From Coriobacteriia bacterium (GTDB lineage: Bacteria > Actinomycetota > Coriobacteriia > Anaerosomatales > Anaerosomataceae): a stretch of 64,000 bases of DNA. Below, piece by piece: positions 1 to 64,000 of this stretch. The notes beneath the pieces are model-generated. The model had not been told where the DNA came from and ran no database searches. It worked only from the letters and a program-made list of their open reading frames with translations. The DNA is taken from contig JAUSBY010000003.1 in assembly GCA_030651765.1 (NCBI GenBank), forward strand, positions 124,001-188,000. The letters are read 5' to 3'. A program made the translations under genes and the position numbers. Position 1 is the first letter of the stretch; every line of letters starts with the position of its first letter.

Positions 1-561
1 AGGCATCTGCTCTCTCTGGTGGATGAGATCCTGGATCTCTCAAAGATCGAGTCCGGGCAGACGACCCTGCAGCTTACGGAGTTCGGGCTCGCGGAGATCT
101 TCGCTGAGGTGGCTGGCGTCCTCGAGCCGCTTGCCGCCGAGAAGGGGCTGCGACTTGATGTCGTAGATGCGTGCGGGAGCCACGTGCGAATGACGTCGGA
201 CTACGTCAAGCTCAAGCACGTGTTGCTGAATCTCGGCGGCAATGCGGTGAAGTTCACGAGCGCCGGGCGGGTGCGTCTCTCGGCCATGCGCAGTGGTGAT
301 GATCGCCTGAGTCTTGCGGTGACCGACACGGGTCCGGGGATCCGGTCCGAGCATCTGGAGGGCATCTTCGTCCCGTTCGTGCAGGTGGGAAGCGCCGATG
401 TCCCAAGGCCCCCTGGGACGGGACTCGGGCTGACCATCTCTCGCGAGTTCGCGACGCTCCTCGGGGGCGAGTTGAGCGTTGCGAGCAAGGTGGGGTCGGG
501 GACCGAGTTCGTGCTCGATCTGCCGATCGCATACCCCGGGCCGCCGCAGCCGGCGCAGTAG
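1..561 (+). CDS. Sensor histidine kinase, C-terminal part (5' end outside window)
   Basis: Open from the first base, so this is the 3' part of a longer gene. What remains is the end of the dimerisation helix (LVDEILDLSKIESG) and a full HATPase_c domain: N box NLGGNAVKFT, G1 box DTGPGI, and G2 box GTGLGLTISREFA. It would autophosphorylate a histidine lying upstream of the window and pass phosphate to a response regulator that is not visible here. The catalytic part closely resembles the kinases at 6146-9208 and 13095-14858, so the three look like recent paralogs. The sensing domains cannot be seen, so the signal is unknown. The stop at 559-561 lies 26 bases from the end of the convergent hutG. 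Confidence 0.93.
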   Translation, partial: RHLLSLVDEILDLSKIESGQTTLQLTEFGLAEIFAEVAGVLEPLAAEKGLRLDVVDACGSHVRMTSDYVKLKHVLLNLGGNAVKFTSAGRVRLSAMRSGDDRLSLAVTDTGPGIRSEHLEGIFVPFVQVGSADVPRPPGTGLGLTISREFATLLGGELSVASKVGSGTEFVLDLPIAYPGPPQPAQ

Positions 562-587
562 GCGGGCCGTTACGGCGGTGCCCGGCG

Positions 588-1502
588 TCACCGCAGTGCG
601 AGCCCCGCCGCGACCTCGAGCACGATGAGAGCGGCGAGCCGCACAGTCCGTCCATCGGCGGCATCGGCCGTCGCGTCCACCTCGGTGATGTCGAGACCAC
701 GGACGCGGGGGTCGCGCGCGAACAGGCGCGCGAGCTGGCGGAGCTCATCTGCCGAGATGCCGCCGGGCGCCGAGGCGGGACATCCGGGCACCACAGCGCG
801 ATCGCATACGTCCACGTCGAGGTCGACGAAGACGGGACGCCCGCCGAGCCCTGCGATCTCGAGCGCGTGGGCGGCGATCTCGGTGACCGGGCGCGTGCGC
901 AACTCGCCGCGAGGGATGACCGTGATGCCGTACTCGCGCGCGCGCTTCGCGTAGACGGCCGAGTTGGCGAAGTCGGCGACGCCGATCTGCACGATGTGCG
1001 CACCTGGCAGTCCCGCTTCGACGAGGCGACGGATCGGAGAGCCGTTGGAGACGCCGTCGCGCAGGTCGTGGTGGGCGTCTACGGTGATGAGGCCCCACTC
1101 GGCGAGCGCATCGCCGGCAAGCCCGCGCATGAGCGAGTACGTGATGGAGTTGTCGCCGCCGATGCCGAGCACGAGCCGGAACCGCGCGGCGGCCGCGGCT
1201 ACCGCGGCGGCGACCCTGGCCTCGCCGTCCGGTCCGTCGGGCCCTTCGACGTCGCCGAGATCGATCGCGCGGACGGCCGACAGGTCGAGGTCCTCGCTTG
1301 CGGCGAAGAGCGAGTAGCGCGCGAGCGCCGTTCGGACCGCGGCGGGCGTCGCGTGTGCGCCCGTCAGCGAGATCGAGGTCTCGTGCGCGGGCACGCCGAG
1401 GAGGGCGAGGTCGCCCTCGGCGGTGCGCGGATCGTCCGGGGCGGCCAGCCACTCGGACGCTCTCGGCCAGTGTGGGTCGTGCGGTGTGCTCGATTCGGCC
1501 AC
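588..1502 (-). CDS. hutG: Formimidoylglutamase (arginase/ureohydrolase family)
   Basis: Probably hydrolyses N-formimino-L-glutamate to glutamate and formamide, the last step of histidine degradation. I chose GTG at 1502 because GGAAGG sits 8 bases upstream; it gives 304 residues, a normal family length, whereas the frame extends further upstream without family-like sequence. Manganese-site motifs are visible: DAHHD (142-146), DVDVCD (230-235) and DITEVD (271-276). The first ligand motif reads GGDNS (115-119) where arginases usually have GGDHS, so a normally metal-binding His is Asn. The substrate call rests on divergence from hutHUI across a 149-base gap; agmatinase or another ureohydrolase activity cannot be excluded from sequence alone. 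Confidence 0.82.
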   Translation of the reverse strand: MAESSTPHDPHWPRASEWLAAPDDPRTAEGDLALLGVPAHETSISLTGAHATPAAVRTALARYSLFAASEDLDLSAVRAIDLGDVEGPDGPDGEARVAAAVAAAAARFRLVLGIGGDNSITYSLMRGLAGDALAEWGLITVDAHHDLRDGVSNGSPIRRLVEAGLPGAHIVQIGVADFANSAVYAKRAREYGITVIPRGELRTRPVTEIAAHALEIAGLGGRPVFVDLDVDVCDRAVVPGCPASAPGGISADELRQLARLFARDPRVRGLDITEVDATADAADGRTVRLAALIVLEVAAGLALR

Positions 1503-1651
1503 GGTGTTCACCTTCCGTGCGCGCGGTATGGCGGGTGCCGCCACGGCGAATCGGGCAGATACTGAGCGTCGGGTGGTCACGTCGATCGCCCGGGCAGTGC
1601 GGCGTACCCTAGTGAGTGTTCCACACTTCGCGAGTGATGAGAGGCATGCGC

Positions 1652-3196
1652 ATGGAGGAATCACCGGCAGTCATGCTCGGCATGGGCCCGCCGACGATGG
1701 CAGACGTGGTCGCGGTCGCGCGTTCGGAAGCGAGGGTGGCGATCTCGGCCGAGGCAGAAGCAGCGATGGGGGAGTCGCGCACACACGTCGAGCGTCTGGC
1801 GGCTTCGGGCCAGCCCGTCTACGGGATCAGCACCGGTTTTGGCGCGCTCGCCACGAAGTACATCGAGCCGGACAGACGCCGGTCCTTGCAGCGCGCGCTC
1901 GTAGCCTCCCACGCGGCCGGGGCGGGAGCCGAGGTCGAGACCGAGGTCGTACGGGCGATGATGCTCCTGCGGCTGTCCACGCTGTGCACCGGGCGCACCG
2001 GCGTCCGTCCCGGCACGGCGCGCGCCTACGCGGCGCTGCTTAACGCGCACGTGACGCCGATCGTGCCCGAGTACGGATCGCTCGGCTGTTCGGGAGACCT
2101 GGCGCCGCTCGCGCACTGTGCGCTCGCGCTCATGGGCCGGGGCGAGGTCCGGGACTCCTCGGGCACGCGAACGTCTGCCGCAGATGCGCTTGCCGCGGCC
2201 GGGCTGAAGCCGGTCGAACTCGAGGCCAAGGAGGGTCTCGCGCTCATCAACGGCACCGACGGCATGCTCGGCATGCTCGTACTCGCCGCAACGGATCTGC
2301 GAGCGCTTCTCAAGGTGGCCGATATCGGCGCGGCGATGACCGTCGAGGCGCTTCTCGGCACGGATCGCGTGTATGCGGCCGATCTGCAGGCGCTCAGACC
2401 GCATCCGGGACAGGCGGCCTCGGCACGAAACCTGATGCGGGTGCTCGAGGGATCGCAGATCACCGCCTCGCATCGTACCGGCGACGCGCGCGTGCAAGAC
2501 GCGTACTCGCTTCGGTGCGCACCGCAGGTCGCGGGCGCGGTGCGCGACACGCTCGGCCATGCCGAGACGGTGGCGTTTCGCGAGATGGCCTCGGCGATCG
2601 ACAATCCGGTCGTCCTGCCCGACGGGCGAATCGAGAGTAACGGCAACTTCCACGGCGCGCCGGTGGCCTACGTGCTCGACTTCCTCGCGATCGTCGTCGC
2701 GGACCTGGCTTCGATCGCCGAGCGTCGCACCGACCGGATGCTCGACACGTCGCGCTCGGGCGGGCTGCCGCCGTTTCTCGCCGAGGACCCCGGCGTGGAC
2801 TCGGGCCACATGATCGCGCAGTACACGCAGGCCGGCATCGTGAGCGAGCTCAAGCGGCTGGCCGCACCGTCGAGCGTGGACTCGATCCCGTCTTCGGCGA
2901 TGCAGGAGGATCACGTGTCGATGGGCTGGAACGCGGCGCGCAAGCTCCGGCGGGCAGTCGACGGCCTCGAGATCGTTCTGGCGATCGAGGTGCTGGTGGC
3001 GGCGCGCGCGCTCGGGTTCCGCGTCCCGCTTGAGCCCGGCGCGGGTACCGCGGCCGCCAAGTCAGCGGTCGATGCGTGCCTCGCGCGCGTGGACGCGGGC
3101 CGTGAGCTTGCATCCGAGATCGAGGCGGTCCGCGCGCTGGTCGGCGACGGCGTCCTGATCTCGAGCGTCGAAGGCGTCGTCGGGTCGCTGGAGTGA
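1652..3196 (+). CDS. hutH: Histidine ammonia-lyase
   Basis: Deaminates L-histidine to trans-urocanate without external cofactor, using an autocatalytic MIO prosthetic group. The ATG at 1652 has GAGAGG about 7 bases upstream and gives 514 residues, the usual size; upstream in-frame ATGs are weaker. Family motifs are YGISTGFG near residue 57, the histidine-selective SHAAG near 87, and [14 protein letters not shown], which favours histidine over phenylalanine or tyrosine lyases. The MIO loop reads [14 protein letters not shown], so the triad is Cys146-Ser147-Gly148 instead of Ala-Ser-Gly; the Cys codon is TGT at 2087-2089. First gene of the hutHUI transcription unit, divergent from hutG. Confidence 0.95.
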
Positions 3197-3233
3197 TGAG
3201 CAGACCGTCCGCTACGAGAACGAGGGGGCCGCT

Positions 3234-4898
3234 ATGAGCACCGGGGCCCGTCCGGTCCGCGCTCCGCGGGGTACCGGGCTGAGCGCGCAGGGCTGGCAGC
3301 AGGAGGCCGCGCTGCGCATGCTGATGAACAACCTCGATCCGGACGTGGCAGAGCACCCGGACGAGCTCGTCGTCTACGGCGGCACCGGCAAGGCGGCCCG
3401 TGACTGGAAGAGCTTCGATGCGCTCGTGCGCACGCTGCGCACCCTGAAGGCCGACGAGACGATGCTCGTGCAGTCGGGCAGGCCCGTCGGCGTGATGCAG
3501 ACGCACGAGTGGGCGCCGAGGGTCCTCATCGCCAACAGCAACCTCGTACCCGACTGGGCGACCTGGCCGGAGTTCCGTCGGCTCGAGCAGCTCGGCCTTA
3601 CGATGTACGGCCAGATGACGGCGGGCTCGTGGATCTACATCGGTACGCAGGGCATCGTGCAGGGGACGTACGAGACGTTCTCGGCGATCGCCGAGAAACG
3701 TTTCGGCGGCACGCTTGCCGGCACGCTCACGGTGACCGGCGGGTGCGGCGGCATGGGCGGCGCCCAGCCGCTCGCCGTCACGATGAACGATGGCGTGGTG
3801 CTCGTGGTCGAGGTCGATGCGTCGCGCCTGGAACGGCGTGTCGCGACCCGCTACCTCGACGAGTGGACGGGCGATCTCGACGACGCGCTCGGGCGGGTGC
3901 TTGCCGCGAAGGCGGCAGGGCGTCCGCTCTCCGTCGGCCTGGAGGGCAACTGCGCCGGGGTGCTGCCGGAGATCCTGCGCCGCGGCATCGAGGTCGATAT
4001 CGTGACCGACCAGACCTCGGCGCACGATCCGCTGGCCTATGTGCCACTCGGCGTGAGTGTGGCCGAGTGGCACGAGTACGCGCGGCGCGCACCGGAGGAG
4101 TTCATCGACCGGGCGCGGACGTCGATGGCGGCTCACGTTGAGGCGATGGTCGGCTTCATGGAGGCCGGCGCCGAGGTCTTCGACTACGGCAACTCCATTC
4201 GCGCCGAGGCCGAACTAGGCGGGTATGCGCGCGGCTGGGAGTTCCCCGGGTTCGTTCCCGCGTACGTCAGGCCGCTGTTCTGCGAAGGCAAGGGACCGTT
4301 TCGCTGGGCGGCGCTCTCGGGAGATCCGGCCGACATCGCCGCAACCGATGAGGCGGTGCTCGAGCTCTTTCCGGAGAACGCGGCGCTCCACCGTTGGATC
4401 GGGCAGGCGCGCGAGAAGATCGCGTTCCAGGGGCTTCCCGCACGCATCTGCTGGCTCGGCTACGGCGAGCGTGATCGCGCAGGGCTGCGCTTCAACGAGA
4501 TGGTGGCCGATGGTCGCCTGAAGGCACCGATCGTCATCGGCCGCGACCACCTCGACTGCGGGAGCGTGGCAAGCCCCTACCGCGAGACCGAGGCGATGCT
4601 CGACGGAAGCGACGCGATCGCCGACTGGCCGGTGCTGAACGCGCTCGTGAACGTGGCCTCCGGCGCGTCGTGGGTGTCGTTCCACCACGGCGGAGGAGTC
4701 GGCATCGGCCGCTCGCTCCACGCCGGGCAGGTGAGCGTTGCCGATGGAACCCCGCTGGCGGCGGCCAAGCTCGCCCGCGTGCTCACCAACGATCCGGGCA
4801 CGGGCATCATCCGTCACGTGGACGCCGGCTACGACCGCGCGCTCGAGGTGGCCGGGGAGCGCGGCGTGCGCATCCCGATGCGGGAGGGCGACCGATGA
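3234..4898 (+). CDS. hutU: Urocanate hydratase (urocanase)
   Basis: Adds water to urocanate to give 4-imidazolone-5-propionate, with tightly bound NAD+ acting as electrophile. The 554-residue length is standard. Visible motifs include the N-terminal [32 protein letters not shown], the glycine-rich dinucleotide segment [11 protein letters not shown] near residue 165, the conserved [13 protein letters not shown] near 405 that carries the family's catalytic-region cysteine, and [20 protein letters not shown] at 3234 follows CGAGGGGG. It begins 37 bases after hutH and its stop overlaps the hutI start as ATGA, so it is translationally coupled in the hut operon. Confidence 0.97.
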
Positions 4899-6076
4899 AG
4901 ACGACGCTTATCACCGGCATCGGCGAACTCGTCACGGGCGACGCCTCGCTCGGTGACGGCAGCGCACTCGGCATCATCGCCGACGCTGCGCTCGTGATCG
5001 AGGGCGAGCGAATCGCGTGGGTGGGCTCAGCCGAGGCGGCTCCTGCGGCCGATGAGCGTGAGGACGCCGCCGGCCGGGCGGTCGTGCCCGGCTTCGTGGA
5101 CAGCCACACGCACCTCGTGTTCGCGGGTGAGCGCTCCGCCGAGTTCGCGGCGCGTGCGGCCGGTGAGCCCTACACCGGCGGCGGGATCATGACGACGGTG
5201 GCCGCCACCCGGGCGGCCTCAGCTGACGAACTGCGCGCACACACTCGCCGACTCGCCGACGAGACGCTTGCCCTCGGCACGACGACGATCGAGATCAAGA
5301 GCGGCTACGGACTCACCGTGGCCGACGAACTGAAGCTGCTCGAGGTCGCGGCCGAGTTCACTCCCGAGACGACCTTCCTCGGCGCGCACGTCGTACCCGC
5401 CGAGTACGTCGACGACCGAGCGGCGTACGTCGCGCTCGTCACGGGCGAGATGCTCGCGGCGTGCGCCCCGCTCGCGCGGTGGATCGACGTCTTCTGCGAT
5501 ACCGGCGCCTTCGACGAGGACGAGACGCGCGCGGTGCTCTCGGCGGGCGTTGGGGCCGGACTCATGCCGCGGCTGCACGGCAACCAGCTCGAGCACGGAC
5601 CCGGCGTGCGGCTGGCCGTGGAGTTCTCCGCGGCGAGCGTCGACCACTGCGCGTACCTGACCCGCGAGGATATCGATGCGCTGCGTGACTCGGGGGTCGT
5701 CGCGACACTTCTGCCCGGCGCGGATTTCTCGACGCGCGGGCCCTATCCCGACGCGCGCGCACTGCTCGATGCCGGGGTGACCGTTGCGCTTGCCACCGAC
5801 TGCAATCCGGGCTCGTCGTACGTGACCTCGGTGCCGCTCATGATCGCGCTCGCGGTGCGGGAGATGGGCATGACACCCGCCGAGGCGCTTCTCGCAGCCA
5901 CCGCTGGCGGCGCGGCTGCGCTACGCCGTGATGACATCGGCCGACTGTCACCCGGAGCGGCCGCGGATATCGTGCTGCTCGATGCTCCCAACCACGTCCA
6001 CCTTGCGTATCGCCCGGCTGGCCGGGTGGTCGCCGAGGTGTGGCGCCGCGGGGTGCGCATGCGGACGGCACGCTGA
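4895..6076 (+). CDS. hutI: Imidazolonepropionase
   Basis: Amidohydrolase-superfamily enzyme that opens 4-imidazolone-5-propionate to N-formimino-L-glutamate, the substrate of HutG. The start at 4895 overlaps the hutU stop by four bases, giving 393 residues. The metal site is intact: [16 protein letters not shown] carries the HxH pair, followed by EIKSGYGL, an [10 protein letters not shown] histidine motif, VDHCAYL, and the late Asp in [10 protein letters not shown]. Last gene of the hut transcription unit; the next gene has its own putative -10 box. No hut regulator or histidine transporter gene is adjacent. Confidence 0.96.
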
Positions 6077-6095
6077 GGGGGACTACCGGTCGGAG

Positions 6096-6101
6096 TATAA
6101 T
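6096..6101 (+). promoter_or_regulatory. Putative -10 box for the multi-PAS kinase
   Basis: A perfect TATAAT hexamer lies 45 bases before the GTG start of the following kinase and 20 bases after the hutI stop. No good -35 hexamer is visible at 16-18 bases upstream, so this is either an activator-dependent promoter or a chance match. Confidence 0.45.
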
Positions 6102-6145
6102 GTGACTCGCCTATCCGCAATCCCGCTCTAAGAGTCGAGGCACTG

Positions 6146-9100
6146 GTGACGGACGACGCCCGACACACGAAGCCGGACAGCGATGCGGACACGTCAACCC
6201 CCGGGAGCCTGCCGCGGGAGCGCACGCGGCTTACTCGCGCGGCAGCGGTCCTCGCCACCGTGGCGATCGTCGCTCTTCTCGTCGTTGGCGTCTGGGTGCA
6301 CCGGGACCAGGAGGCGGCGGTTCGGCGGCAGGCAGAGCGGGAACTCGAGACGATCGCGGCTCTCAAAGCCGAGCAGATCATCGAGTGGCGGGCCGACCGC
6401 CAGCTCGATGGCCACCGGATGTCCGAATCGCCGAGTATCGCCCTGTTCCTCACGCGATGGTTCGAGTCGCCCACTCCCGAAAACGAAGACGCGCTCAGGC
6501 GCCTGTTCGCATCGCTTAGGTACGGCGACCGGTATCGGGACGTGCTGCTCGTCGATGAGGCGGGCAATCTTCTCGTGCGTGCCGGCGAGGGTCCGGCGGC
6601 ACTGTCCGCCGAGACCGCCGCGAGCGCGGTCGTCGCATTCGGAGAGGAACGCACGGTTCTGAGCGATCTCTACGTCACGCCTGAGCATGCCGATGCCCGC
6701 ATCGATGTCATCACCCCGATGGCCGTGTCTCGCTCGGACGGCAGCACGACGAACGTCGCTATCGTGCTGCACGCGAGCGCCGCGGACTTCCTATATCCGC
6801 TCGTGGAGTCGTGGCCGACGTACAGTGAGACCGCCGAGATCCTACTGGTTGAACGCGAGGGCGATGGAGCGCTCGTCTTGAACCAGGCCCGGCACTCCAC
6901 CTCACCTGCCCGTTCCCTGCGCATCCCGCTCGCCCAAGACGGCATCACGGTGGTCAGGGCGCTCGGTGGTGAAGAGGGGGCGATCGAGGGCCTCAGCTAT
7001 GGCGGCCGCGAGGTGCTTGCGTACGTTGTCCCGATCCCCGGCTCGCCCTGGTTCATGCTCGCCGAGATCGAACGCACCGAGGCACTTGCCGCGTGGGAGG
7101 CCCGCGCGCGACTGATCGTCGCGTTCGTGCTGGTCCTCGTCGGTGCGATCGCGGTCGGCTTCTTCGCCATCCAGCGGGGTCTTCGCGCGCGCTACCTTGA
7201 GGGACTGCTGGCGGAGCAGCGCTCTCGCCGCGCCGCCGAGGAGCAGCTCGGTGTCACGCTGACGAGCGTCGGTGACGCCGTCATCTCCACCGATTCGCTG
7301 CTCGCCGTGGTGTTCATGAACCCCGTGGCCGAGACGCTCACGGGCTGGTCGCTCTCCGAGGCGCGGGGCAGACCGCTCCACGACGTCTTCGTCATCGTGG
7401 ATGAAGAGACAGGCGCGCCGGTGGAGAGTCCGGCGGTTCGCGTGCTGCTCGAGCATGCGATCGTGGGTCTGCCCCGGCACACGCTTCTCGTAGCTCGCGA
7501 CGGTACGACGCGGGCGATCGCCGACAGCGCCGCCCCGATCCGCGATGGCTCGGGCGAGATCACGGGTGTCGTCCTGGTCTTTCGTGACCAGACACAGGAG
7601 CGTGCGGCAGCCCGGGCGCTCGCTGCAAGCGAGCATCGGTTCCGTACTTTGGTCGAGGGAGCACCCGACGCCATCTTCGTGCAGGTCGGCGGGCGGTTCG
7701 CGTACATCAACGGTGCGATGCGCGACCTGCTCGGTGAGTCTTCGGCCGACGACCTCATCGGTCGCCCCGTGCTCGACTCTGTCCATCCGGACTGCCGGGC
7801 GCTTGCGGAAGAGCGGATGAGGTCTGTCAACGAAGACCGATCGCGCCAGGGCCTGAGCGACGTGGTGTTCCTTCGTGCCGACGGCAGCGGTGTGCCTGTG
7901 GAGACCTCCGGAGTGCCGATCGTCCACGAAGGCAGCAACGGCGCGCTCGTGTTCGTACGTGATGTCACGGCGAGAAGGCGCGCGGAGCAGGCGTTGCGCG
8001 AGAGCGAGGCGCGCCTGAGGACGCTGAGCGACAACATCCCCGACGGTTTCATCTACCAGCTCGATTTCGATGTGGCCGGGCGTACCCGCCGCCTCGTGCA
8101 TGTGAGCGCGGGCGTGGAGAGGATGCTCGAGATCCCGGTCGCAGAGGCGCTCGAGGACGTCGAGGTACTCTATGGTCAGGCTGTGGAAGGGGACCGGACG
8201 CTTCTCGACGTGCTCGAGCAGCGCGCATACGAGGCGCTGGAACCGTTCATGGCGGAGGTCAGCTATCGCACGCCGAGCGGCCGCGAGCGGTGGGCGCGCC
8301 TGTCGTCCGAGCCCAGACGGCTTGAGAACGGGCACGTCGTCTGGGACGGTGTAGCGATCGACATCACCGACCGCAAGCTGGCCGAGCAGGAGCTGGCCGG
8401 ACATCGGGACCATCTCGAAGAGCTGGTCGCCGAGCGAACCGCTGAGCTCACGCGGGCGAACGTGGCGCTTGAAGAGGCCACTCGCGCCAAGAGCGCGTTC
8501 CTGGCCAACATGAGCCACGAGCTTAGGACGCCCCTCAACTCCATAATCGGCTTCTCGGGACTGCTCGTGCAAGGACTCGTCGGCCCGCTGTCCGAGGAGC
8601 AACAGACTCAGATCGGCATGATCCACGCCTCGGGCAGACACCTCCTCGAACTTGTTGACGAGGTCCTGGATCTGGCCAAGATCGAATCCGGACGGACCGA
8701 GGTGCACCTCGACGAGTTCGATCCGGCGGCGGTGATGGCCGAGGTGGCGACCGCGCTCCAGCCGCTGGTCGCCGAGAAGGGCCTCGACCTGAGCACGGAG
8801 GTGCCGGACGCCGGGGTGTTGATGCTGTCGGACCCGGGCAAGCTCAAGCAGATCCTGCTGAACCTTGCCGGCAACGCGGTCAAGTTCACTGACTCGGGGC
8901 GCGTCGGGCTGGCCATGCAGGTCGTGGATGGCAGCGTCGAGTTCCGCGTGACCGACACCGGGCCGGGTATCGCGGCCGATCGTCTGGGCGACATCTTCGA
9001 GCCATTCACCCAGGTGGGAGCCGGCGCGGGCGGCTATGCGCCCGGCACGGGCCTCGGCCTCACCATCTCCAGGGAGTTCGCAGCGATGCTCGGCGGAGAG

Positions 9101-9208
9101 ATCACGGTGGTGAGCGAGGTGGGGGCGGGCTCGGAGTTCCTCCTTCACCTGCCGCAGGTGTACCCGGGGACTACGGGGCCCCCATCTCCGTCAGCATCTT
9201 CTGCGTGA
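6146..9208 (+). CDS. Membrane multi-PAS sensor histidine kinase
   Basis: A 1020-residue sensor kinase. Order: short charged N-terminus, TM1 about 30-50, an extracytoplasmic region of about 270 residues (possibly Cache-like), TM2 about 318-342, three PAS-type segments about 360-760, then HisKA with His791 in NMSHELRTPLN and a HATPase_c domain (NLAGNAVKFT, DTGPGI, GTGLGLTISREFA). GTG at 6146 has a weak TCGAGG upstream. No response regulator adjoins it, so partners are unknown. Its 3' end overlaps convergent ligD by 38 bases. The kinase core is strikingly similar to those at 1-561 and 13095-14858, including a shared IIGFSGLLVQG stretch with the latter. Confidence 0.93.
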   Translation: MTDDARHTKPDSDADTSTPGSLPRERTRLTRAAAVLATVAIVALLVVGVWVHRDQEAAVRRQAERELETIAALKAEQIIEWRADRQLDGHRMSESPSIALFLTRWFESPTPENEDALRRLFASLRYGDRYRDVLLVDEAGNLLVRAGEGPAALSAETAASAVVAFGEERTVLSDLYVTPEHADARIDVITPMAVSRSDGSTTNVAIVLHASAADFLYPLVESWPTYSETAEILLVEREGDGALVLNQARHSTSPARSLRIPLAQDGITVVRALGGEEGAIEGLSYGGREVLAYVVPIPGSPWFMLAEIERTEALAAWEARARLIVAFVLVLVGAIAVGFFAIQRGLRARYLEGLLAEQRSRRAAEEQLGVTLTSVGDAVISTDSLLAVVFMNPVAETLTGWSLSEARGRPLHDVFVIVDEETGAPVESPAVRVLLEHAIVGLPRHTLLVARDGTTRAIADSAAPIRDGSGEITGVVLVFRDQTQERAAARALAASEHRFRTLVEGAPDAIFVQVGGRFAYINGAMRDLLGESSADDLIGRPVLDSVHPDCRALAEERMRSVNEDRSRQGLSDVVFLRADGSGVPVETSGVPIVHEGSNGALVFVRDVTARRRAEQALRESEARLRTLSDNIPDGFIYQLDFDVAGRTRRLVHVSAGVERMLEIPVAEALEDVEVLYGQAVEGDRTLLDVLEQRAYEALEPFMAEVSYRTPSGRERWARLSSEPRRLENGHVVWDGVAIDITDRKLAEQELAGHRDHLEELVAERTAELTRANVALEEATRAKSAFLANMSHELRTPLNSIIGFSGLLVQGLVGPLSEEQQTQIGMIHASGRHLLELVDEVLDLAKIESGRTEVHLDEFDPAAVMAEVATALQPLVAEKGLDLSTEVPDAGVLMLSDPGKLKQILLNLAGNAVKFTDSGRVGLAMQVVDGSVEFRVTDTGPGIAADRLGDIFEPFTQVGAGAGGYAPGTGLGLTISREFAAMLGGEITVVSEVGAGSEFLLHLPQVYPGTTGPPSPSASSA

Positions 9209-11705
9209 TGCGCTGCCGGAGGTCGAAGTAGCCGTCCCAGGGGTCGCGGGCGAGCTGCGCCATGCGTCGGCGAACGTTCCCGATGTCGTACGTGTCGGGC
9301 CGTGCTCGTCCGCCAAGCTCGTCCCAGCGCAACGGCACGGAGACGGTGGGCCGGGTCCGCGCCCGGGTGGAGTAGGGCGCGATGAACGTCGCGGCGCGAG
9401 CCGTGCGCAGGTAGTCGATGTACACCTTGCCGACACGCTTGGCCTTCGACATCGTCGAGACGTAGCGGTCCGGCTCGTAGGCGGCGATCGCATCGGCGAC
9501 GGCTTTTGCGAAATGCTTTGCGGTCTCCCAGTCCAGTGTCGGCTCGATCGGCAGGCACACATGCAGCCCTTTGCCGCCGGTCGTCTTGACGAAGCTCTCC
9601 AGGCCGAGTCCGCCGAGCACGTCGCGGACGAGCCTGGCGCCAGCGACGAGATCGGGCCAGCCGACCTCGTCGGAAGGGTCGAGATCGAACACCATGGTGT
9701 CCGGTCGCTCGATCTCGGGCCAGGTCGCCCCCCAGGTGTGGATCTCGAGCACGCCCATCTGGGCGAGCGCGACGAGACTGGCAGGCTCGGTGACCGTCAG
9801 GTATGCGCCCGGCCCCGCTGACTCGACGATCTCGATGCGCTCGAAGGGGCCCGGGAAATCCGGCCCGGGGTGCTTGTGGAAGAAGCACTCGACCGGCCCG
9901 CGACCCATCGGCCGCCCGCCCGCACGTGCCCCACCGACGCCTGCCGGACACCGAACCATCGAAATGGGGCGGCCCAGCACGTACGGCAGTATGTACGGCG
10001 CGACCCATGCGTAGTAGTCGGCGAGGTCCTGCTTGGTCGTGCCGACAGACGGCCAGAAGACGCGATCGGGATGCGTGAGCGTCACGGCGGGCGTCGCGGG
10101 ATCCGCCTCGGGCGTCGGGTGCTCGAGCACGACATCGTCCGGTGACGTATCCTCACGCAGGCCCTGGAAGGTCTGATGCCTGAGGGTGCCCTCGGCGGTC
10201 CACTCGGCAAAGGACACCTCGCCCACGAACCGCGGCGTGGCCCAGTGGGCGTCTTTCGGCGCGCGGTCGGCGTGGCGTGCGACCGGCGGCTCGGGTACCT
10301 CGATCTCCCGGAGCCGGTCACCGAACTCACGCAAGAAGGGGTCGCTGAACCCGCTACCGACCTTGCCGATGTAGCGCAGCCCGCCGTCCGAGTCGTTGAC
10401 GGCAAGGAGCAGGGCGCCAAAGCCGGTCCGGCTGCCGGACGGGGGAGTCCAGCCGACGATGACGAACTCCTGGCGTAGCAGGCACTTGGTCTTCACCCAG
10501 CCGGGGCCGCGCGCTCCCGGCCGGTACGGAGCATCCGCCCGCTTGCTGACGATGCCCTCGAGAGCGTGATCGCACGCGCTGGCCAGCATCTCGGCGCCCT
10601 GCCCCTGCACGTCCTCCACATAGCGGACGCGATCCTGTGGGCCCGCCTCGAGCACCGCCCTGAGCGCCGACTTGCGCCGTGTCAGTTCGACGCCCGTGAG
10701 GTCGTAGCCGTTCAGGTGCAGCAGGTCGAACACGTAGTAGCGCAGGCGGTCGGTCCTGCCGCTGCCGAGATCGTGCTGTAGTTCGCCGAAGGCGGTGCGG
10801 CCGTCCTCGAGCTCGACGACCACCTCGCCGTCGAGGATGGCCGAGTCCACAGGGACCTCTGCCAGCTCCCCGGCGATCGGCGCCCAGCGCTCGGTCCAGT
10901 CGTGGTCGTTACGGGAGCGGATCTCCACGCGCCCGCTGTCGATGCGGGCGAGCGCACGGTAGCCGTCGTACTTGATCTCGTGCAGCCAACCGTCACCAAC
11001 GGGTGCGACCTTCACCAGCATCGCGAGTTCGGGCTTCACGAAGCGTGGCGCGCAGGCGGCCTTTCTGGCGCCGGGAAGCGTGGCGGGGTCAGGGAGGGGA
11101 GCGGTCGCGCGCGTCTGGCGAGCCGTGCTGGCTGTTGCGTCCGCCGCGATCTGCTCGATCGTGCGGCCGGTGACGATCGACTCCGGGCGCTCGGTCAGGA
11201 TCGCCGAGCCGGAGCCGTCAGTCGCATGCTCGTCGCGGTGCTTGATGAGCAGCCAGTTCTCCTTGCCCTCCTCCTCGCTGCGACGCTTCATCCGGACGAG
11301 CACCCAGCTGCCGTGAAGCTTCTCGCCGTGGAGTGTGAACTTGAGGTCACCGCTTGAAAGCCCGGCGTGCGGGTCGTTCTCCGGCTCCCATGTGCCGGTG
11401 TCCCAGACTGCGACCGTCCCGCCGCCGTACTCTCCTTTCGGTATCGTCCCCTCGAAGCTGCCGTACTCGAGGGGGTGGTCTTCGACGCGCACCGCAAGAT
11501 GGCGTTCGCTCGGGTCGAGCGACGGTCCCTTGGGGACGGCCCACGACAGCAGCACGCCATCGAGCTCGAGACGGAAGTCGTAGTGGAGGCGTGAAGCGGC
11601 GTGCTTCTGGATCACGAAGAGCCGACCGCCCGGGGCAGCGTCTCCCCCGGCAGGCTCAGGCGTCGTCGAGAAGTCACGCTTCTCACGGTAGGTCTCAAGC
11701 GACAT
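9171..11705 (-). CDS. ligD: Multifunctional NHEJ ATP-dependent DNA ligase LigD
   Basis: Repairs double-strand breaks together with Ku. The 844 residues contain three modules in the order phosphoesterase, ligase, polymerase. The 3'-phosphoesterase (about 1-165) has HAASRLHYDFRLE (His35, His41) and RVEDHPLEYGSFEG (His77). The ligase (about 220-530) has adenylation Lys245 in EIKYDGYR and DGEVVVE. The primase-like polymerase (about 560-840) has HKHPGPDFPG, FDLDPSDEVGWPD with its metal-binding Asp pair, and TTGGKGLHV. This order matches Pseudomonas-type LigD, not the polymerase-first mycobacterial order. It starts six bases after the ku stop, so the two are probably one transcript. Confidence 0.96.
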   Translation of the reverse strand: MSLETYREKRDFSTTPEPAGGDAAPGGRLFVIQKHAASRLHYDFRLELDGVLLSWAVPKGPSLDPSERHLAVRVEDHPLEYGSFEGTIPKGEYGGGTVAVWDTGTWEPENDPHAGLSSGDLKFTLHGEKLHGSWVLVRMKRRSEEEGKENWLLIKHRDEHATDGSGSAILTERPESIVTGRTIEQIAADATASTARQTRATAPLPDPATLPGARKAACAPRFVKPELAMLVKVAPVGDGWLHEIKYDGYRALARIDSGRVEIRSRNDHDWTERWAPIAGELAEVPVDSAILDGEVVVELEDGRTAFGELQHDLGSGRTDRLRYYVFDLLHLNGYDLTGVELTRRKSALRAVLEAGPQDRVRYVEDVQGQGAEMLASACDHALEGIVSKRADAPYRPGARGPGWVKTKCLLRQEFVIVGWTPPSGSRTGFGALLLAVNDSDGGLRYIGKVGSGFSDPFLREFGDRLREIEVPEPPVARHADRAPKDAHWATPRFVGEVSFAEWTAEGTLRHQTFQGLREDTSPDDVVLEHPTPEADPATPAVTLTHPDRVFWPSVGTTKQDLADYYAWVAPYILPYVLGRPISMVRCPAGVGGARAGGRPMGRGPVECFFHKHPGPDFPGPFERIEIVESAGPGAYLTVTEPASLVALAQMGVLEIHTWGATWPEIERPDTMVFDLDPSDEVGWPDLVAGARLVRDVLGGLGLESFVKTTGGKGLHVCLPIEPTLDWETAKHFAKAVADAIAAYEPDRYVSTMSKAKRVGKVYIDYLRTARAATFIAPYSTRARTRPTVSVPLRWDELGGRARPDTYDIGNVRRRMAQLARDPWDGYFDLRQRITQKMLTEMGAP

Positions 11706-11711
11706 GAGCGG

Positions 11712-12542
11712 CTACCCGGTCTTCGCATCGGACGGGTCGGGCGTCTGCGCCCGCCGCTCCACGCTGCGCTTGAGCAACGACATGATGTCGACCACGGTTC
11801 CTTCGGCGGGAGCCTCTTCGGGTGGCTCTTCGGCGACGGTGGTGACCGCGCCGTGCTCAACCTTGTCCTCGACGAGTCGCAGCAGGTCGTCGCGGTAGGT
11901 GTCGGTGTACTGCGCGGGGTCCCAGGTTGCGACCATCGAGCCGACGAGCTGCTCGGCCATGCCGAGTTCGGCCTCAGTCACGCCGAGCGAGTCGAGATCC
12001 TCGGCCGGGAGGTCGAAGTCGGCCGCGCTTCTGAGTTGGTAGGGCCAGCGCAGGACCTCGACGAGCAGCATGGGGCCTGCGGCGCGCAGCGCGCACAGAT
12101 GCTGGCGCGTGCGGATCACGACCTTCGCCACGCCCACGCGACCGGTGCGCCGGAGCGTCTCGCGCAGCAGCGCGTACGCCTTTCGGCCCGCCTTCGTCGG
12201 CTCTGTGTAGTACGGGCTCGTGTAGTAGGTGGGATCGATCTCATCGGCGTCGATGAAGCCGATGATGTCTATCGACTGCGTCGCCTCGACGTTAGCCGCC
12301 CGCAACTCGTCTTCGGTGATGATCACGTACTGGCCGGGCTCGTACTCGTAGCCCTTCACGGCCTCCTCCCAGGGGACCTCGTGTTCGAGGTCGTCCTCGC
12401 GGCGGTTGCGCACGGGCCGCATGTCGCGCTCGTGGAGCAGCGTGAACCGTATATCGTTCTCAGTGCTCTTCGCCGGGTAGAGGGAAACCGGGATCGTGAC
12501 CAGGCCGAAGCTGATCACTCCGTTCCACAGGGGTCGGGGCAT
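11712..12542 (-). CDS. ku: Non-homologous end-joining protein Ku
   Basis: Homodimeric ring protein that binds broken DNA ends and recruits LigD. The 276 residues begin MPRPLWNGVISFGLVTIPVSLY, the typical bacterial Ku start (written here only as its pattern), followed by ENDIRFTLLHE and the core dimer region about 60-225. The tail from about 230 is acidic and then basic, ending near SVERRAQTPDPSDAKTG, matching the variable bacterial Ku C-terminus thought to contact LigD. AAGGAGG lies 8-9 bases before ATG. Promoter of the ku-ligD operon; a ten-base palindrome lies immediately upstream. Confidence 0.96.
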   Translation of the reverse strand: MPRPLWNGVISFGLVTIPVSLYPAKSTENDIRFTLLHERDMRPVRNRREDDLEHEVPWEEAVKGYEYEPGQYVIITEDELRAANVEATQSIDIIGFIDADEIDPTYYTSPYYTEPTKAGRKAYALLRETLRRTGRVGVAKVVIRTRQHLCALRAAGPMLLVEVLRWPYQLRSAADFDLPAEDLDSLGVTEAELGMAEQLVGSMVATWDPAQYTDTYRDDLLRLVEDKVEHGAVTTVAEEPPEEAPAEGTVVDIMSLLKRSVERRAQTPDPSDAKTG

Positions 12543-12560
12543 CGGGCACGCACCTCCTTT

Positions 12561-12570
12561 GTAGGCCTAC
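12561..12570. repeat. 10-bp palindrome GTAGGCCTAC upstream of ku
   Basis: A perfect inverted repeat sits 19 bases upstream of the ku start, just before its ribosome-binding site and inside the divergent region shared with the GlsB-type gene. It could be an operator for ku-ligD, but at this length chance is possible. Confidence 0.3.
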
Positions 12571-12727
12571 GTTGCTCTATACCCTGCCGCGTGTGCGTGC
12601 GTTCGGGGTGCGGTGCGGTGCGCGCCTGCGTCTGAGGGGTAGAACCCACAAGAGTGGGCGGCCGTGGACACGTGACCAGGACCCGCCCCGCTCCCGTCAC
12701 TGGCACCACACAAGGAGGATGAAGAAG

Positions 12728-12973
12728 ATGGGTCTGCTCAGCTGGATCATCGTCGGTGGGCTTGCGGGAATGCTCGCGCAGTTCCTCCTCGGCCAGGGGC
12801 GGGCCGGCTGCCTGCTGACCATCGTGCTCGGCGTGGTCGGTGCGTTCATCGGTGGCTTCGTCATGAGTCTGCTCGGGTATGGCGGCGTGGATGGCCTGAA
12901 TGTCTGGTCGATCGTCGTCGCCACGATCGGCGCGGTCGTACTGCTCGCGATCGCCCGAGTACTGCGTAGGTAG
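12728..12973 (+). CDS. GlsB/YeaQ/YmgE family small membrane protein
   Basis: An 81-residue hydrophobic protein with three predicted membrane helices and glycine-rich faces: LLSWIIVGGLAGMLAQFLLG, CLLTIVLGVVGAFIGGFVM and VWSIVVATIGAVVLLAIA. The family (transglycosylase-associated/GlsB) is stress-associated, but its biochemistry is unknown. The ATG at 12728 is preferred over the ATG nine bases earlier because AAGGAGG lies 9 bases from it and directly abuts the other. Transcribed alone and divergent from ku. Confidence 0.85.
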   Translation: MGLLSWIIVGGLAGMLAQFLLGQGRAGCLLTIVLGVVGAFIGGFVMSLLGYGGVDGLNVWSIVVATIGAVVLLAIARVLRR

Positions 12974-13094
12974 GGAAGCGGAGGTTCGGGAGCCGCCAGC
13001 ATATACCGTCTGAGCGGCCAGAACAGCCGCCCCACGCCGATTCCGTTGTATCATGCCTCAAGGCGCCATTCTGCTCCGTGAAGGAGTCCACCCG

Positions 13095-14858
13095 TTGGTC
13101 TTGATCTTCGTCCAGAACGTCGCGCTCATCGTCATGCTGGTCAGCATCCAGCATTACGTCCTGCGCCGCATCGAGCGCAACTACGTTGCCTCCCGGTTTG
13201 CATCGGGCGTCCTGTTCGGTGCGGTGGCGGTCGTTGCGATGGCCACGCCGCTCGTGCTCGCCCCCGGCCTCATCTTCGATGGCAGGTCGATCATTCTCGC
13301 GATCGCGGGGTTGTTCGGCGGTCCGCTCGTAGCGGTCGTAGCCGCGATCATCGCCGGCGTCTACCGTGCGGCGATCGGCGGTCCGGGAGCGCTTGCCGGC
13401 GTTCTCGTCGTGATCGAATCGGCGTCCCTCGGCGTCGTCTTCTACTACCTGCGCCGCCGGTTCCCGTCGATCATGAGAGTCTGGCCGCTTCTCGGGTTCG
13501 GTCTGCTCGTGCACGTCTTCATGCTCGGGACGCAGATCGTCTTCCTGCCCGATCACATGGGCTGGGACGTCGTGCGTCGGATCGGTCCCGCGGTGATCGT
13601 CCTCTTCCCGTTGGCCACGCTGCTGGTAGCACGCTTCATCCTGGATCAGGAAGAGCGGGAGGCGGACAGGCGCCAACTCGCCGACGACGCCGAGCGGCTG
13701 CGGTTGGCGCTGGAGGCCGCGGAGCAGGGAACATGGGACCTCGACACGCGCTCAGGGGCGGTGACCGTCTCAGCCGAGTATGCGAGCATGCTCGGATACG
13801 ATCCCGGGGCGTACGAGATCACGTGGGACAGATGGGCGGCGGACCTGTTCCCGGACGATCGGGAGCGCGTGATCCATGCGTACCAGGAGTACCTGGCGGG
13901 TGCGATACCTGAGTACCGCGTCGAGTTCCGCCAGCGTGCTGCCTCCGGTGAGTATCACTGGGTGCTCGCCCTCGGGAGCATCGTCGAGCGCGACGAGTAT
14001 GGTGCCCCGATCCGCATGGTCGGAACCCACACGGACATCTCGGCTCGCAAGGCTGCCGAGGCCGAGGAGGAACGGTACCGGGAGAATCTACAGGAGCTCG
14101 TCGCCGAGCGGACGTCGGAGCTGGAGCAGACGAACGCCGAACTCGCCTCGGCGACGGCGGCCAAGAGCGTGTTTCTCGCGAGCATGAGTCATGAGCTTCG
14201 GACACCGCTCAACTCGATCATCGGTTTTTCGGGGCTGCTGGTGCAGGGCATGGCCGGACCGCTCACCGACGAGCAGCGCACCCAGATCGAGATGATCCAC
14301 GGTTCGGGGCAGCATCTGCTTGCGCTCATCGACGACGTGCTGGATCTCGAGCGTGTCGAGGCGGGGCGTGTCGAGGTGAGGCCCGCTCCGTTCGACGGGG
14401 TGGCGCTTGTCGCCGAGGTCATCGACGTGATGCGTCCGTTGGCCGATGAGGAGGGACTCGAGCTGAGTGCGCATGTGAGCGACTCGGCTCTCGAGATCGT
14501 CTCCGACAGCGGCAAGGTGAGGCAGATACTGCTCAACCTCGTGGGCAACGCGGTCAAGTTCACTGCTGACGGGAGCGTCGAGGTGCGGTTTGGAACCGGG
14601 CCGGAAGGGACGGTCGTCTTCTCGGTGACGGACACCGGGCCGGGCATAGCCGAGGCCGACCAGCCTCGTGTCTTCGATCGTTTCACCCAGATCGAGATCG
14701 CCGGCCGGACGAAGCCGGAGGGAACGGGCCTCGGCCTGGCGCTGTCGCAGGAGTATGCCCAGCTGCTCGGGGGGCTGATCACCCTGACGAGCAGTCCCGG
14801 CGAGGGATCGACGTTCGCGCTGCGCCTTCCGCGCTATCGGGGAGCGGCACCGGCCTGA
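13095..14858 (+). CDS. Sensor histidine kinase with LytS-type 5TM domain and PAS
   Basis: About 586 residues. The N-terminal 195 residues are strongly hydrophobic with five or six helices and a GLFGGPLVAVVAAIIAGVYRA motif, which resembles the 5TMR-LYT sensor of LytS-type kinases. A PAS fold follows (about 205-330, ending MVGTHTDISARK), then a coiled-coil, HisKA with His366 in SMSHELRTPLNSIIGFSG, and HATPase_c (NLVGNAVKFT, DTGPGI, GTGLGLALSQEYA). I favour TTG at 13095 because AAGGAG lies 8 bases upstream; the in-frame ATG at 13053 has no ribosome-binding site. No regulator gene is adjacent. Confidence 0.88.
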   Translation: MVLIFVQNVALIVMLVSIQHYVLRRIERNYVASRFASGVLFGAVAVVAMATPLVLAPGLIFDGRSIILAIAGLFGGPLVAVVAAIIAGVYRAAIGGPGALAGVLVVIESASLGVVFYYLRRRFPSIMRVWPLLGFGLLVHVFMLGTQIVFLPDHMGWDVVRRIGPAVIVLFPLATLLVARFILDQEEREADRRQLADDAERLRLALEAAEQGTWDLDTRSGAVTVSAEYASMLGYDPGAYEITWDRWAADLFPDDRERVIHAYQEYLAGAIPEYRVEFRQRAASGEYHWVLALGSIVERDEYGAPIRMVGTHTDISARKAAEAEEERYRENLQELVAERTSELEQTNAELASATAAKSVFLASMSHELRTPLNSIIGFSGLLVQGMAGPLTDEQRTQIEMIHGSGQHLLALIDDVLDLERVEAGRVEVRPAPFDGVALVAEVIDVMRPLADEEGLELSAHVSDSALEIVSDSGKVRQILLNLVGNAVKFTADGSVEVRFGTGPEGTVVFSVTDTGPGIAEADQPRVFDRFTQIEIAGRTKPEGTGLGLALSQEYAQLLGGLITLTSSPGEGSTFALRLPRYRGAAPA

Positions 14859-14894
14859 GGGGCGCGCGTTCTTGTGGGGGGGGGCTCGCCGAAC

Positions 14895-15176
14895 CTAGTG
14901 GCGCACGGCGAACCCCGACAGCCCCTGTGAGGCCTCCCACGTGACGTCCACCCGGTCGACCACGGCGCGGCGGGGACCCTCATGACACCACGCGATCATC
15001 TGCTCGACAGCCGGGCGCGGACCTTCGAAGACCGCTTCAACCCCCTGGGCGGTGTTGCGAACCCACCCCGCCAGACCGAAGAAGCGGGCCTCGTCGGCGG
15101 CACTCGACCGGAAGTACACGCCCTGGACGACGCCGGTGATCCTGACGTGCGCGCGGACTGTCTGCGTGTCGGTCAT
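14895..15176 (-). CDS. acyP: Acylphosphatase
   Basis: Small enzyme hydrolysing carboxyl-phosphate bonds of acyl phosphates such as carbamoyl phosphate or 1,3-bisphosphoglycerate. The 93-residue protein from ATG at 15176 has the family signature ITGVVQGVYFRSS, with the catalytic Arg in YFR, and GWVRNTAQGVEAVFEG with the catalytic Asn. Length and motif spacing are standard. The frame stays open upstream, but that sequence is not family-like. It stands alone between a convergent kinase and a divergent transporter. Confidence 0.95.
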   Translation of the reverse strand: MTDTQTVRAHVRITGVVQGVYFRSSAADEARFFGLAGWVRNTAQGVEAVFEGPRPAVEQMIAWCHEGPRRAVVDRVDVTWEASQGLSGFAVRH

Positions 15177-15240
15177 GGCGTCAGCGTAGCACCGTGCGGG
15201 CACCTCCGCCCGGGCCATGCAGAACGGACGCACTATCGAG

Positions 15241-15303
15241 AATGCATAAAGCGGTATACTGCAAGGTAGACGGCGCAGAATCGCTGTTGGTTATGCAGTA
15301 TGC
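15241..15303. promoter_or_regulatory. Nested inverted repeats, ARG-box-like operator candidate
   Basis: Part of the 312-base gap between acyP and the transporter. Two nested inverted pairs are present: TGCATAA (15243-15249) with TTATGCA (15291-15297), and ATACTGCA (15256-15263) with TGCAGTAT (15294-15301). Half-sites of the TGCATA type resemble actinobacterial arginine-repressor boxes, and another TGCATAA precedes the carbamate kinase gene at 39851. They lie immediately upstream of the -35 hexamer. The rest of the gap (15335-15488) looks like untranslated leader without a gene. Confidence 0.45.
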
Positions 15304-15305
15304 GT

Positions 15306-15334
15306 TTGCAGACGTCAGAGCACCGTGTTAGACT
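15306..15334 (+). promoter_or_regulatory. Sigma70-type promoter of the amino-acid transporter
   Basis: TTGCAG (-35, 15306-15311), a 17-base spacer, and TAGACT (-10, 15329-15334). The predicted transcript would have a leader of about 145 bases before the binding-protein gene. Confidence 0.6.
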
Positions 15335-15488
15335 CGGGCGTCCCCGTGTTTGGATGTGGCCAGACTTGCTGGCGCGGCTTACTTTGCAACAAAGCGCAGG
15401 ATCATCTGCATAGTGAGGTGTGTGAGGTGGGTCCCGGTCGCTGACCGTGGGGTCGACAGGTAACCGGATATGACCGGGAGGTCGACAC

Positions 15489-16280
15489 ATGAAGCGTACC
15501 TGGGTAGTTCTTCTGTTCGCCGCACTTGCGGCAGCGTCCCTCGCCCTGACGGGCTGTGGCGCGGAGGCCGAGGATGGCGCCTCGGGCGAAGCTGGAGCGG
15601 AGGCGTTCGTCTTCGCAAACAGCGGCGCGTACAAGCCGTTCAGCTTCGCCGAGGGTGGCGAGATCGTCGGGTTCGATGTGGACATCGCCAACGAGATCGC
15701 CGCGAGAATCGGGCGCACGCCCGACATGCAGTCCCCGATTCCGTTCGACACGCTCATCCAGGGCCTGCGTGACGGGCGCTACGACGCCCTTGTGGCGAGC
15801 CATGGGATCACCGACGAGCGCAAGGAGCAGGTGGACTTCACGCGCCCCTACTACCGCTCGGGCGCTCAGACGTTCGTCGCTACCGACAACGACACCGTCG
15901 TCTCCGCTGACGACCTCGCCGGCGCCAAGATCGGTGTCGTGAAGGCATCGACGTATCTTACGCTCGCGCAGGGCATCACCGGTGCTGACAACGTGGTCAC
16001 CTACGAGAGCGACGTTGTCGCCCTGCAGGACCTGACCACCGGCAGGCTCGACGCTGTGATCACCGACAAGCTCGTCGGCTTCATTGCGATGGACGAGTCC
16101 GGACTTGCCATCAAGGCGGTCGGCGACGTCTTGGAGCAAGACGAGATGGGCATCGCCGTGCAGAAGGGCGACACCGAGCTCCTGAACGCGATCAACGAGG
16201 CACTCGAGGACATGATCGCCGATGGGACCTATGAGGAGATCAGCCTCCGCTGGTTCCCCGAGAACATCCTCGGCGAGTAA
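15489..16280 (+). CDS. Amino-acid ABC transporter substrate-binding lipoprotein
   Basis: Family 3 extracellular solute-binding protein, likely for a polar or basic amino acid. The 263 residues start with a lipoprotein signal ending LALTGC (lipidated Cys23), then a two-lobed fold with GFDVDIANEIAARIG, LVASHGITDERKEQVDFTRPYY and a type-II lobe from about 135. It delivers substrate to the permease and ATPase encoded next. GGGAGG lies 8 bases before the ATG. The ARG-box-like repeats upstream make arginine or ornithine an attractive substrate, but that is inference; glutamine, cystine or another polar amino acid fits equally from the protein alone. Confidence 0.9.
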   Translation: MKRTWVVLLFAALAAASLALTGCGAEAEDGASGEAGAEAFVFANSGAYKPFSFAEGGEIVGFDVDIANEIAARIGRTPDMQSPIPFDTLIQGLRDGRYDALVASHGITDERKEQVDFTRPYYRSGAQTFVATDNDTVVSADDLAGAKIGVVKASTYLTLAQGITGADNVVTYESDVVALQDLTTGRLDAVITDKLVGFIAMDESGLAIKAVGDVLEQDEMGIAVQKGDTELLNAINEALEDMIADGTYEEISLRWFPENILGE

Positions 16281-16310
16281 GCCTGTACGCTCTCTCACTG
16301 TGAGCTGCGA

Positions 16311-16340
16311 CGGGGCCGGCCGAAGAATCGGTCGGCCCCG
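16311..16340 (+). terminator. Intra-operon hairpin between binding protein and permease
   Basis: A 13-bp stem (CGGGGCCGGCCGA with TCGGTCGGCCCCG, one G-U pair) with an AGAA loop and no U-tract, 31 bases after the binding-protein stop. Such structures usually protect the upstream message or attenuate read-through, so the binding protein is made in excess over the membrane components. Confidence 0.65.
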
Positions 16341-16360
16341 CTCAGCCAAGGAGGTGGCTC

Positions 16361-17029
16361 GTGTTCGAGTCCCTGTCATCCGTTGTTGACATGCACTTCT
16401 TCGGCTTCTTGCGCGCGACCGGGGTGACACTCCAACTCACCGCGGTCTCGCTCCTGCTCGCCATGGTCATCGGATTGGTGTTCGCGTTCCTGAAACTCGC
16501 GAAGAGCCCCATTGCCAATCTGATCGCCAATGCCTACATCGGCATCGTGCGCGGGACGCCGCTTATCGTGTTGCTGATGTTCCTGTACTTCGGCATCTCG
16601 TCGATCGTGGTGCTCACGTCGTTTTGGGCGGGCGCGCTCGCGCTCGCGATCCACGCCGGGGCGTACGTGGCCGAGATCTTCCGAGGCGCCATCCAGAGCA
16701 TCGATCGTGGCCAGCATGAGGCCGCTCGCTCGCTCGGCATGTCGACGCGCAAGACGATGCGGCTTATCATCCTGCCGCAGTCGTTCCGTCGCGCCATCCC
16801 GCCGCTCGGCAATCAGTTCATCATCGGACTCAAGGACTCGTCTCTTGTAGCGTTCCTCGGCGTGTCCGAGATCTACAGCACCGCAATGACGGCGGCTGCG
16901 GCGAACTTCCGCCCGTTCGAGACGTACCTCATAGCCGGGCTCTACTACCTCGTACTCGTGCTCGTCTTCACGGCGCTCGTCAACAGGCTCGAGGCGCGAC
17001 TGACCCCCGACAGGAGGGCGACGACGTGA
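16361..17029 (+). CDS. Amino-acid ABC transporter permease (HisM/GlnP family)
   Basis: Inner-membrane subunit of the polar amino-acid importer. The 222-residue protein has about five helices and the EAA-type coupling motif [20 protein letters not shown] near residue 118, which docks to the ATPase. GTG at 16361 follows AAGGAGG at ideal spacing. Only one permease gene is present, so it probably works as a homodimer. Its stop overlaps the ATPase start by four bases. Confidence 0.95.
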
Positions 17030-17763
17030 ACGTCATAGAGACACGGAACCTGCACAAGCACTTCGGCGAGCTGCACGTCCTCAAGGGCATCGACCTCACG
17101 ATCGCCGAGGGAGAGGTCGTCGCGATCATCGGGCCGTCCGGCTCGGGCAAGTCGACGCTGCTCCGCTGCCTGAACTTCCTGGAGTTCCCGGACGAGGGCT
17201 CCGAGGTGCTGCTGGACGGCGAGCCGATCGATCCGGTGCGTGACAACCTGGACAAGGTCCGCGAGCGGATGGGCATGGTCTTCCAGCACTTCCACCTCTT
17301 CCCGCACAAGAACGTACTCGACAACATCACGATCGCTCCCGAGAGCGTGAAGGGTCTTTCACGCGCTAAGGCCAAGGCGGTCGCCAGGGACCTGCTGGAC
17401 AAAGTCGGGCTTCCCGACAAGGAGAAGGCCTGGCCCTCTCAGCTCTCCGGCGGCCAGAAGCAGCGTGTCGCCATCGCGCGGGCGCTGGCGATGGATCCGG
17501 AGATCATGCTGTTCGACGAGGTCACCTCGGCGCTCGATCCCGAGCTGGTGGCCGAGGTGCTGCAGGTCATCCAGGACCTCGCCGCGGGCGGCATGACCAT
17601 GGTGATGGTGACCCACGAGATGGGCTTCGCGCGCGAGGTGGCCGACCGCGTGATCATGATGGACGACGGCATGATCATCGAGGAAGGGCCGTCGGACACC
17701 TTCTTCGCCAACCCTGCCGAGGAGCGCACCCAGGCCTTCCTGAGCCAGGTCCTGCACGCCTAG
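17026..17763 (+). CDS. Amino-acid ABC transporter ATP-binding protein (GlnQ family)
   Basis: ATPase of the amino-acid importer, 245 residues. Walker A GPSGSGKS (36-43), Q-loop in [16 protein letters not shown], signature [19 protein letters not shown], Walker [15 protein letters not shown], and the H-loop in [15 protein letters not shown] are all intact. GTG start overlaps the permease stop as GTGA, giving coupled translation. A GC-rich hairpin with a T5 run follows the gene. Confidence 0.96.
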
Positions 17764-17775
17764 GCGCCATGGCGT

Positions 17776-17797
17776 GCCGGGGCGGCGGCCCGTTTTT
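17776..17797 (+). terminator. Rho-independent terminator after the amino-acid transporter
   Basis: GC-rich hairpin-capable segment GCCGGGGCGGCGGCCCG followed directly by TTTTT, 12-34 bases beyond the ATPase stop. The stem is short and could fold in several registers. Confidence 0.5.
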
Positions 17798-17869
17798 CGC
17801 GTGCGGCACTCGGGCAAGAAGCTGTGACAGGGGTGTGCGGCGCGTTCGTGTCCGGTTCGGGGGTGTGCG

Positions 17870-19072
17870 GTGCCTAGTGGGGATGCCGATTCCGATGACG
17901 TGAGCCCGGGGCGCGTCGGTGTGCGCGAGCGGGCTGGTGCCCTGCTTCGGAGCACCGTGCTTCCCCCGCTTGAAGAGGGCGAACGTCGTCGGCTCGTGTC
18001 GATCGACGCTCTGAGGGGCCTGGCGCTTGCCGGGATGCTGCTCGTCAACAACCATGCGCTAGCCGGTGAGCCGCCGCTGTGGCTCTCGCACGCGGACTGG
18101 GAAGGCCTGCGCTTTGCCGACGTCGTCTTCCCGGCGTTCCTCTTTGTCGCGGGAGTCTCACTCGCGTTCTCGTTCGGCAGGCGCGTCACGCAGCACCCCG
18201 TGCGGGTGTGGGCGCACTTCATCTTCCGCGTGGCCGCGCTCGTGGCGATCGGGGTCGTGCTCAATCACTTCACGTACGGCGATCCGCTCCGCGTGCCGGG
18301 TGTGCTGCAGCGCATCGGGCTCTCGCTTCTCATCGCCGCCCCGTTCGTGCGGCTGAAACCCTGGTGGATCCTCGCGGTCGGGCTGGTGTTGCTCGCGGGG
18401 CACAGCGCAGCGCTCCTGTGGGTGACGCCGCCGACTGTAGCCGAGGGGGCGCTTCGCGCGTTCGAGGCCCTGCCGAGGTACGTCGACACGACCGTGTTCG
18501 GCGCGGAGCATCTCCATCCGAGCGGGTTCGATCCGGAAGGACTGCTCGGTCTCGCTTCGTCGGCGGGCCAGGTGCTGCTCGGCGCCGCGGTCGGCCGTAC
18601 GCTTCACGCCTACCCGCGCAACGCCCGTGCCCTCGTGTGGCTCGCGATAGGCGGGTTCGCGGCGCTCGTGGCCGGCTGGTGGCTCGACCCCGTGGCGCTA
18701 CCGGTGGTCAAGAAGCTGTGGACCGCCTCGTTCGTCCTGGTCACCAGCGGCGCGGCGACCATGATCCTGGTGGCGTTCTACGCGATAGCCGACTGGCTCA
18801 GAGGCGAGCGCCTGATCGCCTGGCTGGTTCCCCCGGGGAGGAACGCCCTTGCCGCATATGTGGGCGCGGCTGCCCTCACGCTGTGGCTGCGTTCGCTCGA
18901 GGTGACCGGGCCTGCGGGTGAGGCGACGAACGCCATCGGCGCGCTGTCGGTCGGTATGGTGACCGCCTTCGGTCCGGTGGCCGGCGCCCTCGGCTACTCG
19001 ACGGCGCACGTGCTGCTGTGGTATGCCGTGACCTCGGCGCTCGACAGGTCGCGGGTGTACATCAAGCTCTAA
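17870..19072 (+). CDS. HGSNAT/DUF1624-type membrane acyltransferase
   Basis: A 400-residue membrane protein of the heparan-alpha-glucosaminide N-acetyltransferase-like group (DUF1624/DUF5009), which moves acetyl groups across the membrane onto sugars in characterised relatives. It has RRLVSIDALRGLALAGMLL near residue 40, FADVVFPAFLFVAGVSLAF, and about ten helices ending with VLLWYAVTSALDRSRVYIKL. The acceptor is unknown; a wall polysaccharide is plausible given the wall genes in this window. GTG at 17870 is used because the upstream frame gives nothing family-like, but an internal start before VSIDALRG is possible. Confidence 0.8.
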   Translation: MPSGDADSDDVSPGRVGVRERAGALLRSTVLPPLEEGERRRLVSIDALRGLALAGMLLVNNHALAGEPPLWLSHADWEGLRFADVVFPAFLFVAGVSLAFSFGRRVTQHPVRVWAHFIFRVAALVAIGVVLNHFTYGDPLRVPGVLQRIGLSLLIAAPFVRLKPWWILAVGLVLLAGHSAALLWVTPPTVAEGALRAFEALPRYVDTTVFGAEHLHPSGFDPEGLLGLASSAGQVLLGAAVGRTLHAYPRNARALVWLAIGGFAALVAGWWLDPVALPVVKKLWTASFVLVTSGAATMILVAFYAIADWLRGERLIAWLVPPGRNALAAYVGAAALTLWLRSLEVTGPAGEATNAIGALSVGMVTAFGPVAGALGYSTAHVLLWYAVTSALDRSRVYIKL

Positions 19073-19095
19073 AGGCAGGCCGGGTCGCGCGGTCC

Positions 19096-20385
19096 CTACT
19101 TCTTGCGGCGTATGTCGAGCTTCATGGTGAGGATGCGGTCGCTGGAGAAGATGCGGGCGGCGATCAGTGCGAAGCCGACGAACCAGAGCAGCTGATACCC
19201 GATACCGAGCCACACTGCGATGTCGTTCCCGAGGAAGAGGTTCTGCGCGGCCGTGAACGCATGCGTGAACGGGATGGCAAGCAGTCCCCACTTGAGCAGC
19301 GGTGATGCCGTGTTCAGGTTCACGAACATGGTGAGCATGTACGGCACCATGAGCAGCACCATGAGCGGCGTGAGGAGTGCTGCCGCGGCCTTCACGCTCT
19401 CGGCGAACGCGCCGAGGATGATCGCGATCGAAAGCGCGAGCAGGATGCCTGCGAAAAGCGAGAGCCCGAGCATCACGTAGTCGGCGGGACCGAGCACGAG
19501 CCCGAGCTGGGTCATCGCCGCGCGCGACGCCTGCATCGCCGCGTCGGCACCGCCGCCACCGAGGCTCGTCTCGAGCCCGGCCATGTACTGCTGCATGCCG
19601 AGCATGTACGCGGCTGCCGCCACGAGCGACACGAGCCCGGCCGCGACCATCTTGGCGGTGACCAGCGAGGTGCGGCTCACAGGGTAGGAGAGCAGCGTCT
19701 CGAGGGTCTTGTTCTCCTTCTCGGTGGCGATCGTCGTGGCGATGAGCTGGGCCGCGAAGATGATGACGATGAACAGCACGATCGGGATGAACGTGGTCTG
19801 CTGGGCGATGAACGCGCCGACCACATCCGGGCTCGTGGCCGCCGTCTCCTCGCCCACGGTGACGCGATGCTCGACGCGAAGCGGCGTCTGCAGTAGCTCG
19901 AGCGGGGCGTCCGGCGCGAAGCGCGTCGCGAACGCGGTGGCGAGCGCCTGGTTGGCGGTCGCAAGGCCGGCCTGCATCTCGGCGGTCCCCTGCATGCCGA
20001 GGAACGAGAAGTCGGTCATGACCGCGTGCGCCTCAACGGCGAGCGGCTCCTCGCTCTCGAGCGAGGTCGCGAAGCCCTCGGGCACGGTCACGAACAGGCC
20101 GACGCCGTCGGCGGAATGCTCGTCGATCACCGTTTGCGTCTCGGCATCTTCTGCCACCGTGACGTCGAGACCGACCGACTCGAGTGACGCGATGACCGTC
20201 TGCGAGGCTACCGAGAGGTCGTTGTCGATGACGACGAGGCGCGTGCTGCCGTCGCCGTCGCCCGCCGAGCCGATGACGCCGCCGAGGGCGATGAAGATGA
20301 CGACGATGGCGACGAACGGGCCAAGCATCTGAAACGTCACCAGTTCGCGGAGTTCCTTGCGCAGCAGAACGCCGAACGTCCTCAT
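19096..20385 (-). CDS. ABC-2 family exporter permease (NatB-like)
   Basis: A 429-residue permease with TM1 about 20-42, a large extracytoplasmic region about 43-205, and five or six helices in the C-terminal half (FIPIVLFIVIIFAAQLI, IAIILGAFAESVKAAAALL, and others). The motif TEKENKTLETLLSYPVSR is typical of NatB/YhaP-type ABC-2 permeases, which export Na+, drugs or unknown molecules. Its start overlaps the ATPase stop by four bases, so the two act together. The substrate cannot be deduced. Confidence 0.88.
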   Translation of the reverse strand: MRTFGVLLRKELRELVTFQMLGPFVAIVVIFIALGGVIGSAGDGDGSTRLVVIDNDLSVASQTVIASLESVGLDVTVAEDAETQTVIDEHSADGVGLFVTVPEGFATSLESEEPLAVEAHAVMTDFSFLGMQGTAEMQAGLATANQALATAFATRFAPDAPLELLQTPLRVEHRVTVGEETAATSPDVVGAFIAQQTTFIPIVLFIVIIFAAQLIATTIATEKENKTLETLLSYPVSRTSLVTAKMVAAGLVSLVAAAAYMLGMQQYMAGLETSLGGGGADAAMQASRAAMTQLGLVLGPADYVMLGLSLFAGILLALSIAIILGAFAESVKAAAALLTPLMVLLMVPYMLTMFVNLNTASPLLKWGLLAIPFTHAFTAAQNLFLGNDIAVWLGIGYQLLWFVGFALIAARIFSSDRILTMKLDIRRKK

Positions 20386-21128
20386 CGCGCCACCGCCTCT
20401 CGGTCGGCGCCCGCCAGTCGCCCGAAGACCGTCTCGAGATTGTCGGCGTCATGGCGCGCCTTGAGCTCGGCGGCCGTGCCGGTGTCCCGGATCACGCCGC
20501 GGTCGATGATGCCGACGCGGTCGGAGAGGTACTCGATCTCGAGCATGTTGTGGCTGGAGAGCAGTACCGACATGCCCTGGCGCGCGAGTTCGCGCACCCG
20601 GTCGCGGATCTCGAGCGCGTTCAGGACGTCGAGGCCGCTCGTCGGCTCGTCGAGGATCGCCAGGCGCGGTCGTGTCATGACGGTGCGGGCGAGCAGCAGC
20701 TTCCGGCTCATGCCCTTGCTGTACGATCCGAGCTTGTCATGGAGGCGGTCGCCGAGGCCCGAGACCTCGCGGGCCACCTCGACCGCTTCGGCCACGCGTG
20801 CTTTCTCGGCGAAGAAGATCTGTGCCACGAAGGTCAGGTAGTCGATCGCCTTCATGTTCTTGTAGGCGCCGGCCTCCTCGGGCAGGTACGAGATGATGCG
20901 GCGCACGCTGTCGGCGTCTTTGACGACATCGAGTCCGTCCACCTCGATCGTGCCGCCGGAAGGCCGCAGGATCGTGGCCACCATGCGGAGCGTGGTCGTC
21001 TTGCCCGCCCCGTTGGGGCCGATGAGCGCGTAGATCTCGCCCGGGGCGATCTGGAAGTCGATCCCCGCGACGGCCTCGAGTTCGCCGTAGGACTTGCGCA
21101 GCCCTCTGGCCGCGAGCAGTGACGACAT
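20382..21128 (-). CDS. ABC-2 exporter ATP-binding protein (NatA-like)
   Basis: A 248-residue ATPase partner of the downstream permease. Walker A GPNGAGKTT (37-45), signature YSKGMSRKLLLARTVM (a degenerate LSGGQ, common in NatA/CcmA-type proteins), Walker B LAILDEPTSGLD, and H-loop LLSSHNMLEIEYLSDRV. ATG at 21128 has GGGGG 7 bases upstream; the longer open frame upstream lacks family sequence and crosses the divergent promoter region. The permease gene follows with a four-base overlap. Confidence 0.94.
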   Translation of the reverse strand: MSSLLAARGLRKSYGELEAVAGIDFQIAPGEIYALIGPNGAGKTTTLRMVATILRPSGGTIEVDGLDVVKDADSVRRIISYLPEEAGAYKNMKAIDYLTFVAQIFFAEKARVAEAVEVAREVSGLGDRLHDKLGSYSKGMSRKLLLARTVMTRPRLAILDEPTSGLDVLNALEIRDRVRELARQGMSVLLSSHNMLEIEYLSDRVGIIDRGVIRDTGTAAELKARHDADNLETVFGRLAGADREAVAR

Positions 21129-21183
21129 GTGGAACCCCCTTCGTGCTGCGCGCACGCCGTAGGAGCCGGCGCGGCTGCTCGTA

Positions 21184-21218
21184 CTTCGAGGCCGCATGCG
21201 GCCTCGAAGCCCTATGAT
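21184..21218. promoter_or_regulatory. 26-bp perfect palindrome overlapping a putative promoter
   Basis: Bases 21184-21209 read CTTCGAGGCCGCA followed by its exact reverse complement. Four bases later a TATGAT -10-like box (21213-21218) precedes the metallopeptidase gene, so the palindrome covers its -35 region and lies 55 bases upstream of the divergent ABC gene. It could be an operator for both directions or a cruciform/hairpin site. Confidence 0.55.
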
Positions 21219-21260
21219 ACCCGATGTACTGTACGTCGGCTCCGGGCCCGGAAGGCGCTT

Positions 21261-21824
21261 GTGCCTCACGATCGCTTCATCGTTCACGACGACGAGCGCA
21301 TCCCGTACGGGATCGTCCGGTCGGCTCGCCGTACGGTTGCCATCGTCGTGGGCGCGGATGCCGCCGTCCTCGTGCGGGCGCCGCATCGGGTCTCGGAGCG
21401 CGAGGTCGAGCGACTCCTGCTCGAGCGTGCCGGTTGGGTTGCGCGCAAGCGGGAGGAGATCGGGCGGCTCGGCCCGGCTGTCGCGCCGGCCCCGCTCGGG
21501 CCGAAGGAGCGTGCCGAGGCGCGTCGGCTGCTCGCCGGACGGTTGGATGTCTGCTGGGCGGCGTTCGCCCGGCCGGGCGAGGAGAAGCCGACGCTTCGGG
21601 TGCGCGTGATGAGGTCGCGCTGGGGGAGCCTGATCGAGGGCCGCCGCATGTCGCTCAACGCCCGGCTGGCGCGCGCACCGGTCGAGTGCATCGACAGCGT
21701 CGTCTACCACGAGCTCTGTCACATGCGCGAAGCCGGACACGGTCCGGAGTTCTACCGCGAACTCGCGCGCTACGTGCCCGACTGGAAGGCGAGGCGGTCC
21801 GAGCTCAGGCGGCTGGTGCTGTAA
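21261..21824 (+). CDS. YgjP/M48-type zinc metallopeptidase domain protein
   Basis: A 187-residue cytosolic protein of the YgjP-like (DUF45) metallopeptidase family. The zinc site is intact: YHELCHMREAGHGPEFY, with the HExxH-type histidines and a downstream His. The family motif RSRWGSLIEGRRMSLNARL precedes it. GTG at 21261 is chosen because GGAAGG lies 5 bases upstream; the earlier open frame runs into the divergent promoter palindrome. Substrates are unknown. Reported family links to nucleotide or restriction-associated loci are not seen here. Confidence 0.85.
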   Translation: MPHDRFIVHDDERIPYGIVRSARRTVAIVVGADAAVLVRAPHRVSEREVERLLLERAGWVARKREEIGRLGPAVAPAPLGPKERAEARRLLAGRLDVCWAAFARPGEEKPTLRVRVMRSRWGSLIEGRRMSLNARLARAPVECIDSVVYHELCHMREAGHGPEFYRELARYVPDWKARRSELRRLVL

Positions 21825-21830
21825 AGCCGC

Positions 21831-24095
21831 CTACTTCAACGTCTGGCTGATCTGGTCGCGCACGGCCTGCGAGACCGCACCTGTGCCGCCGAGGTAGTAG
21901 ACGGTGCCGATCTCGGCCTTAGCCGCGCCGAGCGCGGAGCCGGTCGATGGCGCCAGAGTCTTCGGCGTCGTCAGCACGATGACCGACCCCTTCTTCGCCG
22001 CGAGCATGCCGCCGGCCAGCGCATCCGGGTAGTTCTCGCCGGTCGCCACCGAGGTGCCGTCCCAGACAAGTCCTGCCGAGCCGACTCCGTACTGTGCGAT
22101 CTTCACGCCGGTCTCGTAACGGTTGCTGCCGTACAGACGCGTCGTGTCGGTGATGGCCGAGCGGAGTGCGCCTTCGTACGCCGCCGAGACTGCACCCGTA
22201 CCGCCGAGGATGATGACCTTCTTGACGCCGTCGGCTTTCATCTGGCTCGCGAGCGTGGCGGGGGTGCCCTTCGGGTCGGCCAGGTAGATCGGCCACCTGC
22301 GAGCCGCGGCGAGTGAGGAGCCGGCGAGCGCGTCGGGGAAGTTCGTGCCGGTGGCCACGAGGGCCGTCCCGTCCCAGCCGCCGTTGGCCTGCTTGGCCGC
22401 CGCCTGGGCCACCTTGCGTGCCGTGTCGTAGCGGTTGGAGCCGCTGATGCGATCGATCTTGGTGATGCCGGCCGCGCGGAGGCCGGCCTCGACCTGCGTT
22501 CCTACCGCTCCCGTTCCGCCGAGGATGATGGCGTGCGTGGCGCCCAGACGCTTGATCGCGTCAGCGGCCTCGGTCGGTAGCGATTTGGGCAGCGTGAGCA
22601 GGATCGGTCCGTTGTAGGCGCCCGCAAGTGCCGCGCCGCCGAGCGCGTCGGGGAAGTTCTCCCCGGTGGCGATGACCACGGTGGTGGCGCCGCCCGGCGG
22701 GAACGCCTTGCCCGCGATGGCGGCTGCCGTCGCGTAGCGGTTCGCTCCGGCGACCGGCTGCGGCGTGAACGGCAGCGGCACCGGGTTGGGCTTCGGTACG
22801 AACGTCGCGTAGGAGTTGCGGATCGTGTTGCCCGCCTCAACAGCCGCCTGGACCTGCACGACCTGTTCGGCCGCAGACGCGCCGATGTTGCGCCGGTGAC
22901 GTGCCACGCCGAAGAGGTCGGTCGTGGTCGTGCCGGTGACCGTGCCGCTCGGGTGGGTCCAGATGAACGTGACGGGAAGACCCGCGATAGGCTTTCCGGC
23001 GGCGTTCAGGCAGACGACGTGCGCCGTGACCTGCGTGTTCTGTAGCGGCGTGTAGTTGGATACCGCCGTCTTGATGTAGTCGATCACGTCGGTCGGGATG
23101 ATGACCGCGGTGTCCGAGGCGACCTGGCCACCGGACGTCACCTTGGTCGTGACGACGATCTCCTTGCCGAGTACCTCGTTGCCGAGTTCGACCCAGCTTG
23201 TCGCGCGTCCCTCGGCATCGGTGATGGCGGTCTCCACGAGCGTCCCGGCCCGGAGTGGCCACCTGAACTCGACGCGAACGCCCTCGACCGGCTTGCCAGC
23301 GGCGTCGGTGCAGTCGGCGTAGACGGCCACGCCGATGTTGTTGCTGACGTAGACCTTGCGGGCTGTGGCCGTGACCACGCCGGGACCCGAGATCCCCTTG
23401 CCCGAGGGCACCGTGGCGATGATGTCGGCGAGTCCGTTCACAGCTGCGCCGAGGTTCTGCTTCGTGAGTGTGAGAGCCGTGCCGGTGAGTCCGTTCGCCT
23501 TGTAAGACGAGCGGAGCGAAGCGTACGTCGGGCGGATCCCCACCGCATAGTCCAGCGTGTACTTGCGGATGTCGGTGATCGGCAGACGAGAGCGCGATGT
23601 GATCCAGCTGGACACGTTGCCCGGGTCGCGGTGGTAGGAGTCGACCTCGAGCTCATAGTCAAGGTGCTCAGCGCTCTCGGTGGTATCGCCTTCCGTGAGG
23701 TCGACGTGGTAGACGACGGACATGTCCGTGAAGTAGTGCGAGAGCCAGCCGAGCTGCTTGCTCGCTTCGTTGTAGTTGCCGGCCTGGTAGGCCGTGACCA
23801 TATCGTAGTAGCGGTCGGCGACCTGCTGTGGTCCGCCGCGTCCACCGCCGGTGGGGCGGAACAGGTGGTTGACCACGTCGCCGAAGACCATATCCGGGTC
23901 GTCTGAGGCTGCAAGCGCGACGTCGCGCACGACCCACGGTGCGTTCACCATGTCGAGCGCTTCGTCGATGACCCAGTCGTGTGTGCCGTAGCCGTTGCCG
24001 TCGTTCGGCCCGTTCGACCAGGCCATCGCCGGGAGCGGCACCAGCATCGAGAGGACGATCGTAAGGGCCACGAGGCCGGTGGTGCGGAATCGCAT
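21831..24095 (-). CDS. Secreted zinc phospholipase C-like protein with Ig-like domains and three wall-binding-2 repeats
   Basis: A 754-residue exported protein. The signal peptide ends AMA-Trp26, so cleavage would expose an N-terminal Trp, as in zinc phospholipases C, where Trp1 binds zinc. Matching ligands follow: His39 (GTHDW), His77 (NHLF), His120 and Asp124 (LSHYFTD), His130 (VYHVD), and His144/Glu148 (HLDYE). After the catalytic module (26-265) come two bacterial Ig-like domains (about 265-465, each with KPVEGVRVEF/KPIAGLPVTF-type strands) and three cell-wall-binding-2 repeats (about 475-754, NRYATAAAIA...ILGGTGAV). ATG at 24095 has GGAG 8 bases upstream. It is probably a wall-retained lipid or phosphodiester hydrolase; the actual substrate is unknown. 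Confidence 0.83.
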   Translation of the reverse strand: MRFRTTGLVALTIVLSMLVPLPAMAWSNGPNDGNGYGTHDWVIDEALDMVNAPWVVRDVALAASDDPDMVFGDVVNHLFRPTGGGRGGPQQVADRYYDMVTAYQAGNYNEASKQLGWLSHYFTDMSVVYHVDLTEGDTTESAEHLDYELEVDSYHRDPGNVSSWITSRSRLPITDIRKYTLDYAVGIRPTYASLRSSYKANGLTGTALTLTKQNLGAAVNGLADIIATVPSGKGISGPGVVTATARKVYVSNNIGVAVYADCTDAAGKPVEGVRVEFRWPLRAGTLVETAITDAEGRATSWVELGNEVLGKEIVVTTKVTSGGQVASDTAVIIPTDVIDYIKTAVSNYTPLQNTQVTAHVVCLNAAGKPIAGLPVTFIWTHPSGTVTGTTTTDLFGVARHRRNIGASAAEQVVQVQAAVEAGNTIRNSYATFVPKPNPVPLPFTPQPVAGANRYATAAAIAGKAFPPGGATTVVIATGENFPDALGGAALAGAYNGPILLTLPKSLPTEAADAIKRLGATHAIILGGTGAVGTQVEAGLRAAGITKIDRISGSNRYDTARKVAQAAAKQANGGWDGTALVATGTNFPDALAGSSLAAARRWPIYLADPKGTPATLASQMKADGVKKVIILGGTGAVSAAYEGALRSAITDTTRLYGSNRYETGVKIAQYGVGSAGLVWDGTSVATGENYPDALAGGMLAAKKGSVIVLTTPKTLAPSTGSALGAAKAEIGTVYYLGGTGAVSQAVRDQISQTLK

Positions 24096-24184
24096 GCGTA
24101 TTCTCCTGTGTGTAACCGGGGGCGTCACACTAGGAATATCGGCCGCTGGCCATGCCCGCATGAGCGTGGGGCGACGGGCGGCAC

Positions 24185-25150
24185 CTACGCGACGGGCGCG
24201 CTCACGAACAACAGCGCGACGTATGCCGCGTAGGTCGCGAGGAAGACGCCCCCGGCAAGTCGGCCGATCCGGCCACGCCCGAGCAGCAGCGGAACCACGG
24301 CGAGCGAGGCCGCGACCATGACCCACACGTCTACGTGCGCCATATGCGGGGCGACCGCTATCGGCCGCACGAGCGCGGTGGCGCCGATGATGCCGAGCGC
24401 GTTGAAGAGGTTGGAGCCGAGAACGTTGCCGACCGCGACGTCCGAATGTCCGCGAAACGCAGCCATCACGCTTGTTGCCAACTCGGGGAGCGATGTTCCC
24501 AGGGCCACGAGCGTCAGGCCGATGACCGCTTCGGACAGACCGAACGTGCGGGCGATCTCGGTGGCGCCGGTGACGAGGAGCTGGGAACCGACGACGAGAG
24601 ACGCGAGCCCCGCGGCCAGATAGGCCGCCGAGATCCCCACCGACGTCGGCACCGTCAGCTCCTCGGCCTCGTGGGTGTGGAGTTCTGCGGCAGGGTCGGA
24701 ATCGTCTCGCAACTCGGCCCGGTACGAGTACGCGATGTAGCCGACGAGCCCGGCGAGCAGCACGAGACCGGTGACCGGGCCGATCCGCCCGAGCATGGCA
24801 GCCAGCGCGAGGGCTACCACGGACCCGGCCATGAACAAGGTGTCGCGGCGGAGCGCCAGCGGCTTGACGACGATCGGGGCGATGAGCGCCGAGATGCCGA
24901 GCACGCCAAGCACGTTGAAGACGTTGCTGCCTACGACGTTGCCGAGCGCGATGTCCGAGCTGCCCCTGAGAGCCGCGCCGACGCTGACGACGAGCTCCGG
25001 CGCCGATGTCGCCGCCGCGACGACGGTCATGCCGATGAGGAGCGGGGAGAGTCCGAAGCGGCGAGAGAGGGCGACGGCGCCGCGGACCAGCAGTTCGCCG
25101 CCGCCGAACAGCAGCACGAAGCCCAAGAGGGCAGACAGATACATCGTCAC
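24185..25150 (-). CDS. Calcium/sodium antiporter (CaxA/YrbG family)
   Basis: A 321-residue membrane cation exchanger with about ten helices and two inverted alpha repeats: VVAAATSAPELVVSVGAALRG with GNVVGSNVFNVLGVLG, and LVALGTSLPELATSVMAAFRG with GNVLGSNLFNALGIIG. The conserved acidic residues in SAPE/SLPE form the ion site. A cytoplasmic acidic loop (about 140-165, SDPAAELHTHEAEE) separates the halves. Start is either GTG at 25150 or ATG at 25144; neither has a strong ribosome-binding site. Probably exports Ca2+ using Na+. Confidence 0.93.
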   Translation of the reverse strand: MTMYLSALLGFVLLFGGGELLVRGAVALSRRFGLSPLLIGMTVVAAATSAPELVVSVGAALRGSSDIALGNVVGSNVFNVLGVLGISALIAPIVVKPLALRRDTLFMAGSVVALALAAMLGRIGPVTGLVLLAGLVGYIAYSYRAELRDDSDPAAELHTHEAEELTVPTSVGISAAYLAAGLASLVVGSQLLVTGATEIARTFGLSEAVIGLTLVALGTSLPELATSVMAAFRGHSDVAVGNVLGSNLFNALGIIGATALVRPIAVAPHMAHVDVWVMVAASLAVVPLLLGRGRIGRLAGGVFLATYAAYVALLFVSAPVA

Positions 25151-25174
25151 GTGAGGGTACTCGCTTTCATGGGC

Positions 25175-27163
25175 CTAGACGGCCTTCTCGTATGCGTCCA
25201 CGAACTGGCTATTGTACAGGTCGCAGTAGAATCCGCCGCCGGCCATGAGCTCGGCGTGTGTGCCCTTCTCGATGATCGCGCCCTCGTTCATCACGAGGAT
25301 GAGATCAGCGCCACGGATCGTGGAGAGACGGTGGGCGATCACGAAACTCGTGCGCCCCTCCATCAGCCGGCTCATCGCCTGCTGGATGAGGGACTCGGTC
25401 CGCGTGTCCACCGAGCTGGTCGCCTCGTCGAGGATCAGTATCGGCGGATCTGCAAGAAACGCGCGGGCGATCGTGAGCAGCTGCCGCTGTCCGGCCGATA
25501 TGTTGGAGCTCTCGTCGTTGAGTTCGGTGTCGTATCCATCGGCAAGCGTCCGTACGAAGTGGTCCACGTGCGCCGCGCGTGCCGCGTTCATGACCTGCTC
25601 GTCGGTGGCGTTCTCGCGTCCGTACGCCAGGTTATCGCGGATGGTCCCTTTGAACAGCCACGTGTCCTGCAGCACCATACCGAACGTCCGGCGCAGGTCG
25701 TCTCGGGTCATGTCGCGCGTGTCCACGCCGTCTATGAGGATGGCCCCGCCGTCGAGCTCGTAGAAGCGCATGAGCAGATTCACGAGCGTGGTCTTGCCGG
25801 CCCCCGTAGGGCCGACGATGGCAACGGTCCGGCCGGGAAGCGCCTCGAGGTCGAGCCCCTCGATGAGGGGTTTGTCGGCCGAGTAGCTGAACGTGACGTC
25901 GCGGAATTCGACGTGTCCCCGGGCACCGGCGAGCTGCACCGGCGTCGTCGTCTCCGGGACCTCCTCCTCGGCGTCGAGGAGTTCGAACACCCGCTCGGCG
26001 GAGGCAGCAGCAGACTGGAGCACGTTGGCGATCGACGCGGTCTGCACGATCGGCTGGGTGAACTGGCGCGAGTACTGGATGAACGCCTGAACGTCGCCGA
26101 GCGAGAGCGTGCCGCCGGCGACCTTCAGCCCGCCGATCACGGCGATGCCCACGTAGTTGAGGTTGTTGAGGAAGCCGAGGGACGGCTGGATGGTGCCCGA
26201 GATGAACTGCGCGCGGAACGAAGCGTCGTAGAGATCCTCGTTCTCGGCGTCGAAGATCTCGACGGCCTCGGCCTGTCGGCCGAAGACCTTGACGACCGCA
26301 TGACCGGTGAACATCTCCTCCACGTGGCCGTTAAGACGCCCCGTGCGCTCCCACTGTGCGGCGAACTGCTTCTGCGAGCGCTTGGCGATGAACATGGTCA
26401 CCACGACCGCCGCTGGGATCACGAGAAGCGAGATCGCGGCGAGCAGCGGCGAGATCCAGAACATCATGCCGAGCACGCCGACGATCGTGAGCAGCGACGT
26501 GATCACCTGCGTGGCCGACTGTTGGAGCGTCTGCGCGATGTTGTCGATGTCGTTGGTCACCCGTGAGAGCGTGTCGCCGCGCGCGTTGTCGTCGAAGTAT
26601 GCGAGCGGCAGCCGGGTGATCTTCTCGTCCACCTGGCGGCGCAAGCCGTAGATCGTCCGCTGCGTGACGCCGGCCATGATGTACCCCTGCATCCAGTTGA
26701 ACGCCGCCGAGGCCAGGTAGATCGCGGCGAGCATGCCGAGCAGTCGTGCGATGGCGTCGAAGTCCACTCCGGCACCGGGCGTGAGCGTCATCGCCTCGAG
26801 CATGTCGGCGAGCTGCTCCTCGCCGGCGGCACGCAGGCCGCCGATCGCCTGCTCCTGCGTGACGCCTTCCGGGAACTGCTCGCTGATGACGCCCTCGAAC
26901 AGCAGGTTGGTCGCCTGGCCGAGGATCCTCGGTCCGATGACGTTGAGGGCGACGCTGGAGACGGTCAGCGCGATGACGATGCCGATCAGGAGCGCGTGCG
27001 GGCGGAGGTAGCCGCCGAGCCGCTTGAGCGCTCCGGAGAAGTCCTTGCTCTTGGCGCCGCCGGCCATGAGGCCGTGTCCGCCGGGGCCCATCATCGGACC
27101 GCCGGGTCCCGGGCCGCGCCCGGGTCCGGCCGGCGGGGTCGCAGGTGCTGTGCGCTCGCTCAT
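25175..27163 (-). CDS. Heterodimeric ABC exporter, subunit B (consensus ATPase motifs)
   Basis: A 662-residue multidrug-type half-transporter. A Gly/Pro/Met-rich N-terminus (PGRGPGPGGPMMGPGG) precedes six membrane helices (about 70-360) and a nucleotide-binding domain with Walker A GPTGAGKTTL, Walker B LILDEATSSVD with catalytic Glu, and H-loop IAHRLSTI. Its signature is ISAGQ instead of LSGGQ. The start at 27163 overlaps the upstream subunit by four bases and has GGAGG 5 bases ahead. With the partner encoded just before it, it forms an asymmetric pair of the TM287/288 or BmrCD kind; the substrate is unknown, likely a hydrophobic compound. Confidence 0.94.
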   Translation of the reverse strand: MSERTAPATPPAGPGRGPGPGGPMMGPGGHGLMAGGAKSKDFSGALKRLGGYLRPHALLIGIVIALTVSSVALNVIGPRILGQATNLLFEGVISEQFPEGVTQEQAIGGLRAAGEEQLADMLEAMTLTPGAGVDFDAIARLLGMLAAIYLASAAFNWMQGYIMAGVTQRTIYGLRRQVDEKITRLPLAYFDDNARGDTLSRVTNDIDNIAQTLQQSATQVITSLLTIVGVLGMMFWISPLLAAISLLVIPAAVVVTMFIAKRSQKQFAAQWERTGRLNGHVEEMFTGHAVVKVFGRQAEAVEIFDAENEDLYDASFRAQFISGTIQPSLGFLNNLNYVGIAVIGGLKVAGGTLSLGDVQAFIQYSRQFTQPIVQTASIANVLQSAAASAERVFELLDAEEEVPETTTPVQLAGARGHVEFRDVTFSYSADKPLIEGLDLEALPGRTVAIVGPTGAGKTTLVNLLMRFYELDGGAILIDGVDTRDMTRDDLRRTFGMVLQDTWLFKGTIRDNLAYGRENATDEQVMNAARAAHVDHFVRTLADGYDTELNDESSNISAGQRQLLTIARAFLADPPILILDEATSSVDTRTESLIQQAMSRLMEGRTSFVIAHRLSTIRGADLILVMNEGAIIEKGTHAELMAGGGFYCDLYNSQFVDAYEKAV

Positions 27164-28887
27164 GCGACCTCCTCCTCGGTCAGCTGGCTTCTCACGATCT
27201 CGACGTACGTTTCGCACGTCTCCATCAGTTCGCTGTGAGTGCCCGAGCCGACGATGGTGCCCTCGTCGAGCACGATGATCCGGTCGGCGTGCATGATCGT
27301 GCTGACCCGCTGGGCGACGATGATCACCGTGGCGTTGGCGGTGTCGCGCGCGAGCGCGGTGCGCAGTGCGGCGTCGGTCGCGAAGTCGAGCGCGGAGAAG
27401 CTGTCGTCGAAGATGTAGATCGGCGGGCGCTTCACGAGCGCGCGGGCGATCGCGAGGCGCTGGCGCTGGCCGCCGGAGAGATTGGCTCCGCCTTGCGCGA
27501 TCGGCGCATCGAGGCCCTCGGGCAGCGCGTGCACGAACGTCGCGGCCTGAGCCACCTCAAGCGCGTGCCAGAGCTCCTCGTCGGTGGCGTCCTCGCGGCC
27601 GTAGCGCAGGTTGCTCGCCACGGTGCCGCTGAACAGGAACGCTTTCTGTGGGATGAAGCCGATCAGGCTCCAGAGGTGCTCTTGCGTCATATCGCGGCTG
27701 TCCACCCCGTCTACGAGCAGCCGTCCTCCGGTGATGTCGTAGAAGCGGGGGATGAGGTTGATGAGCGTCGACTTGCCGCTGCCGGTGGAGCCCACGACCG
27801 CCGTGGTCTCGCCGGGCACGGCGGCAAACGTCACGCTGCAGAGGACCGCACTCTCCGCGCCCGGGTAGCGAAACTCGACGTCCATGAACTCGACCGTTCC
27901 GTGGTGCTCGGCCATGACGACCGGGTCTGCCGGATCGGCGATCTCGGGCTCGGTGTCGAGCACCTCGTTGATGCGCTCGGCCGAGGCGGCGGCGCGCGGG
28001 ACCATGACGAACATGACGGTCGCCATCATGACCGACATGAGGATCTGCATGATGTAGGTGAGGAATGCCGTGAGGTTGCCGATGGGCATCTCGCCGCTGG
28101 CGATGCGCAGTCCGCCGAACCACATCGTCGCCACGAGCGAGAGGTTGAACACCGCCATGACCGTCGGCATGATGAGCGCGAACAGGCGACCGACTGCGAG
28201 CATCGTCTCGGACAGATCGCGGTTGGCCTCGTCGAAGCGGCGTGCCTCGTAGTCGCTGCGCACGAACGCTCTGATCACGCGGATGCCGGTGAGTTTCTCG
28301 CGCATGACCTGGTTCACGCGGTCGACCCGCAGCTGCATCGTCTTGAACAGCGGGAGCGCTTTGCGCGCCATGAGCGCAATGATCACCGCAAGCAGCGGGA
28401 CGACCACGGCGATGAGTCCCGAGAGCGGCACGTCCTGCCTGACGGCCATGATGATGCCGCCGACGGCCATGAACGGTGCGATGACCATGACGTTCAGGCC
28501 CATGGCTACCACCATCTGAACCTGCTGCACATCGTTGGTGGTGCGGGTGATGAGCGACGGAGCGCCGAAGCGGTTCATCTCGGCGAGTGAGAAGTCCTGC
28601 ACGCGCCGGAAGACAGCATGCCGGACGTCACGACCAAAGGCCATGGCTGCCTTCGCCCCCCAGTACACCGAGACGATCGAGGCGATGCCGAGGAGCAGCG
28701 TCACGCCGAGCATGACGACACCGATGCGGATCACGTACGCGGTGTCGGCTTTGGCCACGCCGTTGTTGATGATGTCCGCGTTCAGGTCGGGCAGGTACAG
28801 GTTACCGATGGCCTGCATGAGCAGCAGCACCATCACGAAGGTCAGCTGGACCCGGTACGGCTTGAGGAAGCGCAGGATACGCATCAT
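27160..28887 (-). CDS. Heterodimeric ABC exporter, subunit A (degenerate ATPase site)
   Basis: A 575-residue half-transporter, six helices (about 15-300) followed by a nucleotide-binding domain. Walker A GSTGSGKST and signature LSGGQRQRLAIARAL are canonical, but the Walker B end reads YIFDDSFSALD, with Asp in place of the catalytic Glu, and the H-loop reads VAQRVST, with Gln in place of His. Its own ATP site is therefore degenerate and pairs with the ISAGQ signature of subunit B, while its LSGGQ completes the active site there. It starts with ATGATG overlapping the marR stop, so all three genes form one operon. Confidence 0.95.
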   Translation of the reverse strand: MMRILRFLKPYRVQLTFVMVLLLMQAIGNLYLPDLNADIINNGVAKADTAYVIRIGVVMLGVTLLLGIASIVSVYWGAKAAMAFGRDVRHAVFRRVQDFSLAEMNRFGAPSLITRTTNDVQQVQMVVAMGLNVMVIAPFMAVGGIIMAVRQDVPLSGLIAVVVPLLAVIIALMARKALPLFKTMQLRVDRVNQVMREKLTGIRVIRAFVRSDYEARRFDEANRDLSETMLAVGRLFALIMPTVMAVFNLSLVATMWFGGLRIASGEMPIGNLTAFLTYIMQILMSVMMATVMFVMVPRAAASAERINEVLDTEPEIADPADPVVMAEHHGTVEFMDVEFRYPGAESAVLCSVTFAAVPGETTAVVGSTGSGKSTLINLIPRFYDITGGRLLVDGVDSRDMTQEHLWSLIGFIPQKAFLFSGTVASNLRYGREDATDEELWHALEVAQAATFVHALPEGLDAPIAQGGANLSGGQRQRLAIARALVKRPPIYIFDDSFSALDFATDAALRTALARDTANATVIIVAQRVSTIMHADRIIVLDEGTIVGSGTHSELMETCETYVEIVRSQLTEEEVA

Positions 28888-29420
28888 CTGTCGTCGTCTC
28901 CCGGCTTCGCATGCGGATTCGTGCCGCCGGCCCGCTCAAGCGCGGCCGCGGCACGCTCGTTGAGCGCCTCGAGCAGTCGCAGGAGTTCCGCCCGGTCGGC
29001 CTCGGGCATCTCCCCGACGGTGGAGGCGATGATGCGGGCGTGGACCTCCCGCATCCGCTCGGCCACCTCCACGCCGCTCGGGCTCAAGAAGATGCGGGTG
29101 ATCCGCTGGTCGTGCTCGTCGGCGCGGCGCTCGATGAGCGATGCGGCCTCCATCTTCTGAAGCATGCTCGTGACCGTCGGCCGGGAGACGTGGAGCCACG
29201 TGGCGAGGTCGCTTTGGCTGACGCCGTCAGAACGCGACAGGGCGAGCAGGCAGCCGGCCTGCGCCGGGTGCGTCTCCTCCTCGGCGAGCATGGCCATCAT
29301 GAGGTGGCGGTTGAGGATCATCGAGCGCTTGAACGCACGGAAGACATCGACCGCGAGCGGGTCGACGCCCTCGAGCGCGGGCTCGAAGGGGTCGGGTAGC
29401 GCGTGATGCGGATGCGGCAT
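28884..29420 (-). CDS. MarR family transcriptional regulator
   Basis: A 178-residue winged-helix regulator, probably a local repressor of itself and the two downstream ABC subunits. The helix-turn-helix is GVSQSDLATWLHVSRPTVTSMLQKME (two short stretches joined), followed by a wing with RRADEHDQRITRIFLS, the classical MarR DxRxxR-like motif. The N-terminal tail is His/Pro-rich (MPHPHHALPDP). ATG at 29420 has GGAAGG 10 bases upstream. The operator candidate 30-50 bases upstream overlaps the start of transcription. The inducing ligand is unknown. Confidence 0.93.
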   Translation of the reverse strand: MPHPHHALPDPFEPALEGVDPLAVDVFRAFKRSMILNRHLMMAMLAEEETHPAQAGCLLALSRSDGVSQSDLATWLHVSRPTVTSMLQKMEAASLIERRADEHDQRITRIFLSPSGVEVAERMREVHARIIASTVGEMPEADRAELLRLLEALNERAAAALERAGGTNPHAKPGDDDR

Positions 29421-29452
29421 GGGCGCGGGTCCTTCCGGAGTCGCGACGACAG

Positions 29453-29507
29453 TTAGCGCACTAATGATTAGTAGGCGAACTATAGCGCGCGGACCCGATC
29501 CGTGCAA
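29453..29507 (-). promoter_or_regulatory. marR-ABC promoter with overlapping palindromic operator
   Basis: Reading the minus strand: TTGCAC (-35, plus bases 29502-29507), a 17-base spacer, and TATAGT (-10, 29479-29484). Just downstream of the -10 lies ACTAATGATTAGT (29460-29472), a 13-base palindrome, joined to TTAGCGCACTAA (29453-29464). TTAG/CTAA half-sites are typical of MarR operators, and this position would block transcription, so autorepression is expected. Confidence 0.7.
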
Positions 29508-29596
29508 GACCGGCGCTGACGGCCCGCTGGCCTCGTCCGGGGCGTGCGCTACACTCGGATGGTTCGCTCCACCGCGCGACAACGGAGGGTGCACGC

Positions 29597-29974
29597 ATGG
29601 ACCTCACGCCGCACCATGTCGGCATCATCGTCGGCGATCTTGCCCGTTCCAAGGCGTTTTACGGCGCGCTCGGCTTCGTGACGGTCGACGAGCGGGTGGG
29701 CGAGGACAAGACGCTCACGTTCATGCGCCTCGGCGGCCTGCAGGTGGAGCTCTTCGCCTACCGGGAGCCGGTGCCCGCAGCCGAGGTGCCCGACCGGTCA
29801 CTCGGCTTCCGCCACCTCGCGCTCGAGACGGCGGACATCGACGCCACATACGCCGAGTTGCGCGAACTCGGTGTGATCGGCCCCGGCGTGCAGATCGCCG
29901 AGTACCCCGGCGGCTGGCGGCTGCTGTTCTTCCACGATCCTGACGGGGTCGAGATCGAGATCAAACAGGCGTGA
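29597..29974 (+). CDS. VOC/glyoxalase superfamily protein
   Basis: A 125-residue single vicinal-oxygen-chelate module pair. It begins MDLTPHHVGIIVGDLARSKAFYGALGF, has the second-half HLALETADIDATYAELRELG, and ends with GGWRLLFFHDPDGVEIEI. Metal ligands typical of the fold can be placed at His7, Glu49 or so, His74 and Glu121. It may be a lactoylglutathione-lyase-like or methylmalonyl-CoA epimerase-like enzyme, but the sequence does not decide. GGAGG lies 7 bases upstream of ATG. The next gene starts 40 bases later on the same strand. Confidence 0.8.
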   Translation: MDLTPHHVGIIVGDLARSKAFYGALGFVTVDERVGEDKTLTFMRLGGLQVELFAYREPVPAAEVPDRSLGFRHLALETADIDATYAELRELGVIGPGVQIAEYPGGWRLLFFHDPDGVEIEIKQA

Positions 29975-30014
29975 ACCACGTGGCCGACCGGCCGCGCGAA
30001 AGGGGCGATGTCTC

Positions 30015-30458
30015 ATGGACCGCGAACTACTCTCGTCGGAGATCACCGCGGCGATGCGGGCGCGCGACAAGCTGCGGCTGTCGATCCTGCGCCAGGTGAA
30101 GAACGAGATCGACATGCGCGAGAAGGAGTCCGGTCGGCAGGTCGAACCCGCCGAGGTGGTGGCGGCGCTCAAGAAGGTGCTCAAGCAGACGTCGGAGACC
30201 CTCGAGGGCTCGATCAAGGTCGCTACCGATGCCGAGCGGACAGCGCACCTGACCGAGCAGGTGGCCATCCTCGAGGCCTACCTGCCGGCGCAGGTCGAAG
30301 GCGAGGCGCTCCGGGCCATCGTGAAGTGCGTGCTCGACGAGGCGCAGATCACCGAGAAGCGCGACATGGGCCGGGCCATCGGAGCGGTGGTGGCCGAGTG
30401 CGGCGGCAACTGCGACAAGGCCGAGGTCGCCCGCCTGGTCGGGGAGGTGCTGTCATGA
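30015..30458 (+). CDS. yqeY: GatB/YqeY domain protein
   Basis: A 147-residue cytosolic protein of the YqeY family, similar to the tail domain of the GatB amidotransferase subunit. Family landmarks: ITAAMRARDKLRLSILRQVKNEI, SETLEGSIKVATDAERTAHL and AYLPAQVEGEAL, then KRDMGRAIGAVV. The typical role is unclear; homologs are thought to interact with tRNA or amidotransferase. Its stop overlaps the next gene's start as ATGA. Confidence 0.93.
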   Translation: MDRELLSSEITAAMRARDKLRLSILRQVKNEIDMREKESGRQVEPAEVVAALKKVLKQTSETLEGSIKVATDAERTAHLTEQVAILEAYLPAQVEGEALRAIVKCVLDEAQITEKRDMGRAIGAVVAECGGNCDKAEVARLVGEVLS

Positions 30459-31663
30459 GTGACCTGGAGGCGCGCATCGAGGCCGATCTAGCCGAGCTCA
30501 CCGCGCACCCTGACCGGCACGTCGGAGGCCCCGGCAACGACGCCGCCAACGAGATGGTCGCCACGCGGCTTGCCGGTCTCGGCTTCGACGTCAGGCGCAC
30601 CGGGTTCGACTGTCTCGAGTGGGAGCACGGCGAGGCGTTCGTCGAGGTGGGCGGCGAGCGGTTCGACCTGCATGTCGGCCCGTACTCCCCACCGTGTGTC
30701 ACGCGCGCGACGCTCATCGAGGTCGGGGACATCGAGCATCTCGAGAAGCCCGTGATCGCGGGTGCCGTGGTGCTGCTCACCAACGAGATCGCCGCGCACC
30801 AGGTCATGCCGAAGAACTTCCCGTTCTACAACCCGGAGGAGCATCGACGCATCATCGCCGCGCTCGAGCACTTCGGGCCGGCCGCGGTGATCGCGGCCAC
30901 CGGCCGCGACCCGGAGATGGTGGGCGGGCAGTATCCGTTCCCGCTGTTCGAGGACGGCGACCTGGACATCCCCAACGCCTACATGACCGCCGAGGACGGC
31001 AAGCTGTTGCGCAAGTTCGACGGCGACCTCGTCCGCATACGTATCGAGTCCCGGCGCCTGCCGGCGACTGCCGAGCAGGTGGTCGCCACGCTTCCGGGCG
31101 ACCGCCCGGGCAGGATCGTGGTCTCGGCGCACATCGACAGCCGCCGTGGCTCTCCCGGGGGCCTCGACAATGCGAGCGGCGTGGCGACACTCCTTGCGCT
31201 CGCCGTGTTGCTTGCCGGGTACGAGCACGGACCGACGATCGAGATCGTGCCGTTCAACGGTGAGGACGACTACGCGGCGCACGGCGAGATCCTCTGGCTC
31301 GCCGAGAACGAGGGCGCGATGGACGACATCGAACTCGGCATCAACATCGACGATCTCGGCTGGCGGGGTACGGTCAACCACGTGTCGCTCTATGGGTGCC
31401 CGCCCGAGGTGGAGGCGGCCGTCCGCGCCGCTGTGGACGGCTTCCCGGACATGGCCGAGGGACCGCAGTGGTTTCAGAGCGACCATGCGATCTTCGGCAT
31501 GCACGGCCGACCGGCCATCGCGCTTGCGACGAGCGACATCGCGGGGTTCATGGCCGGTTACGCGCACTCGGAGAAGGACACCGCCGATCTGGCGGACCCG
31601 GCGCTCATCGCCGGGGCAGCCCGGTTCGTGCGCGATGTGATCGACAGGGTTGCCAGCGCGTAG
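30455..31663 (+). CDS. M28 family zinc aminopeptidase-like protein
   Basis: A 402-residue protein with the M28 peptidase fold. The metal ligands can be placed: His in VVSAHIDSRRGS, Asp in GGLDNASGVATLLALA, the Glu pair in NGEDDYAAHGE, Asp in INIDDLGW, and His in YAHSEKDTADL. A PA-like inserted region lies between about 85 and 190. No signal peptide is visible, so it is probably cytosolic. The start at 30455 is coupled to yqeY. Substrate specificity unknown; a Gly-Ser-Pro-Gly flexible loop near the second ligand is family-like. Confidence 0.85.
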   Translation: MSDLEARIEADLAELTAHPDRHVGGPGNDAANEMVATRLAGLGFDVRRTGFDCLEWEHGEAFVEVGGERFDLHVGPYSPPCVTRATLIEVGDIEHLEKPVIAGAVVLLTNEIAAHQVMPKNFPFYNPEEHRRIIAALEHFGPAAVIAATGRDPEMVGGQYPFPLFEDGDLDIPNAYMTAEDGKLLRKFDGDLVRIRIESRRLPATAEQVVATLPGDRPGRIVVSAHIDSRRGSPGGLDNASGVATLLALAVLLAGYEHGPTIEIVPFNGEDDYAAHGEILWLAENEGAMDDIELGINIDDLGWRGTVNHVSLYGCPPEVEAAVRAAVDGFPDMAEGPQWFQSDHAIFGMHGRPAIALATSDIAGFMAGYAHSEKDTADLADPALIAGAARFVRDVIDRVASA

Positions 31664-31715
31664 GCACGTTAGGCACACTGATACTCTAGGGCGTGTCACT
31701 CGGGAGGGAGCCGCA

Positions 31716-32285
31716 ATGAAGAAGTCGGGCATCATCATCGGCCTCGTAGTGCTCGCGATAGTCGCGATGTCGCTCATCGGCACGTACAACCGGCTGGTGA
31801 ACCTCGACAACGAGGTCGAGACGCAGTGGGCGCAGATCGACAACCAGCTCAAGCGCCGCGCGGACCTCATTCCCAACCTCGTGAACACGGTCAAGGGCTT
31901 TGCCGCGCAGGAGAAGGACATCATGACCGCGATCGCCGACAGCCGCGCGCGGCTCGCAGGCGCCGCGTCTCCCGCGGAGGCTGCAGAAGCCGATGCCGAG
32001 CTCACAGGCGCGCTCGGCAGACTGCTCGTCATCGTCGAGAACTACCCCGACCTCAAGAGTGACCAGACGTTCATCCGGCTGATGGATGAACTCTCCGGCA
32101 CAGAGAACCGTATCTCCGTGGCGCGCAAGGACTACAACGAGACCGTGCGCGACTACAATCTGGCGGTGCGCACGTTCCCGACCAACCTGATCGCGCCGAT
32201 CATGGGCTTCGAGAAGGCCGAGTTCTTCGAGATCTCCGAGTCCGACCGCGAGACGCCCGAAGTGGACTTTGGCAACGACGAGTAG
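31716..32285 (+). CDS. LemA family protein
   Basis: A 189-residue protein with an N-terminal anchor (GIIIGLVVLAIVAMSLIGTY, out of the cytoplasm) and the LemA helical core. The core has YNRLVNLDNEVETQWAQID, the signature QLKRRADLIPNLVNTVKGF, and ARKDYNETVRDYNLAVRTFP. LemA proteins occur next to TPM-domain genes in many bacteria and are linked to membrane stress and signalling. GGGAGGGAG precedes the ATG by 7 bases. The following TPM gene begins 22 bases after it. Confidence 0.94.
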   Translation: MKKSGIIIGLVVLAIVAMSLIGTYNRLVNLDNEVETQWAQIDNQLKRRADLIPNLVNTVKGFAAQEKDIMTAIADSRARLAGAASPAEAAEADAELTGALGRLLVIVENYPDLKSDQTFIRLMDELSGTENRISVARKDYNETVRDYNLAVRTFPTNLIAPIMGFEKAEFFEISESDRETPEVDFGNDE

Positions 32286-32307
32286 CCGGCGGAGGACTCA
32301 AGGCCTC

Positions 32308-33078
32308 ATGACCCGTCGCGTATCGCTGCTGCTTGCCCTCGCGCTTGCCGCCACGGTGGCGTTCGCGCTTCCCGCCGCGGGCATCGAGGCCACCGGCTAC
32401 GTGATGGACGAGGCGGGCATCATCCCGCCCGACGTCGAGTCACGCATCGAAGCGCTCTCGGCACGCATCGAGACTTCGACGCCCGGCGCCCAGATCGCGG
32501 TCGTCACCGTCGCCTCGCTTGACGGTCGACCGATCGAGGACTACGCCGAGCGCCTGTTCGACGAGCTGGGCATCGGCGCGAAGGACCTGGACAACGGCGT
32601 GCTGCTCATCGTCGCAGTGAGCGAGCGCGAGGTGCGGATCGAGGTGGGCTACGGCCTCGAGGGGGCCATCCCCGATCCGGTTGCCGGTCGTGTGCTCGAC
32701 GAGGACGTCATCCCGCGCTTCCGCGATGGCGACATGGCAGGCGGTATCGAGGCCGGTCACGCACGGCTCGCCGGACTGGTGGCTGCCGAGTACGAGACCG
32801 AGGTCGAGGGTGCCGCCGAGCCGAACACCGGTCCGGGCATCGGCTTGTGGATCGTGCTGCTCGCCGTCGGCGGCGTCATCGGGTTCTTCATCTGGGCCGC
32901 GAAGAAAGGCCTGCTCAAGGGCGGCGGCGGCTCACCCGGCTCGGGCGGCAGCTCCGGCGGAGGGTTCATGCCACCCCCGCCGTCCACATGGGGCGGCTCG
33001 AGCAGCGGGGGCGGCGGCTCGTCCGGCGGCTTCGGCGGCGGTGGTTCGGGCGGCGGCGGAGCGACCCGGGGCTGGTAG
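32308..33078 (+). CDS. Membrane-anchored TPM domain protein with Gly/Ser-rich tail
   Basis: A 256-residue protein: signal peptide about 1-23, TPM domain about 25-155 (VMDEAGIIPPDVESRIEAL, GAQIAVVTVASLDG, RIEVGYGLEGAIPDP), a membrane helix GLWIVLLAVGGVIGFFIWAA, then a low-complexity tail rich in Gly and Ser. TPM domains are named for TLP18.3/Psb32/MOLO-1 and some are phosphatase-like, but function in bacteria is unclear. Pairs with the LemA gene just upstream, which fits the common LemA-TPM arrangement. Confidence 0.9.
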   Translation: MTRRVSLLLALALAATVAFALPAAGIEATGYVMDEAGIIPPDVESRIEALSARIETSTPGAQIAVVTVASLDGRPIEDYAERLFDELGIGAKDLDNGVLLIVAVSEREVRIEVGYGLEGAIPDPVAGRVLDEDVIPRFRDGDMAGGIEAGHARLAGLVAAEYETEVEGAAEPNTGPGIGLWIVLLAVGGVIGFFIWAAKKGLLKGGGGSPGSGGSSGGGFMPPPPSTWGGSSSGGGGSSGGFGGGGSGGGGATRGW

Positions 33079-33104
33079 CGGTACCGGCGCTCGACGCGCA
33101 GGGC

Positions 33105-33581
33105 CTACGCGTGTCGCGGCTTCCTGAAGGCCGCGTGCCAGAACACCCGGCCGGCGAGCAGGAGCGCGGTCCCCACGCCGACGTACACGGCACCCATGAT
33201 GCCCGCACCGATCTGGTCGTCGGCCACAACAAGGCTCCGCAGCCAGATGCCGCCACCCATCATGAGCGCGACGAGCGCCCACGAGCGCAGCGAGAAGAAG
33301 CTCAGGAAGAACGCGGGGCCGCGCCTCCGGATGCGCTCGACCGCCGTGGCGGCCACACGCTCCAGCAGATACCGTGACTTGAGCACGCCGAGCGAAAGAC
33401 CCACCGCAAGCGCCCACGCGTGCCACGAGCGGCCCTGGATGTAGTCGAGCCCCCGGACGATCAGGATCGATGCGCCGATCAGCCACATCGCGGCCGCGGA
33501 GACCAGCTGCGTCCGTACGCTGGACCGGAGCGCGCCTCGCGAGCGGTTCTCGGCTGCGGGGGCTTGAGGGGCATCAGTCAT
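33105..33581 (-). CDS. Hypothetical membrane protein
   Basis: 158 residues, no family I recognise with confidence. A polar N-terminus (about 1-25) is followed by hydrophobic segments VSAAAMWLIGASILIVRGL, AWALAVGLSLGVLKSRYLL, SWALVALMMGGGIWLRSL and GIMGAVYVGVGTALLLAGRVF, so about four helices are likely. The C-terminus is short and basic. It is convergent with the TPM gene (26 bases apart) and divergent from arginine deiminase, so context gives no function. Confidence 0.7.
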   Translation of the reverse strand: MTDAPQAPAAENRSRGALRSSVRTQLVSAAAMWLIGASILIVRGLDYIQGRSWHAWALAVGLSLGVLKSRYLLERVAATAVERIRRRGPAFFLSFFSLRSWALVALMMGGGIWLRSLVVADDQIGAGIMGAVYVGVGTALLLAGRVFWHAAFRKPRHA

Positions 33582-33714
33582 GTGGGGCAGTGTCCTCTCA
33601 ACAGGTGCGGGCTGGCAAGTCCCGACGGTCGGGTCTCTGCACGTCGCCTGCCACATGGCGCGCGGCATGGCATGATACAGGGTGCGCGAACGCGTTTCAC
33701 GAGGAGGAGACAGC

Positions 33715-34983
33715 ATGATCATCACGCCCGGCGTGCACTCCGAGGTCGGCACGCTCAGAACCGTGCTCGTCCACCGGCCCGGCATCGGCCTCGAGCGCCT
33801 GACACCTGCCAACCGCAGCGAGTTCCTCTTCGACGATGTCGTGTGGGTCGAGCGCGCGCAGGCCGAGCACGATGCGTTCGTTGCGCTGCTGCGTTCGCGG
33901 GGCGTCGAGGTGCTCTACCTCGAGGAACTGCTCGCCGAGGCGCTCGCGCACTCGGTCGAGGCGCGTGCCGAGGCGATCGGCAACGCGGTCTCGTCGTACT
34001 CGGTCGGCCTGTCGCTCGTGACCGAGCTCCGCAGCTACCTGCACGATCTCGAGCCGGCGCACCTGGCGTCCGTGCTCATCGGCGGACTGCTCGTGCGCGA
34101 GCTTGAAGGGTTCGACCTGGCAGCGCTCGCCCGGCGCTCGCTCGGCGCGGTGCTCTCCGATCCCGACGGCTTCGTGCTGCCGCCGCTGCCCAACACGCTG
34201 TTCACCCGGGATTCGAGCGCGTGGCTGTTCGGTGGTGTCGTCTTGCCGCCGCTGTTCTGGGCGGCGCGCCGCATGGAGGTCGTCAACGTCTCGCTCATCT
34301 ACCGCTACCACCCGCGGTTCGCCGGCGCGCGATTCCACTTCTGGCACCCGCCCACCGGCGACACGTCGCGCTTCGCACTCGAGGACTTCAGTCAGGGCGC
34401 GTCGCTCGAGGGCGGCGACATCATGCCGATCGGCAACAGAACGGTGCTCGTCGGCCTCGGCGAGCGCTCGACAGGGCGCATGGTGGAACACGTCGCCTCA
34501 GCCCTGTTCGCAGCCGACGAGGCGGACCGGGTGATCGTCTGCCGGATGGCGCAGGAGCGGGCGTACATGCACCTCGACACGGTGTTCACCATGCTCGACC
34601 GCGACGCGGTCACGCTCTACCCGCCGGTCATCGAGGACATGCTCGTCTACAGCGTGCGGCCCGGCGAGCGCACCGATTCGTTCGAGATCACCGAGGAGCG
34701 GGGCCTGCTCGAGGCCGTCGCCGACGCGCTCGACATCGAGACGCTCCGCGTGGTCGAGACCGGAGGCGACAGCTTCCAGTCCGCGCGCGAGCAGTGGGAC
34801 GACGCCAACAACGTGGTGGCGGTGGAGCCCGGCGTGGTGATCGCGTACGAGAAGAACGTGGGCACCAACGCGAAGCTGCGAGAGGCGGGCATCGAGGTAC
34901 TCGAGATCGAAGGGACCGAACTCGGCAAGGGACGCGGCGGCGGCCACTGCATGACGTGCCCGATCGTGCGGGACGGCCTGTAG
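33715..34983 (+). CDS. arcA: Arginine deiminase
   Basis: Hydrolyses arginine to citrulline and ammonia, the first step of the arginine deiminase route to ATP. The 422-residue length is typical. Substrate-site motifs are [46 protein letters not shown], and the catalytic-Cys block [15 protein letters not shown] at the C-terminus. GGAGGAG lies 6-8 bases upstream of ATG at 33715. A nitroreductase gene begins on its stop codon. Carbamate kinase lies 5 kb away; ornithine carbamoyltransferase and an arginine/ornithine exchanger are not in the window. Confidence 0.97.
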
Positions 34984-35780
34984 TGGGCGTGCGAGGCGCA
35001 TCGGAACCGGGGCCGCTTCTCAACGAGACGCTCGAGCTGCTCTACGCGCGGCGGTCCACGCGGGTCTACGGCCCCTCGCCGCTCACCGCCGACGAGAAGC
35101 AGGCCATCGCGCATGCGGCGCTCAGGGCGCCCACCGGCGGCAACATGGTCCTCTACACGATCGTCGAGATCGAGGATCAGGCGCTCAAAGATCGCCTTGC
35201 GGTCCTGTGCGACGACCAGCCGTTCATCGCGGCCGCGCCGTGGGTGCTCGTCTTCGTGGCGGACTACCAGAAATGGACCGACCTGTTCGTCGCGGGCGGC
35301 GCCTACGAGGTGGAGGGTGTCGAGCACCGCAAGGGTGTGAGCTCCGGCGGCCTCCTCCTGGCGTGCTCCGACGCGCTTATCGCCGCACAGAACGCGGTGA
35401 TCGCCGCCGAGTCGCTCGGCATAGGCTCGTGCTACATCGGCGACATCCTGGAGAACGGCGAAGACGTGGCCCGGCTGCTCGAACTGCCACCGCACACGCT
35501 GCCCATCGCGATGGTGTGCTTCGGCAGGCCGCGCGTGCCGCAGGAGCCCATCGAGCACTACGGGAAGCGTCTCGTCCACACGGATCGGTACCGGCGCATG
35601 ACACCGGCCGAGCTGACCGAGGCGGCTCGCGACCTCGAGGACCTGCACGCCCCTCATGGTCTGCCGGAGGGCGCGGCTGACTATCCGCAGGTCGTCTACC
35701 GGCGCAAGTTCGCCTCGGCATTCATGCGAGAGATGAACCGCTCGGTGACCTGGTGGCTCGAGCGGTGGGGGCAGGGTTAG
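34983..35780 (+). CDS. Nitroreductase family flavoprotein
   Basis: A 265-residue NAD(P)H-dependent FMN oxidoreductase. Family features are LLYARRSTRVYGPSPLTADEK, the FMN-contact RAPTGGNM segment, IAAQNAVIAAESLGIGSCYIGDI and an LPPHTLPIAMVCFGRPRVPQEP block, followed by a C-terminal helical tail with FMREMNRSVTWWLERWG. The start GTG at 34983 shares a base with the arcA stop; a GTG six bases later is an alternative. Transcription with arcA is likely, but the biochemical link is unknown. Confidence 0.88.
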   Translation: MGVRGASEPGPLLNETLELLYARRSTRVYGPSPLTADEKQAIAHAALRAPTGGNMVLYTIVEIEDQALKDRLAVLCDDQPFIAAAPWVLVFVADYQKWTDLFVAGGAYEVEGVEHRKGVSSGGLLLACSDALIAAQNAVIAAESLGIGSCYIGDILENGEDVARLLELPPHTLPIAMVCFGRPRVPQEPIEHYGKRLVHTDRYRRMTPAELTEAARDLEDLHAPHGLPEGAADYPQVVYRRKFASAFMREMNRSVTWWLERWGQG

Positions 35781-35959
35781 GTTCTGTCAAGGTTCCGTTC
35801 GGAGGTCGCTGGTACAACGGTCTCAATCCGTCTCCGGACCACCACGGTGTGACACTGGCGGTTGAGCCGAAGGGACTTATCACCGATACCACTAGAAGCA
35901 TCAACATCGGCGAGTAGCCTGACGCCCCGGGAACACCGGGAGCTGACGAGGAGTACACC

Positions 35960-38900
35960 ATGGTGTCCGTATCGGTTCGCAGAAGGCACGTCTCCCTGCT
36001 TGTGGCGATAGCGCTCGTGGCGCTTTCGTTCCCTGCGTCGGCGGGGGCGACGGCGCCACTCGGGCGGAAGGTCCCGTCTGCGGAGCGCACATCGCGTGCC
36101 GCCCGGCTCGTCGAAGACGTGGGAGCGGCAGGCCGGGTGCCCGAGGCTACCTTTGCCGAGGGTGAGGTGCTCGTCAGGTTCGATCGCGGCGTCTCGGCGG
36201 CCTCGGCAGGTGTCGCGCACGCCAGGGTCGGGTCGCGGGTCGCACGCGCGTACTCGGTCGTCGACGGCCTGCAACTGGCCAGGTTGCGACCAGGCACGAG
36301 CGTCGAGGATGCGATCGCTGCGTACGAGGCGATGCCGGGTGTCATCTACGCACAGCCCAACTACATCAAGAGGATCACGGCGATGCCGGATGACACCGGC
36401 TTCGGCGAGCTGTGGGGGTTGCACAACACGGGCCAGAACGGTGGCACGGCGGATGCCGACATCGATGCGCCCGAGGCGTGGGACCGCACCACCGGTTCCT
36501 CGGACGTCATCATCGCCGTGGTGGACACGGGCGTGGACTACGAGCACCCGGATCTTGCCGACAACATGTGGGTGAACCCCGGCGAGATCCCCGGCAACGG
36601 CATCGATGACGACGGGAATGGTTACGTCGACGATGTGCACGGCTGGGATGCCGTCAATGGCGACGGTGATCCTATGGACGATAACGGCCACGGCACGCAC
36701 TGCGCGGGCACCATCGGCGGGGTCGGAGACAACGGGCTCGGTATCACGGGCGTGAACTGGGACGTCTCGATCATGGCCGTCAAGATGCTCGACGCTGATG
36801 GCAACGGGCTCACGAGCGACGTTCTCGAGTGCTTCGAGTACATCGACGCGGCCGGTGCCCACCTCTCGAGCAACTCATGGGGTGGCTGGTACCCGTTCGA
36901 CCAGGCCGAGTACGACGCCATCGCCGCAGTGGACAAGCTCTTCGTGTTCGCCGCGGGCAACGACGGCGTGCTCATCGAGGGGTCGTCCTCCTTCCTGCCG
37001 GCCGGCTACGACCTGCCGAACATCCTGTCCGTGGGAGCGACCGACAACAAGGACCTGCCGGCCTCGTTCTCCAACAGGGGCGCCACCCGCGTGGACGTCT
37101 TCGCTCCGGGGGAGATGATCTTGAGCACCGTTCCCGGGGACCGGCGGGTCTCGATCTCGCCGGGCGCCACCGTCAACACGCTGTACAGCACGGGTTTCAC
37201 GGATCTCACAGGCTGGACCGTTGCGGACTACAGCAACAAGCCGTGGGAGCTGACCACGGGAGCCTACACGTCGGCACCGTCGAGTGTGGCCCATCTCAAC
37301 TACGCGAACGATGAAGAGGCCTACGTCGACCAGGTCACAACCGTCGACCTGTCCGGAGCGGACTTCCCGGGCGTGCGGTTCGAGTGGCGCTACGATGTGG
37401 AGCCGGACTGGGACTACGCACACGTTTGGGTCTACGGCTCGGGTACCGGCACCTGGTCACTCGTCGAACTGGCCACGGGAGACAGCGGGGGATTCGAGGA
37501 GCGGTGCCTCGATCTCGGTGCATACGCCGGGCAGACGGTCCGCCTCTCCTTCGGCATCTCATCTGACGAGGTGATCGACTCGGCAGCCGGCTACGACGGC
37601 GTGTGGATCGACGATCTGGAGGTCTTCGATCTCGATCCCGCAGAGGGTTCACCGTGGGCGTACTGGGCCGATCACGAAGATGCCTATGGCTACAAGAGCG
37701 GTACGTCCATGGCCACACCGCACGTCGCGGGGGTGGCGGGGCTGCTCATGGCCCAGGACGGCACGCGGGACTGGAGCGACCTCAAGGGCCTCCTCATGGA
37801 TACCGTGGACGAGAAGGCATCACTTGCCGGTCTATGCGTGACCGAGGGCCGCATCAACGCGGCTTCCGCGCTGGCGGCCGAGGCACCCAACGCCGCTCCG
37901 GTAGCCGTTTCCGACGCGTACACGGCCGCGCGCAACACGGCGCTCGTCATCTCCGCGCCCGGCGTGCTCGCCAACGACACAGACGCTGACAGCGATACGC
38001 TGAGCGCCCAGAAGCTGACCAATCCTACCCACGGCGCGGTGACGCTCCTGTCCACCGGCGGTTTCACGTACACGCCAGAGGCCGACTTCATCGGCACGGA
38101 CAGCTTCACGTACAGAGCCAACGACGGCGCCGAGGTCTCGAACACCGCCACCGTGGACATCACAGTCGCGCTTCCCAGGGGCGCCTTCAGAGTGTGGGGG
38201 CTCGACCGTTACCTCACGAGTGCCGAGGCCTCGAGACGGGCGTTCACCACGGCCGATACCGTGGTCGTCGCCACAGGCGGCAACTGGCCCGACGCGCTCG
38301 GCGGCAGCGCGCTTGCCGGTGCCGTGGACGGACCGCTGTTGCTCACGACGCCCGGTGCGCTTCCGGCGTCTATACGCGACGAGATCGTCAGACTCGGCGC
38401 TACGAAGGCGTACGTGCTCGGCGGCACGGGTGCCGTGTCGGTCAGTGTCGAGAACGCGCTCAAGTCCCTGGTGGGAGGCAACGTCAAGCGTCTGAAGGGC
38501 GATGACCGCTACGCCACGGCCCAGGCGATCGCGGAGGAGACGGTCGCGCAGCTCGGGCCGGCGTACACGGGCGGCGTGCTCGTGGCGACGGGCGCCAACT
38601 TCCCGGACGCCACCGCCGCTTCGCCGCTCGCGGCCGCGCTCGGACGGCCCATCGTGCTGGTGAACCGCGCGACGGGCGCATACCGTCTGCCGACCGGCGC
38701 GACGAGTGCGCTCATCCTCGGCGGGGTGAACGTGGTGCCGGGGGCGGTGGAGGACTCACTCGAGCTCGCCCTGGGCGACGGGAACGTCATGCGCAAGGGC
38801 GGAGCGAACCGCTACGAGACCGCGGCCCTCGTGGCCCAGGCCGGTGTGGACGCAGGCATGAGCTGGAACGGTGTCGGCCTGGCGACGGGGGAGAACTTCC

Positions 38901-39103
38901 CCGATGCGCTCGCCGGTGGCGCGATGCTTGGCGCCTGGAACGGTGTCATGCTGCTCACGACACCCACCGCGCTGCGGACAGAAGCCTACACGAAGCTCTC
39001 TACGAACAAGTCGAAGATCGACACGCTCTACGTTATCGGCGGTGACGGTGCGGTCTCGTCGGCAGTCTTCACGGCCGCCAAGTCGGCTGCCGTCATCCCG
39101 TAG
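35960..39103 (+). CDS. Secreted subtilisin-like serine protease with inserted beta-domain, cadherin-like domain and three wall-binding-2 repeats
   Basis: A 1047-residue exported protease. Signal peptide about 1-30; inhibitor-like propeptide about 60-140 (GEVLVRFDRGV, LARLRPGTSVEDAI); S8 catalytic domain with Asp189 (VVDTGVDYEHPDL), His244 (GHGTHCAGT), oxyanion Asn334 and Ser583 (SGTSMATPHVAG). Between Asn334 and Ser583, about residues 400-558 form an extra beta-rich MAM/jelly-roll-like domain. A cadherin-like repeat (about 645-737, NDTDADSDTL) and three cell-wall-binding-2 repeats (about 745-1047, DRYATAQAIA) follow. It is probably held on the wall and degrades environmental protein, or processes other surface proteins. 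ACGAGGAG precedes the ATG by 6 bases. Confidence 0.94.
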   Translation: MVSVSVRRRHVSLLVAIALVALSFPASAGATAPLGRKVPSAERTSRAARLVEDVGAAGRVPEATFAEGEVLVRFDRGVSAASAGVAHARVGSRVARAYSVVDGLQLARLRPGTSVEDAIAAYEAMPGVIYAQPNYIKRITAMPDDTGFGELWGLHNTGQNGGTADADIDAPEAWDRTTGSSDVIIAVVDTGVDYEHPDLADNMWVNPGEIPGNGIDDDGNGYVDDVHGWDAVNGDGDPMDDNGHGTHCAGTIGGVGDNGLGITGVNWDVSIMAVKMLDADGNGLTSDVLECFEYIDAAGAHLSSNSWGGWYPFDQAEYDAIAAVDKLFVFAAGNDGVLIEGSSSFLPAGYDLPNILSVGATDNKDLPASFSNRGATRVDVFAPGEMILSTVPGDRRVSISPGATVNTLYSTGFTDLTGWTVADYSNKPWELTTGAYTSAPSSVAHLNYANDEEAYVDQVTTVDLSGADFPGVRFEWRYDVEPDWDYAHVWVYGSGTGTWSLVELATGDSGGFEERCLDLGAYAGQTVRLSFGISSDEVIDSAAGYDGVWIDDLEVFDLDPAEGSPWAYWADHEDAYGYKSGTSMATPHVAGVAGLLMAQDGTRDWSDLKGLLMDTVDEKASLAGLCVTEGRINAASALAAEAPNAAPVAVSDAYTAARNTALVISAPGVLANDTDADSDTLSAQKLTNPTHGAVTLLSTGGFTYTPEADFIGTDSFTYRANDGAEVSNTATVDITVALPRGAFRVWGLDRYLTSAEASRRAFTTADTVVVATGGNWPDALGGSALAGAVDGPLLLTTPGALPASIRDEIVRLGATKAYVLGGTGAVSVSVENALKSLVGGNVKRLKGDDRYATAQAIAEETVAQLGPAYTGGVLVATGANFPDATAASPLAAALGRPIVLVNRATGAYRLPTGATSALILGGVNVVPGAVEDSLELALGDGNVMRKGGANRYETAALVAQAGVDAGMSWNGVGLATGENFPDALAGGAMLGAWNGVMLLTTPTALRTEAYTKLSTNKSKIDTLYVIGGDGAVSSAVFTAAKSAAVIP

Positions 39104-39110
39104 GTTTTCG

Positions 39111-39770
39111 CTACTCGACGACTATCGAACCCTCGCTGCCATCGCCGCCGCACAGGATGTCGTACGTTCCGGGCTCCATCGCCGGCAGTTGTACGGTCGC
39201 ACCCTGCGAGATGTCCGCTTCTATGCCGAGCTGCGGGAACTTGATCGAGACGCGGCACTCGGTGCCGGGCCCGAAGACGATCTCGGCCGGGACGCCGCTC
39301 TTCGCGCGGATGAAGGCCGGCTTGAAGCCGTGGTCGTCGACGACCTCGATGCGCTGGACGCTGCCGTCTTCCGCGAGTTCCATCGGTGTGGCGTCGGCGG
39401 CGGTCATCGCGAGGTAGCCTGCCGAGGCGAGCGCGCTGCGGATGATGCCCTCGGACACGATCGATGAGTCGTACGCGACGGTGAGCGCCAGACTCGTGAT
39501 ATCGAGCGACGCCGTGGCGACGCCCTGGATCCCGTCGAGCGACTGGAAGATGTGCGCAGACTCGTGGTCGGCGTCGTCGCCCTCCAGAAGGCGCAGGGGA
39601 TACTCGGCAGAGGTGTCGGGTTCGGCTGTGGTCACCACGCGCGTGATGACGTCGCCGGTACGGCTGACGCTGCCGGGCGCATCTTTGATCATCGTCTGTG
39701 TCACGATGAACGCGAGTGCGACGACGGCGATGCCGATGATGAACAGAAGCTGCTTCGGTGTCGGACGCAT
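39111..39770 (-). CDS. Membrane-anchored protein with HMA-like and cupredoxin-like domains
   Basis: 219 residues: anchor helix LLFIIGIAVVALAFIVTQTMI, a heavy-metal-associated-like fold about 65-122 that lacks the usual CxxC (the site region has DHESAH instead), and a C-terminal cupredoxin-like domain about 138-219. The latter has ECRVSIKFPQLGIEADI and YDILCGGDGSEGSIVV, with Cys172 and Cys207 where related domains bind copper; the methionine common at the end of such sites is missing. A surface copper or redox role is plausible, unproven. Convergent with the subtilase gene, 7 bases apart. Confidence 0.72.
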   Translation of the reverse strand: MRPTPKQLLFIIGIAVVALAFIVTQTMIKDAPGSVSRTGDVITRVVTTAEPDTSAEYPLRLLEGDDADHESAHIFQSLDGIQGVATASLDITSLALTVAYDSSIVSEGIIRSALASAGYLAMTAADATPMELAEDGSVQRIEVVDDHGFKPAFIRAKSGVPAEIVFGPGTECRVSIKFPQLGIEADISQGATVQLPAMEPGTYDILCGGDGSEGSIVVE

Positions 39771-39850
39771 CGAGTCTCCTATCGGCTCGGTGGGGCACCT
39801 GGTCGAGCGTACGTGAGCACCTAGTATGCCACAGCCCGGTGTGGACGATG

Positions 39851-39878
39851 CATAAGATAGCCGCAGATGTGATAATCG
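39851..39878 (+). promoter_or_regulatory. ARG-box-like half-site and -10-like box upstream of carbamate kinase
   Basis: TGCATAA at 39851-39857 matches the half-site repeated before the amino-acid transporter. GATAAT follows at 39873-39878, 60 bases before the GTG start of arcC, with the TGCATAA in the -35 region. This is weak evidence on its own and gains interest only from recurrence near an arginine-pathway gene. Confidence 0.35.
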
Positions 39879-39937
39879 GCGGGCGGGAGGCGTAGCGCCG
39901 GGCGTATCGTCCCCGCAGGCAAAGGGAGGCCAGCGAC

Positions 39938-40882
39938 GTGACCAGGCAGACTATCGTAGTGGCCCTCGGCGGCAACGCCTTGCTCAAGCGCACCGATCCG
40001 ATGACCGCCGAGGCGCAGCGCGCAAACATCCGCGTAGCCGCTCGCTCGCTCGCGCCGCTATCCGCCGAGTACGATCTCGTGCTCGCGCACGGCAACGGAC
40101 CGCAGGTGGGGTTGCTCGCGCTCCAGGCAGCCGCGTACCTCGACGCCGAGCCGTTCCCCCTCGACGTCCTCGGCGCTCAGACACAGGGCATGATCGCCTA
40201 CATGCTCGAGCAGGAACTCGGCAACTTCGTGCCGGCCGAGAAGCGCATCGCCACGATTCTGACGATGGTCGAGGTTGACCCCGCCGACCCCGCGTTTGAT
40301 GATCCGACCAAGTTCGTCGGGCCGGGTTACGCCAAGGCAGACGCCGATGTGTTGGCCGCCGGGCGAGGGTGGGTGTTCCGCCCCGACGGAGCGATGTGGC
40401 GGCGCGTCGTGGCATCGCCCGAGCCGCACCAGATCTTCGAGATCGAGCCGATCAGGTGGCTCATCGAGCGCGGGGCGATCGTGATCTGCACGGGTGGCGG
40501 CGGCATTCCAACGGCGTATGCGGACCCCGAGCGTCGCACGCTCATCGGTGTCGAAGCCGTGATCGACAAGGACCTCGCAAGTGAGCTGCTCGCGCGCAAG
40601 CTCGGCGCGAGCCTGTTCATCATGCTCACCGACGCCGAGGGCGTCTACGCCGGGTGGGGGACTCCGGAGGAGCGGCTCCTCGGGTGGGTGACTCCCGACC
40701 AGCTGGAGGCCCACGAGTTCGCAGCGGGTTCGATGGGGCCGAAGGTCGAGGCCGCGACGCGGTTCGTCGAGGCCACCGGCAACCGTGCGGCCATCGGCAG
40801 GCTTGAGGACCTCGCCGCAATCGTGGCGGGTGACGCCGGTACGAACGTCGTACGCGAGCTGCCGGCGGAGCGGAAGGTGTGA
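39938..40882 (+). CDS. arcC: Carbamate kinase
   Basis: Converts carbamoyl phosphate and ADP to ATP, ammonia and CO2, the energy-yielding end of the arginine deiminase pathway. The 314 residues have the amino-acid kinase fold with VVALGGNALLKR, LAHGNGPQVGLLALQAAAY, TGGGGIPTAY, VIDKDLASELLARKL and MLTDAEGVY, ending with SMGPKVEAA. GTG at 39938 follows AAAGGGAGG at about 10 bases. The following glycosyltransferase begins four bases after its stop, so read-through transcription is likely even though the functions differ. Confidence 0.96.
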   Translation: MTRQTIVVALGGNALLKRTDPMTAEAQRANIRVAARSLAPLSAEYDLVLAHGNGPQVGLLALQAAAYLDAEPFPLDVLGAQTQGMIAYMLEQELGNFVPAEKRIATILTMVEVDPADPAFDDPTKFVGPGYAKADADVLAAGRGWVFRPDGAMWRRVVASPEPHQIFEIEPIRWLIERGAIVICTGGGGIPTAYADPERRTLIGVEAVIDKDLASELLARKLGASLFIMLTDAEGVYAGWGTPEERLLGWVTPDQLEAHEFAAGSMGPKVEAATRFVEATGNRAAIGRLEDLAAIVAGDAGTNVVRELPAERKV

Positions 40883-40886
40883 CGGC

Positions 40887-42809
40887 GTGACGCCGGACGT
40901 CACTGTCATCATCGCCGCCTACAACGCGATGCCGTACGTGACTCGGTGCGTCACCTCCATCTTCGAACAGTCGCTTGCGCCGGAGCGCATCGAGATCATC
41001 GCGGTGGACGACGGGTCGGCCGATGGCACGGGCGAGGAGCTCGACCGGCTGGCCGCCTGCGTTTCGAACATGACCGTCATCCACCAGGAGAACTCCGGCA
41101 CGCCCGCCGGTCCTCGCAACGTCGCGCTCGACCGGGCGCACGGGCGGTTCGTATTGTTCCACGACGCGGACGACCATCTCGGTGCCGAGGCGCTCGAGCG
41201 CATGGTCGCGATGGCGGATGCCAACGGCACCGACGTCGTGCTCGGCCGCATCGTCGGCGGCGGCGGCCGGCCGGCGCCACGCTCGATGTTCACGCACACG
41301 CGTCAGAGGACCGACGTGTTCGACTCGCGTGTCTGGTGGACCCTCGGGCCGCAGAAGCTGTTCCGGCGCGAGCTCGTCGAACGGCTCGGCCTTCGGTTCA
41401 AGACGCGTTTCCCGCAGGGCGAGGACATGCCGTTCGTGGGCGCAGCGTATCTGGCGGCCTCGGGCATCTCCATCCTGGCTGACTACGACTGCATCTATCT
41501 CACGTGGCGCGATGACGGACAGAACATCACCCTCACGCGGACCGGCCTACCCGAGCGTCTCGCGATCGCCGGGGCCATGTTCGACCTCGTCGACGAGCGG
41601 GTGGAGCCGGGCGAACGTCGCGACCAGCTCATGCACCGCCACTTCGCGGTCGAGGTGGTCGACACCGTGGTGCCTCCCCTCGTCGCCGAGACCGATCCGC
41701 TGCGCCGCGATGAGGCCGTGGGTCTGATCCGCTCGTGGATCGAGCGCTGGTACACGCCCGCGCTCGAGCGTCGCGTGCAGCCGCTGCACCGCCTGTACCT
41801 GTACCTCATACGGGAGGGTCGGATCGCCGAGCTTTCCGTGGTCTACCGGTGGGTGGCCGAGGGAGGCGAGCCCGAGACCGTTCTTGATGGCGACCGCGCC
41901 TACCGTGCGTATCCGTTCTTTCGGGATCCGGCTGCCGGCATCCCGGACGCATGCTTCGACACCACCGATCGCCTGCCGATCGAGCACCAGCTCGAGGCTG
42001 TCGCCATCGATGGCACCCGGATCGGTGTCACGCTCCAGGCACGCTTCGGCATGCTCGGCGACGAGAGCGCGCAGGCGTGTCTCGTCCTACGCGATCGGGC
42101 GACACGCCGGGAGTTCGTCGCGCCCCTCTCGGGCAACGCCGACGACGCCGGCTTCTCGGGGCGGATCGATCTGGCGACCATCGCCGACGGGCACCCGATC
42201 GGCCGCGGACTCTGGGACCTGTTCGTGCAGCTCGAGCTCCGCGGCATCGAGAAGCGCGCCCGCATCGGCAGGCACCGGGTCGGGAGTGTGGACGGCTTGC
42301 TACGCCCCGGCTACCTGGCGCTGCCCGGCGCCGAGACCACCGTCGTGCCGTACTTCACCGATCCACACGACAACCTCACGTTCGACATCGGAGGCGTCTC
42401 CCGCCAGGCGCCGCCGGCACTGTCGCTCGAGCGCATCGCGTGGCGGGAGGGGGCCGATGCGACGCTCGACATCATCGGGTCCTGGAACGTCGGCGGTGTG
42501 CCTGCCGATGCCGTCCGCGCCGTGCTGATGGCCGCCGATGGCACCACGCACGTCGTGCGGGGCGGCGAGTCGGACGCGCCTGGCGGCTTCTCGCTCGCAG
42601 TCCCTCTCAAGACGGTTGCAGCAGGCCGGCCGCTCGGCGAGGGTATCTGGACGCTTGCGGTTCGGATCGAGGCGCCGGGGCTCAGGCAGGGGGTCGCGTC
42701 AGCCGGGGTGGAGGCTGGCTCGGCCACCATGCGTCGTGGGCTTCGGAAGGTGCCGGTCGGGTTGCGGGCCGACGGTGCCGGTGTCGCCATCACCGTTGGA
42801 CGTGCCTGA
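40887..42809 (+). CDS. Family 2 glycosyltransferase with two C-terminal beta-sandwich accessory domains
   Basis: A 640-residue GT-A enzyme. The N-terminal 300 residues have TVIIAAYNAMPYVTRCVTSI, AVDDGSADGTGEEL and the DxD-type FHDADDHLG, typical of GT2 enzymes that add wall or capsule sugars. From about 380 two beta-rich segments follow. Both carry a similar late strand (HPIGRGLWDLFVQLEL and RPLGEGIWTLAVRIEA), so they look like a tandem repeat, and a related module opens the TagF-like protein at 43973. GTG at 40887 has GGAAGG 9 bases upstream. Convergent with a TagF gene; probably adds the sugar or linkage unit of the wall polymer. Confidence 0.85.
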   Translation: MTPDVTVIIAAYNAMPYVTRCVTSIFEQSLAPERIEIIAVDDGSADGTGEELDRLAACVSNMTVIHQENSGTPAGPRNVALDRAHGRFVLFHDADDHLGAEALERMVAMADANGTDVVLGRIVGGGGRPAPRSMFTHTRQRTDVFDSRVWWTLGPQKLFRRELVERLGLRFKTRFPQGEDMPFVGAAYLAASGISILADYDCIYLTWRDDGQNITLTRTGLPERLAIAGAMFDLVDERVEPGERRDQLMHRHFAVEVVDTVVPPLVAETDPLRRDEAVGLIRSWIERWYTPALERRVQPLHRLYLYLIREGRIAELSVVYRWVAEGGEPETVLDGDRAYRAYPFFRDPAAGIPDACFDTTDRLPIEHQLEAVAIDGTRIGVTLQARFGMLGDESAQACLVLRDRATRREFVAPLSGNADDAGFSGRIDLATIADGHPIGRGLWDLFVQLELRGIEKRARIGRHRVGSVDGLLRPGYLALPGAETTVVPYFTDPHDNLTFDIGGVSRQAPPALSLERIAWREGADATLDIIGSWNVGGVPADAVRAVLMAADGTTHVVRGGESDAPGGFSLAVPLKTVAAGRPLGEGIWTLAVRIEAPGLRQGVASAGVEAGSATMRRGLRKVPVGLRADGAGVAITVGRA

Positions 42810-42818
42810 CGGCGTCGG

Positions 42819-43976
42819 TCACGCCCGCGGGTGCAGTCCGGGGAGTAGGATGTCGCGCACGACCCGTTCGCTCGCGTGTCCGTCGGCCACATCGAACCAC
42901 CGCTGGCGGAATGCACGGACCCGCCCGAGGTCGAACCGTCCGGCGGCGATGTGTTCGGCGAGTCCGGCGGTCGTCGTGAAGATCGGCCCGGGTACGTCCG
43001 AGGCGTAGTCGAAGTAGAAGCCGCGCTCGCGTTCGTACGCCTCGTAGTCGGGAGCGTAGAACAGCATCGGCCGCTCGAGCAACGAGAACTCGAAGATCGC
43101 GCTCGAGTAGTCGGTGACGAGCACGTCACTCGCCAGCATGAGCTCGTTGATGTCGGGGTGATCCGACACATCGACGACGAATTCCCTGAGATGCTCGGGT
43201 ATGACCGCCGAGGTGGCCACGAACGGGTGAAGTCTCAGTAGCCAGACGCAGTCCGCACCGCATGTGTCGGCGAGCAGCTCGAGATCGAGCGCATCGTGAT
43301 AGCGAGCCTCATGGACGGTGTCGCCCCTGAAGGTCGGCGCGTACAGCACGATGGTCTTGCCGTCCGGAAGCCGGTAGCGCTCCCGGACGCGGCGAGGCGC
43401 GCGGACGCGGCGGGCGGGGTCGAAGAACAGGTCCGTCCGCGGTATCCCGGTCACGAAGAACCGCTCCTCGGGCTGTCCGAAGGCCTCTGCGTAGTGCGGG
43501 ATGGCGTTTCTGGAGGCGACCAGGCAGTGCGTGTAGTTGGCGTGGATCCTGACCTGCCGAAGCAGCGATGCGCTTGCGCCGAACGTCTTGCCCGCGACGC
43601 TGTACCCGACCTTCTTGAACGCGCCCGAGGCGTGCCACGTCTGCACGATCGTCGTGCCTGGCTTGGGGCGGATCGGATAGAGCGGGAAGTAGTAGTCGTC
43701 CACGATGAAGACCCGCGACGTGGCGAGGTAGTACTCGGCACGTATCGCGGTCGCGAGTGTTGCGAGCTTGCCCGCCAGCGTGTCGACCGAGCGGTGAAGT
43801 AGCAGAACGGCATCGGTGCCGGGGGCCTGGCGGAGCAACTCGTCGTGTACCCACCTGAGGTTGCCGCGGAGGCGCTCGGCGTGGTTGGACGCGAGCACCA
43901 CGCGGTCCCGGACCGGCAGGGGCCTGAACGCGAACCACGCGAGCCGCAGCACCCACTTCCTGAGAAAGACGATCAC
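42819..43976 (-). CDS. TagB/TagF-like polyol-phosphate transferase
   Basis: A 385-residue member of the CDP-glycerol glycerophosphotransferase family, which moves glycerol- or ribitol-phosphate from CDP-polyol onto wall teichoic acid. The N-terminus is a membrane-associated segment (FLRKWVLRLAWFAFRPL). Family motifs are QTWHASGAFKKVGYS, TGIPRTDLFFD, VLYAPTFRGD, LRLHPFV, DINELMLASDVLVTDYSSAIFEF, and a late DGHASERV. GTG at 43976 overlaps the upstream gene's stop by four bases. Which polyol it uses cannot be told from sequence. Confidence 0.9.
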   Translation of the reverse strand: MIVFLRKWVLRLAWFAFRPLPVRDRVVLASNHAERLRGNLRWVHDELLRQAPGTDAVLLLHRSVDTLAGKLATLATAIRAEYYLATSRVFIVDDYYFPLYPIRPKPGTTIVQTWHASGAFKKVGYSVAGKTFGASASLLRQVRIHANYTHCLVASRNAIPHYAEAFGQPEERFFVTGIPRTDLFFDPARRVRAPRRVRERYRLPDGKTIVLYAPTFRGDTVHEARYHDALDLELLADTCGADCVWLLRLHPFVATSAVIPEHLREFVVDVSDHPDINELMLASDVLVTDYSSAIFEFSLLERPMLFYAPDYEAYERERGFYFDYASDVPGPIFTTTAGLAEHIAAGRFDLGRVRAFRQRWFDVADGHASERVVRDILLPGLHPRA

Positions 43977-45694
43977 CGGCCGGCACGTCCCAAGACGAGC
44001 TCGTCGATGATGCGGTCGGTCGCGTGTCCATCGTGGTGCTCGAGGTGGCGCTCGGCGAACGCGGTCACCTTCTCGGCTTCGAAATCCTGTGCCCGGATGG
44101 CGTCGAGCATCTCGTCGAAGGTCCTCACGATTCTGCCGGGCACGAACACCTCGTAGCCCTCGTAGAAGTCGCGGGCGCTGATGTAGTCCTCGAGGTCGTA
44201 GGCGAAGAAGAGCATCGGTCGGCCAAGTGTGCAGTACTCGAAGACCAGTGAGGAGTAGTCGGTGATCACGAGGTCGGCGATGAACAGCAGGTCGTTGACC
44301 TCGCGGATGGCGCTCGCTTCGATCAGGCGGTCCGTCAGCTCGGCCGGGATCTCGAGCGGTTCGATCACGAAGGGGTGCATCTTGAACACGACGACCGCGT
44401 CGCGCTCGACAGCCAGGTCGTGGAGCGCCTGAAGGTCGAGACGGTCATGGTCGTAGTAGGCGTCCGACGGCCCCTTTCCCCGGAACGTCGGGGCGAACAG
44501 GATGACCTCGCGCCCGCGGGTCTCGGGCAGCTGTTCCCGCATCCTCTCGGCGGTACGCTCCCGGTACGCGGCGTCGAAGAAGACGTCCATGCGCGGGATC
44601 CCTGTGGGCACGACACGCTTCTCATCGATGCCGAATGCCTCGGCGTAGAACGGGACGTCGTGCCGGGAGCTCACTATCGCGTGCGTGTAGTTCTTGTGCA
44701 CGCGTGAGAACGGATTCGGCCCTCCCGGCTTGCCGATTCGGCTGTAGCCGACCGTCTTGAACGCTCCCGAGGCGTGCCAGAGCTGGATGATCGACACGTC
44801 GGGTGGGAACTCGACCTTGTACAGGGTCGGGTGATAGTCGTCGAGAAGGATCACGTCGGCGGCGGCAAGGTAGAAAGGAAGGCGGATCTTGTCCGCGAGC
44901 GGCCGACGCACGGTGGTGCTCTCCTTGAACAGGTACCAGAACGTGTACTCGCCCTCGAAACCGCGCTCGCGCATGCGATCGCGCACGTCGAGCAGGTTGC
45001 CCGATATCGTCGCGCGCGAGTCGGACGTGAACAGGATCCGCGTGCCCGTGCGCTTCACCAACCGCCTGCAGATGCGGTACGAGCTCTTGAAGAGGAGCTC
45101 CCGCGTGCGCCGCAGGCGTCTCCTGATCCTCGCGCCGAGGCGGGACGGGAGCGAACCTCGCCCGCCCGCCGCGCGGTTCTTGCGGTACGTGACCGCGAGC
45201 GCGAAGCGGCCGCCGGCACGTTCCACGACCGGGAACAGCCAGTAGCGGCCGCCCCGGACCGAGCGGATGCCGTCGTAGCCGAACGCGGGAATCGTCAGGT
45301 CCGGGCTCATACGGACCGGTGCCACGTCGCCTGCCGGCGTCACGATGCGGACGAGCCACGTTCCGGTGACGAGGGGGTCGCCGTCAAGGGCGAAGAACAC
45401 GGCGACATCCAGCGTGAAGCGTTCGCCTGCGACCCGCACGCTATCCACTCGCGCGCGACGCTCGCTGCGGGCTTCCTGCAGGTAGACGTCCGAGCCTGCG
45501 AGAGCCCCCGCATCAGGTGTGCCGCCGGAGCCGTTGGCGACCAGCGTCCCGTGCAGACGGAGGCGGGTGCGCTCCCACTCCAGCGCGTCGACGACGAGTG
45601 CGAACGTGGCCTCGGTCTCGGGCATCGATTCGCCGTCGGGCGCGAACCGATGCCGGTCCGCATCGCTACTCGTTGGCGAACTCATGTCCGACAT
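43973..45694 (-). CDS. TagF-like polymerase with N-terminal beta-sandwich domain
   Basis: A 573-residue CDP-polyol phosphotransferase. The first 175 residues form an all-beta module with GTWLVRIVTPAGDVAPVRM and YWLFPVVERAGGRFALAV, resembling the accessory domains of the GT2 protein at 40887. The catalytic region has QLWHASGAFKTVGYSRIG, TGIPRMDVFFDA, ILFAPTFRGKG, FKMHPFV, and ADLVITDYSSLVFEYCTLGRP. ATG at 45694 follows GGGGATC by about 7 bases and overlaps the ABC ATPase gene by 29 bases, so translation is coupled. Likely elongates the wall polymer. Confidence 0.9.
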   Translation of the reverse strand: MSDMSSPTSSDADRHRFAPDGESMPETEATFALVVDALEWERTRLRLHGTLVANGSGGTPDAGALAGSDVYLQEARSERRARVDSVRVAGERFTLDVAVFFALDGDPLVTGTWLVRIVTPAGDVAPVRMSPDLTIPAFGYDGIRSVRGGRYWLFPVVERAGGRFALAVTYRKNRAAGGRGSLPSRLGARIRRRLRRTRELLFKSSYRICRRLVKRTGTRILFTSDSRATISGNLLDVRDRMRERGFEGEYTFWYLFKESTTVRRPLADKIRLPFYLAAADVILLDDYHPTLYKVEFPPDVSIIQLWHASGAFKTVGYSRIGKPGGPNPFSRVHKNYTHAIVSSRHDVPFYAEAFGIDEKRVVPTGIPRMDVFFDAAYRERTAERMREQLPETRGREVILFAPTFRGKGPSDAYYDHDRLDLQALHDLAVERDAVVVFKMHPFVIEPLEIPAELTDRLIEASAIREVNDLLFIADLVITDYSSLVFEYCTLGRPMLFFAYDLEDYISARDFYEGYEVFVPGRIVRTFDEMLDAIRAQDFEAEKVTAFAERHLEHHDGHATDRIIDELVLGRAGR

Positions 45695-46877
45695 AGGTGA
45701 TCCCCGTTCCGAGATAGTCTTGCTGCTCGATGCGGAACGGCCGCTTGTTCGAGTAGCCGACGTAGAAGCCCGCGTCATTGTTCCACAACTCGCCCGACAG
45801 CAGGTACTCGCCTGCGAGAAGGTTGGGTGACTTGAGGCGAACGCGCAGGTGGTGCGTGCCCGGCGAGGAGTCGACCGTGTTGGCGGGATTGCGCTTGTCG
45901 GCCATGTACACCTCGAGCTGTTCTGCATTGCGAATCGTGTAGCAGAACGTCAGGGCCTCGACCGGACGCTTCACCGTGTAGTCGAACTCGAAGACGATGT
46001 CCTCCCCGTAGGCGAACGTGGTCGCCTTGTCGCCGGCGGCAGTGCGCATCGCAAAGCCTGACACCTCGACGATGTCGCGCTTCTCCTGCGGCGTGTCGAC
46101 GTCGTCGTCCTCGGCCCGCTTTCGTTTCGTGCGCGCCCGCTCGGCACGCAGGAAGTCCTCGTATGCCAGGACGACCGGTCCGAGTTCGCCCTGCTCGATG
46201 ATGCGGCCACGGTCGATCCACACGCCGAGCGTGCAGAACGCCTTGACCGTGAACAGCGAGTGGCTCACGAACAGGATCGTCTTGCCCTGGCGCCGGAACT
46301 CCTCCATCGCGTCGATGCACTTGAGCTTGAACACATCGTCGCCGACGGCGAGGACCTCATCCACGATGAGGATGTCGGGGTCGACGTTGACCGACACCGC
46401 GAAGCCGAGTCGGGACTTCATGCCGCTCGAGTACGTGCGCACGGGCTGCGTGATGTGCTCGCCGATGTCAGCGAACTCGATGATCGCGGCCATCCGCTGG
46501 TCGATCTCGGCGCGCGCGATCCCCATCGATACTGCCTTCAGGTACACGTTCTCAACGCCGGTGAGCTCGGGGTCGAATCCCGAGGTCAGCTCGAGCATGG
46601 CCGAGATGCGGCCGTCCACTTCGACCGTGCCACTCGTGGCCGAGGTCACGCCGGTGATGATCTTGAGCAGCGTCGACTTGCCCGATCCGTTCTTCCCGAC
46701 GATCGCGATGACCTCGCCTTTCGGGAAATCGAGCGTCACATCGTCAAGTGCCGTGAACGCCCGTCCCGTCGGCGTGCGCCTGAACGCATCGAGTGCGCGG
46801 CCGAGCGAGGAGTCGTAGATGCGGTACGACTTCGTCAGGTTGCGTACGCGGATAGCGTGTCGCGGCGAGGCGGCCAT
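45666..46877 (-). CDS. Polysaccharide/teichoic acid ABC exporter ATP-binding protein (TagH/Wzt-like)
   Basis: A 403-residue ATPase of the O-antigen/teichoic-acid export group. The N-terminal ATPase (about 1-250) has Walker A GKNGSGKST, SGFDPELTGVENVYL, signature-region TYSSGMKSRLGFAVSVN, Walker B ILIVDEVLAVGD, and SHSLFTVKAFC. The C-terminal domain (about 270-403) resembles the Wzt-C carbohydrate-binding beta-sandwich with GTHHLRVRLKSPNLLAGEYLLSGE. The permease gene lies directly upstream with no gap. Together they flip the lipid-linked polymer across the membrane. Confidence 0.94.
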   Translation of the reverse strand: MAASPRHAIRVRNLTKSYRIYDSSLGRALDAFRRTPTGRAFTALDDVTLDFPKGEVIAIVGKNGSGKSTLLKIITGVTSATSGTVEVDGRISAMLELTSGFDPELTGVENVYLKAVSMGIARAEIDQRMAAIIEFADIGEHITQPVRTYSSGMKSRLGFAVSVNVDPDILIVDEVLAVGDDVFKLKCIDAMEEFRRQGKTILFVSHSLFTVKAFCTLGVWIDRGRIIEQGELGPVVLAYEDFLRAERARTKRKRAEDDDVDTPQEKRDIVEVSGFAMRTAAGDKATTFAYGEDIVFEFDYTVKRPVEALTFCYTIRNAEQLEVYMADKRNPANTVDSSPGTHHLRVRLKSPNLLAGEYLLSGELWNNDAGFYVGYSNKRPFRIEQQDYLGTGITYVGHEFANE

Positions 46878-47693
46878 CTAGAGCACGTCCGCGAAGTCAG
46901 GCTGCAGGCGGTGGTACAGATAGCCGGCGATCAGCATGAGCAGGCCGGTGAGTCCCCAGAAGTACGCCGTGTAGCGAAGGCTGCCAAATAGCCAGTCAGG
47001 CCGCAGCAGGGCGTGCCGATAGCCTTCGATGAGGTACGTGAGGGGGTTTGCCAGGATCGCCCACCTGAGCGTGCCGTGGACGCTCGAGAGCGGCCAGATG
47101 ATCGGTGTCAGCCAGAACATCACCCGTGTGAACGAGCGCACCATGTGGCCTACGTCGGCACTCACGGCCGATAGCGTGGAGATGAGGATGGCGACCACCG
47201 ACGCGAAGACGAGCGTCGCGAACATGTAGTAGAGCAGCTGGAGGGTGTGGACGGTGAACCCGGGTCCGGCGAGCGCGAGTATGAGGACCGACGGCATCAG
47301 GAGCATGAGGTGCGCGAAGAACAGTGCGATCACGGTGAACACGGGAATGGTCGAGACGGGGAAGACCATCTTTGTCACGAGGTGGCGGTGATCTCTAATC
47401 GCCGTACCGCCGATGGTGAGCGCATCGTTCAGGAAGAACCACGGGACGATCCCCGGGATGAGCCACAGGATGTACGGGACGTCCTCGATCGGCTTGCCGC
47501 CGCGCAGCCCCACCGAGATCGCGAACCAGTAGACGGCGATGAAGACCGCGGGCCTGACGACCGCCCAGCCTACGCCGAGTAGCGAGCCGCTGTAGCGCTT
47601 GGTGAGGTCGAAGCGCGCCATCGCAAGCGTTCGACGGACGTTGCGCGCATTGCTCACCGCGATCTCGCGAAGCCCCCGCCATGCAGCACCCAC
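46878..47693 (-). CDS. Polysaccharide/teichoic acid ABC exporter permease (TagG/Wzm-like)
   Basis: A 271-residue membrane protein with about six helices: VVRPAVFIAVYWFAISVGL, PYILWLIPGIVPWFFLNDAL, VFTVIALFFAHLMLLMPSVL and others, with the ABC-2 motif RDHRHLVTKMVFPVSTIP. GTG at 47693 is chosen because AAAGG lies 7 bases upstream; the frame runs on upstream as far as 47780. It abuts the ATPase gene downstream. It exports the polymer made by the TagF-like and GT2 enzymes of this cluster. Confidence 0.9.
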   Translation of the reverse strand: MGAAWRGLREIAVSNARNVRRTLAMARFDLTKRYSGSLLGVGWAVVRPAVFIAVYWFAISVGLRGGKPIEDVPYILWLIPGIVPWFFLNDALTIGGTAIRDHRHLVTKMVFPVSTIPVFTVIALFFAHLMLLMPSVLILALAGPGFTVHTLQLLYYMFATLVFASVVAILISTLSAVSADVGHMVRSFTRVMFWLTPIIWPLSSVHGTLRWAILANPLTYLIEGYRHALLRPDWLFGSLRYTAYFWGLTGLLMLIAGYLYHRLQPDFADVL

Positions 47694-47856
47694 CGAACCG
47701 CCTTTCGCCGTGCAGTGTTCGCGCCGTCCGTCCGGCGCCTGATTCGACAGACTCACGGTAACAGATACTATTGTAGGCATCCTCGGGCCCTGTCGCGGCG
47801 TCCGGGACTTCGATGATCAGGTATCGGCGCCACGTGCGGGCGGATGGAGTGAGCGT

Positions 47857-48546
47857 ATGAGACGCGGCTTGATGGTATTGGCCGGCGGAGTCGGCGAGCG
47901 CATGGGCCAGCCGATGCCCAAGCAGTTCATCCTGCTCGCAGGCAAGCCGATCATCGCGCACGTACTCGACCGCGTCCGGGATCTCCCCGACATCACCAAG
48001 ATAATCGTGTGCCCACCCGAGCACGTATCGCTGACCGAGGAGCTCCTCGCGCACCGGAACCTCGCCGACCGCTTCACGTGTGTCGTGGGTGGCGCGACGC
48101 GCCAGGAGTCTGTCTACAACGGCCTCTCGTACTTCGAGGGCTACGACTCGGTCGTGATCCACGAGGCGGTTCGGCCGTTCGTGACGACAGCGGAGTTCCA
48201 GGCACTCATAGACGATCCGGCCGAGAACGCCATCTATGGTTCGCCGATCCCGTTCACGGTGCTCGTCGGCCATGAGTACGTAGAGCAGACGCTCGACCGG
48301 TCGTCGCTCGTCAACGTGCAGTTGCCCCAGAAGTTCGATGTGGTGCGGCTTCGGGCCGCGCACGAGGCGGCGCGTGCCGAGGGCCGTGTGTTCACCGAAG
48401 ACGCGAGTCTGCTCCATCACTACGGGCAGGGCCGGGTACGGATCCTCCCGGGCACGGCGAACAACATCAAGATCACGCAGCCGGTCGACCTGGTGCTCGG
48501 GGAGGCCATCTACAGCGAATACGTCCTCAGGGGAGCGTCCGACTGA
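47857..48546 (+). CDS. IspD/TarI-type cytidylyltransferase
   Basis: A 229-residue nucleotidyltransferase. It has LAGGVGERMGQPMPKQFILLAGKPII, QESVYNGL, VVIHEAVRPFV and NIKITQPVDLVLGEAI, which define the IspD/TarI fold. In the isoprenoid pathway the substrate is methylerythritol phosphate; here the wall-polymer setting and the SDR partner favour CDP-ribitol synthesis, as in TarI or the fused Haemophilus Acs1. GGAG lies 7 bases before ATG. Its stop overlaps the SDR start by one base, so the pair is coupled. Confidence 0.88.
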   Translation: MRRGLMVLAGGVGERMGQPMPKQFILLAGKPIIAHVLDRVRDLPDITKIIVCPPEHVSLTEELLAHRNLADRFTCVVGGATRQESVYNGLSYFEGYDSVVIHEAVRPFVTTAEFQALIDDPAENAIYGSPIPFTVLVGHEYVEQTLDRSSLVNVQLPQKFDVVRLRAAHEAARAEGRVFTEDASLLHHYGQGRVRILPGTANNIKITQPVDLVLGEAIYSEYVLRGASD

Positions 48547-49259
48547 TGAAGACCTGCATCATCACCGGCGCGAGTCAGGGAATCGGGCGCGCCGCCGCCA
48601 TACGCATGAGCAAGGAGCCCGGAGTCGGTAACCTGGTTCTCATCGCGCGGAGCGAGGAAGGCCTCGCGGCGACGCGCGACGCCATGGAGTCGGACGGCAA
48701 GCGCATCGAGCTCGTGGCGTTCGATCTGGCCGACCTCGACGCGGTTCCCGCGATGGTCAAACGCGTGTACGAGGAGTTCGGCTCGATCGACCTGCTGCTC
48801 AACATCGCTGGTTACGCCGAGCCGGCCGCTTTGCTCGACACCACCACCGAGAACATCATGACGACGTTCCAGGTCAACGTGTTCGCGCTCATCGTGCTCA
48901 CGCGCGAGTGTGTGAAGTACATGCGGCACTCGGCATCGAAGATCTTGAACGTCGCGTCTACGGCGGGCGTCACCTCCCGCCCCGGCTGGCTCGCCTACGC
49001 CGCATCGAAAGCCGCCGTGGTCTCGATCTCCAACACGCTCACCGACGAGCTGGCCGAGTACGGTATCAAGGTATACAGCATCTCGCCGGGCCGCTGCGCC
49101 ACCGAGCTCAGGCGCAAGCTCGCTCCCGAGGAGGACCCGTCGACGATCATGCAGCCGGAGGATGTGGCTGAGGTCATCGCCACGCTCATGCGCGACGATG
49201 AGACGTGCCTGGACGGGCAGAACCTCATCGTCCGTCAGGCACCGACAGCGGGCCGATGA
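48546..49259 (+). CDS. Short-chain dehydrogenase, probable ribulose-5-phosphate reductase
   Basis: A 237-residue SDR with the nucleotide site TGASQGIGRAAAIRM, NIAGYAEPA, and the catalytic YAASK (Ser-Tyr-Lys) segment near residue 156. SDRs have many substrates; the assignment as reductase supplying ribitol-5-phosphate comes from its overlap with the IspD/TarI gene upstream and the TagF-like gene downstream, an arrangement that matches the two halves of Acs1. A different sugar reductase remains possible. Start ATG at 48546; AGGGGAG lies about 10 bases upstream. The stop overlaps the next gene's ATGA. Confidence 0.8.
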   Translation: MKTCIITGASQGIGRAAAIRMSKEPGVGNLVLIARSEEGLAATRDAMESDGKRIELVAFDLADLDAVPAMVKRVYEEFGSIDLLLNIAGYAEPAALLDTTTENIMTTFQVNVFALIVLTRECVKYMRHSASKILNVASTAGVTSRPGWLAYAASKAAVVSISNTLTDELAEYGIKVYSISPGRCATELRRKLAPEEDPSTIMQPEDVAEVIATLMRDDETCLDGQNLIVRQAPTAGR

Positions 49260-50380
49260 CGGTACTCGAGCTGTATCTGTCCAGGGTGTTCCTGCGCGTG
49301 TGGTGGGTGGCCTTCCGGCTGCTGCCGGTCAACCGCTCGAAGGTGGTCCTGGCTTCGGCGCGGGCCGAGCGGCTCGAAGGCAACTTGTTGTTCATCGATC
49401 GCGCTCTGGAACGCATGCGCCCCGACCTTGACCGTGTGCACCTGCTTGAGCGCTACGGCTATGGTCTGGCCGACAAGGTTCGTTACCTGCTCCACCTCGT
49501 TCGCGCCACCTACCACCTTGCGACGGCCCGGTACTTCATCATCGACAACGCGTACCTGCCCGTTCACGTCCTGCCGCACCGGCCGGAGACGGTGGTCATC
49601 CAGGTGTGGCATGCGATGGACGCGCTCAAGCGGTTCGGTCTGGACACGCACGAGGCCGAGCGACCGGTCGAGCGCACGTTTCTCCACAGGCGGTACGACT
49701 ACGTGATCGTCGGCTCCGACGCGGCGGTCGCGCCGTACGCATCGGCGCTGCGGACCGACCCGGACCGCGTGATCCCGCTCGGCTCGGCGCGCAGCGACTT
49801 CTTCTCCGATGAGGCGGCGATGTCCGATGCCCGACGACGCATGGTCGAGCAGTATCCGGAGATAGCCGGTCGCCGGGTGATCCTCTACGCCCCGACGTTC
49901 AGGGGTGTCGGCCATGAGAAGCATTCGGCGCGCCTACTCGACCTCGCGCGCCTCGTCGACCTCCTCGGCGAGGGTGACGTCCTCGTCTACAAGCGACATC
50001 CGGTTCTCGGTCCGGGATCGCGCCCGCACCTCCCCGGCGTCGTCTACGTGGATGCCGATGTGGACCTGAACGAGGTGTTCTGTGTCACCGACATTCTGGT
50101 GACCGACTACACCTCGGCCATCTTCGAGTACGCGCTGCTGCGGCGCCCGCTCGTGCTGATAGTCCCGGATATCGAGGAGTACGAGCGCGATCCGGGCCTC
50201 TACCTCGACTATCGCACCGAGATGATAGGCGTCATGGCGACCACCACAGACGAGGTTGCCGACATCATCGCGCGTGGAGAGTTCGATATGCGCCCGTTCG
50301 AGGCGTTCATCGCGACACACGGGCATCGCGCCGACGGGCATGCCAGCGAGCGGTTCGTGGAGTTCCTGGGCCAGCGGTGA
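49256..50380 (+). CDS. TagB/TagF-like polyol-phosphate transferase
   Basis: A 374-residue family member with FLRVWWVAFRLLPVNRSKVVL, QVWHAMDALKRFGLDTHE, ILYAPTFRGVGHEKH, VYKRHPVLGPG, DLNEVFCVTDILVTDYTSAIFEYALLRRP, and a late GHRADGHASER. It resembles the 42819 protein more than the 43973 one, and shares its C-terminal DGHASER. It closes the three-gene IspD-SDR-TagF unit, each gene overlapping the last. Probably the primer or first polymerase step using the CDP-polyol made by the two preceding enzymes. Confidence 0.9.
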   Translation: MTVLELYLSRVFLRVWWVAFRLLPVNRSKVVLASARAERLEGNLLFIDRALERMRPDLDRVHLLERYGYGLADKVRYLLHLVRATYHLATARYFIIDNAYLPVHVLPHRPETVVIQVWHAMDALKRFGLDTHEAERPVERTFLHRRYDYVIVGSDAAVAPYASALRTDPDRVIPLGSARSDFFSDEAAMSDARRRMVEQYPEIAGRRVILYAPTFRGVGHEKHSARLLDLARLVDLLGEGDVLVYKRHPVLGPGSRPHLPGVVYVDADVDLNEVFCVTDILVTDYTSAIFEYALLRRPLVLIVPDIEEYERDPGLYLDYRTEMIGVMATTTDEVADIIARGEFDMRPFEAFIATHGHRADGHASERFVEFLGQR

Positions 50381-50425
50381 GAGCCGCCTGACGGCCTGAT
50401 GGAACGTTTCGCCCCTCGGCGGCGT

Positions 50426-50437
50426 CTACACGTGTAG
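50426..50437. repeat. 12-bp palindrome upstream of the deacetylase gene
   Basis: CTACACGTGTAG is a perfect inverted repeat 31-42 bases before the ATG at 50468, between the teichoic gene and the deacetylase. The position suits an operator, but no repressor is linked to it and chance cannot be excluded. Confidence 0.3.
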
Positions 50438-50467
50438 TACCCGGGAACTCGCGAGGGTGTGAGACGC

Positions 50468-51379
50468 ATGACGCGCCGAACTCGCATACTGATAGGTGTG
50501 GTCCTCGTCGTGGCAGTCGCGGCCCTGGCGTTCGCGTTCGGGCCTCGCGGGCCGGACGCCGATCCGACGGCTGAGCCCCACCTCGGCGCGGCGCCTGAAC
50601 CGGCCGTGCCGGAGCCGACTCCCGAGCCGGGCGCGCCGCGGTCACCCGCGCCGCGCGATCCGACACCGGTCGAGTCTCCAGCCACTCCCGAGCCCGACGA
50701 CGACACCCGCTACGGCTGGTACTACATCGCCAACTCCTCGCATGACGCGCCGGGCGTGCCTGCCGAGGCGAGCCGTCTGCTGGCCGCCTACGGCGGCATC
50801 TACACCGGCCCGGACCCCGGTGCGGTCTACCTCACGGTCGACCAGGGCTACGAGAACGGCAACACGCCGGCCATCCTCGACGCGCTCGCGCGCAACGGCG
50901 TGAAGGCGACCTTCTTCGTCACCAGGTCCTACGTCGTCAACAACCCCGACCTCGTTCGGCGCATGGCCGATGAGGGACACGTTGTCGGCAACCATACGTC
51001 GACGCACCCGTCGCTGCCGGGGATCGCCACCGACCAGGCGACGTTCGCCGAAGAGCTCGAAAGCACGGAGCGTGCGTACGAGGAGGTCACGGGCCGTTCG
51101 ATGGCGCCGATCATGCGACCGCCGATGGGGGAGTACAGCGCCCGTGCGCTGTGGCTCACGCAGCAGCTCGGCTACACGAGCGTGTTCTGGGGCTTCGCGC
51201 ACCGCGACTGGGTCGTGGATGACCAACCGCCGGTCGACGTCACGATCAGCCGGATCCTCGGCGGTAGCCATCCCGGCGCCATCTACCTGCTGCACGGCGT
51301 GTCCTCGAGCGACACGCAGGCGCTCGATGCGGCCATCGAGGGTCTACGCGCGCAGGGATACGACTTCGGCGTGCTCTAG
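50468..51379 (+). CDS. Membrane-anchored PdaA-like polysaccharide deacetylase
   Basis: A 303-residue carbohydrate esterase-4 protein, anchored by a helix at about 7-25 and followed by a Pro/Glu-rich linker (about 30-80). The NodB-type domain has LTVDQGYENGNTPAILDAL, NGVKATFFVT, GNHTSTHPS (His176, His180), RPPMGEYS and LLHG. The wording GYENGxT resembles PdaA, the N-acetylmuramate deacetylase used for muramic-lactam. The residue after catalytic Asp125 is Gln126 where NodB-type enzymes have Asp and PdaA has Asn. ATG at 50468 is favoured over GTG at 50459 because of spacing from GAGGG. Likely remodels cell wall after the teichoic cluster. Confidence 0.86.
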   Translation: MTRRTRILIGVVLVVAVAALAFAFGPRGPDADPTAEPHLGAAPEPAVPEPTPEPGAPRSPAPRDPTPVESPATPEPDDDTRYGWYYIANSSHDAPGVPAEASRLLAAYGGIYTGPDPGAVYLTVDQGYENGNTPAILDALARNGVKATFFVTRSYVVNNPDLVRRMADEGHVVGNHTSTHPSLPGIATDQATFAEELESTERAYEEVTGRSMAPIMRPPMGEYSARALWLTQQLGYTSVFWGFAHRDWVVDDQPPVDVTISRILGGSHPGAIYLLHGVSSSDTQALDAAIEGLRAQGYDFGVL

Positions 51380-51416
51380 GGGCCGAGTGCGTGCGAGTAC
51401 GTCCCGCGAGCGGGGA

Positions 51417-51908
51417 TCACGCTATCGCGTCGGGAAGCGGGCGCTCATCCGGTAGCCACTCGGCGTCGAAGTCGCCTTCCACGATGCGATCGATAGGGAG
51501 CCGCATGTAGCGACCGCGGGCCTCCACCGCTACGCTGCCGTCGGCGAGCACGATCTCCGCGGTGCCCTCGAACAGCCGACCGGAGTCTTTCGTGATGCGG
51601 CCGATCGCTGTGACGGGCGCGTCGATCGGCACCGGTTTCCGGTAGCGAACGGTGAGCTCGACGGTCACGCCCCAGGCGTCCCGGTCGGAGATGTTGATGG
51701 CCCGGCCGATCGTCTCGTCGAGTATGGTCGACGCTATGCCGCCATGCAGTCGGCCCGGGTAGCCTTGATGTTCCGGGCGCGGCGTGAACACGCCTGCGAG
51801 TTCGCCGGTCTCGAGTTCGAGGAAGCGCGCCTTGAGGCCTGCGGCGTTCTCGATCCCGCACACCATGCACATGCGGCTCACGTACTGGGCGGCGTGCACG
51901 CGGCGCAT
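51417..51908 (-). CDS. PaaI/4HBT hotdog-fold thioesterase
   Basis: A 163-residue hotdog protein with RLHGGIASTILDETIGRAI, the active-site-bearing helix of PaaI-type thioesterases, and VELTVRYRKPVPIDAPV. It likely hydrolyses acyl-CoA thioesters; the acyl group is unknown. The N-terminus has a small Cys pair (CMVCGIEN) common in this subgroup. GAGAGG lies 8 bases upstream of ATG at 51908. Convergent with the deacetylase and divergent from the methyltransferase. Confidence 0.88.
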   Translation of the reverse strand: MRRVHAAQYVSRMCMVCGIENAAGLKARFLELETGELAGVFTPRPEHQGYPGRLHGGIASTILDETIGRAINISDRDAWGVTVELTVRYRKPVPIDAPVTAIGRITKDSGRLFEGTAEIVLADGSVAVEARGRYMRLPIDRIVEGDFDAEWLPDERPLPDAIA

Positions 51909-52045
51909 CAGATGTTCCTCTCGTCGGAGGGCACCATTCTACGGCAGGGTGGGCGCGGCGGGCACGAACGGTCACAATCCGATGAGTGGATTTGCGAGAG
52001 GAGCAGCGTGGCGCAAGGCGACATCACCCGACGGGCGGGGTAGCG

Positions 52046-52891
52046 GTGCTCCCACCTGTGGACATGCTGGAGTGCCCGGTGTGCCGCTCGCCGCTCACGG
52101 CCGAGGGCGGGACGCTGCGGTGCGGGCAGGGGCACACCTTCGACGTGGCGCGGCACGGGTACGTCAACCTGCTCGGCGGGGGTGCGGCAACCGGGACCGC
52201 AGACACAGCCGAGATGGTCGCCGCACGAGAGGCGTTCTTAGGAGCAAGGCACTACGAGCACATCGCGGAGGCACTCGCCGCTGCGATAGCGGGTGCCGTC
52301 AGAGGGGCGACCGCCCCCCGGGTGCTCGACGTCGGCGCCGGGAGCGGGTACTACCTCGCCGCGGTACTCGACCGGATGCCCGCAGCGGTGGGTCTCGCGC
52401 TCGACATCTCGAAGTACGCAGCCCGCCGGGCGGCCCGTGCGCACCCGCACGCCTCGGCGGTCGTCTGCGATGCCTGGGACCGGCTTCCGGTTGCCGATGC
52501 CTCGGTGAGTGCTGTGATGAGCGTGTTCGCGCCGCGCAACGCGGCCGAGTTCTCCCGGGTGCTGGCGACAGACGGCATCGTCGTGACCGTCACGCCGACC
52601 CCCCGGCACCTTGCCGAGCTCATCGATGCGATCGGCCTGATCTCGGTCGACGACCGCAAAGAGGAGCGACTCGAGACCTCGCTCGGCGAGTACTTCGCGC
52701 GGGAGGCCTCGCAGCCGCTTGAGGCGCGGATGATGCTCGGCCACGCGGATGTCGCCGCGCTCGTCGATATGGGGCCGAGTGCCCGCCACACAACTCACTC
52801 CAAGCGCGAAGCGCGGATCGCGAGACTGCCGGACTCCGCGGTGGTGACCGCCTCCGTCAACGTGGCCGTGTGGCGGCGGAGCCGACCGTAG
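52046..52891 (+). CDS. RlmA-type 23S rRNA (guanine-N1) methyltransferase
   Basis: A 281-residue SAM enzyme. The zinc motif is at the start: Cys10, Cys13, Cys26 and His30 in ECPVCRSPL and LRCGQGHTFD, followed by RHGYVNLL, which together typify RlmA/TlrB. SAM motif I is VLDVGAGSGYYLAAV; ALDISKYAARRAARAHP and VMSVFAPRNAAEFSRVL follow. Target guanine (G745 or G748 type) cannot be decided, so no symbol is given. GTG at 52046 has CGGGG upstream. Confidence 0.9.
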   Translation: MLPPVDMLECPVCRSPLTAEGGTLRCGQGHTFDVARHGYVNLLGGGAATGTADTAEMVAAREAFLGARHYEHIAEALAAAIAGAVRGATAPRVLDVGAGSGYYLAAVLDRMPAAVGLALDISKYAARRAARAHPHASAVVCDAWDRLPVADASVSAVMSVFAPRNAAEFSRVLATDGIVVTVTPTPRHLAELIDAIGLISVDDRKEERLETSLGEYFAREASQPLEARMMLGHADVAALVDMGPSARHTTHSKREARIARLPDSAVVTASVNVAVWRRSRP

Positions 52892-52993
52892 GGCTCGCGG
52901 TCGGGCCGGGCGCGGTCGTATGGTATCTTTCGGCTACTGCGCGTCGCCGAGCCACCGAGCATCGCGCGACGCCACCGACAGAGGAGGCAGTGC

Positions 52994-53551
52994 ATGACCC
53001 TGTGCACTCGAACTCACGAATGCGCGTTCTATCAAGAGGTAGAGCCGAGTCTCGTCCTGCGCGTGAAGCACGCGTCGGCGTTCATGTTCTGCCGCGGAGG
53101 ACGCTACGAGGAGTGTGCCCGATACCGCCGATTGACCGCGGGCGAGAACGTGCCACGGTCCCTGATGCCCGACGGATCGACCGGTGACTGGTCAGAAGAC
53201 ACGTCCTCGGGCAGCAAGCGGCGCTTCCTGGTCATCGAGGACTCCCCCGTTTTTGCGGCGCTGGCGTCGGCTACGATCGCGTCACACTACAGCGACTCGG
53301 AGATCGTGCGACACCTGTCGTTCACCGAGGCCCAGCGCGACCTGGCCGCCGGCGGCTACTCAGTGGTCGTGTGCGGCTACGGGCTCGGAGACGGCAAGAC
53401 GGCCCATGACGTGCGTCGGATGACCGACGTGCCGATCGTCGTGCTCACCGGCCGCCTCGACGGCGTGGAAGCGCCGGCCGGCGCACTGGTCGTTGAGAAG
53501 AGCGCCGGACCGGTCGCGCTCGCCGCTGCGATCAGGGCGAGCCTGTCGTAG
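52994..53551 (+). CDS. Cys-rich N-terminus fused to a degenerate receiver domain
   Basis: 185 residues in two parts. The first 50 hold four cysteines (Cys4, Cys10, Cys33, Cys41) in a THECAFY...MFCRGGRYEECARY pattern that may bind a metal or iron-sulfur cluster. From residue 77 there is a response-regulator fold (RRFLVIEDSPVFAAL, VPIVVLTGR, VVEKSAG with the conserved Lys169). The phosphoacceptor strand reads VVVCGYGLGDG; the Asp position is Gly128 and the neighbouring Asp is also Gly, so phosphorylation is not expected. A protein-interaction or redox-sensing role is possible. GAGGAGG precedes ATG by 6 bases. Confidence 0.78.
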   Translation: MTLCTRTHECAFYQEVEPSLVLRVKHASAFMFCRGGRYEECARYRRLTAGENVPRSLMPDGSTGDWSEDTSSGSKRRFLVIEDSPVFAALASATIASHYSDSEIVRHLSFTEAQRDLAAGGYSVVVCGYGLGDGKTAHDVRRMTDVPIVVLTGRLDGVEAPAGALVVEKSAGPVALAAAIRASLS

Positions 53552-53560
53552 CGGCATGCG

Positions 53561-53600
53561 AACAGGCGACGCACCGGAGTGCGATGCCTGTTGGGTTTCT
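53561..53600 (+). terminator. Hairpin terminator after the degenerate receiver gene
   Basis: AACAGGCGACGCA (53561-53573) pairs with TGCGATGCCTGTT (53580-53592) over 13 bp with one mismatch and one wobble, loop CCGGAG, followed by GGGTTTCT. It lies 9 bases after the stop and 27 before the convergent helicase stop, so it may serve both genes. Confidence 0.6.
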
Positions 53601-53626
53601 CAGTCGATACGCCGGTTGGCGGGAGT

Positions 53627-54841
53627 CTATCGTCTCCTGCGGCCTCGGCCACGGCTCGAGCTGAACACCGTGCGCACGGCGCGCGTCGCGGCACGCTCGG
53701 GGTTGGGCACCAGCCGCTGCTGCGAGTAGTCGAACCCGACCGCGTCGTGCGTCTGCAGTATCGCGCCGATCTTCACTTCGATGTCCCTGAGCGCCTCGTG
53801 CTCCTCTGGCGAAAGCAGGGACACGGCCGTACCGGTCTTGCCCGCGCGCGCGGTCCGTCCGATGCGGTGGACGTAGTCCTCGGGGGTGTTCGGCAGATCG
53901 TAGTTGACGACGTGGCTCACATCGTCGATGTCGATGCCGCGGGCCACCACGTCGGTGGCGACGAGTACGCGTACGCGGCCGGCCTTGAGACCGTCGAGCG
54001 CCGCCTGACGCTGCGACTGCGAACGATCGCCGTGGATGGCGGCACACTTGATGCCGTTCTGATGCAGCACCTTTGCCACACGGTCCGCACGATGCTTGGT
54101 TCGCGTGAACACGATGACACGGTCGAGGTTGTTCTCGTTGATCAGGTGTACGAGCAGCTGCGACTTCTGCTGTCCGCCGACGGGGTACACACGCTGCTCG
54201 ATCAGCTCGATCGGCGTGTTGGCGGGGGCGACTTCCACGCGCACCGGGTCGTGGAGCGTGGAACTCACGATGCGCTGAACGTCTGCCGACATCGTGGCCG
54301 AGAACAGCAGATTCTGCCGCGACGCGGGGACACCGGCGATGATCTTGCGCACCTGCGGCCAGAAGCCCATGTCGAGCATGCGGTCCGCCTCATCGAGCAC
54401 GAGGATCTCCACGTTGGAGAGATTGCAGACCTTGCGCTCTATCAGGTCGAGCAGGCGTCCCGGTGTGGCGACGAGCACGTCCACACCGCGCTTGAGTGCC
54501 TTGATCTGCGGCTCGTAGCCCACGCCGCCGTAGACCACGGCCACGCGGTGCTTGGTCAGCTTAGCCACCTCGAGGGCGACGCCTTCGATCTGGCCGGCAA
54601 GCTCGCGGGTGGGGGTGACGACGAGCGCTCGAGGCCCGCCGGGCTTGCTTTCGATCCGCTGCATGAGCGGCAGAACGAACGCCGCGGTCTTGCCGGTGCC
54701 GGTCTGAGCACAGCCGACTACGTCGCGGCCTTCGACTACGTACGGGATCGCGTCACGCTGGATGGGGGTCGGGCGCGTGTAGCCCATCGCCGCCACGGCT
54801 TCGAGAAGGCGTGGCGAAAGACCCAGGTTGTCGAAACTCAA
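53627..54841 (-). CDS. DEAD-box RNA helicase (RhlE-like)
   Basis: A 404-residue ATP-dependent RNA helicase for RNA remodelling, probably ribosome assembly or cold adaptation. All motifs are present: Q motif TRPTPIQRDAIP, motif I AQTGTGKT, Ia PTRELAGQ, II DEAD in LVLDEADRMLDMGFW, III SAT, IV-VI IVFTRTKHRADRV, VATDVVARGIDI and YVHRIGRTARAG. The tail is short and Arg-rich. TTG at 54841 is preferred: it has GGAAGGAG 8 bases upstream and makes the RhlE-like start L-S-F-D-N-L-G-L. A sigma70-type promoter lies 130 bases upstream, leaving a long leader. Confidence 0.94.
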   Translation of the reverse strand: MSFDNLGLSPRLLEAVAAMGYTRPTPIQRDAIPYVVEGRDVVGCAQTGTGKTAAFVLPLMQRIESKPGGPRALVVTPTRELAGQIEGVALEVAKLTKHRVAVVYGGVGYEPQIKALKRGVDVLVATPGRLLDLIERKVCNLSNVEILVLDEADRMLDMGFWPQVRKIIAGVPASRQNLLFSATMSADVQRIVSSTLHDPVRVEVAPANTPIELIEQRVYPVGGQQKSQLLVHLINENNLDRVIVFTRTKHRADRVAKVLHQNGIKCAAIHGDRSQSQRQAALDGLKAGRVRVLVATDVVARGIDIDDVSHVVNYDLPNTPEDYVHRIGRTARAGKTGTAVSLLSPEEHEALRDIEVKIGAILQTHDAVGFDYSQQRLVPNPERAATRAVRTVFSSSRGRGRRRR

Positions 54842-54976
54842 AGTGTGAGCTCCTTCCTCGTGCGCCATATCAGGCTGCACTGCGGGCAGACGCAGTTGTC
54901 CTGACACGTCACGAGGAGAGCGAAGGACGACCGGGTCTTGATGTGCCGGGCCCGGGATCGGGCGCGGTTCTCGAGA

Positions 54977-55006
54977 GAGTATACGTGCTGACGTGCGAAA
55001 TAGCCA
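54977..55006 (-). promoter_or_regulatory. Sigma70-type promoter of the DEAD-box helicase
   Basis: Minus strand: TTGGCT (-35, plus bases 55001-55006), an 18-base spacer, and TATACT (-10, 54977-54982). Transcription would begin near 54970, giving a leader of about 130 bases before the TTG start. Confidence 0.6.
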
Positions 55007-55039
55007 ATCGCGCCTGGTGCGTGGCCCGCCTGTGACAGA

Positions 55040-55068
55040 GGGAGAGGCCCGGTGACCGGACCTCTCCC
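55040..55068 (-). terminator. Hairpin terminator of the cytochrome operon
   Basis: GGGAGAGG (55040-55047) and CCTCTCCC (55061-55068) form the outer stem with inner CCGG/CCGG pairing and a TGA loop. It lies 64-92 bases beyond the stop of the last gene of the minus-strand operon. The U-run is weak on either strand. Confidence 0.6.
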
Positions 55069-55131
55069 TTGAGCATGCGCAAGTCCCCTAGCGGCGGGGC
55101 GAGCAGCCGCAGTGGACACGTTGCAGCGGAG

Positions 55132-56043
55132 CTACTTGCCCGAGAGCTGGCGGAGCGTCATAGACACAAGCTTGATGAAGTCGGCGAAGAACTGCTCGAA
55201 CGATCCGATCTCATCGGTGGTGCCGTCGGGCTCGTACTCGGCATCGAAGTCGCCGCCGGCGACCCGCATCGAGATGTCCTGGATGCTCACGGTCATGCGG
55301 CGAAGCCGCTTGAGGACGAGCAGGTCCATCAGTGCGCCGATGGTGAGCGTCGCTACGACCAAGGTGATGGTGACGACCATGAGCGTCTGCAGCATCGCGC
55401 TGTTGGCTGCGTCGGCCTGCTCGGTGATGTCCTCGATGGCGTAGATGACGCCGACGGGATCGGCGCCCCCGGCGTACGCGGGGAAGACCGCGTGACCCTT
55501 GCTGCTCCGGTCGGTGCTCCAGCGGACGACCCAGTAGTCACCCTCACCGGTCACGCCGTCGTGGCAGGTCTGCGTGCAGGAGCCTACCTCGACGCCGACG
55601 ATGCGACCGTTCTCCGGTACCTGCTCGGGCGAGATGCCGAACTGCATGTCGTCGGCGAGTGCCTCATCGGTCGTGGTCAGCAGACCGTAGTTGTCGCGCT
55701 CGGCCCATGTGGGCGGCAGGCCGAGGGACTCGCGCGCGGTCGCGAACGTCGCCTCGTCGGTGATGTTCTTGTCAATCAGGAGCGCGTAGTCCGCCCCCGT
55801 GACCGACTTCATGCCCTCGAGGATGCGCGCGGCTTCCTGCGGATTCGCGATCGGGTCGAGGGCCGTGTCGGGTCCCTTGATCTGCTCCCACGCAGCAACA
55901 CCCTGGGAGCCGGTGCGGGCCACCGTCGTGTCGAGGCCGCGCGAGTACGACTGGTGCAGGTACACCACAACGGCCACCGCACCGATGAGGTTGATGGCCA
56001 CCACACCTGCCAGGATGCGCGTTCGTATCGAGAGGTTCTTCAT
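55132..56043 (-). CDS. Two-helix membrane sensor-like protein with CX3CH motif and HAMP-like segment
   Basis: 303 residues: TM1 about 10-28, an extracytoplasmic domain 30-215, TM2 about 217-243, then a HAMP-like cytoplasmic segment (LKRLRRMTVSIQDISMRVAGGDF) and nothing further, so no kinase or methyl-accepting domain follows. The outer domain has Cys156-Thr-Gln-Thr-Cys160-His161, a CX3CH motif that could hold haem c, and a region resembling the Tll0287-like/DUF3365 fold (ADYALLIDKNITD, PVGVIYAIEDITEQ). It starts 4 bases from the cytochrome stop, so it is expected to act with that protein. Function unknown; a haem-based sensor or cytochrome partner is the best guess. Confidence 0.75.
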   Translation of the reverse strand: MKNLSIRTRILAGVVAINLIGAVAVVVYLHQSYSRGLDTTVARTGSQGVAAWEQIKGPDTALDPIANPQEAARILEGMKSVTGADYALLIDKNITDEATFATARESLGLPPTWAERDNYGLLTTTDEALADDMQFGISPEQVPENGRIVGVEVGSCTQTCHDGVTGEGDYWVVRWSTDRSSKGHAVFPAYAGGADPVGVIYAIEDITEQADAANSAMLQTLMVVTITLVVATLTIGALMDLLVLKRLRRMTVSIQDISMRVAGGDFDAEYEPDGTTDEIGSFEQFFADFIKLVSMTLRQLSGK

Positions 56044-56047
56044 GCGT

Positions 56048-58807
56048 TCACTCGCCCCCTTGCTCGTCGTTCATGTCGGTCATGCCGTCTTGTGGTACCT
56101 CTTCGTCAACGTGGCCCAGCGTATGGCAGCTGAGGCAGGCCACGGTAGCACCCTCGTCGATCATGTGCGCAGATGTCGGCTCGTCTGCCGCCTCAGCGGA
56201 GACTGCGGCCGTGGAGACCGTCGGCTCCTCTGCCGGTTCGGCCATCGGCACAGGCTCGTCTGCGATCCCGGCGTCGCCCGTGGGCTCCGCGTCCGACGCG
56301 GGCGGCTCCGGCACGGCCACAGAGAGTGCACTGTGCCGCGCCCGCCACGCCGTCGAGCCCGGCTCCGGCAGCGTGCAGGTCGTCTCGGGAGGCGGGGCGT
56401 GGCACGAGCCGGGCGTGCCCTCAGGTCCGCCGCAGGTCATGGTCCCGTCAGAACCATGACAGCCGGGGATCGCGCACCCGATCGGGTAGTGCAGGTCGTA
56501 GACGGACGCGGTCGGGTGACAGCCGCCGCGTGCGCACGAGCCCGGGATCGGATCTCCGGTCAGCAGATCGAGCTCGACGCCGATGTGTCGTTCAGAGAGG
56601 TCCTGGTGCGTCGTGCTTGCGGTGTGGCAGGCTCCTTCTGCGGTGTCCGGACCTCCGCACGTCACGGAGCTGCCGGGCTCGTCTCCTGAGTGGCAGCCGT
56701 CGATGGTGCAGCCGACCGCGTAGTGCACTTCATCGACAGACGCGGTCGGGTGGCATCCTGCCCGGGCGCATGCACCGGCGAGCGGCTCGCCCGAGAGGCG
56801 GTCCAGCTCGATACCGGCGTGCGCGGTGGCAAAGCCCGCATGCGTGTCGATCGTCGTGTGGCATGCGCCGGCAGGCCCGTCCGGTCCGCCGCAGCTGACG
56901 TTGCCCGAGGGGCCGACACCGTCATGGCAGCCGTCGATCGTGCAGCCCACGTCTGCGTGCAACTCGTCGAGCGCCACGCTTGGGTGGCAGCCTGCGATCA
57001 CGCATGAACCGGGAGCGGGTTGTCCGCTCAGCCACTCGAGTTCGACGCCGGTGTGTCTGGCCGAGAGGTCGAGATGGGCCTCGGCGGCCGTGTGACATGC
57101 GCCGGTGGCGCCGTCCGGTCCACCGCAGCTCACGATGCCCGAGGGGCCGCCTGCTACGTGACAGCCGGTGATCGCGCAGCCGACGTCGTGATGCAGTTCG
57201 TAGACCGAGACCGTCGGATGGCAACCGGGAGTCACGCAGGAGCCGGGCGTTGGCTCGCCCGTGAGGCGATCCAGCTCGACGCCCGTGTGCTTCGCGTAGA
57301 AGTTCCGGTGCTTGTCGGCACCCACATGGCATGCGCCGGGCGTACCTTCGGGTCCGCCGCAGCTCATCGGCCCCGTGCCGCTGATGCTGCCCGTTCGGCT
57401 GTGGCATCCGGCGAGCATGCAGCCCTTGGAGCTGTGGACGCCGCGCACGTCTGTGGTGTCGTGGCAGCCAGCCGTCACGCACGAACCCTCGACGGGCTCG
57501 CCGGTCAACCGGTCGAGCTCCGCCGCCATGTGGACGGAGTCCATGGCGCCGTGGCGCTCGTCGCCGTGGCATGCCTCACAAGCACCCGCACTCTCGCGCT
57601 CGGTCCATGATGCCTTCACGACCGCGGCCGTGCTCTCGTTGGCGTTGTGGCACCCGAGGCACGAGTCGGCACCAAGCGCTGACCCCGGACGCGTGTGCTC
57701 GTCGCCGATGTCCATCGAGTGGCACACCGCGCACGTCAGGGTGACGCCGCTTGCCGGGTCGGTGAGTGTGGACGCGCCCTGGCGTCCGTTGGCCGCCGAG
57801 TGGACCTCACCATCTTTCTCGTGGCTGTACTCGGTGTTCAGATAGGCGGGGTGGCAGGTGTTCTCACCGGTGCCGCACGCGTTCTGCGTCGGCCTCGGCG
57901 CCTGGACGGTGAGATCGTGGCAGCCGGGCTCGCCTTCTTCAGCCGAGCCGGAACACGTCGCGGGTGCGTTGGGGTGCAGCGCGTGGAGCTTGTTGCCCGC
58001 ATGGCACCCGATGCCTGTGTCGCCGCAACCTGCGGTCCCACTGCCCTCGACAGAGGCCGGCGCAAAGTCGGCCGCATGCATCGGCGCCCGGACGTCCTCG
58101 CCGTGGCAGTCCTCGCAGCGATGGGACTCCCAGTCGGTCTTGACCTGCTCGAGCGCGCCGCTCTGCACGTCGTTGTGGCACTCCGCGCACCCGACATCGG
58201 TACCGTAGTCACTCCCGTCGACCTCCGGGACGCCGGTATGCGCCGCTTTGAGATCGCGGGAATGGCAGTCACCGCAGGTCGCCTTCGCTTCGCCGCCCTC
58301 GGCAGTCCGCATGATGGCGGTCATGTCGGTACCCATGGCGGTGTGGAGCGACTCGCGATAGTGACCCTGGGGATACGGGTCGGAGAGGCGCACGCAGTCG
58401 GACACGCCCTCCATCGTCCCATCGTGGCACCCCGTGCACTCGCGCTGGCTCGGCCCGTGGCACGGGATGCAGCCGACGCCCGTGTACTCGTGGCAGGTCT
58501 TGCAGGCGGTCTCGGGGTGGTAGGCGTTGAAGTCCCGGCGGTGCTCGTCGGATCCGTGGCAGCCATCACCGGAGTTGGTGCATCCGCTCTCGCGGTGTGC
58601 GTTGTAGTCGCTTGCCTCGGTGAAGCTGTGAACCTTGGTGGTGGGCGGATTCCATCCGGCGGCGAAGGCGACGCCTGCGACGATGATGAAGGCGAGTGCG
58701 ATCCGGCTTCTGTGTACTTTCAGACGCTGGAGCGCGGAGACCGCCCCTCCACGTGCCGGACCTGCTGCCCGCGTGGTGGCAGCATCATGTGAGTAACCGC
58801 CCCGCAT
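56048..58807 (-). CDS. Large membrane-anchored multihaem c-type cytochrome with unusual CX4CH and CX9CH repeats
   Basis: 919 residues. A single N-terminal helix (about 36-51, ALAFIIVAGVAFAAG) anchors it outside the membrane. I count 29 C-x(n)-CH motifs: ten CXXCH (at Cys102, 113, 124, 178, 207, 231, 359, 383, 410, 891), ten CX4CH (443, 463, 524, 544, 602, 622, 680, 700, 758, 778), five CX9CH (483, 561, 639, 717, 792), three CX6CH (76, 261, 311), and one CX10CH (285). CXXCH binds haem c; CX4CH is known in some cytochromes; the longer spacings are unusual. Residues 430-805 are five repeats. A Pro/Glu/Ala linker precedes the last CXXCH. Likely role: extracellular electron transfer. Middle gene of a three-gene unit. 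Confidence 0.9.
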   Translation of the reverse strand: MRGGYSHDAATTRAAGPARGGAVSALQRLKVHRSRIALAFIIVAGVAFAAGWNPPTTKVHSFTEASDYNAHRESGCTNSGDGCHGSDEHRRDFNAYHPETACKTCHEYTGVGCIPCHGPSQRECTGCHDGTMEGVSDCVRLSDPYPQGHYRESLHTAMGTDMTAIMRTAEGGEAKATCGDCHSRDLKAAHTGVPEVDGSDYGTDVGCAECHNDVQSGALEQVKTDWESHRCEDCHGEDVRAPMHAADFAPASVEGSGTAGCGDTGIGCHAGNKLHALHPNAPATCSGSAEEGEPGCHDLTVQAPRPTQNACGTGENTCHPAYLNTEYSHEKDGEVHSAANGRQGASTLTDPASGVTLTCAVCHSMDIGDEHTRPGSALGADSCLGCHNANESTAAVVKASWTERESAGACEACHGDERHGAMDSVHMAAELDRLTGEPVEGSCVTAGCHDTTDVRGVHSSKGCMLAGCHSRTGSISGTGPMSCGGPEGTPGACHVGADKHRNFYAKHTGVELDRLTGEPTPGSCVTPGCHPTVSVYELHHDVGCAITGCHVAGGPSGIVSCGGPDGATGACHTAAEAHLDLSARHTGVELEWLSGQPAPGSCVIAGCHPSVALDELHADVGCTIDGCHDGVGPSGNVSCGGPDGPAGACHTTIDTHAGFATAHAGIELDRLSGEPLAGACARAGCHPTASVDEVHYAVGCTIDGCHSGDEPGSSVTCGGPDTAEGACHTASTTHQDLSERHIGVELDLLTGDPIPGSCARGGCHPTASVYDLHYPIGCAIPGCHGSDGTMTCGGPEGTPGSCHAPPPETTCTLPEPGSTAWRARHSALSVAVPEPPASDAEPTGDAGIADEPVPMAEPAEEPTVSTAAVSAEAADEPTSAHMIDEGATVACLSCHTLGHVDEEVPQDGMTDMNDEQGGE
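56393..57520 (-). repeat. Five tandem 78-81-residue repeats inside the cytochrome
   Basis: Repeat units begin ELDRLTGEP-like at residues 430, 511, 589, 667 and 745 (periods 81, 78, 78, 78). Each unit holds CX4CH, about 14 residues later another CX4CH, then a CGGP...ACH (CX9CH) and a histidine pair before the next unit. The DNA copies have diverged, so the repeat is old and probably maintained by selection on the protein. Confidence 0.9.
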
Positions 58808-58831
58808 CGCACCCCCAAGTGTCGCTGCCGA

Positions 58832-59035
58832 TCAGTCGAGGCGAAGACCGAGCACCTCGGAGGCCGCTTCCTTCAGAGCCTGGACCTTCTCGGGCTCATC
58901 CGGATCGTCCGGCCGGACAAGGGTGACGATGAAGCCGACGCGCATAGCTATCGCTCCCCGCGACTTGAACACATCGAGGTTGTTGCGCTGGATATGCTCC
59001 TCGATGCGCTGCGCGTAGTCGTACAGCTTCCCCAT
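58832..59035 (-). CDS. Small conserved-looking protein, first gene of the cytochrome operon
   Basis: 67 residues, MGKLYDYAQRIEEHIQRNNL at the start and ending EVLGLRLD; no family recognised. It is mixed alpha/beta in appearance, with a beta-like AIAMRVGFIVTLVRP centre and an acidic DDPDEPEK stretch. ATG at 59035 is strongly supported by GGAGG 9 bases upstream. The stop is 24 bases before the cytochrome start, so they are very likely co-transcribed. No Cys or membrane segment, so it is probably a cytosolic accessory or regulatory protein. Confidence 0.72.
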   Translation of the reverse strand: MGKLYDYAQRIEEHIQRNNLDVFKSRGAIAMRVGFIVTLVRPDDPDEPEKVQALKEAASEVLGLRLD

Positions 59036-59245
59036 GAAGCCACACCTCCAAGGGCCGGATATCTTCTGATTCGGCATAATGCGGACCGCGGTTTAGCGCT
59101 GGCTGGTCTGAATCGTGAGTCCCCGGATCTTTGTCGCCCCCAGCGGTTACATAATCGTGCAAAAACCTCGATATGGCCACCTCGGTCCCGCGCCGGGCGC
59201 GCTGTTCGCCGCGCGCCACGGGACCGGCCGTGCTACGGTTCGTGC

Positions 59246-61447
59246 ATGACGACGACCCACCGATATGCCGCCACCTGCCCCCGGGGCGTCGAGCCCCTGC
59301 TCGCCAGTGAGATCACGCAACTCGGCGCCGGCGAGGTGCGTGAGCAGCGAGCTGTCGTCACGTTCTCCGGACCGCTTGAGACCGGCTATCGTGTGTGCCT
59401 GTGGTCGCGCATCGCGAGCCGGGTGCTGCTCACGTTGGCCGAGTTCCCTGCGGCGAGTGCCGAGGCACTCTACGAAGGCGTCGCGACGATCGCCTGGGAG
59501 GAGCACATCCCGCCCGAGGGAACGCTTGCCATCGATGTGGTCGGGTCCACGAGCGGTCTGACCCACTCGCGCTTCGCCGCCCAGAAGGCGAAGGACGCGG
59601 TGGTCGACCGGATACGCACGGTGAGCGGCACACGTCCATCGGTCGCCTTCGAGCGTCCCGACGTGCGCCTGAACCTTCGGCTTCACAACGAGCGGGCGAC
59701 GCTCTCGATCGACCTGGCCGGCGAGCCGCTCCATATGCGCGGCTACCGCACGGCCGGCGAGCAGGCCGAGGCGCCGCTCAAGGAGAACCTTGCGGCAGCG
59801 GTGCTCGTCCGCGCGGGCTGGCCGGAGATCGCCGCGGCCGGCGGCGCGCTCGTCGACCCGATGTGTGGGTCCGGGACGCTGCTCGTCGAGGGGGCGCTCA
59901 TCGCGGCCGACCAGGCCCCCGGTCTGCTCCGGGAGTACTGGGGCTTCACCGGGTGGCTCGGCCATGACGAGGACGTCTGGCACACACTGCTCGACGAGGC
60001 CGACGAGCGTGCCGAGAGCGGTCGAGACGCCGTACCGCCGATCATCGGAGCCGATCACGATCCGCGGGCCGTGAGCCTTGCGGCCGCGTGCGCGAGGCGA
60101 GCCGGTTTCGGCGGACGCATCACCGTCGAGGTCGGGGAGCTCGTCGCGCTCACGTCGCCGCCCGACAGCCGCCCGGGGCTCGTCGTCACGAACCCTCCGT
60201 ACGGTGTCCGGCTCGGCGAGACGACCGACCTGGCCGCGCTGTACGCACTCCTCGGCGAGCGGCTGGTCTCCGGCTTCGAGGGCTGGACCGCAGCGGTGCT
60301 CACATCCGACGAGTCGCTCGCGCGGGCGACGGGACTGCGGAGCAGCGCCGCCCACACGCTCTACAACGGCGCGATAGAGACGAAGCTCTACCGGTTCGAC
60401 GTGTCCGCCTCGGCGGTGCGTGCCGAGGTGCGCCGCGCGCCGGAGCCGCGCTCGGCCGGTGCCGAGATGTTCGCCAACCGCCTGCGCAAGAACGTGCGCC
60501 ACATCGGCAAGTGGGCGCGGCGCGAGGGCGTGACGTGCTACCGCGTCTACGACGCCGACCTGCCCGAGTACGCGGTGGCGGTCGATCTGTATCAGGGCGC
60601 GGGGCCTGACGAGGGCATGCGGTTCGCGCATGTGGCCGAGTATGCACCGCCTGCGACGATCGACCCGGCCGTCGCGGAGACGCGTCTGGCCGAGGCGGTC
60701 GAAGTGGTAGCCGACGTACTCGAGGTGGCACCTGCCGACGTGGCGGTCAAGGTGCGCCGCCGCCAGCGCGGCACGTCGCAGTACGAGCGCGTGGCCGAGC
60801 GCGGGGAGTTCATCCAGATCGCCGAGGGTGGACTGCGCTTCCTCGCGAACCCCTACGATTACCTCGACACCGGCATCTTCCTCGACCACCGCCCGGTTCG
60901 CTCGATGGTGCGCGATCTGGCGGCGGGCACGCGCGCGCTCAACCTGTTCGCCTACACGGGCACGGTGAGCGTGTACGCGGTCGCCGGCGGGGCGATCGCC
61001 GTCAACACCGTGGACCTCTCGGCCACCTATCTGGACTGGGCGCAGCAGAATATGGCGCTCAACGGACTGGCCGACAGTCCCGGCGTCCGCTTCATGCGCT
61101 CGAACGCGATCACGTGGCTTGCCGAGGAGCGCCGGCGCGTGGAGGCGGGGCTGGCGGACCCGTATGGGCTCGTCTTCTGCGACCCGCCGACGTTCTCGGC
61201 AAGTAAGAAGATGGGGACGCAGACGTTCGACGTGCAGCGCGACCACGTGCAGCTCATCACCGATGCCGCGGCGGTGCTCGCCGACGACGGAGTGCTGCTG
61301 TTCTCCACCAACCTGCGGTCCTTCAAGCTTGATGCCGCAGCGCTCGGCGGGCTCGACGTGGAAGACATCACCGCCGAGACCATCCCGCCGGACTTCTCCC
61401 GTACGCCCAGGATCCACTCCTGTTTCGTGGTGCGGCGGCGCTCCTAG
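59246..61447 (+). CDS. rlmL: Bifunctional 23S rRNA methyltransferase RlmKL
   Basis: A 733-residue fusion of THUMP-linked m2G2445 and m7G2069 methyltransferases. The N-terminal half has a ferredoxin-like/THUMP region, then VDPMCGSGTLLVEGALIA and the catalytic VVTNPPYGVRLGE. The C-terminal half has TGIFLDHRPVRSMVRDLA, LNLFAYTGTVSVYA and LVFCDPPTFSASKKM. Both SAM sites are intact. The ATG at 59246 lacks a clear ribosome-binding site, so a leaderless transcript is possible. The fusion is best known from gammaproteobacteria. It ends on the CTAG shared with the convergent ferredoxin gene. Confidence 0.94.
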   Translation: MTTTHRYAATCPRGVEPLLASEITQLGAGEVREQRAVVTFSGPLETGYRVCLWSRIASRVLLTLAEFPAASAEALYEGVATIAWEEHIPPEGTLAIDVVGSTSGLTHSRFAAQKAKDAVVDRIRTVSGTRPSVAFERPDVRLNLRLHNERATLSIDLAGEPLHMRGYRTAGEQAEAPLKENLAAAVLVRAGWPEIAAAGGALVDPMCGSGTLLVEGALIAADQAPGLLREYWGFTGWLGHDEDVWHTLLDEADERAESGRDAVPPIIGADHDPRAVSLAAACARRAGFGGRITVEVGELVALTSPPDSRPGLVVTNPPYGVRLGETTDLAALYALLGERLVSGFEGWTAAVLTSDESLARATGLRSSAAHTLYNGAIETKLYRFDVSASAVRAEVRRAPEPRSAGAEMFANRLRKNVRHIGKWARREGVTCYRVYDADLPEYAVAVDLYQGAGPDEGMRFAHVAEYAPPATIDPAVAETRLAEAVEVVADVLEVAPADVAVKVRRRQRGTSQYERVAERGEFIQIAEGGLRFLANPYDYLDTGIFLDHRPVRSMVRDLAAGTRALNLFAYTGTVSVYAVAGGAIAVNTVDLSATYLDWAQQNMALNGLADSPGVRFMRSNAITWLAEERRRVEAGLADPYGLVFCDPPTFSASKKMGTQTFDVQRDHVQLITDAAAVLADDGVLLFSTNLRSFKLDAAALGGLDVEDITAETIPPDFSRTPRIHSCFVVRRRS

Positions 61448-62448
61448 AACATCGGCGTGGTCTGCTCCAGCAGTCCCGAGTTGATGACCTGCCGGAAGAC
61501 GTCTGCGGGGATCGCTGTGTCCCAGTTGCCCGTGAACTTGGCCACCGCGTAGATGCCGAGCCATAGGCCCACCACCGCAAGTGGCCACACCCACGGCGCG
61601 ATCCGCACGCGTCGGACAACCTTCGCCTCGAGGCACCCGTCCACCGGGCAGACCTTCACGCAGTCCATGCAGCCGTCGCACTCGGGCGCGCGCACCACGC
61701 CTGCGCGCTGTACGTCCACGAACGCGTGGCAGATCTTCGAGCACCTCCCGCACTCGATGCAGCTCTCATCGTCACGCTCGACCGCGCACGGCGAGGCGAG
61801 CCCGACCGCCGAATACAGCGCTCCGAGCGGACACAGGTACCGGCACCACACCGGGCCGAGCAGCATCGAGACGACGAAGACGAGCAACGCCACCGCGATG
61901 AACGCCGGGTTGCCGAATCCCTCGATGATCTTGATGTCGGCCACCCACATGTACGGGAACTCGCGAAAGCCGACCGCCTCGGCGAGCGACACCATGCCCA
62001 CGAACGCGAAGAACGCGAGCCCGATGAGATAGCGCAGTCCCATCCCGGTGCGGTCGAGCCACTTCGGTGGGCGGATGTTGCGGCCGATCAGGCGTCTGCC
62101 GAGTGCGGCGGCGGCCTCCCACACGGTGCCCACCGGACAGATCCAACCGCAGAAGCCGCGCTTGAGCACGAGCGAGGTCGCGAGCGCCGCGAGGATGATC
62201 ACGAGGCCGGCGGGCAGGAGCGTGTCCCAGCCGCCGCCTTTGAGCCACGCGAAGAAGCTCGTGAAGTGGCCGACCGGCAGGATGCCGGCGACCGCCTCCG
62301 GCCTCGGCACGAACGGTCCCTCGCCGCGAGCCCACGCGGCAAACGCGAGGAGGCGGGTCGCAAGCCAGACGAAGAACGCGAGGAAGGCGCCCTTGACGAA
62401 CCAGCGCGAGGTGATGACGTCGAGCACACGTAGCAGCGGACCGGGCAT
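61444..62448 (-). CDS. NapH/RdxA-like polyferredoxin membrane protein
   Basis: 334 residues with about five helices and an electron-transfer core. Membrane-proximal GFCGWICPVG and GPVWCRYLCPLGAL are the NapH/NosR/RdhC motif pair. Two 4Fe-4S clusters follow: Cys230, 233, 236, 240 (CIECGRCSKIC) and Cys257, 260, 263, 267 (CDGCMDCVKVCP). A final helix spans about 282-300. ATG at 62448 has GAGAGG 6 bases upstream. It could pass electrons from the quinone pool to a periplasmic acceptor such as a multihaem cytochrome, an attractive but unproven link to the operon 2.4 kb away. Confidence 0.9.
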   Translation of the reverse strand: MPGPLLRVLDVITSRWFVKGAFLAFFVWLATRLLAFAAWARGEGPFVPRPEAVAGILPVGHFTSFFAWLKGGGWDTLLPAGLVIILAALATSLVLKRGFCGWICPVGTVWEAAAALGRRLIGRNIRPPKWLDRTGMGLRYLIGLAFFAFVGMVSLAEAVGFREFPYMWVADIKIIEGFGNPAFIAVALLVFVVSMLLGPVWCRYLCPLGALYSAVGLASPCAVERDDESCIECGRCSKICHAFVDVQRAGVVRAPECDGCMDCVKVCPVDGCLEAKVVRRVRIAPWVWPLAVVGLWLGIYAVAKFTGNWDTAIPADVFRQVINSGLLEQTTPMF

Positions 62449-62557
62449 CGCGGACCTCTCGGTACGGGCCGGCGGGGAAGGGCCGACGGGTGCTGGAAAC
62501 ACAGCGATGGATTCTAGCACGGCGGAATCACTGCTAGCGTGCTCCGGCAAGGTCGCT

Positions 62558-62586
62558 TACACTTCGAGACGGGCCAGAGGAGGCCC
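62558..62586 (+). promoter_or_regulatory. Putative cold-shock gene promoter and leader hairpin
   Basis: TACACT at 62558-62563 could be a -10 box, although the -35 is poor. GGGCC (62571-62575) and GGCCC (62582-62586) form a small hairpin at the start of a leader of about 105 bases, a length typical of cold-shock mRNAs. Confidence 0.4.
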
Positions 62587-62675
62587 TTTGGATCTGCGAC
62601 GTGACACTCGCGATCACGCGGGGGACGAGTCGCGTCGCAACTGTTTTGCCCTGCGGGGCGAGAGGATGGGTTTGT

Positions 62676-62879
62676 ATGGCACAGGGTACCGTCAAGTGGT
62701 TCAATCCGGACAAGGGCTATGGCTTTATCTCGCGTGAGGATGGCGACGATCTGTTCGTCCACTTCTCCGAGATCCAGGGCGACGGCTTCAAGACCCTCGA
62801 TGAGGGAGCGGCCGTTGAGTTCGACGTCACCGCCGGCCAGAACGGCAAGATGCAGGCGAGCAACGTTCGCAAGGTCTAG
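62676..62879 (+). CDS. Cold-shock domain protein
   Basis: A 67-residue single OB-fold RNA/DNA chaperone. The RNP motifs are [10 protein letters not shown] and LFVHFSEI, preceded by [12 protein letters not shown] and followed by [15 protein letters not shown]. Length and layout match CspA-type proteins. ATG at 62676 has GAGAGG 10 bases upstream. The gene follows a long leader and ends in a strong hairpin. Confidence 0.98.
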
Positions 62880-62902
62880 CCTTCGGCTCAACATGACAAA
62901 AT

Positions 62903-62930
62903 GAAGAGCGGCCCTTCGGGGCCGCTCTTC
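62903..62930 (+). terminator. Strong UUCG-loop terminator after the cold-shock gene
   Basis: A perfect 12-bp stem, GAAGAGCGGCCC and its complement, closed by a TTCG tetraloop, 24-51 bases after the stop. No T-run follows, so it may also stabilise the message or need Rho. Confidence 0.75.
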
Positions 62931-62988
62931 TGCGTTGCACAGCTGACCGAGTGGTAGCGTGGTGTCGACCACGGTAGGAGGGAGCGGA

Positions 62989-63360
62989 ATGGCAGGCTGG
63001 CTCGCGGTGGCCGGAGGCGGTGCGATCGGTGCGATGCTGCGCTACGGGGTGACGTTGGCTCTTTCGCGTCCCGGTGCTGTGTCGCTCCCCTGGCACACGC
63101 TTGGCGTCAACGTGCTCGGCTCACTTCTCCTCGGACTCCTCATGGCGCTGCTACCCGCTGACCAGTCTGCCGAGCAGTGGCGGCTGTTTCTCGGCCTCGG
63201 CGTCTTGGGAGGGTTCACGACGTTTTCGACCTTCAGCTACGAGACGCTGTCGCTCGTGCAGCACGGCGCCTGGGGAACCGGTGCGCTGTACGTGTTCGCA
63301 AGCGTCGTGGCGTCGATTCTGGGAGCGGGACTCGGTTACGCGCTCGGGCGGGCACTCTAG
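62989..63360 (+). CDS. crcB: Fluoride channel (CrcB/Fluc)
   Basis: A 123-residue membrane protein with four helices that exports fluoride as a dual-topology dimer. The motifs GAIGAMLRYGV, LGVNVLGSLLLGLL and GGFTTFSTFSYE, with its paired phenylalanines, are diagnostic. GAGGGAG lies 4-10 bases upstream of ATG. No fluoride riboswitch is visible in the 58-base leader. Transcribed away from the terminal regulator gene. Confidence 0.96.
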   Translation: MAGWLAVAGGGAIGAMLRYGVTLALSRPGAVSLPWHTLGVNVLGSLLLGLLMALLPADQSAEQWRLFLGLGVLGGFTTFSTFSYETLSLVQHGAWGTGALYVFASVVASILGAGLGYALGRAL

Positions 63361-63397
63361 CGGGCACCCGCCCGTCGCGTGAGGCTCCGGTGCGTGG

Positions 63398-64000
63398 CTA
63401 CGCCTGCCGGGCGGCGTTGGCAAGGATCGCGTCGTGCACGTAGCGCGCCATGCCGACGTGGATCTTCTCGTAGGTCGCCGTGAAGCGCGGGTCGGCGATG
63501 TACATCTCGGCGAGGCTCACGTGCATCTCGTGCGAGCAGGGGTAGAACCACGTGTCGATCTGCAGGCGCGCGCGCTCGATCGCGTCCATCGCCTCGATGC
63601 TGTCGGTCGGCAGGTCGGCGTCCATCGCCGCGGTGATGGAGGCGCTGATCTCCAGGCTTTCGCCCTTGAAGCGCTCCCAGTCGGCTTTGGTGTACCGGGC
63701 GGTCCGGCGGGCCGATTCACGGTATGCGTCCGTGTCGCCCCACCGCTTTCTGGCCTCGTCTTCGTGCTCGGCCGGATCGAAGTCACCGAAGACCTCGAAC
63801 ATCTCTTCTTTGGTCATGCGCACACCTGTCCTTTCTGCAGTGATGGTCCGCTCTACCGAGACGATCAGCGCCCCGAGCCGAGCGGCCTTCTGTTCCAGCA
63901 TGTCGCGCTGCAGTTCCAGTGCGGCGCGGCGATCGAACGCGCCGCCCGCGAGGAGCACCCGGATGTCGTCCAGCGGGATCTCGAGCTCGCGAAAGAGCAG
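63398..64000 (-). CDS. MerR/TipA-family regulator with TipAS domain (5' end outside window)
   Basis: Open to the right edge, so the N-terminal DNA-binding region is missing. Visible are the end of the MerR effector helix (LLFRELEIPLDDIRVLLAG), the coiled coil, and a TipAS-like domain (about the last 130 residues) with MTKEEMFEVFGDFDP, WGDTDAYRESARRTARYTKADW and WFYPCSHEMHVSLAEMYI. TipAS binds thiopeptide-type or other drugs in Streptomyces TipA; the ligand here is unknown. Confidence 0.9.
   Translation of the reverse strand: MLFRELEIPLDDIRVLLAGGAFDRRAALELQRDMLEQKAARLGALIVSVERTITAERTGVRMTKEEMFEVFGDFDPAEHEDEARKRWGDTDAYRESARRTARYTKADWERFKGESLEISASITAAMDADLPTDSIEAMDAIERARLQIDTWFYPCSHEMHVSLAEMYIADPRFTATYEKIHVGMARYVHDAILANAARQA

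Follow-up and report, generated by a model that had tools for sequence, protein, structure and literature searches.

A translationally coupled IspD-like/SDR gene pair in a Coriobacteriia teichoic-acid-type cluster, with CDP-ribitol as its candidate product

A 64,000-nucleotide stretch of a metagenome-assembled genome from an uncultured actinobacterium of the class Coriobacteriia (hereafter the window, to whose positions all coordinates refer) contains a teichoic-acid-type gene cluster in which an IspD-like cytidylyltransferase gene adjoins the gene of an SDR reductase, raising the question of which activated alditol this pair makes and what polymer is built from it. The first-pass annotation had read the pair as a split CDP-ribitol synthase matching the two halves of the fused Haemophilus enzyme Acs1. 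Ribitol teichoic acid itself is not new to the class, having been proposed earlier for Eggerthella lenta: in that work (PMC10234575), genes annotated tarI and tarJ lie near tagGH, and a metabolite consistent with ribitol or another pentitol was released by strains carrying tarI/tarJ. Judging from sequence, our best guess for the product of the window pair is CDP-ribitol, and the unit from which the polymer is built is probably supplied by a pair of enzymes found in other phyla too and distinct from the known Staphylococcus and Haemophilus enzymes.

The cluster is compact, spanning 40887-50380, and its genes and coordinates proved to be as first described (Table 1). Pfam searches confirmed the GT2 (TarS_linker and TarS_C1 above Pfam cut-offs), the TagGH-like exporter (an ABC ATPase with Wzt_C, which scored 253 bits with the TagH model NF010066 against a cut-off of 320, and an ABC-2 permease), and the three TagF-like transferases (Glyphos_transf, PF04464; 220, 288, and 272 bits), one of which turned out to be TarL-like; a PF04464 search of the genome returned three genes, every one of them inside the cluster. 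The one-base overlap of the pair was also borne out, the stop codon of the IspD-like gene (TGA, 48544-48546) sharing its last base with the ATG of the SDR gene at 48546. The SDR gene in turn overlaps the third PF04464 gene by ATGA (49256-49259), and on the opposite strand the first PF04464 gene has a GTG start that overlaps the stop codon of the gene lying upstream of it. The same order, with permease, ATPase, TarL-like, and TagF-like genes facing IspD-like, SDR, and TagF-like genes, was found in a sister genome (L034) and in L035, from the same family, where the pair shows 59% and 74% identity. In L036, which belongs to the same taxonomic order and shows 60% and 69%, the arrangement is kept as far as the short contig extends. 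This recurrence points to more than chance.

Table 1. Features of the teichoic-acid-type cluster, in window positions.
Feature	Position	Strand	Evidence
GT2 glycosyltransferase, TarS_linker + TarS_C1; probable decorating enzyme	40887..42809	+	Pfam; structure match 5tz8
PF04464 transferase (TagF/TarL superfamily)	42819..43976	-	Pfam; TarL 8va1 210 bits, TagF 3l7i 144 bits
Putative TarL-like ribitol-phosphate polymerase (P0006)	43973..45685	-	Pfam; TarL 8va1 396 bits, TagF 100 bits; TarL clade
TagH-like ABC ATPase, Wzt C-terminal domain	45666..46877	-	Pfam, NCBIfam
TagG-like ABC-2 permease, start uncertain	46878..47780	-	Pfam
IspD-like cytidylyltransferase, separate clade; IPFTV + QLPQ replacing DT + TPQ	47857..48546	+	Pfam (IspD, PF01128, 157 bits); tree; residues
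Classical SDR reductase, loop PGRCATELR	48546..49259	+	Pfam (adh_short, PF00106, 162 bits); motif; one-base overlap with IspD-like gene
PF04464 transferase (TagF/TarL superfamily)	49256..50380	+	Pfam; TarL 139 bits, TagF 70 bits

One pointer to the product is the polymerase. P0006 and TarL (PDB 8va1) are identical at 179 of 377 positions (47.5%) in an ungapped alignment, with the N-terminal 187 residues left unmatched; its score with the TarL model NF041713 (469 bits) is below the cut-off of 1000. In a PF04464 tree of 70 of 124 rows, picked by score against TarL, P0006 fell together with TarL and sequences from further carriers of the pair, namely a Coriobacteriia, a Chloroflexi, and Sporosarcina jiandibaonis (SH-aLRT 100), and four TarLs that adjoin canonical TarI joined the group at 99. 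A single polymerase clade is thus served by different supply enzymes, as is expected if the nucleotide is identical, and the likely alditol, given a TarL-like polymerase, is ribitol. TarL kinship may nonetheless not fix the alditol, since a TarL-clade protein of Streptomyces (L131) adjoins a different pair, composed of an IspD/TarI and an epimerase-type protein.

We consider it probable, at roughly 0.6, that the pair makes CDP-ribitol and feeds the TarL-like polymerase of a poly(ribitol phosphate) polymer of the teichoic acid type, and we infer the following substrate, product, and order of steps, including priming and wall attachment. The SDR would yield D-ribitol 5-phosphate by reducing a ketopentose 5-phosphate, of which D-ribulose 5-phosphate is the most likely; the two added arginines of the SDR substrate loop may fit a phosphate. 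The translationally coupled IspD-like enzyme would then transfer CMP from CTP to ribitol 5-phosphate, giving CDP-ribitol. A chain would be started by one or two PF04464 enzymes on a sugar linked to undecaprenyl and extended by the TarL-like enzyme to poly(ribitol phosphate), and the GT2, whose best solved relative (5tz8, 133 bits) is listed as 'Glycosyl transferase' and is presumably TarS, would add a sugar to the polymer. The TagGH-like transporter would export the chain, which the single LytR-CpsA-Psr (LCP) protein of the genome, encoded outside the cluster, would attach to the wall.

How the pair relates to the known CDP-ribitol enzymes was assessed against nine fused Acs1-like proteins, standing in for Haemophilus Acs1/Bcs1, of which four are annotated as bifunctional cytidylyltransferase/SDR family oxidoreductase. 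Like the window pair, these proteins combine an IspD-type domain with a classical SDR in that order and carry the loop P[GE]R..T.[LM]R, and Acs1-like loci (L132, L137-L139) also have PF04464 or LicD proteins as partners; Acs1/Bcs1 is a single fused polypeptide, however, whereas the window pair is two coupled genes. TarI and TarJ are likewise encoded by adjoining cytidylyltransferase and reductase genes, in one locus (L063) beside TarL-type polymerases, but the TarJ family is of the longer, medium-chain dehydrogenase type, in contrast to the classical PF00106 SDR of the window. The window cytidylyltransferase also falls below the cut-off of the TarI model NF001183 (112 versus 166 bits), and canonical TarI was not detected in the genome, whose PF01128 matches are an IspD on contig C7, the window gene, and GlmU.

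In a tree of 96 cytidylyltransferases (omitting L113, L092, identical rows, and L106, which contains a run of N), the window enzyme belonged to a clade of its own spanning several phyla (support 100/99) and lying outside the group formed by TarI and the Acs1-like enzymes. Members of that group carry GQTPQ and DT, in contrast to QLPQ and FT in the window enzyme. At E. coli position 165, all 78 clade rows have Leu, against Thr in all 22 IspD, TarI, and Acs1-like rows; at position 139, the clade rows have Phe, Tyr, or Ser, against Asp in all 22. The window enzyme has Phe133 and Leu156 at these two positions (E. coli 139 and 165). Gly at position 163 is present in 11/11 TarI and Acs1-like rows, and clade rows have Val, Ile, or Ala there. 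One gene is counted twice (L115 and L156), and the 22 rows omit the Streptomyces protein L131 (Glu at 139, Ala at 165) and two IspD-family paralogues (L096, L102) that retain Asp and Thr. Measured on the sister copy (L034), the cytidylyltransferase shares 23-31% identity with the nine Acs1-like halves, against 27-37% with eleven rows of IspD type.

In the reductase, the loop motif P[GE]R[TCA]xTx[LM]R was present in the window SDR and in 9/9 Acs1-like rows versus 0/14 generic SDRs; four rows of the clade missed it, two of them incomplete (L109, L113) and two being other SDRs of their loci (L086_clb, L088_clb). Apart from this motif, the SDR is no closer in sequence to the Acs1-like reductases than to other SDRs: the sister copy was 24-29% identical to the Acs1-like halves and 22-31% to the 14 generic SDRs, and the SDR profile scored the former no better than the latter (62-97 versus 60-118 bits). 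An unrooted SDR tree (59 of 103 rows, the clade thinned by name) resolved three groups whose branching order is thereby not readable, leaving the cytidylyltransferase tree to speak against a split Acs1 by descent. Of the first-pass reading, a cluster of the teichoic acid type that has a cytidylyltransferase/reductase pair of its own is supported; a specific correspondence to the halves of Acs1, with identities no higher than those to IspD-type rows or generic SDRs, is not supported.

Of 74 clade loci, 73 keep both genes together, and the exceptional locus ends shortly after the gene; the clade is found in Bacillota, Bacteroidota, Chloroflexota, Spirochaetota, Actinomycetota, and other phyla. 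Four genomes are represented twice (L034/L041, L035/L042, L036/L043, and L038/L107). Among cultured carriers are Sporosarcina jiandibaonis and Lederbergia galactosidilytica, the latter having TarIJ in addition to the pair. The sole apparent fusion among these loci (L106) is an open reading frame running through a run of N. The two-gene form is the rule across a large clade rather than a local split. A search for the SDR at E <= 1e-45, with no positive control among its genomes, gave matches in 0/395 genomes of the order of Desemzia (Lactobacillales). If the pair does make CDP-ribitol, it would be a third solution to one reaction, beside Acs1 and TarIJ, and would predict ribitol-phosphate polymers in Coriobacteriia, Chloroflexi, Bacteroidales, and Spirochaetes, where the responsible genes would be read merely as IspD and SDR.

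The later steps admit a possible but less probable alternative, that the polymer is a capsule or lipid-linked polymer rather than a wall-bound teichoic acid. The Wzt_C domain of the ATPase favors this, as does the placement of the pair within a LicD-containing, capsule-like cluster in Gordonibacter; the authors of the E. lenta study, too, considered lipoteichoic acid (PMC10234575). The classical wall teichoic acid pathway, moreover, uses TagD for its glycerol-phosphate linkage unit, and TagD (TIGR01518) had no match in the window genome, of stated completeness 97.41%. Against a capsule, the genome does encode a TagO/WecA-like initiator (separated from MraY by sequence reading), a TagA-family protein, and the LCP ligase, all outside the cluster, although its sole TagA-family gene lies inside another polysaccharide cluster.

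A less likely reading of the pair itself is that the backbone is formed from a different CDP-alditol, e.g., CDP-arabinitol (reportedly the product of pneumococcal AbpA/AbpB), CDP-xylitol, or CDP-erythritol, the loss of Asp139 and Thr165 and the absence of Gly163 reflecting another acceptor. Canonical TarI, scoring at least 393 bits, was found in 4 of the 46 clade genomes searched, which makes another alditol possible: in L063, it lies with a TarJ-like gene in the same locus as the pair, a hint of a different product there, and in three further genomes, it is on the contig of the pair. TagD exceeded its cut-off in 22 of the 46, and in those genomes CDP-glycerol supply does not require the pair. 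The kinship of the polymerase to TarL and the loop motif shared with Acs1-like enzymes argue against this reading, and a CDP-hexitol can be set aside by reductase family. Campylobacter HS5.18/HS5.17 and pneumococcal Mnp1/Mnp2, which make CDP-glucitol and CDP-mannitol, also pair a PF01128 cytidylyltransferase with an adjacent reductase, but that reductase is PF01370 and acts on a CDP-ketose (PMC10918830), whereas the window reductase is PF00106, with no PF01370 match at E <= 0.001. Carried further, the changed acceptor pocket could mark a third, separately evolved two-enzyme CDP-alditol synthase whose product is neither CDP-glycerol nor CDP-ribitol, a doubtful proposal that would predict teichoic-acid-like surface polymers of unrecognized backbone in Coriobacteriia, Chloroflexi, Bacteroidales, and Spirochaetes.

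It is very improbable that the pair substitutes for the missing TagD by turning dihydroxyacetone phosphate into a form of CDP-glycerol: bulkier pocket residues in the cytidylyltransferase could suit a smaller acceptor, but 22 of the 46 clade genomes have TagD as well, and the polymerase is much nearer to TarL than to TagF. Hardly credible is an ordinary MEP-pathway IspD beside an unrelated SDR, for although the gene matches PF01128 and comes just below the cut-off of the IspD model TIGR00453 (171.7 versus 181.3 bits), it has lost the IspD active-site residues, is kept in its pair across the clade, and coexists with a second, ordinary IspD on contig C7 that has the normal DT and TPQ residues, the kind of gene whose absence was one part of what the first-pass annotation would have counted against CDP-ribitol. 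The literature searched reported no enzyme assay of any member of the cytidylyltransferase clade. A further PF01128 match, on contig C10, was read from its sequence as GlmU, with an IspE-like gene upstream, rather than as another IspD.

The IspD-like/SDR pair probably makes CDP-ribitol, a reading to which we assign a probability of roughly 0.6. The SDR would reduce ribulose 5-phosphate and its partner would cytidylylate the reduced product to CDP-ribitol, with polymerisation by the TarL-like enzyme, decoration of the chain, export by the ABC transporter, and wall attachment by an LCP protein expected to follow. The Haemophilus CDP-ribitol synthase reportedly performs reduction first and cytidylyl transfer second, judging from the title of a cited study. 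Haemophilus Bcs1 converts ribulose 5-phosphate, NADPH, and CTP to CDP-ribitol (PMC10299916).

The cluster comprises one GT2 gene and two divergent blocks. The first-pass annotation described correctly both the one-base overlap within the pair, which was read directly in the sequence, and the surrounding three PF04464 transferases, GT2, and exporter, which were recovered as genes with coordinates and profile matches.

Genes of the teichoic-acid-type cluster (window coordinates)
Gene	Position	Strand	Block	Domains
GT2	40887-42809	+		TarS domains
TagF-like	42819-43976	-	leftward	PF04464
TarL-like	43973-45685	-	leftward (middle gene)	PF04464
ATPase	45666-46877	-	leftward	
permease	46878-47780	-	leftward	
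IspD-like	47857-48546	+	rightward	
SDR	48546-49259	+	rightward	
third PF04464 protein	49256-50380	+	rightward	PF04464

The immediate downstream neighbour of the cluster is a PdaA-like polysaccharide deacetylase (50459-51379, +; TIGR02884 at 244 bits, below the cut-off of 298), and the same neighbour is present in the sister genome (labelled Actinobacteria bacterium UBA2272; cytidylyltransferase identity 97%). A further relative of the same family is labelled Coriobacteriia bacterium. Also near the cluster is a large subtilisin-like protein (35960-39103, +) with apparent C-terminal cell-wall-binding repeats, a visual judgement on the translated sequence.

The comparison set of fused Acs1-like proteins numbers nine: four carry the annotation bifunctional cytidylyltransferase/SDR family oxidoreductase (L132, L137-L139), and the other five (L117-L120, L133) come from sequence without annotation. 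One of the annotated four, L137, is encoded within an O118/O151-type O-antigen cluster, whose product presumably contains ribitol phosphate. In the cytidylyltransferase tree, the window gene's clade (72 rows) forms one side of a branch (support 100/99), and TarI, the Acs1-like rows, and two Bacteroidales paralogues group together (99/90). Asp139, Gly163, and Thr165 (E. coli numbering) of the Acs1-like proteins are replaced in the clade (n = 78) by Phe/Tyr/Ser, Val/Ile/Ala, and Leu, respectively; Asp139 and Thr165 occur in 22/22 IspD, TarI, and Acs1-like rows, leaving out L131 (Glu139, Ala165), and Gly163 in 11/11 TarI and Acs1-like rows. At position 140 the clade members carry Thr or Ser; in E. 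coli IspD, Thr140 hydrogen bonds hydroxyls of methylerythritol (PMC3111433). The window SDR keeps Ser138, Tyr151, and Lys155 and carries the loop motif P[GE]R[TCA]xTx[LM]R. This motif is common to the clade SDRs (76 of 80 clade-labelled rows) and the Acs1-like halves (9/9), is found in 0/14 generic SDRs including E. coli FabG and SrlD, and may reflect descent or convergence. The specific match to the two Acs1 halves proposed in the first-pass annotation was not supported, as the cytidylyltransferase clade stands apart from the TarI/Acs1-like group and the SDR resembles the Acs1-like halves (24-29% overall identity) no more closely than it does generic SDRs (22-31%). Against a clade SDR profile the Acs1-like halves scored no better than generic SDRs, and the SDR tree gave three groups (clade, Acs1-like, generic) whose branching order was not separable.

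By their sequences, the cluster's transferases point to ribitol as the putative alditol. A PF04464 search of the genome returned three genes, all inside the cluster, and each protein scored higher against TarL (PDB 8va1) than against TagF (3l7i): 396 versus 100 bits for the TarL-like protein, 210 versus 144 for the TagF-like, and 139 versus 70 for the third. The TarL-like protein is identical to TarL 8va1 at 179 of 377 positions without a gap. A tree was built from 70 of 124 collected rows; there it falls in a TarL clade (SH-aLRT 99) that also contains TarL itself, four proteins positioned beside canonical TarI (L063, L181-L183), and proteins encoded in further genomes with the pair, namely those of a Coriobacteriia, a Chloroflexi, and Sporosarcina jiandibaonis. 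This last species has its TarL gene immediately ahead of the pair and no TarI match above cut-off in its genome. The best solved relative of the GT2 is 5tz8, which we take to be TarS. A Streptomyces plasmid (L131:3171-6775) has a polymerase of the TarL clade beside a different type of supply pair, made up of an IspD/TarI gene and an epimerase-type reductase, which warns that kinship with TarL may be insufficient to specify the alditol.

A different CDP-alditol as the pair's product seems unlikely to us. It would gain from the presence of TarI (NF001183) above cut-off in seven of the 46 genomes searched, which cover 46 of 74 clade loci (four at 393-400 bits); TagD was above cut-off in 22 of the 46 and had no match in 13. 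Lederbergia galactosidilytica (L063) carries a run of TarI, a TarJ-like dehydrogenase, TagF-like, TarL, exporter, the pair, and further transferases (names partly by eye), and the presence of both supply pairs at a single locus may point to two alditols or to redundancy, as reportedly seen with the tar gene duplication of S. aureus. An isoprenoid (MEP) role for the window gene is very unlikely given another IspD, on contig C7, that keeps the DT and TPQ residues (three PF01128 matches in the genome: C7, 200.5 bits; window gene, 156.7; contig C10, 43, a GlmU by its sequence). The case that the first-pass annotation named as refuting, an enzyme acting only on methylerythritol phosphate in a genome with no other IspD, thus does not apply.

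Returning to CDP-ribitol and its polymer, no TIGR01518 match to TagD was found in the genome (2.26 Mb, completeness given as 97.41%), so the usual glycerol-phosphate linkage unit would not be makeable in the known way. Elsewhere the genome has an LCP gene, a TagO/WecA-like gene besides MraY (the two distinguished by reading the sequences), and a TagA-family gene in another cluster, among nucleotide-sugar genes. This last, on contig C14 (L126:9295-10122), is the genome's only TagA/WecG-family match, and its neighbours resemble by eye GDP-mannose dehydratase and GDP-fucose synthase.

No description of the SDR-type clade was found in the open-licence literature, in searches that were not all aimed there and had most subscription papers outside their scope. 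In one study, Eggerthella lenta strains that have genes annotated as tarI and tarJ were reported to release a metabolite that matched a pentitol, for example ribitol, and its authors inferred a CDP-ribitol teichoic acid, possibly lipid-anchored (PMC10234575); on that account, ribitol polymers in this class are not a new idea.

The pair occurs widely as a unit. From a named-genome scan, the best 80 of 88 relatives were kept; these comprise 74 clade loci (L041-L114), two Desemzia IspD-family genes, and four fused Acs1-like proteins, and carriers among them include Bacillaceae, Lachnospiraceae, Oscillospiraceae, Bacteroidales, Chloroflexi, Spirochaetes, and Gordonibacter. An SDR follows the cytidylyltransferase in 73 of these 74 loci, the sequence of the other (L092) stopping about 350 bases later, and spacing is at most 20 bases in 65 of 68 measurable cases (72 pairs examined). 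Flanking sequence of at most 8 kb, often shortened by contig ends, contains a PF04464-like neighbour in 49/74 loci, a LicD-like one in 16/74, and either in 57/74. The cytidylyltransferase reaches at least 189 bits in six of 197 genomes of the class, the window's own included (next match, 124), and the SDR at E <= 1e-45 was found only in the window's own genome among 396 Actinomycetota genomes sampled. An apparent IspD-SDR fusion (L106:7944-9359) was rejected because its ORF spans a stretch of Ns. In Gordonibacter (L107) and a near relative (L037:10599-15367), the pair adjoins a LicD-type gene in a capsule-like setting with no PF04464-like match, and L037 also has flippase-like and GT2 genes beside the pair (names by eye). 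A contig labelled DHVE2 archaeon (L110:7968-10709), possibly a contaminant or a case of transfer, carries the pair together with a weak TagF-like match (39 bits).

Follow-up and report, generated by a model that had tools for sequence, protein, structure and literature searches.

Genome surveys count haems by the CXXCH motif, and sometimes by CX3CH and CX4CH as well (PMC5566968, PMC10734462). The DNA analysed here, a 64,000-nucleotide stretch of a Coriobacteriia genome (hereafter the window), carries a gene whose product has 29 C-x(n)-CH sites in which the two Cys are separated by anything from two to ten residues. It raises the question of how many haems such a protein would hold, and whether its expanded motifs are haem sites at all. 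An initial annotation of the window had left this as a choice between an unusually dense haem wire and a protein mixing haem with other metal sites.

The window protein

The gene and the one hydrophobic segment of its product are located as follows.

56048..58807 (-), multihaem c-type cytochrome gene, as predicted: open reading frame with an ATG start, 919 aa, 29 C-x(n)-CH sites
58652..58711 (-), hydrophobic stretch near the N-terminus (residues 33-52), taken from its hydrophobicity and a reading of the sequence to be a signal anchor or signal peptide

The reading frame is intact, and a search of the whole source genome found a single intact copy. When the 29 CH dipeptides were sorted by the spacing to the preceding Cys we obtained ten X2, ten X4, five X9, three X6 and one X10, exactly the census given in the initial annotation. 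Nearly all Cys are accounted for by these motifs (58 of 60, the spare ones being C138 and C811), and 35 of the 64 His lie outside them. Shuffled sequences of the same composition (n = 2000) contained a mean of 4.2 and a maximum of 12 CH dipeptides, versus 29 in the protein itself. With 29 sites, ten of them CXXCH, the protein falls among c-type multihaem cytochromes as defined by two or more C-x(n)-CH motifs. It gave zero matches to Pfam and NCBIfam models, and no PDB chain was significantly similar to it by sequence profile.

The protein had also been described as membrane-anchored. Because it has a single hydrophobic segment, at residues 33-52, anchoring is plausible; a cleaved signal peptide would be the alternative. 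The sequence that follows the segment, WNPPT..VHSFT..SDY, is conserved.

The sites form an array of putative tri-haem modules

Iterated profile searches resolved the window protein and its relatives into arrays of one putative tri-haem module with the order A...H...B...C, in which A, B and C are C-x(n)-CH sites. Nine modules, one inserted site and one C-terminal CXXCH make up the 29 sites of the window protein. Its modules are of four types, namely one X6/X2/X2 with an extra X2, two X2/X2/X2, one X6/X10/X6 and five X4/X4/X9.

58412..58588 (-), module 1, residues 74-132: X6, X2, X2, X2
58094..58285 (-), module 2, residues 175-238: X2, X2, X2, all canonical
57836..58033 (-), module 3, residues 259-324: X6, X10, X6, all non-canonical, conserved in orthologs
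57554..57748 (-), module 4, residues 354-418: X2, X2, X2, all canonical
57311..57481 (-), module 5, residues 443-499: X4, X4, X9, copy 1 of a tandem repeat (78-81 aa)
57077..57238 (-), module 6, residues 524-577: X4, X4, X9, repeat copy 2
56846..57004 (-), module 7, residues 602-654: X4, X4, X9, repeat copy 3
56606..56773 (-), module 8, residues 679-734: X4, X4, X9, repeat copy 4
56396..56539 (-), module 9, residues 757-804: X4, X4, X9, repeat copy 5
56123..56137 (-), lone C-terminal CXXCH, residues 891-895, preceded by a Pro/Glu/Ala-rich linker

Modules 5-9, the five repeats, are thus wholly non-canonical. When 42 copies of the X4/X4/X5-10 repeat were aligned, the columns that never varied were those of the six module Cys, the CH before them, the His and a single Gly.

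Over 300 modules, position A was X2 in 132, X6 in 85 and X4 in 61, position B was X2 in 195, X4 in 73 and X10 in 17, and position C was X2 in 157, with most of the others X4-X10. Each of the three positions is therefore CXXCH in some copies and CX4-CX13CH in others, and because the spacings vary in this way between X2 and longer, the canonical and expanded motifs are, as judged from the alignments, versions of the same site.

Expanded sites are conserved as strictly as CXXCH sites

Relatives were found in 18 of 398 genomes of the class, the source genome included, and all 18 belong to the same order; a phylum-wide sample of 396 genomes returned only the source genome's own protein and one marginal match. 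Fifteen orthologous loci were retrieved, together with several giant paralogs. The closest named record to the window protein comes from the Actinobacteria bacterium UBA2272 metagenome-assembled genome, and this near-identical protein was left out of the ortholog alignment, which comprised the window protein and 14 orthologs.

Conservation of the non-CXXCH Cys and His in homologs was the check that the initial annotation had proposed, and up to residue 493 these residues proved to be kept as strictly as those of CXXCH. Save for one loss, every site in this region, canonical or not, was retained in every ortholog covering it. The non-canonical sites retained alongside the CXXCH sites are CX6CH at 83 and 268, CX10CH at 296, CX4CH at 448 and 468, and CX9CH at 493; the CX6CH, CX10CH, CX4CH and CX9CH sites were found in 14 of 14 orthologs, except for 318 (13 of 14) and 493 (13 of 13). 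Spacing varied while the sites stayed: site 318, missing from one ortholog, is elsewhere X5, X6 or X7, 448 is X4 and once X8, 468 is X4 and once X2, and 493 is X8, X9 or X10. Over residues 56-420 mean conservation was 0.98 for Cys and 0.90 for His, versus 0.39-0.62 for the other residues sampled. Since the alignment past residue 493 mixes different repeat copies, spacing changes there were excluded as evidence.

Canonical and expanded spacings exchange in giant paralogs

The giant paralogs (L071, at G087:C40:8000-21593, and L047, L048, L049 and L051) have 2651 to at least 4305 residues and 68-108 C-x(n)-CH sites each, about one third to almost half of which are not CXXCH. In the largest relative, whose open frame runs to 4305 residues and is truncated at the 5' end by a contig edge, there are 108 CH dipeptides, exactly 216 Cys and 68 CXXCH motifs. 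Many relatives share a C-terminal tail, CxxCH...IPHxxxxPRLL..., which is present in L033, L035, L036, L040 and the giants; the window protein (56048-56390) and the UBA2272 protein are without it and end in the Pro/Glu/Ala-rich linker and one CXXCH.

Spacings were compared in a secure set of 14 giant-paralog copies, defined by an E-value of 7.5e-45 or better and a score of at least 90 bits over the first ~280 extracytoplasmic residues. The CX10CH site of the window protein is CX4CH in 11 of these copies and CXXCH in two, and the CXXCH site at 105 is CX4CH in 13 of the 14. Since the most distant modules depend on their Cys and His for alignment, a masked control was run in which every Cys and His was replaced by X in both profile and targets. 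The masked search still detected the copies (best E-value 9.8e-26), and C296, H297 and C311 landed on Cys, His and Cys in seven of seven rows. Some module 1 sites lost register, so the control is strongest for modules 2 and 3.

Stoichiometry, selection and copy number

Taking the family as a whole, a partner Cys stands upstream of 1061 of the 1064 CH dipeptides, and 62 of the 2187 Cys belong to no pair. In the window protein 29 candidate distal His remain for the 29 sites once five unconserved His and one of an adjacent pair are dropped, a count that depends on the choice of His dropped; for some of the His retained, in the repeats and tail, few orthologs or none provide coverage. One non-motif His per site fits bis-His ligation of the predicted haems.

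The five repeats of the window protein differ by 32-47% at the DNA level, and all motif Cys and His are kept. Between the window gene and that of UBA2272 the Cys and His codons show 12 synonymous and no non-synonymous changes, versus 60 and 25 in the other codons (Fisher p 0.03). The UBA2272 protein has 32 sites, versus 29, because of one extra repeat; to judge by this pair, haem number would change three at a time, by gain or loss of a module.

Maturation genes and alternative readings

The genes expected for maturation of a c-type multihaem cytochrome are present in the source genome, as a System I cluster, CcmE-CcmF-CcmA-CcmB-CcmC, in which the ORF between CcmA and CcmC was read as CcmB, and as the System II pair ResB-CcsA. 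This ResB-CcsA pair lies amid four ordinary, nearly all-CXXCH multihaem cytochromes and propeller-like proteins (L059, G000:C6:368000-387000).

The reading that we prefer, in which all 29 sites hold haem, has to be set against one in which the ten CXXCH bind haem c and the CX4-CX10CH motifs are disulfide-bonded or hold some other metal, zinc or non-haem iron for instance. This would suit the five repeats that are entirely non-canonical, and CX6CH, CX9CH and CX10CH do lie outside the spacings used by published haem counters (CX2-4CH; PMC5566968, PMC10734462). However, homologous positions are CXXCH or CX4-CX13CH in clear orthologs and in secure paralogs alike, the all-canonical and all-non-canonical triads are copies of one module, and the CH dipeptide and distal His are kept together; a mixed protein would need metal sites and haem sites to switch into one another with the Cys pair and CH unchanged. 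We rejected it because canonical and expanded motifs interchange at homologous sites, and regard it as improbable. Of the two readings first offered for this gene, the dense haem wire is the one favoured by site conservation and by interchange with CXXCH, and the mixture of haem with other metals found no support. It is also conceivable that a long loop holds the first Cys away from the vinyl group, leaving haem bound by a single thioether to the Cys of CH and the first Cys free or in a disulfide. Single-thioether c-haems do exist. Against this, a partner Cys precedes practically every CH dipeptide of the family (the 1061 of 1064 above), the conserved N-terminal sites never end up without their first Cys, and the OmcZ haem motif includes a Cys 15 residues upstream of the CH Cys (PMC9473688), all of which makes attachment through one thioether very improbable here. 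That the gene is decaying, or that its repeats arose by misassembly, would be a concern for a tandem region in a draft genome of 15 contigs, but the frame is intact, the gene, enlarged by one module, recurs in a separate assembly of the same genus, the repeats are 32-47% apart in DNA with every motif Cys and His in place, and Cys and His codons change synonymously only. We rejected a pseudogene or assembly artefact as barely credible, given the divergence of the repeats, the synonymous-only changes and the independent assembly, which by itself largely refutes it.

A different kind of objection concerns how the sites are loaded. Specialised lyases have been described for CX15CH haem motifs (PMC6976685, PMC7096707), and the long-spacing sites might likewise be matured only by a dedicated haem lyase, as is the CX15CH of Wolinella MccA. 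In keeping with this, CcsA-like genes adjoin five of the giant paralogs (L046 5690-6259, L047 842-1453, L048 104-697, L049 17907-18542 and L051 4666-5382). Ordinary Ccm genes, on the other hand, can make the CX4CH haems of Desulfovibrio cytochrome c3. Moreover, the genomes tested have 5-7 Cytochrom_C_asm genes each when they carry the family, versus 4-6 in relatives that lack it, and the surroundings of the window gene's orthologs yielded no homolog of CcsA, ResB or CcmC/E/F. Because gene numbers are similar with and without the family and none adjoins the orthologs, the matching dedicated lyases that the initial annotation had anticipated for the long spacings are not supported, and exclusive maturation by such an enzyme seems unlikely; a role for a particular lyase is conceivable given the CcsA-like genes beside the five giants.

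Neighbouring genes

Two genes flank the cytochrome gene closely.

55132..56043 (-), downstream gene, 303 aa: extracytoplasmic domain with CX3CH and a conserved His between hydrophobic segments, HAMP-like C-terminus, no output domain
58835..59077 (-), small conserved upstream ORF (MGKLYDYAQRIEEHI..., also MGKLYDYAQRIEEHIQRNNLDVFK...) with no family match, found upstream of the cytochrome in several relatives

In the 303-aa protein the CX3CH is invariant and the HAMP match is weak, and no Pfam domain was found over its extracytoplasmic part. In each of the 12 loci that could be checked its gene follows that of the cytochrome downstream; at two of them, L035 and L036, a further gene intervenes. 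The protein may be the redox partner or a sensor. A few genes from the cytochrome is a gene for a membrane 4Fe-4S protein with Fer4_5 domains (61444-62550, minus strand), which we take to be NapH/YccM-like and which is a possible electron donor.

A proposed 29-haem wire

Taken together, the evidence argues strongly that the window protein, whether anchored in the membrane or secreted, is a multihaem cytochrome c that holds about 29 covalent, mostly bis-His haems rather than ten, which would form a wire across the cell wall. The higher number would follow from the spacing of the haem-holding Cys in the repeated three-haem unit, 2-13 residues where the textbook has 2. We infer haem binding, bis-His ligation, function as a wire, the direction of electron flow and location in the cell wall. 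At each site the CH dipeptide would supply the second thioether and the proximal His, the distal His would belong to the site's own module or an adjacent one, and the first Cys would reach the haem from the far end of a loop of 2-13 residues, whose length could drift in evolution while the site stays. Lined up as a wire, at about 32 residues to each haem, the haems would carry electrons through the cell wall, linking the cytoplasmic membrane with the exterior, and the length of the wire would be tuned by gain or loss of whole three-haem modules. We assume that the cell's ordinary maturation machinery, System I and System II, attaches haem at every site.

The protein is most likely an electron conduit of the cell wall. 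At about 29 haems its mass per haem would be 3.2 kDa, which would place it in the "peptide-minimised" class of cytochromes (<5 kDa per haem), where every member with a known structure is an electron-transfer protein (PMC7096707). Isolates of the Anaerosomatales (OPB41) are described as having 17-18 multihaem cytochromes and as using Fe(III) or sulfur compounds as electron acceptors (PMC9686372); this physiology and the N-terminal hydrophobic segment suggest transfer through the cell wall. An AlphaFold model of the N-terminal 420-residue region from 15 sequences had a pLDDT of 35 and was unusable for haem geometry, and a model of the 115-residue repeat from 42 sequences (pLDDT 69) gave no Foldseek match.

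With less assurance, we lean towards a broader proposal, namely that the whole family consists of modular haem wires in which Cys spacing is nearly free (2-13) at every position, in which general maturation systems load all sites, and in which haem numbers reach 108 or more, about 1.6-3x the CXXCH count. Were the spacing this free at every module position, the CXXCH rule would fail for the clade; it detects 10 of 29 sites in the window protein and 68 of 108 in the largest relative. Should haem indeed be bound at these sites, c-haems can be attached across inter-Cys loops far longer than the textbook rule allows, and the maturation systems of cytochromes must be able to handle such loops. A natural mutant series for substrate recognition by haem lyases would be available in the homologous sites, whose loops measure 2, 4, 10 and 13 residues, and the 29 versus 32 sites in sister genomes would illustrate, through gain and loss of modules, how haem wires change length.

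Comparison with known systems

Single expanded motifs are known from other multihaem cytochromes. In OmcZ of Geobacter sulfurreducens a CX14CH motif, with its extra residues looped out, binds one haem (PMC9473688, PMC11208441), and the conservation of the expanded motifs in the window protein would fit putative haem sites of a comparable sort in a multihaem cytochrome. OmcZ, however, has one expanded motif among eight haems and polymerises, whereas 19 of the 29 sites here are expanded (spacings of 4, 6, 9 and 10) within a modular array, and neither a PDB sequence profile nor Foldseek with the moderate-confidence repeat model detected similarity to OmcZ. In the octahaem sulfite reductases MccA and SirA, too, a single haem sits in a very long motif (CX15CH or CX12NKGCH), but these proteins are catalytic, and their one special haem is served by a dedicated lyase; in place of eight haems, a CX15CH-type motif and a linked lyase gene, the window protein has 29 sites, many of them expanded, no X15 and no adjoining lyase gene. 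For the X9 and X10 spacings we know of no characterised precedent.

The Geobacter CxxxxCH...CXXCH domain PF09698 (GSu_C4xC__C2xCH) is a repeated domain of multihaem cytochromes that mixes CX4CH and CXXCH, as is seen here. The window module differs in being tri-haem and in its far wider spacings, and the PF09698 model scored 15.1 bits on the window protein, versus a cut-off of 21.7 (E 0.13), in an all-CXXCH stretch. Cytochrome_C7 (PF14522) and the MtrC/MtrF domain II/IV (PF22113) match a longer ortholog and a giant paralog, PF14522 above its curated score in one ortholog (39.9 bits) and one giant (60.8 bits); neither matches the window protein, and their spacings differ. Because of these matches the array would appear to be built on a general multihaem cytochrome plan. 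The large multihaem cytochromes of ANME archaea and Gram-positive iron reducers are likewise long haem wires, proposed to cross the S-layer or thick wall (PMC9012536); in the part of that account available to us they are described by CXXCH counts, and modules with comparable expanded motifs are not reported there. A multihaem cytochrome c is thus a known kind of protein, and what would be new here, as far as the alignments indicate, is that Cys spacing is free to vary at homologous haem sites.
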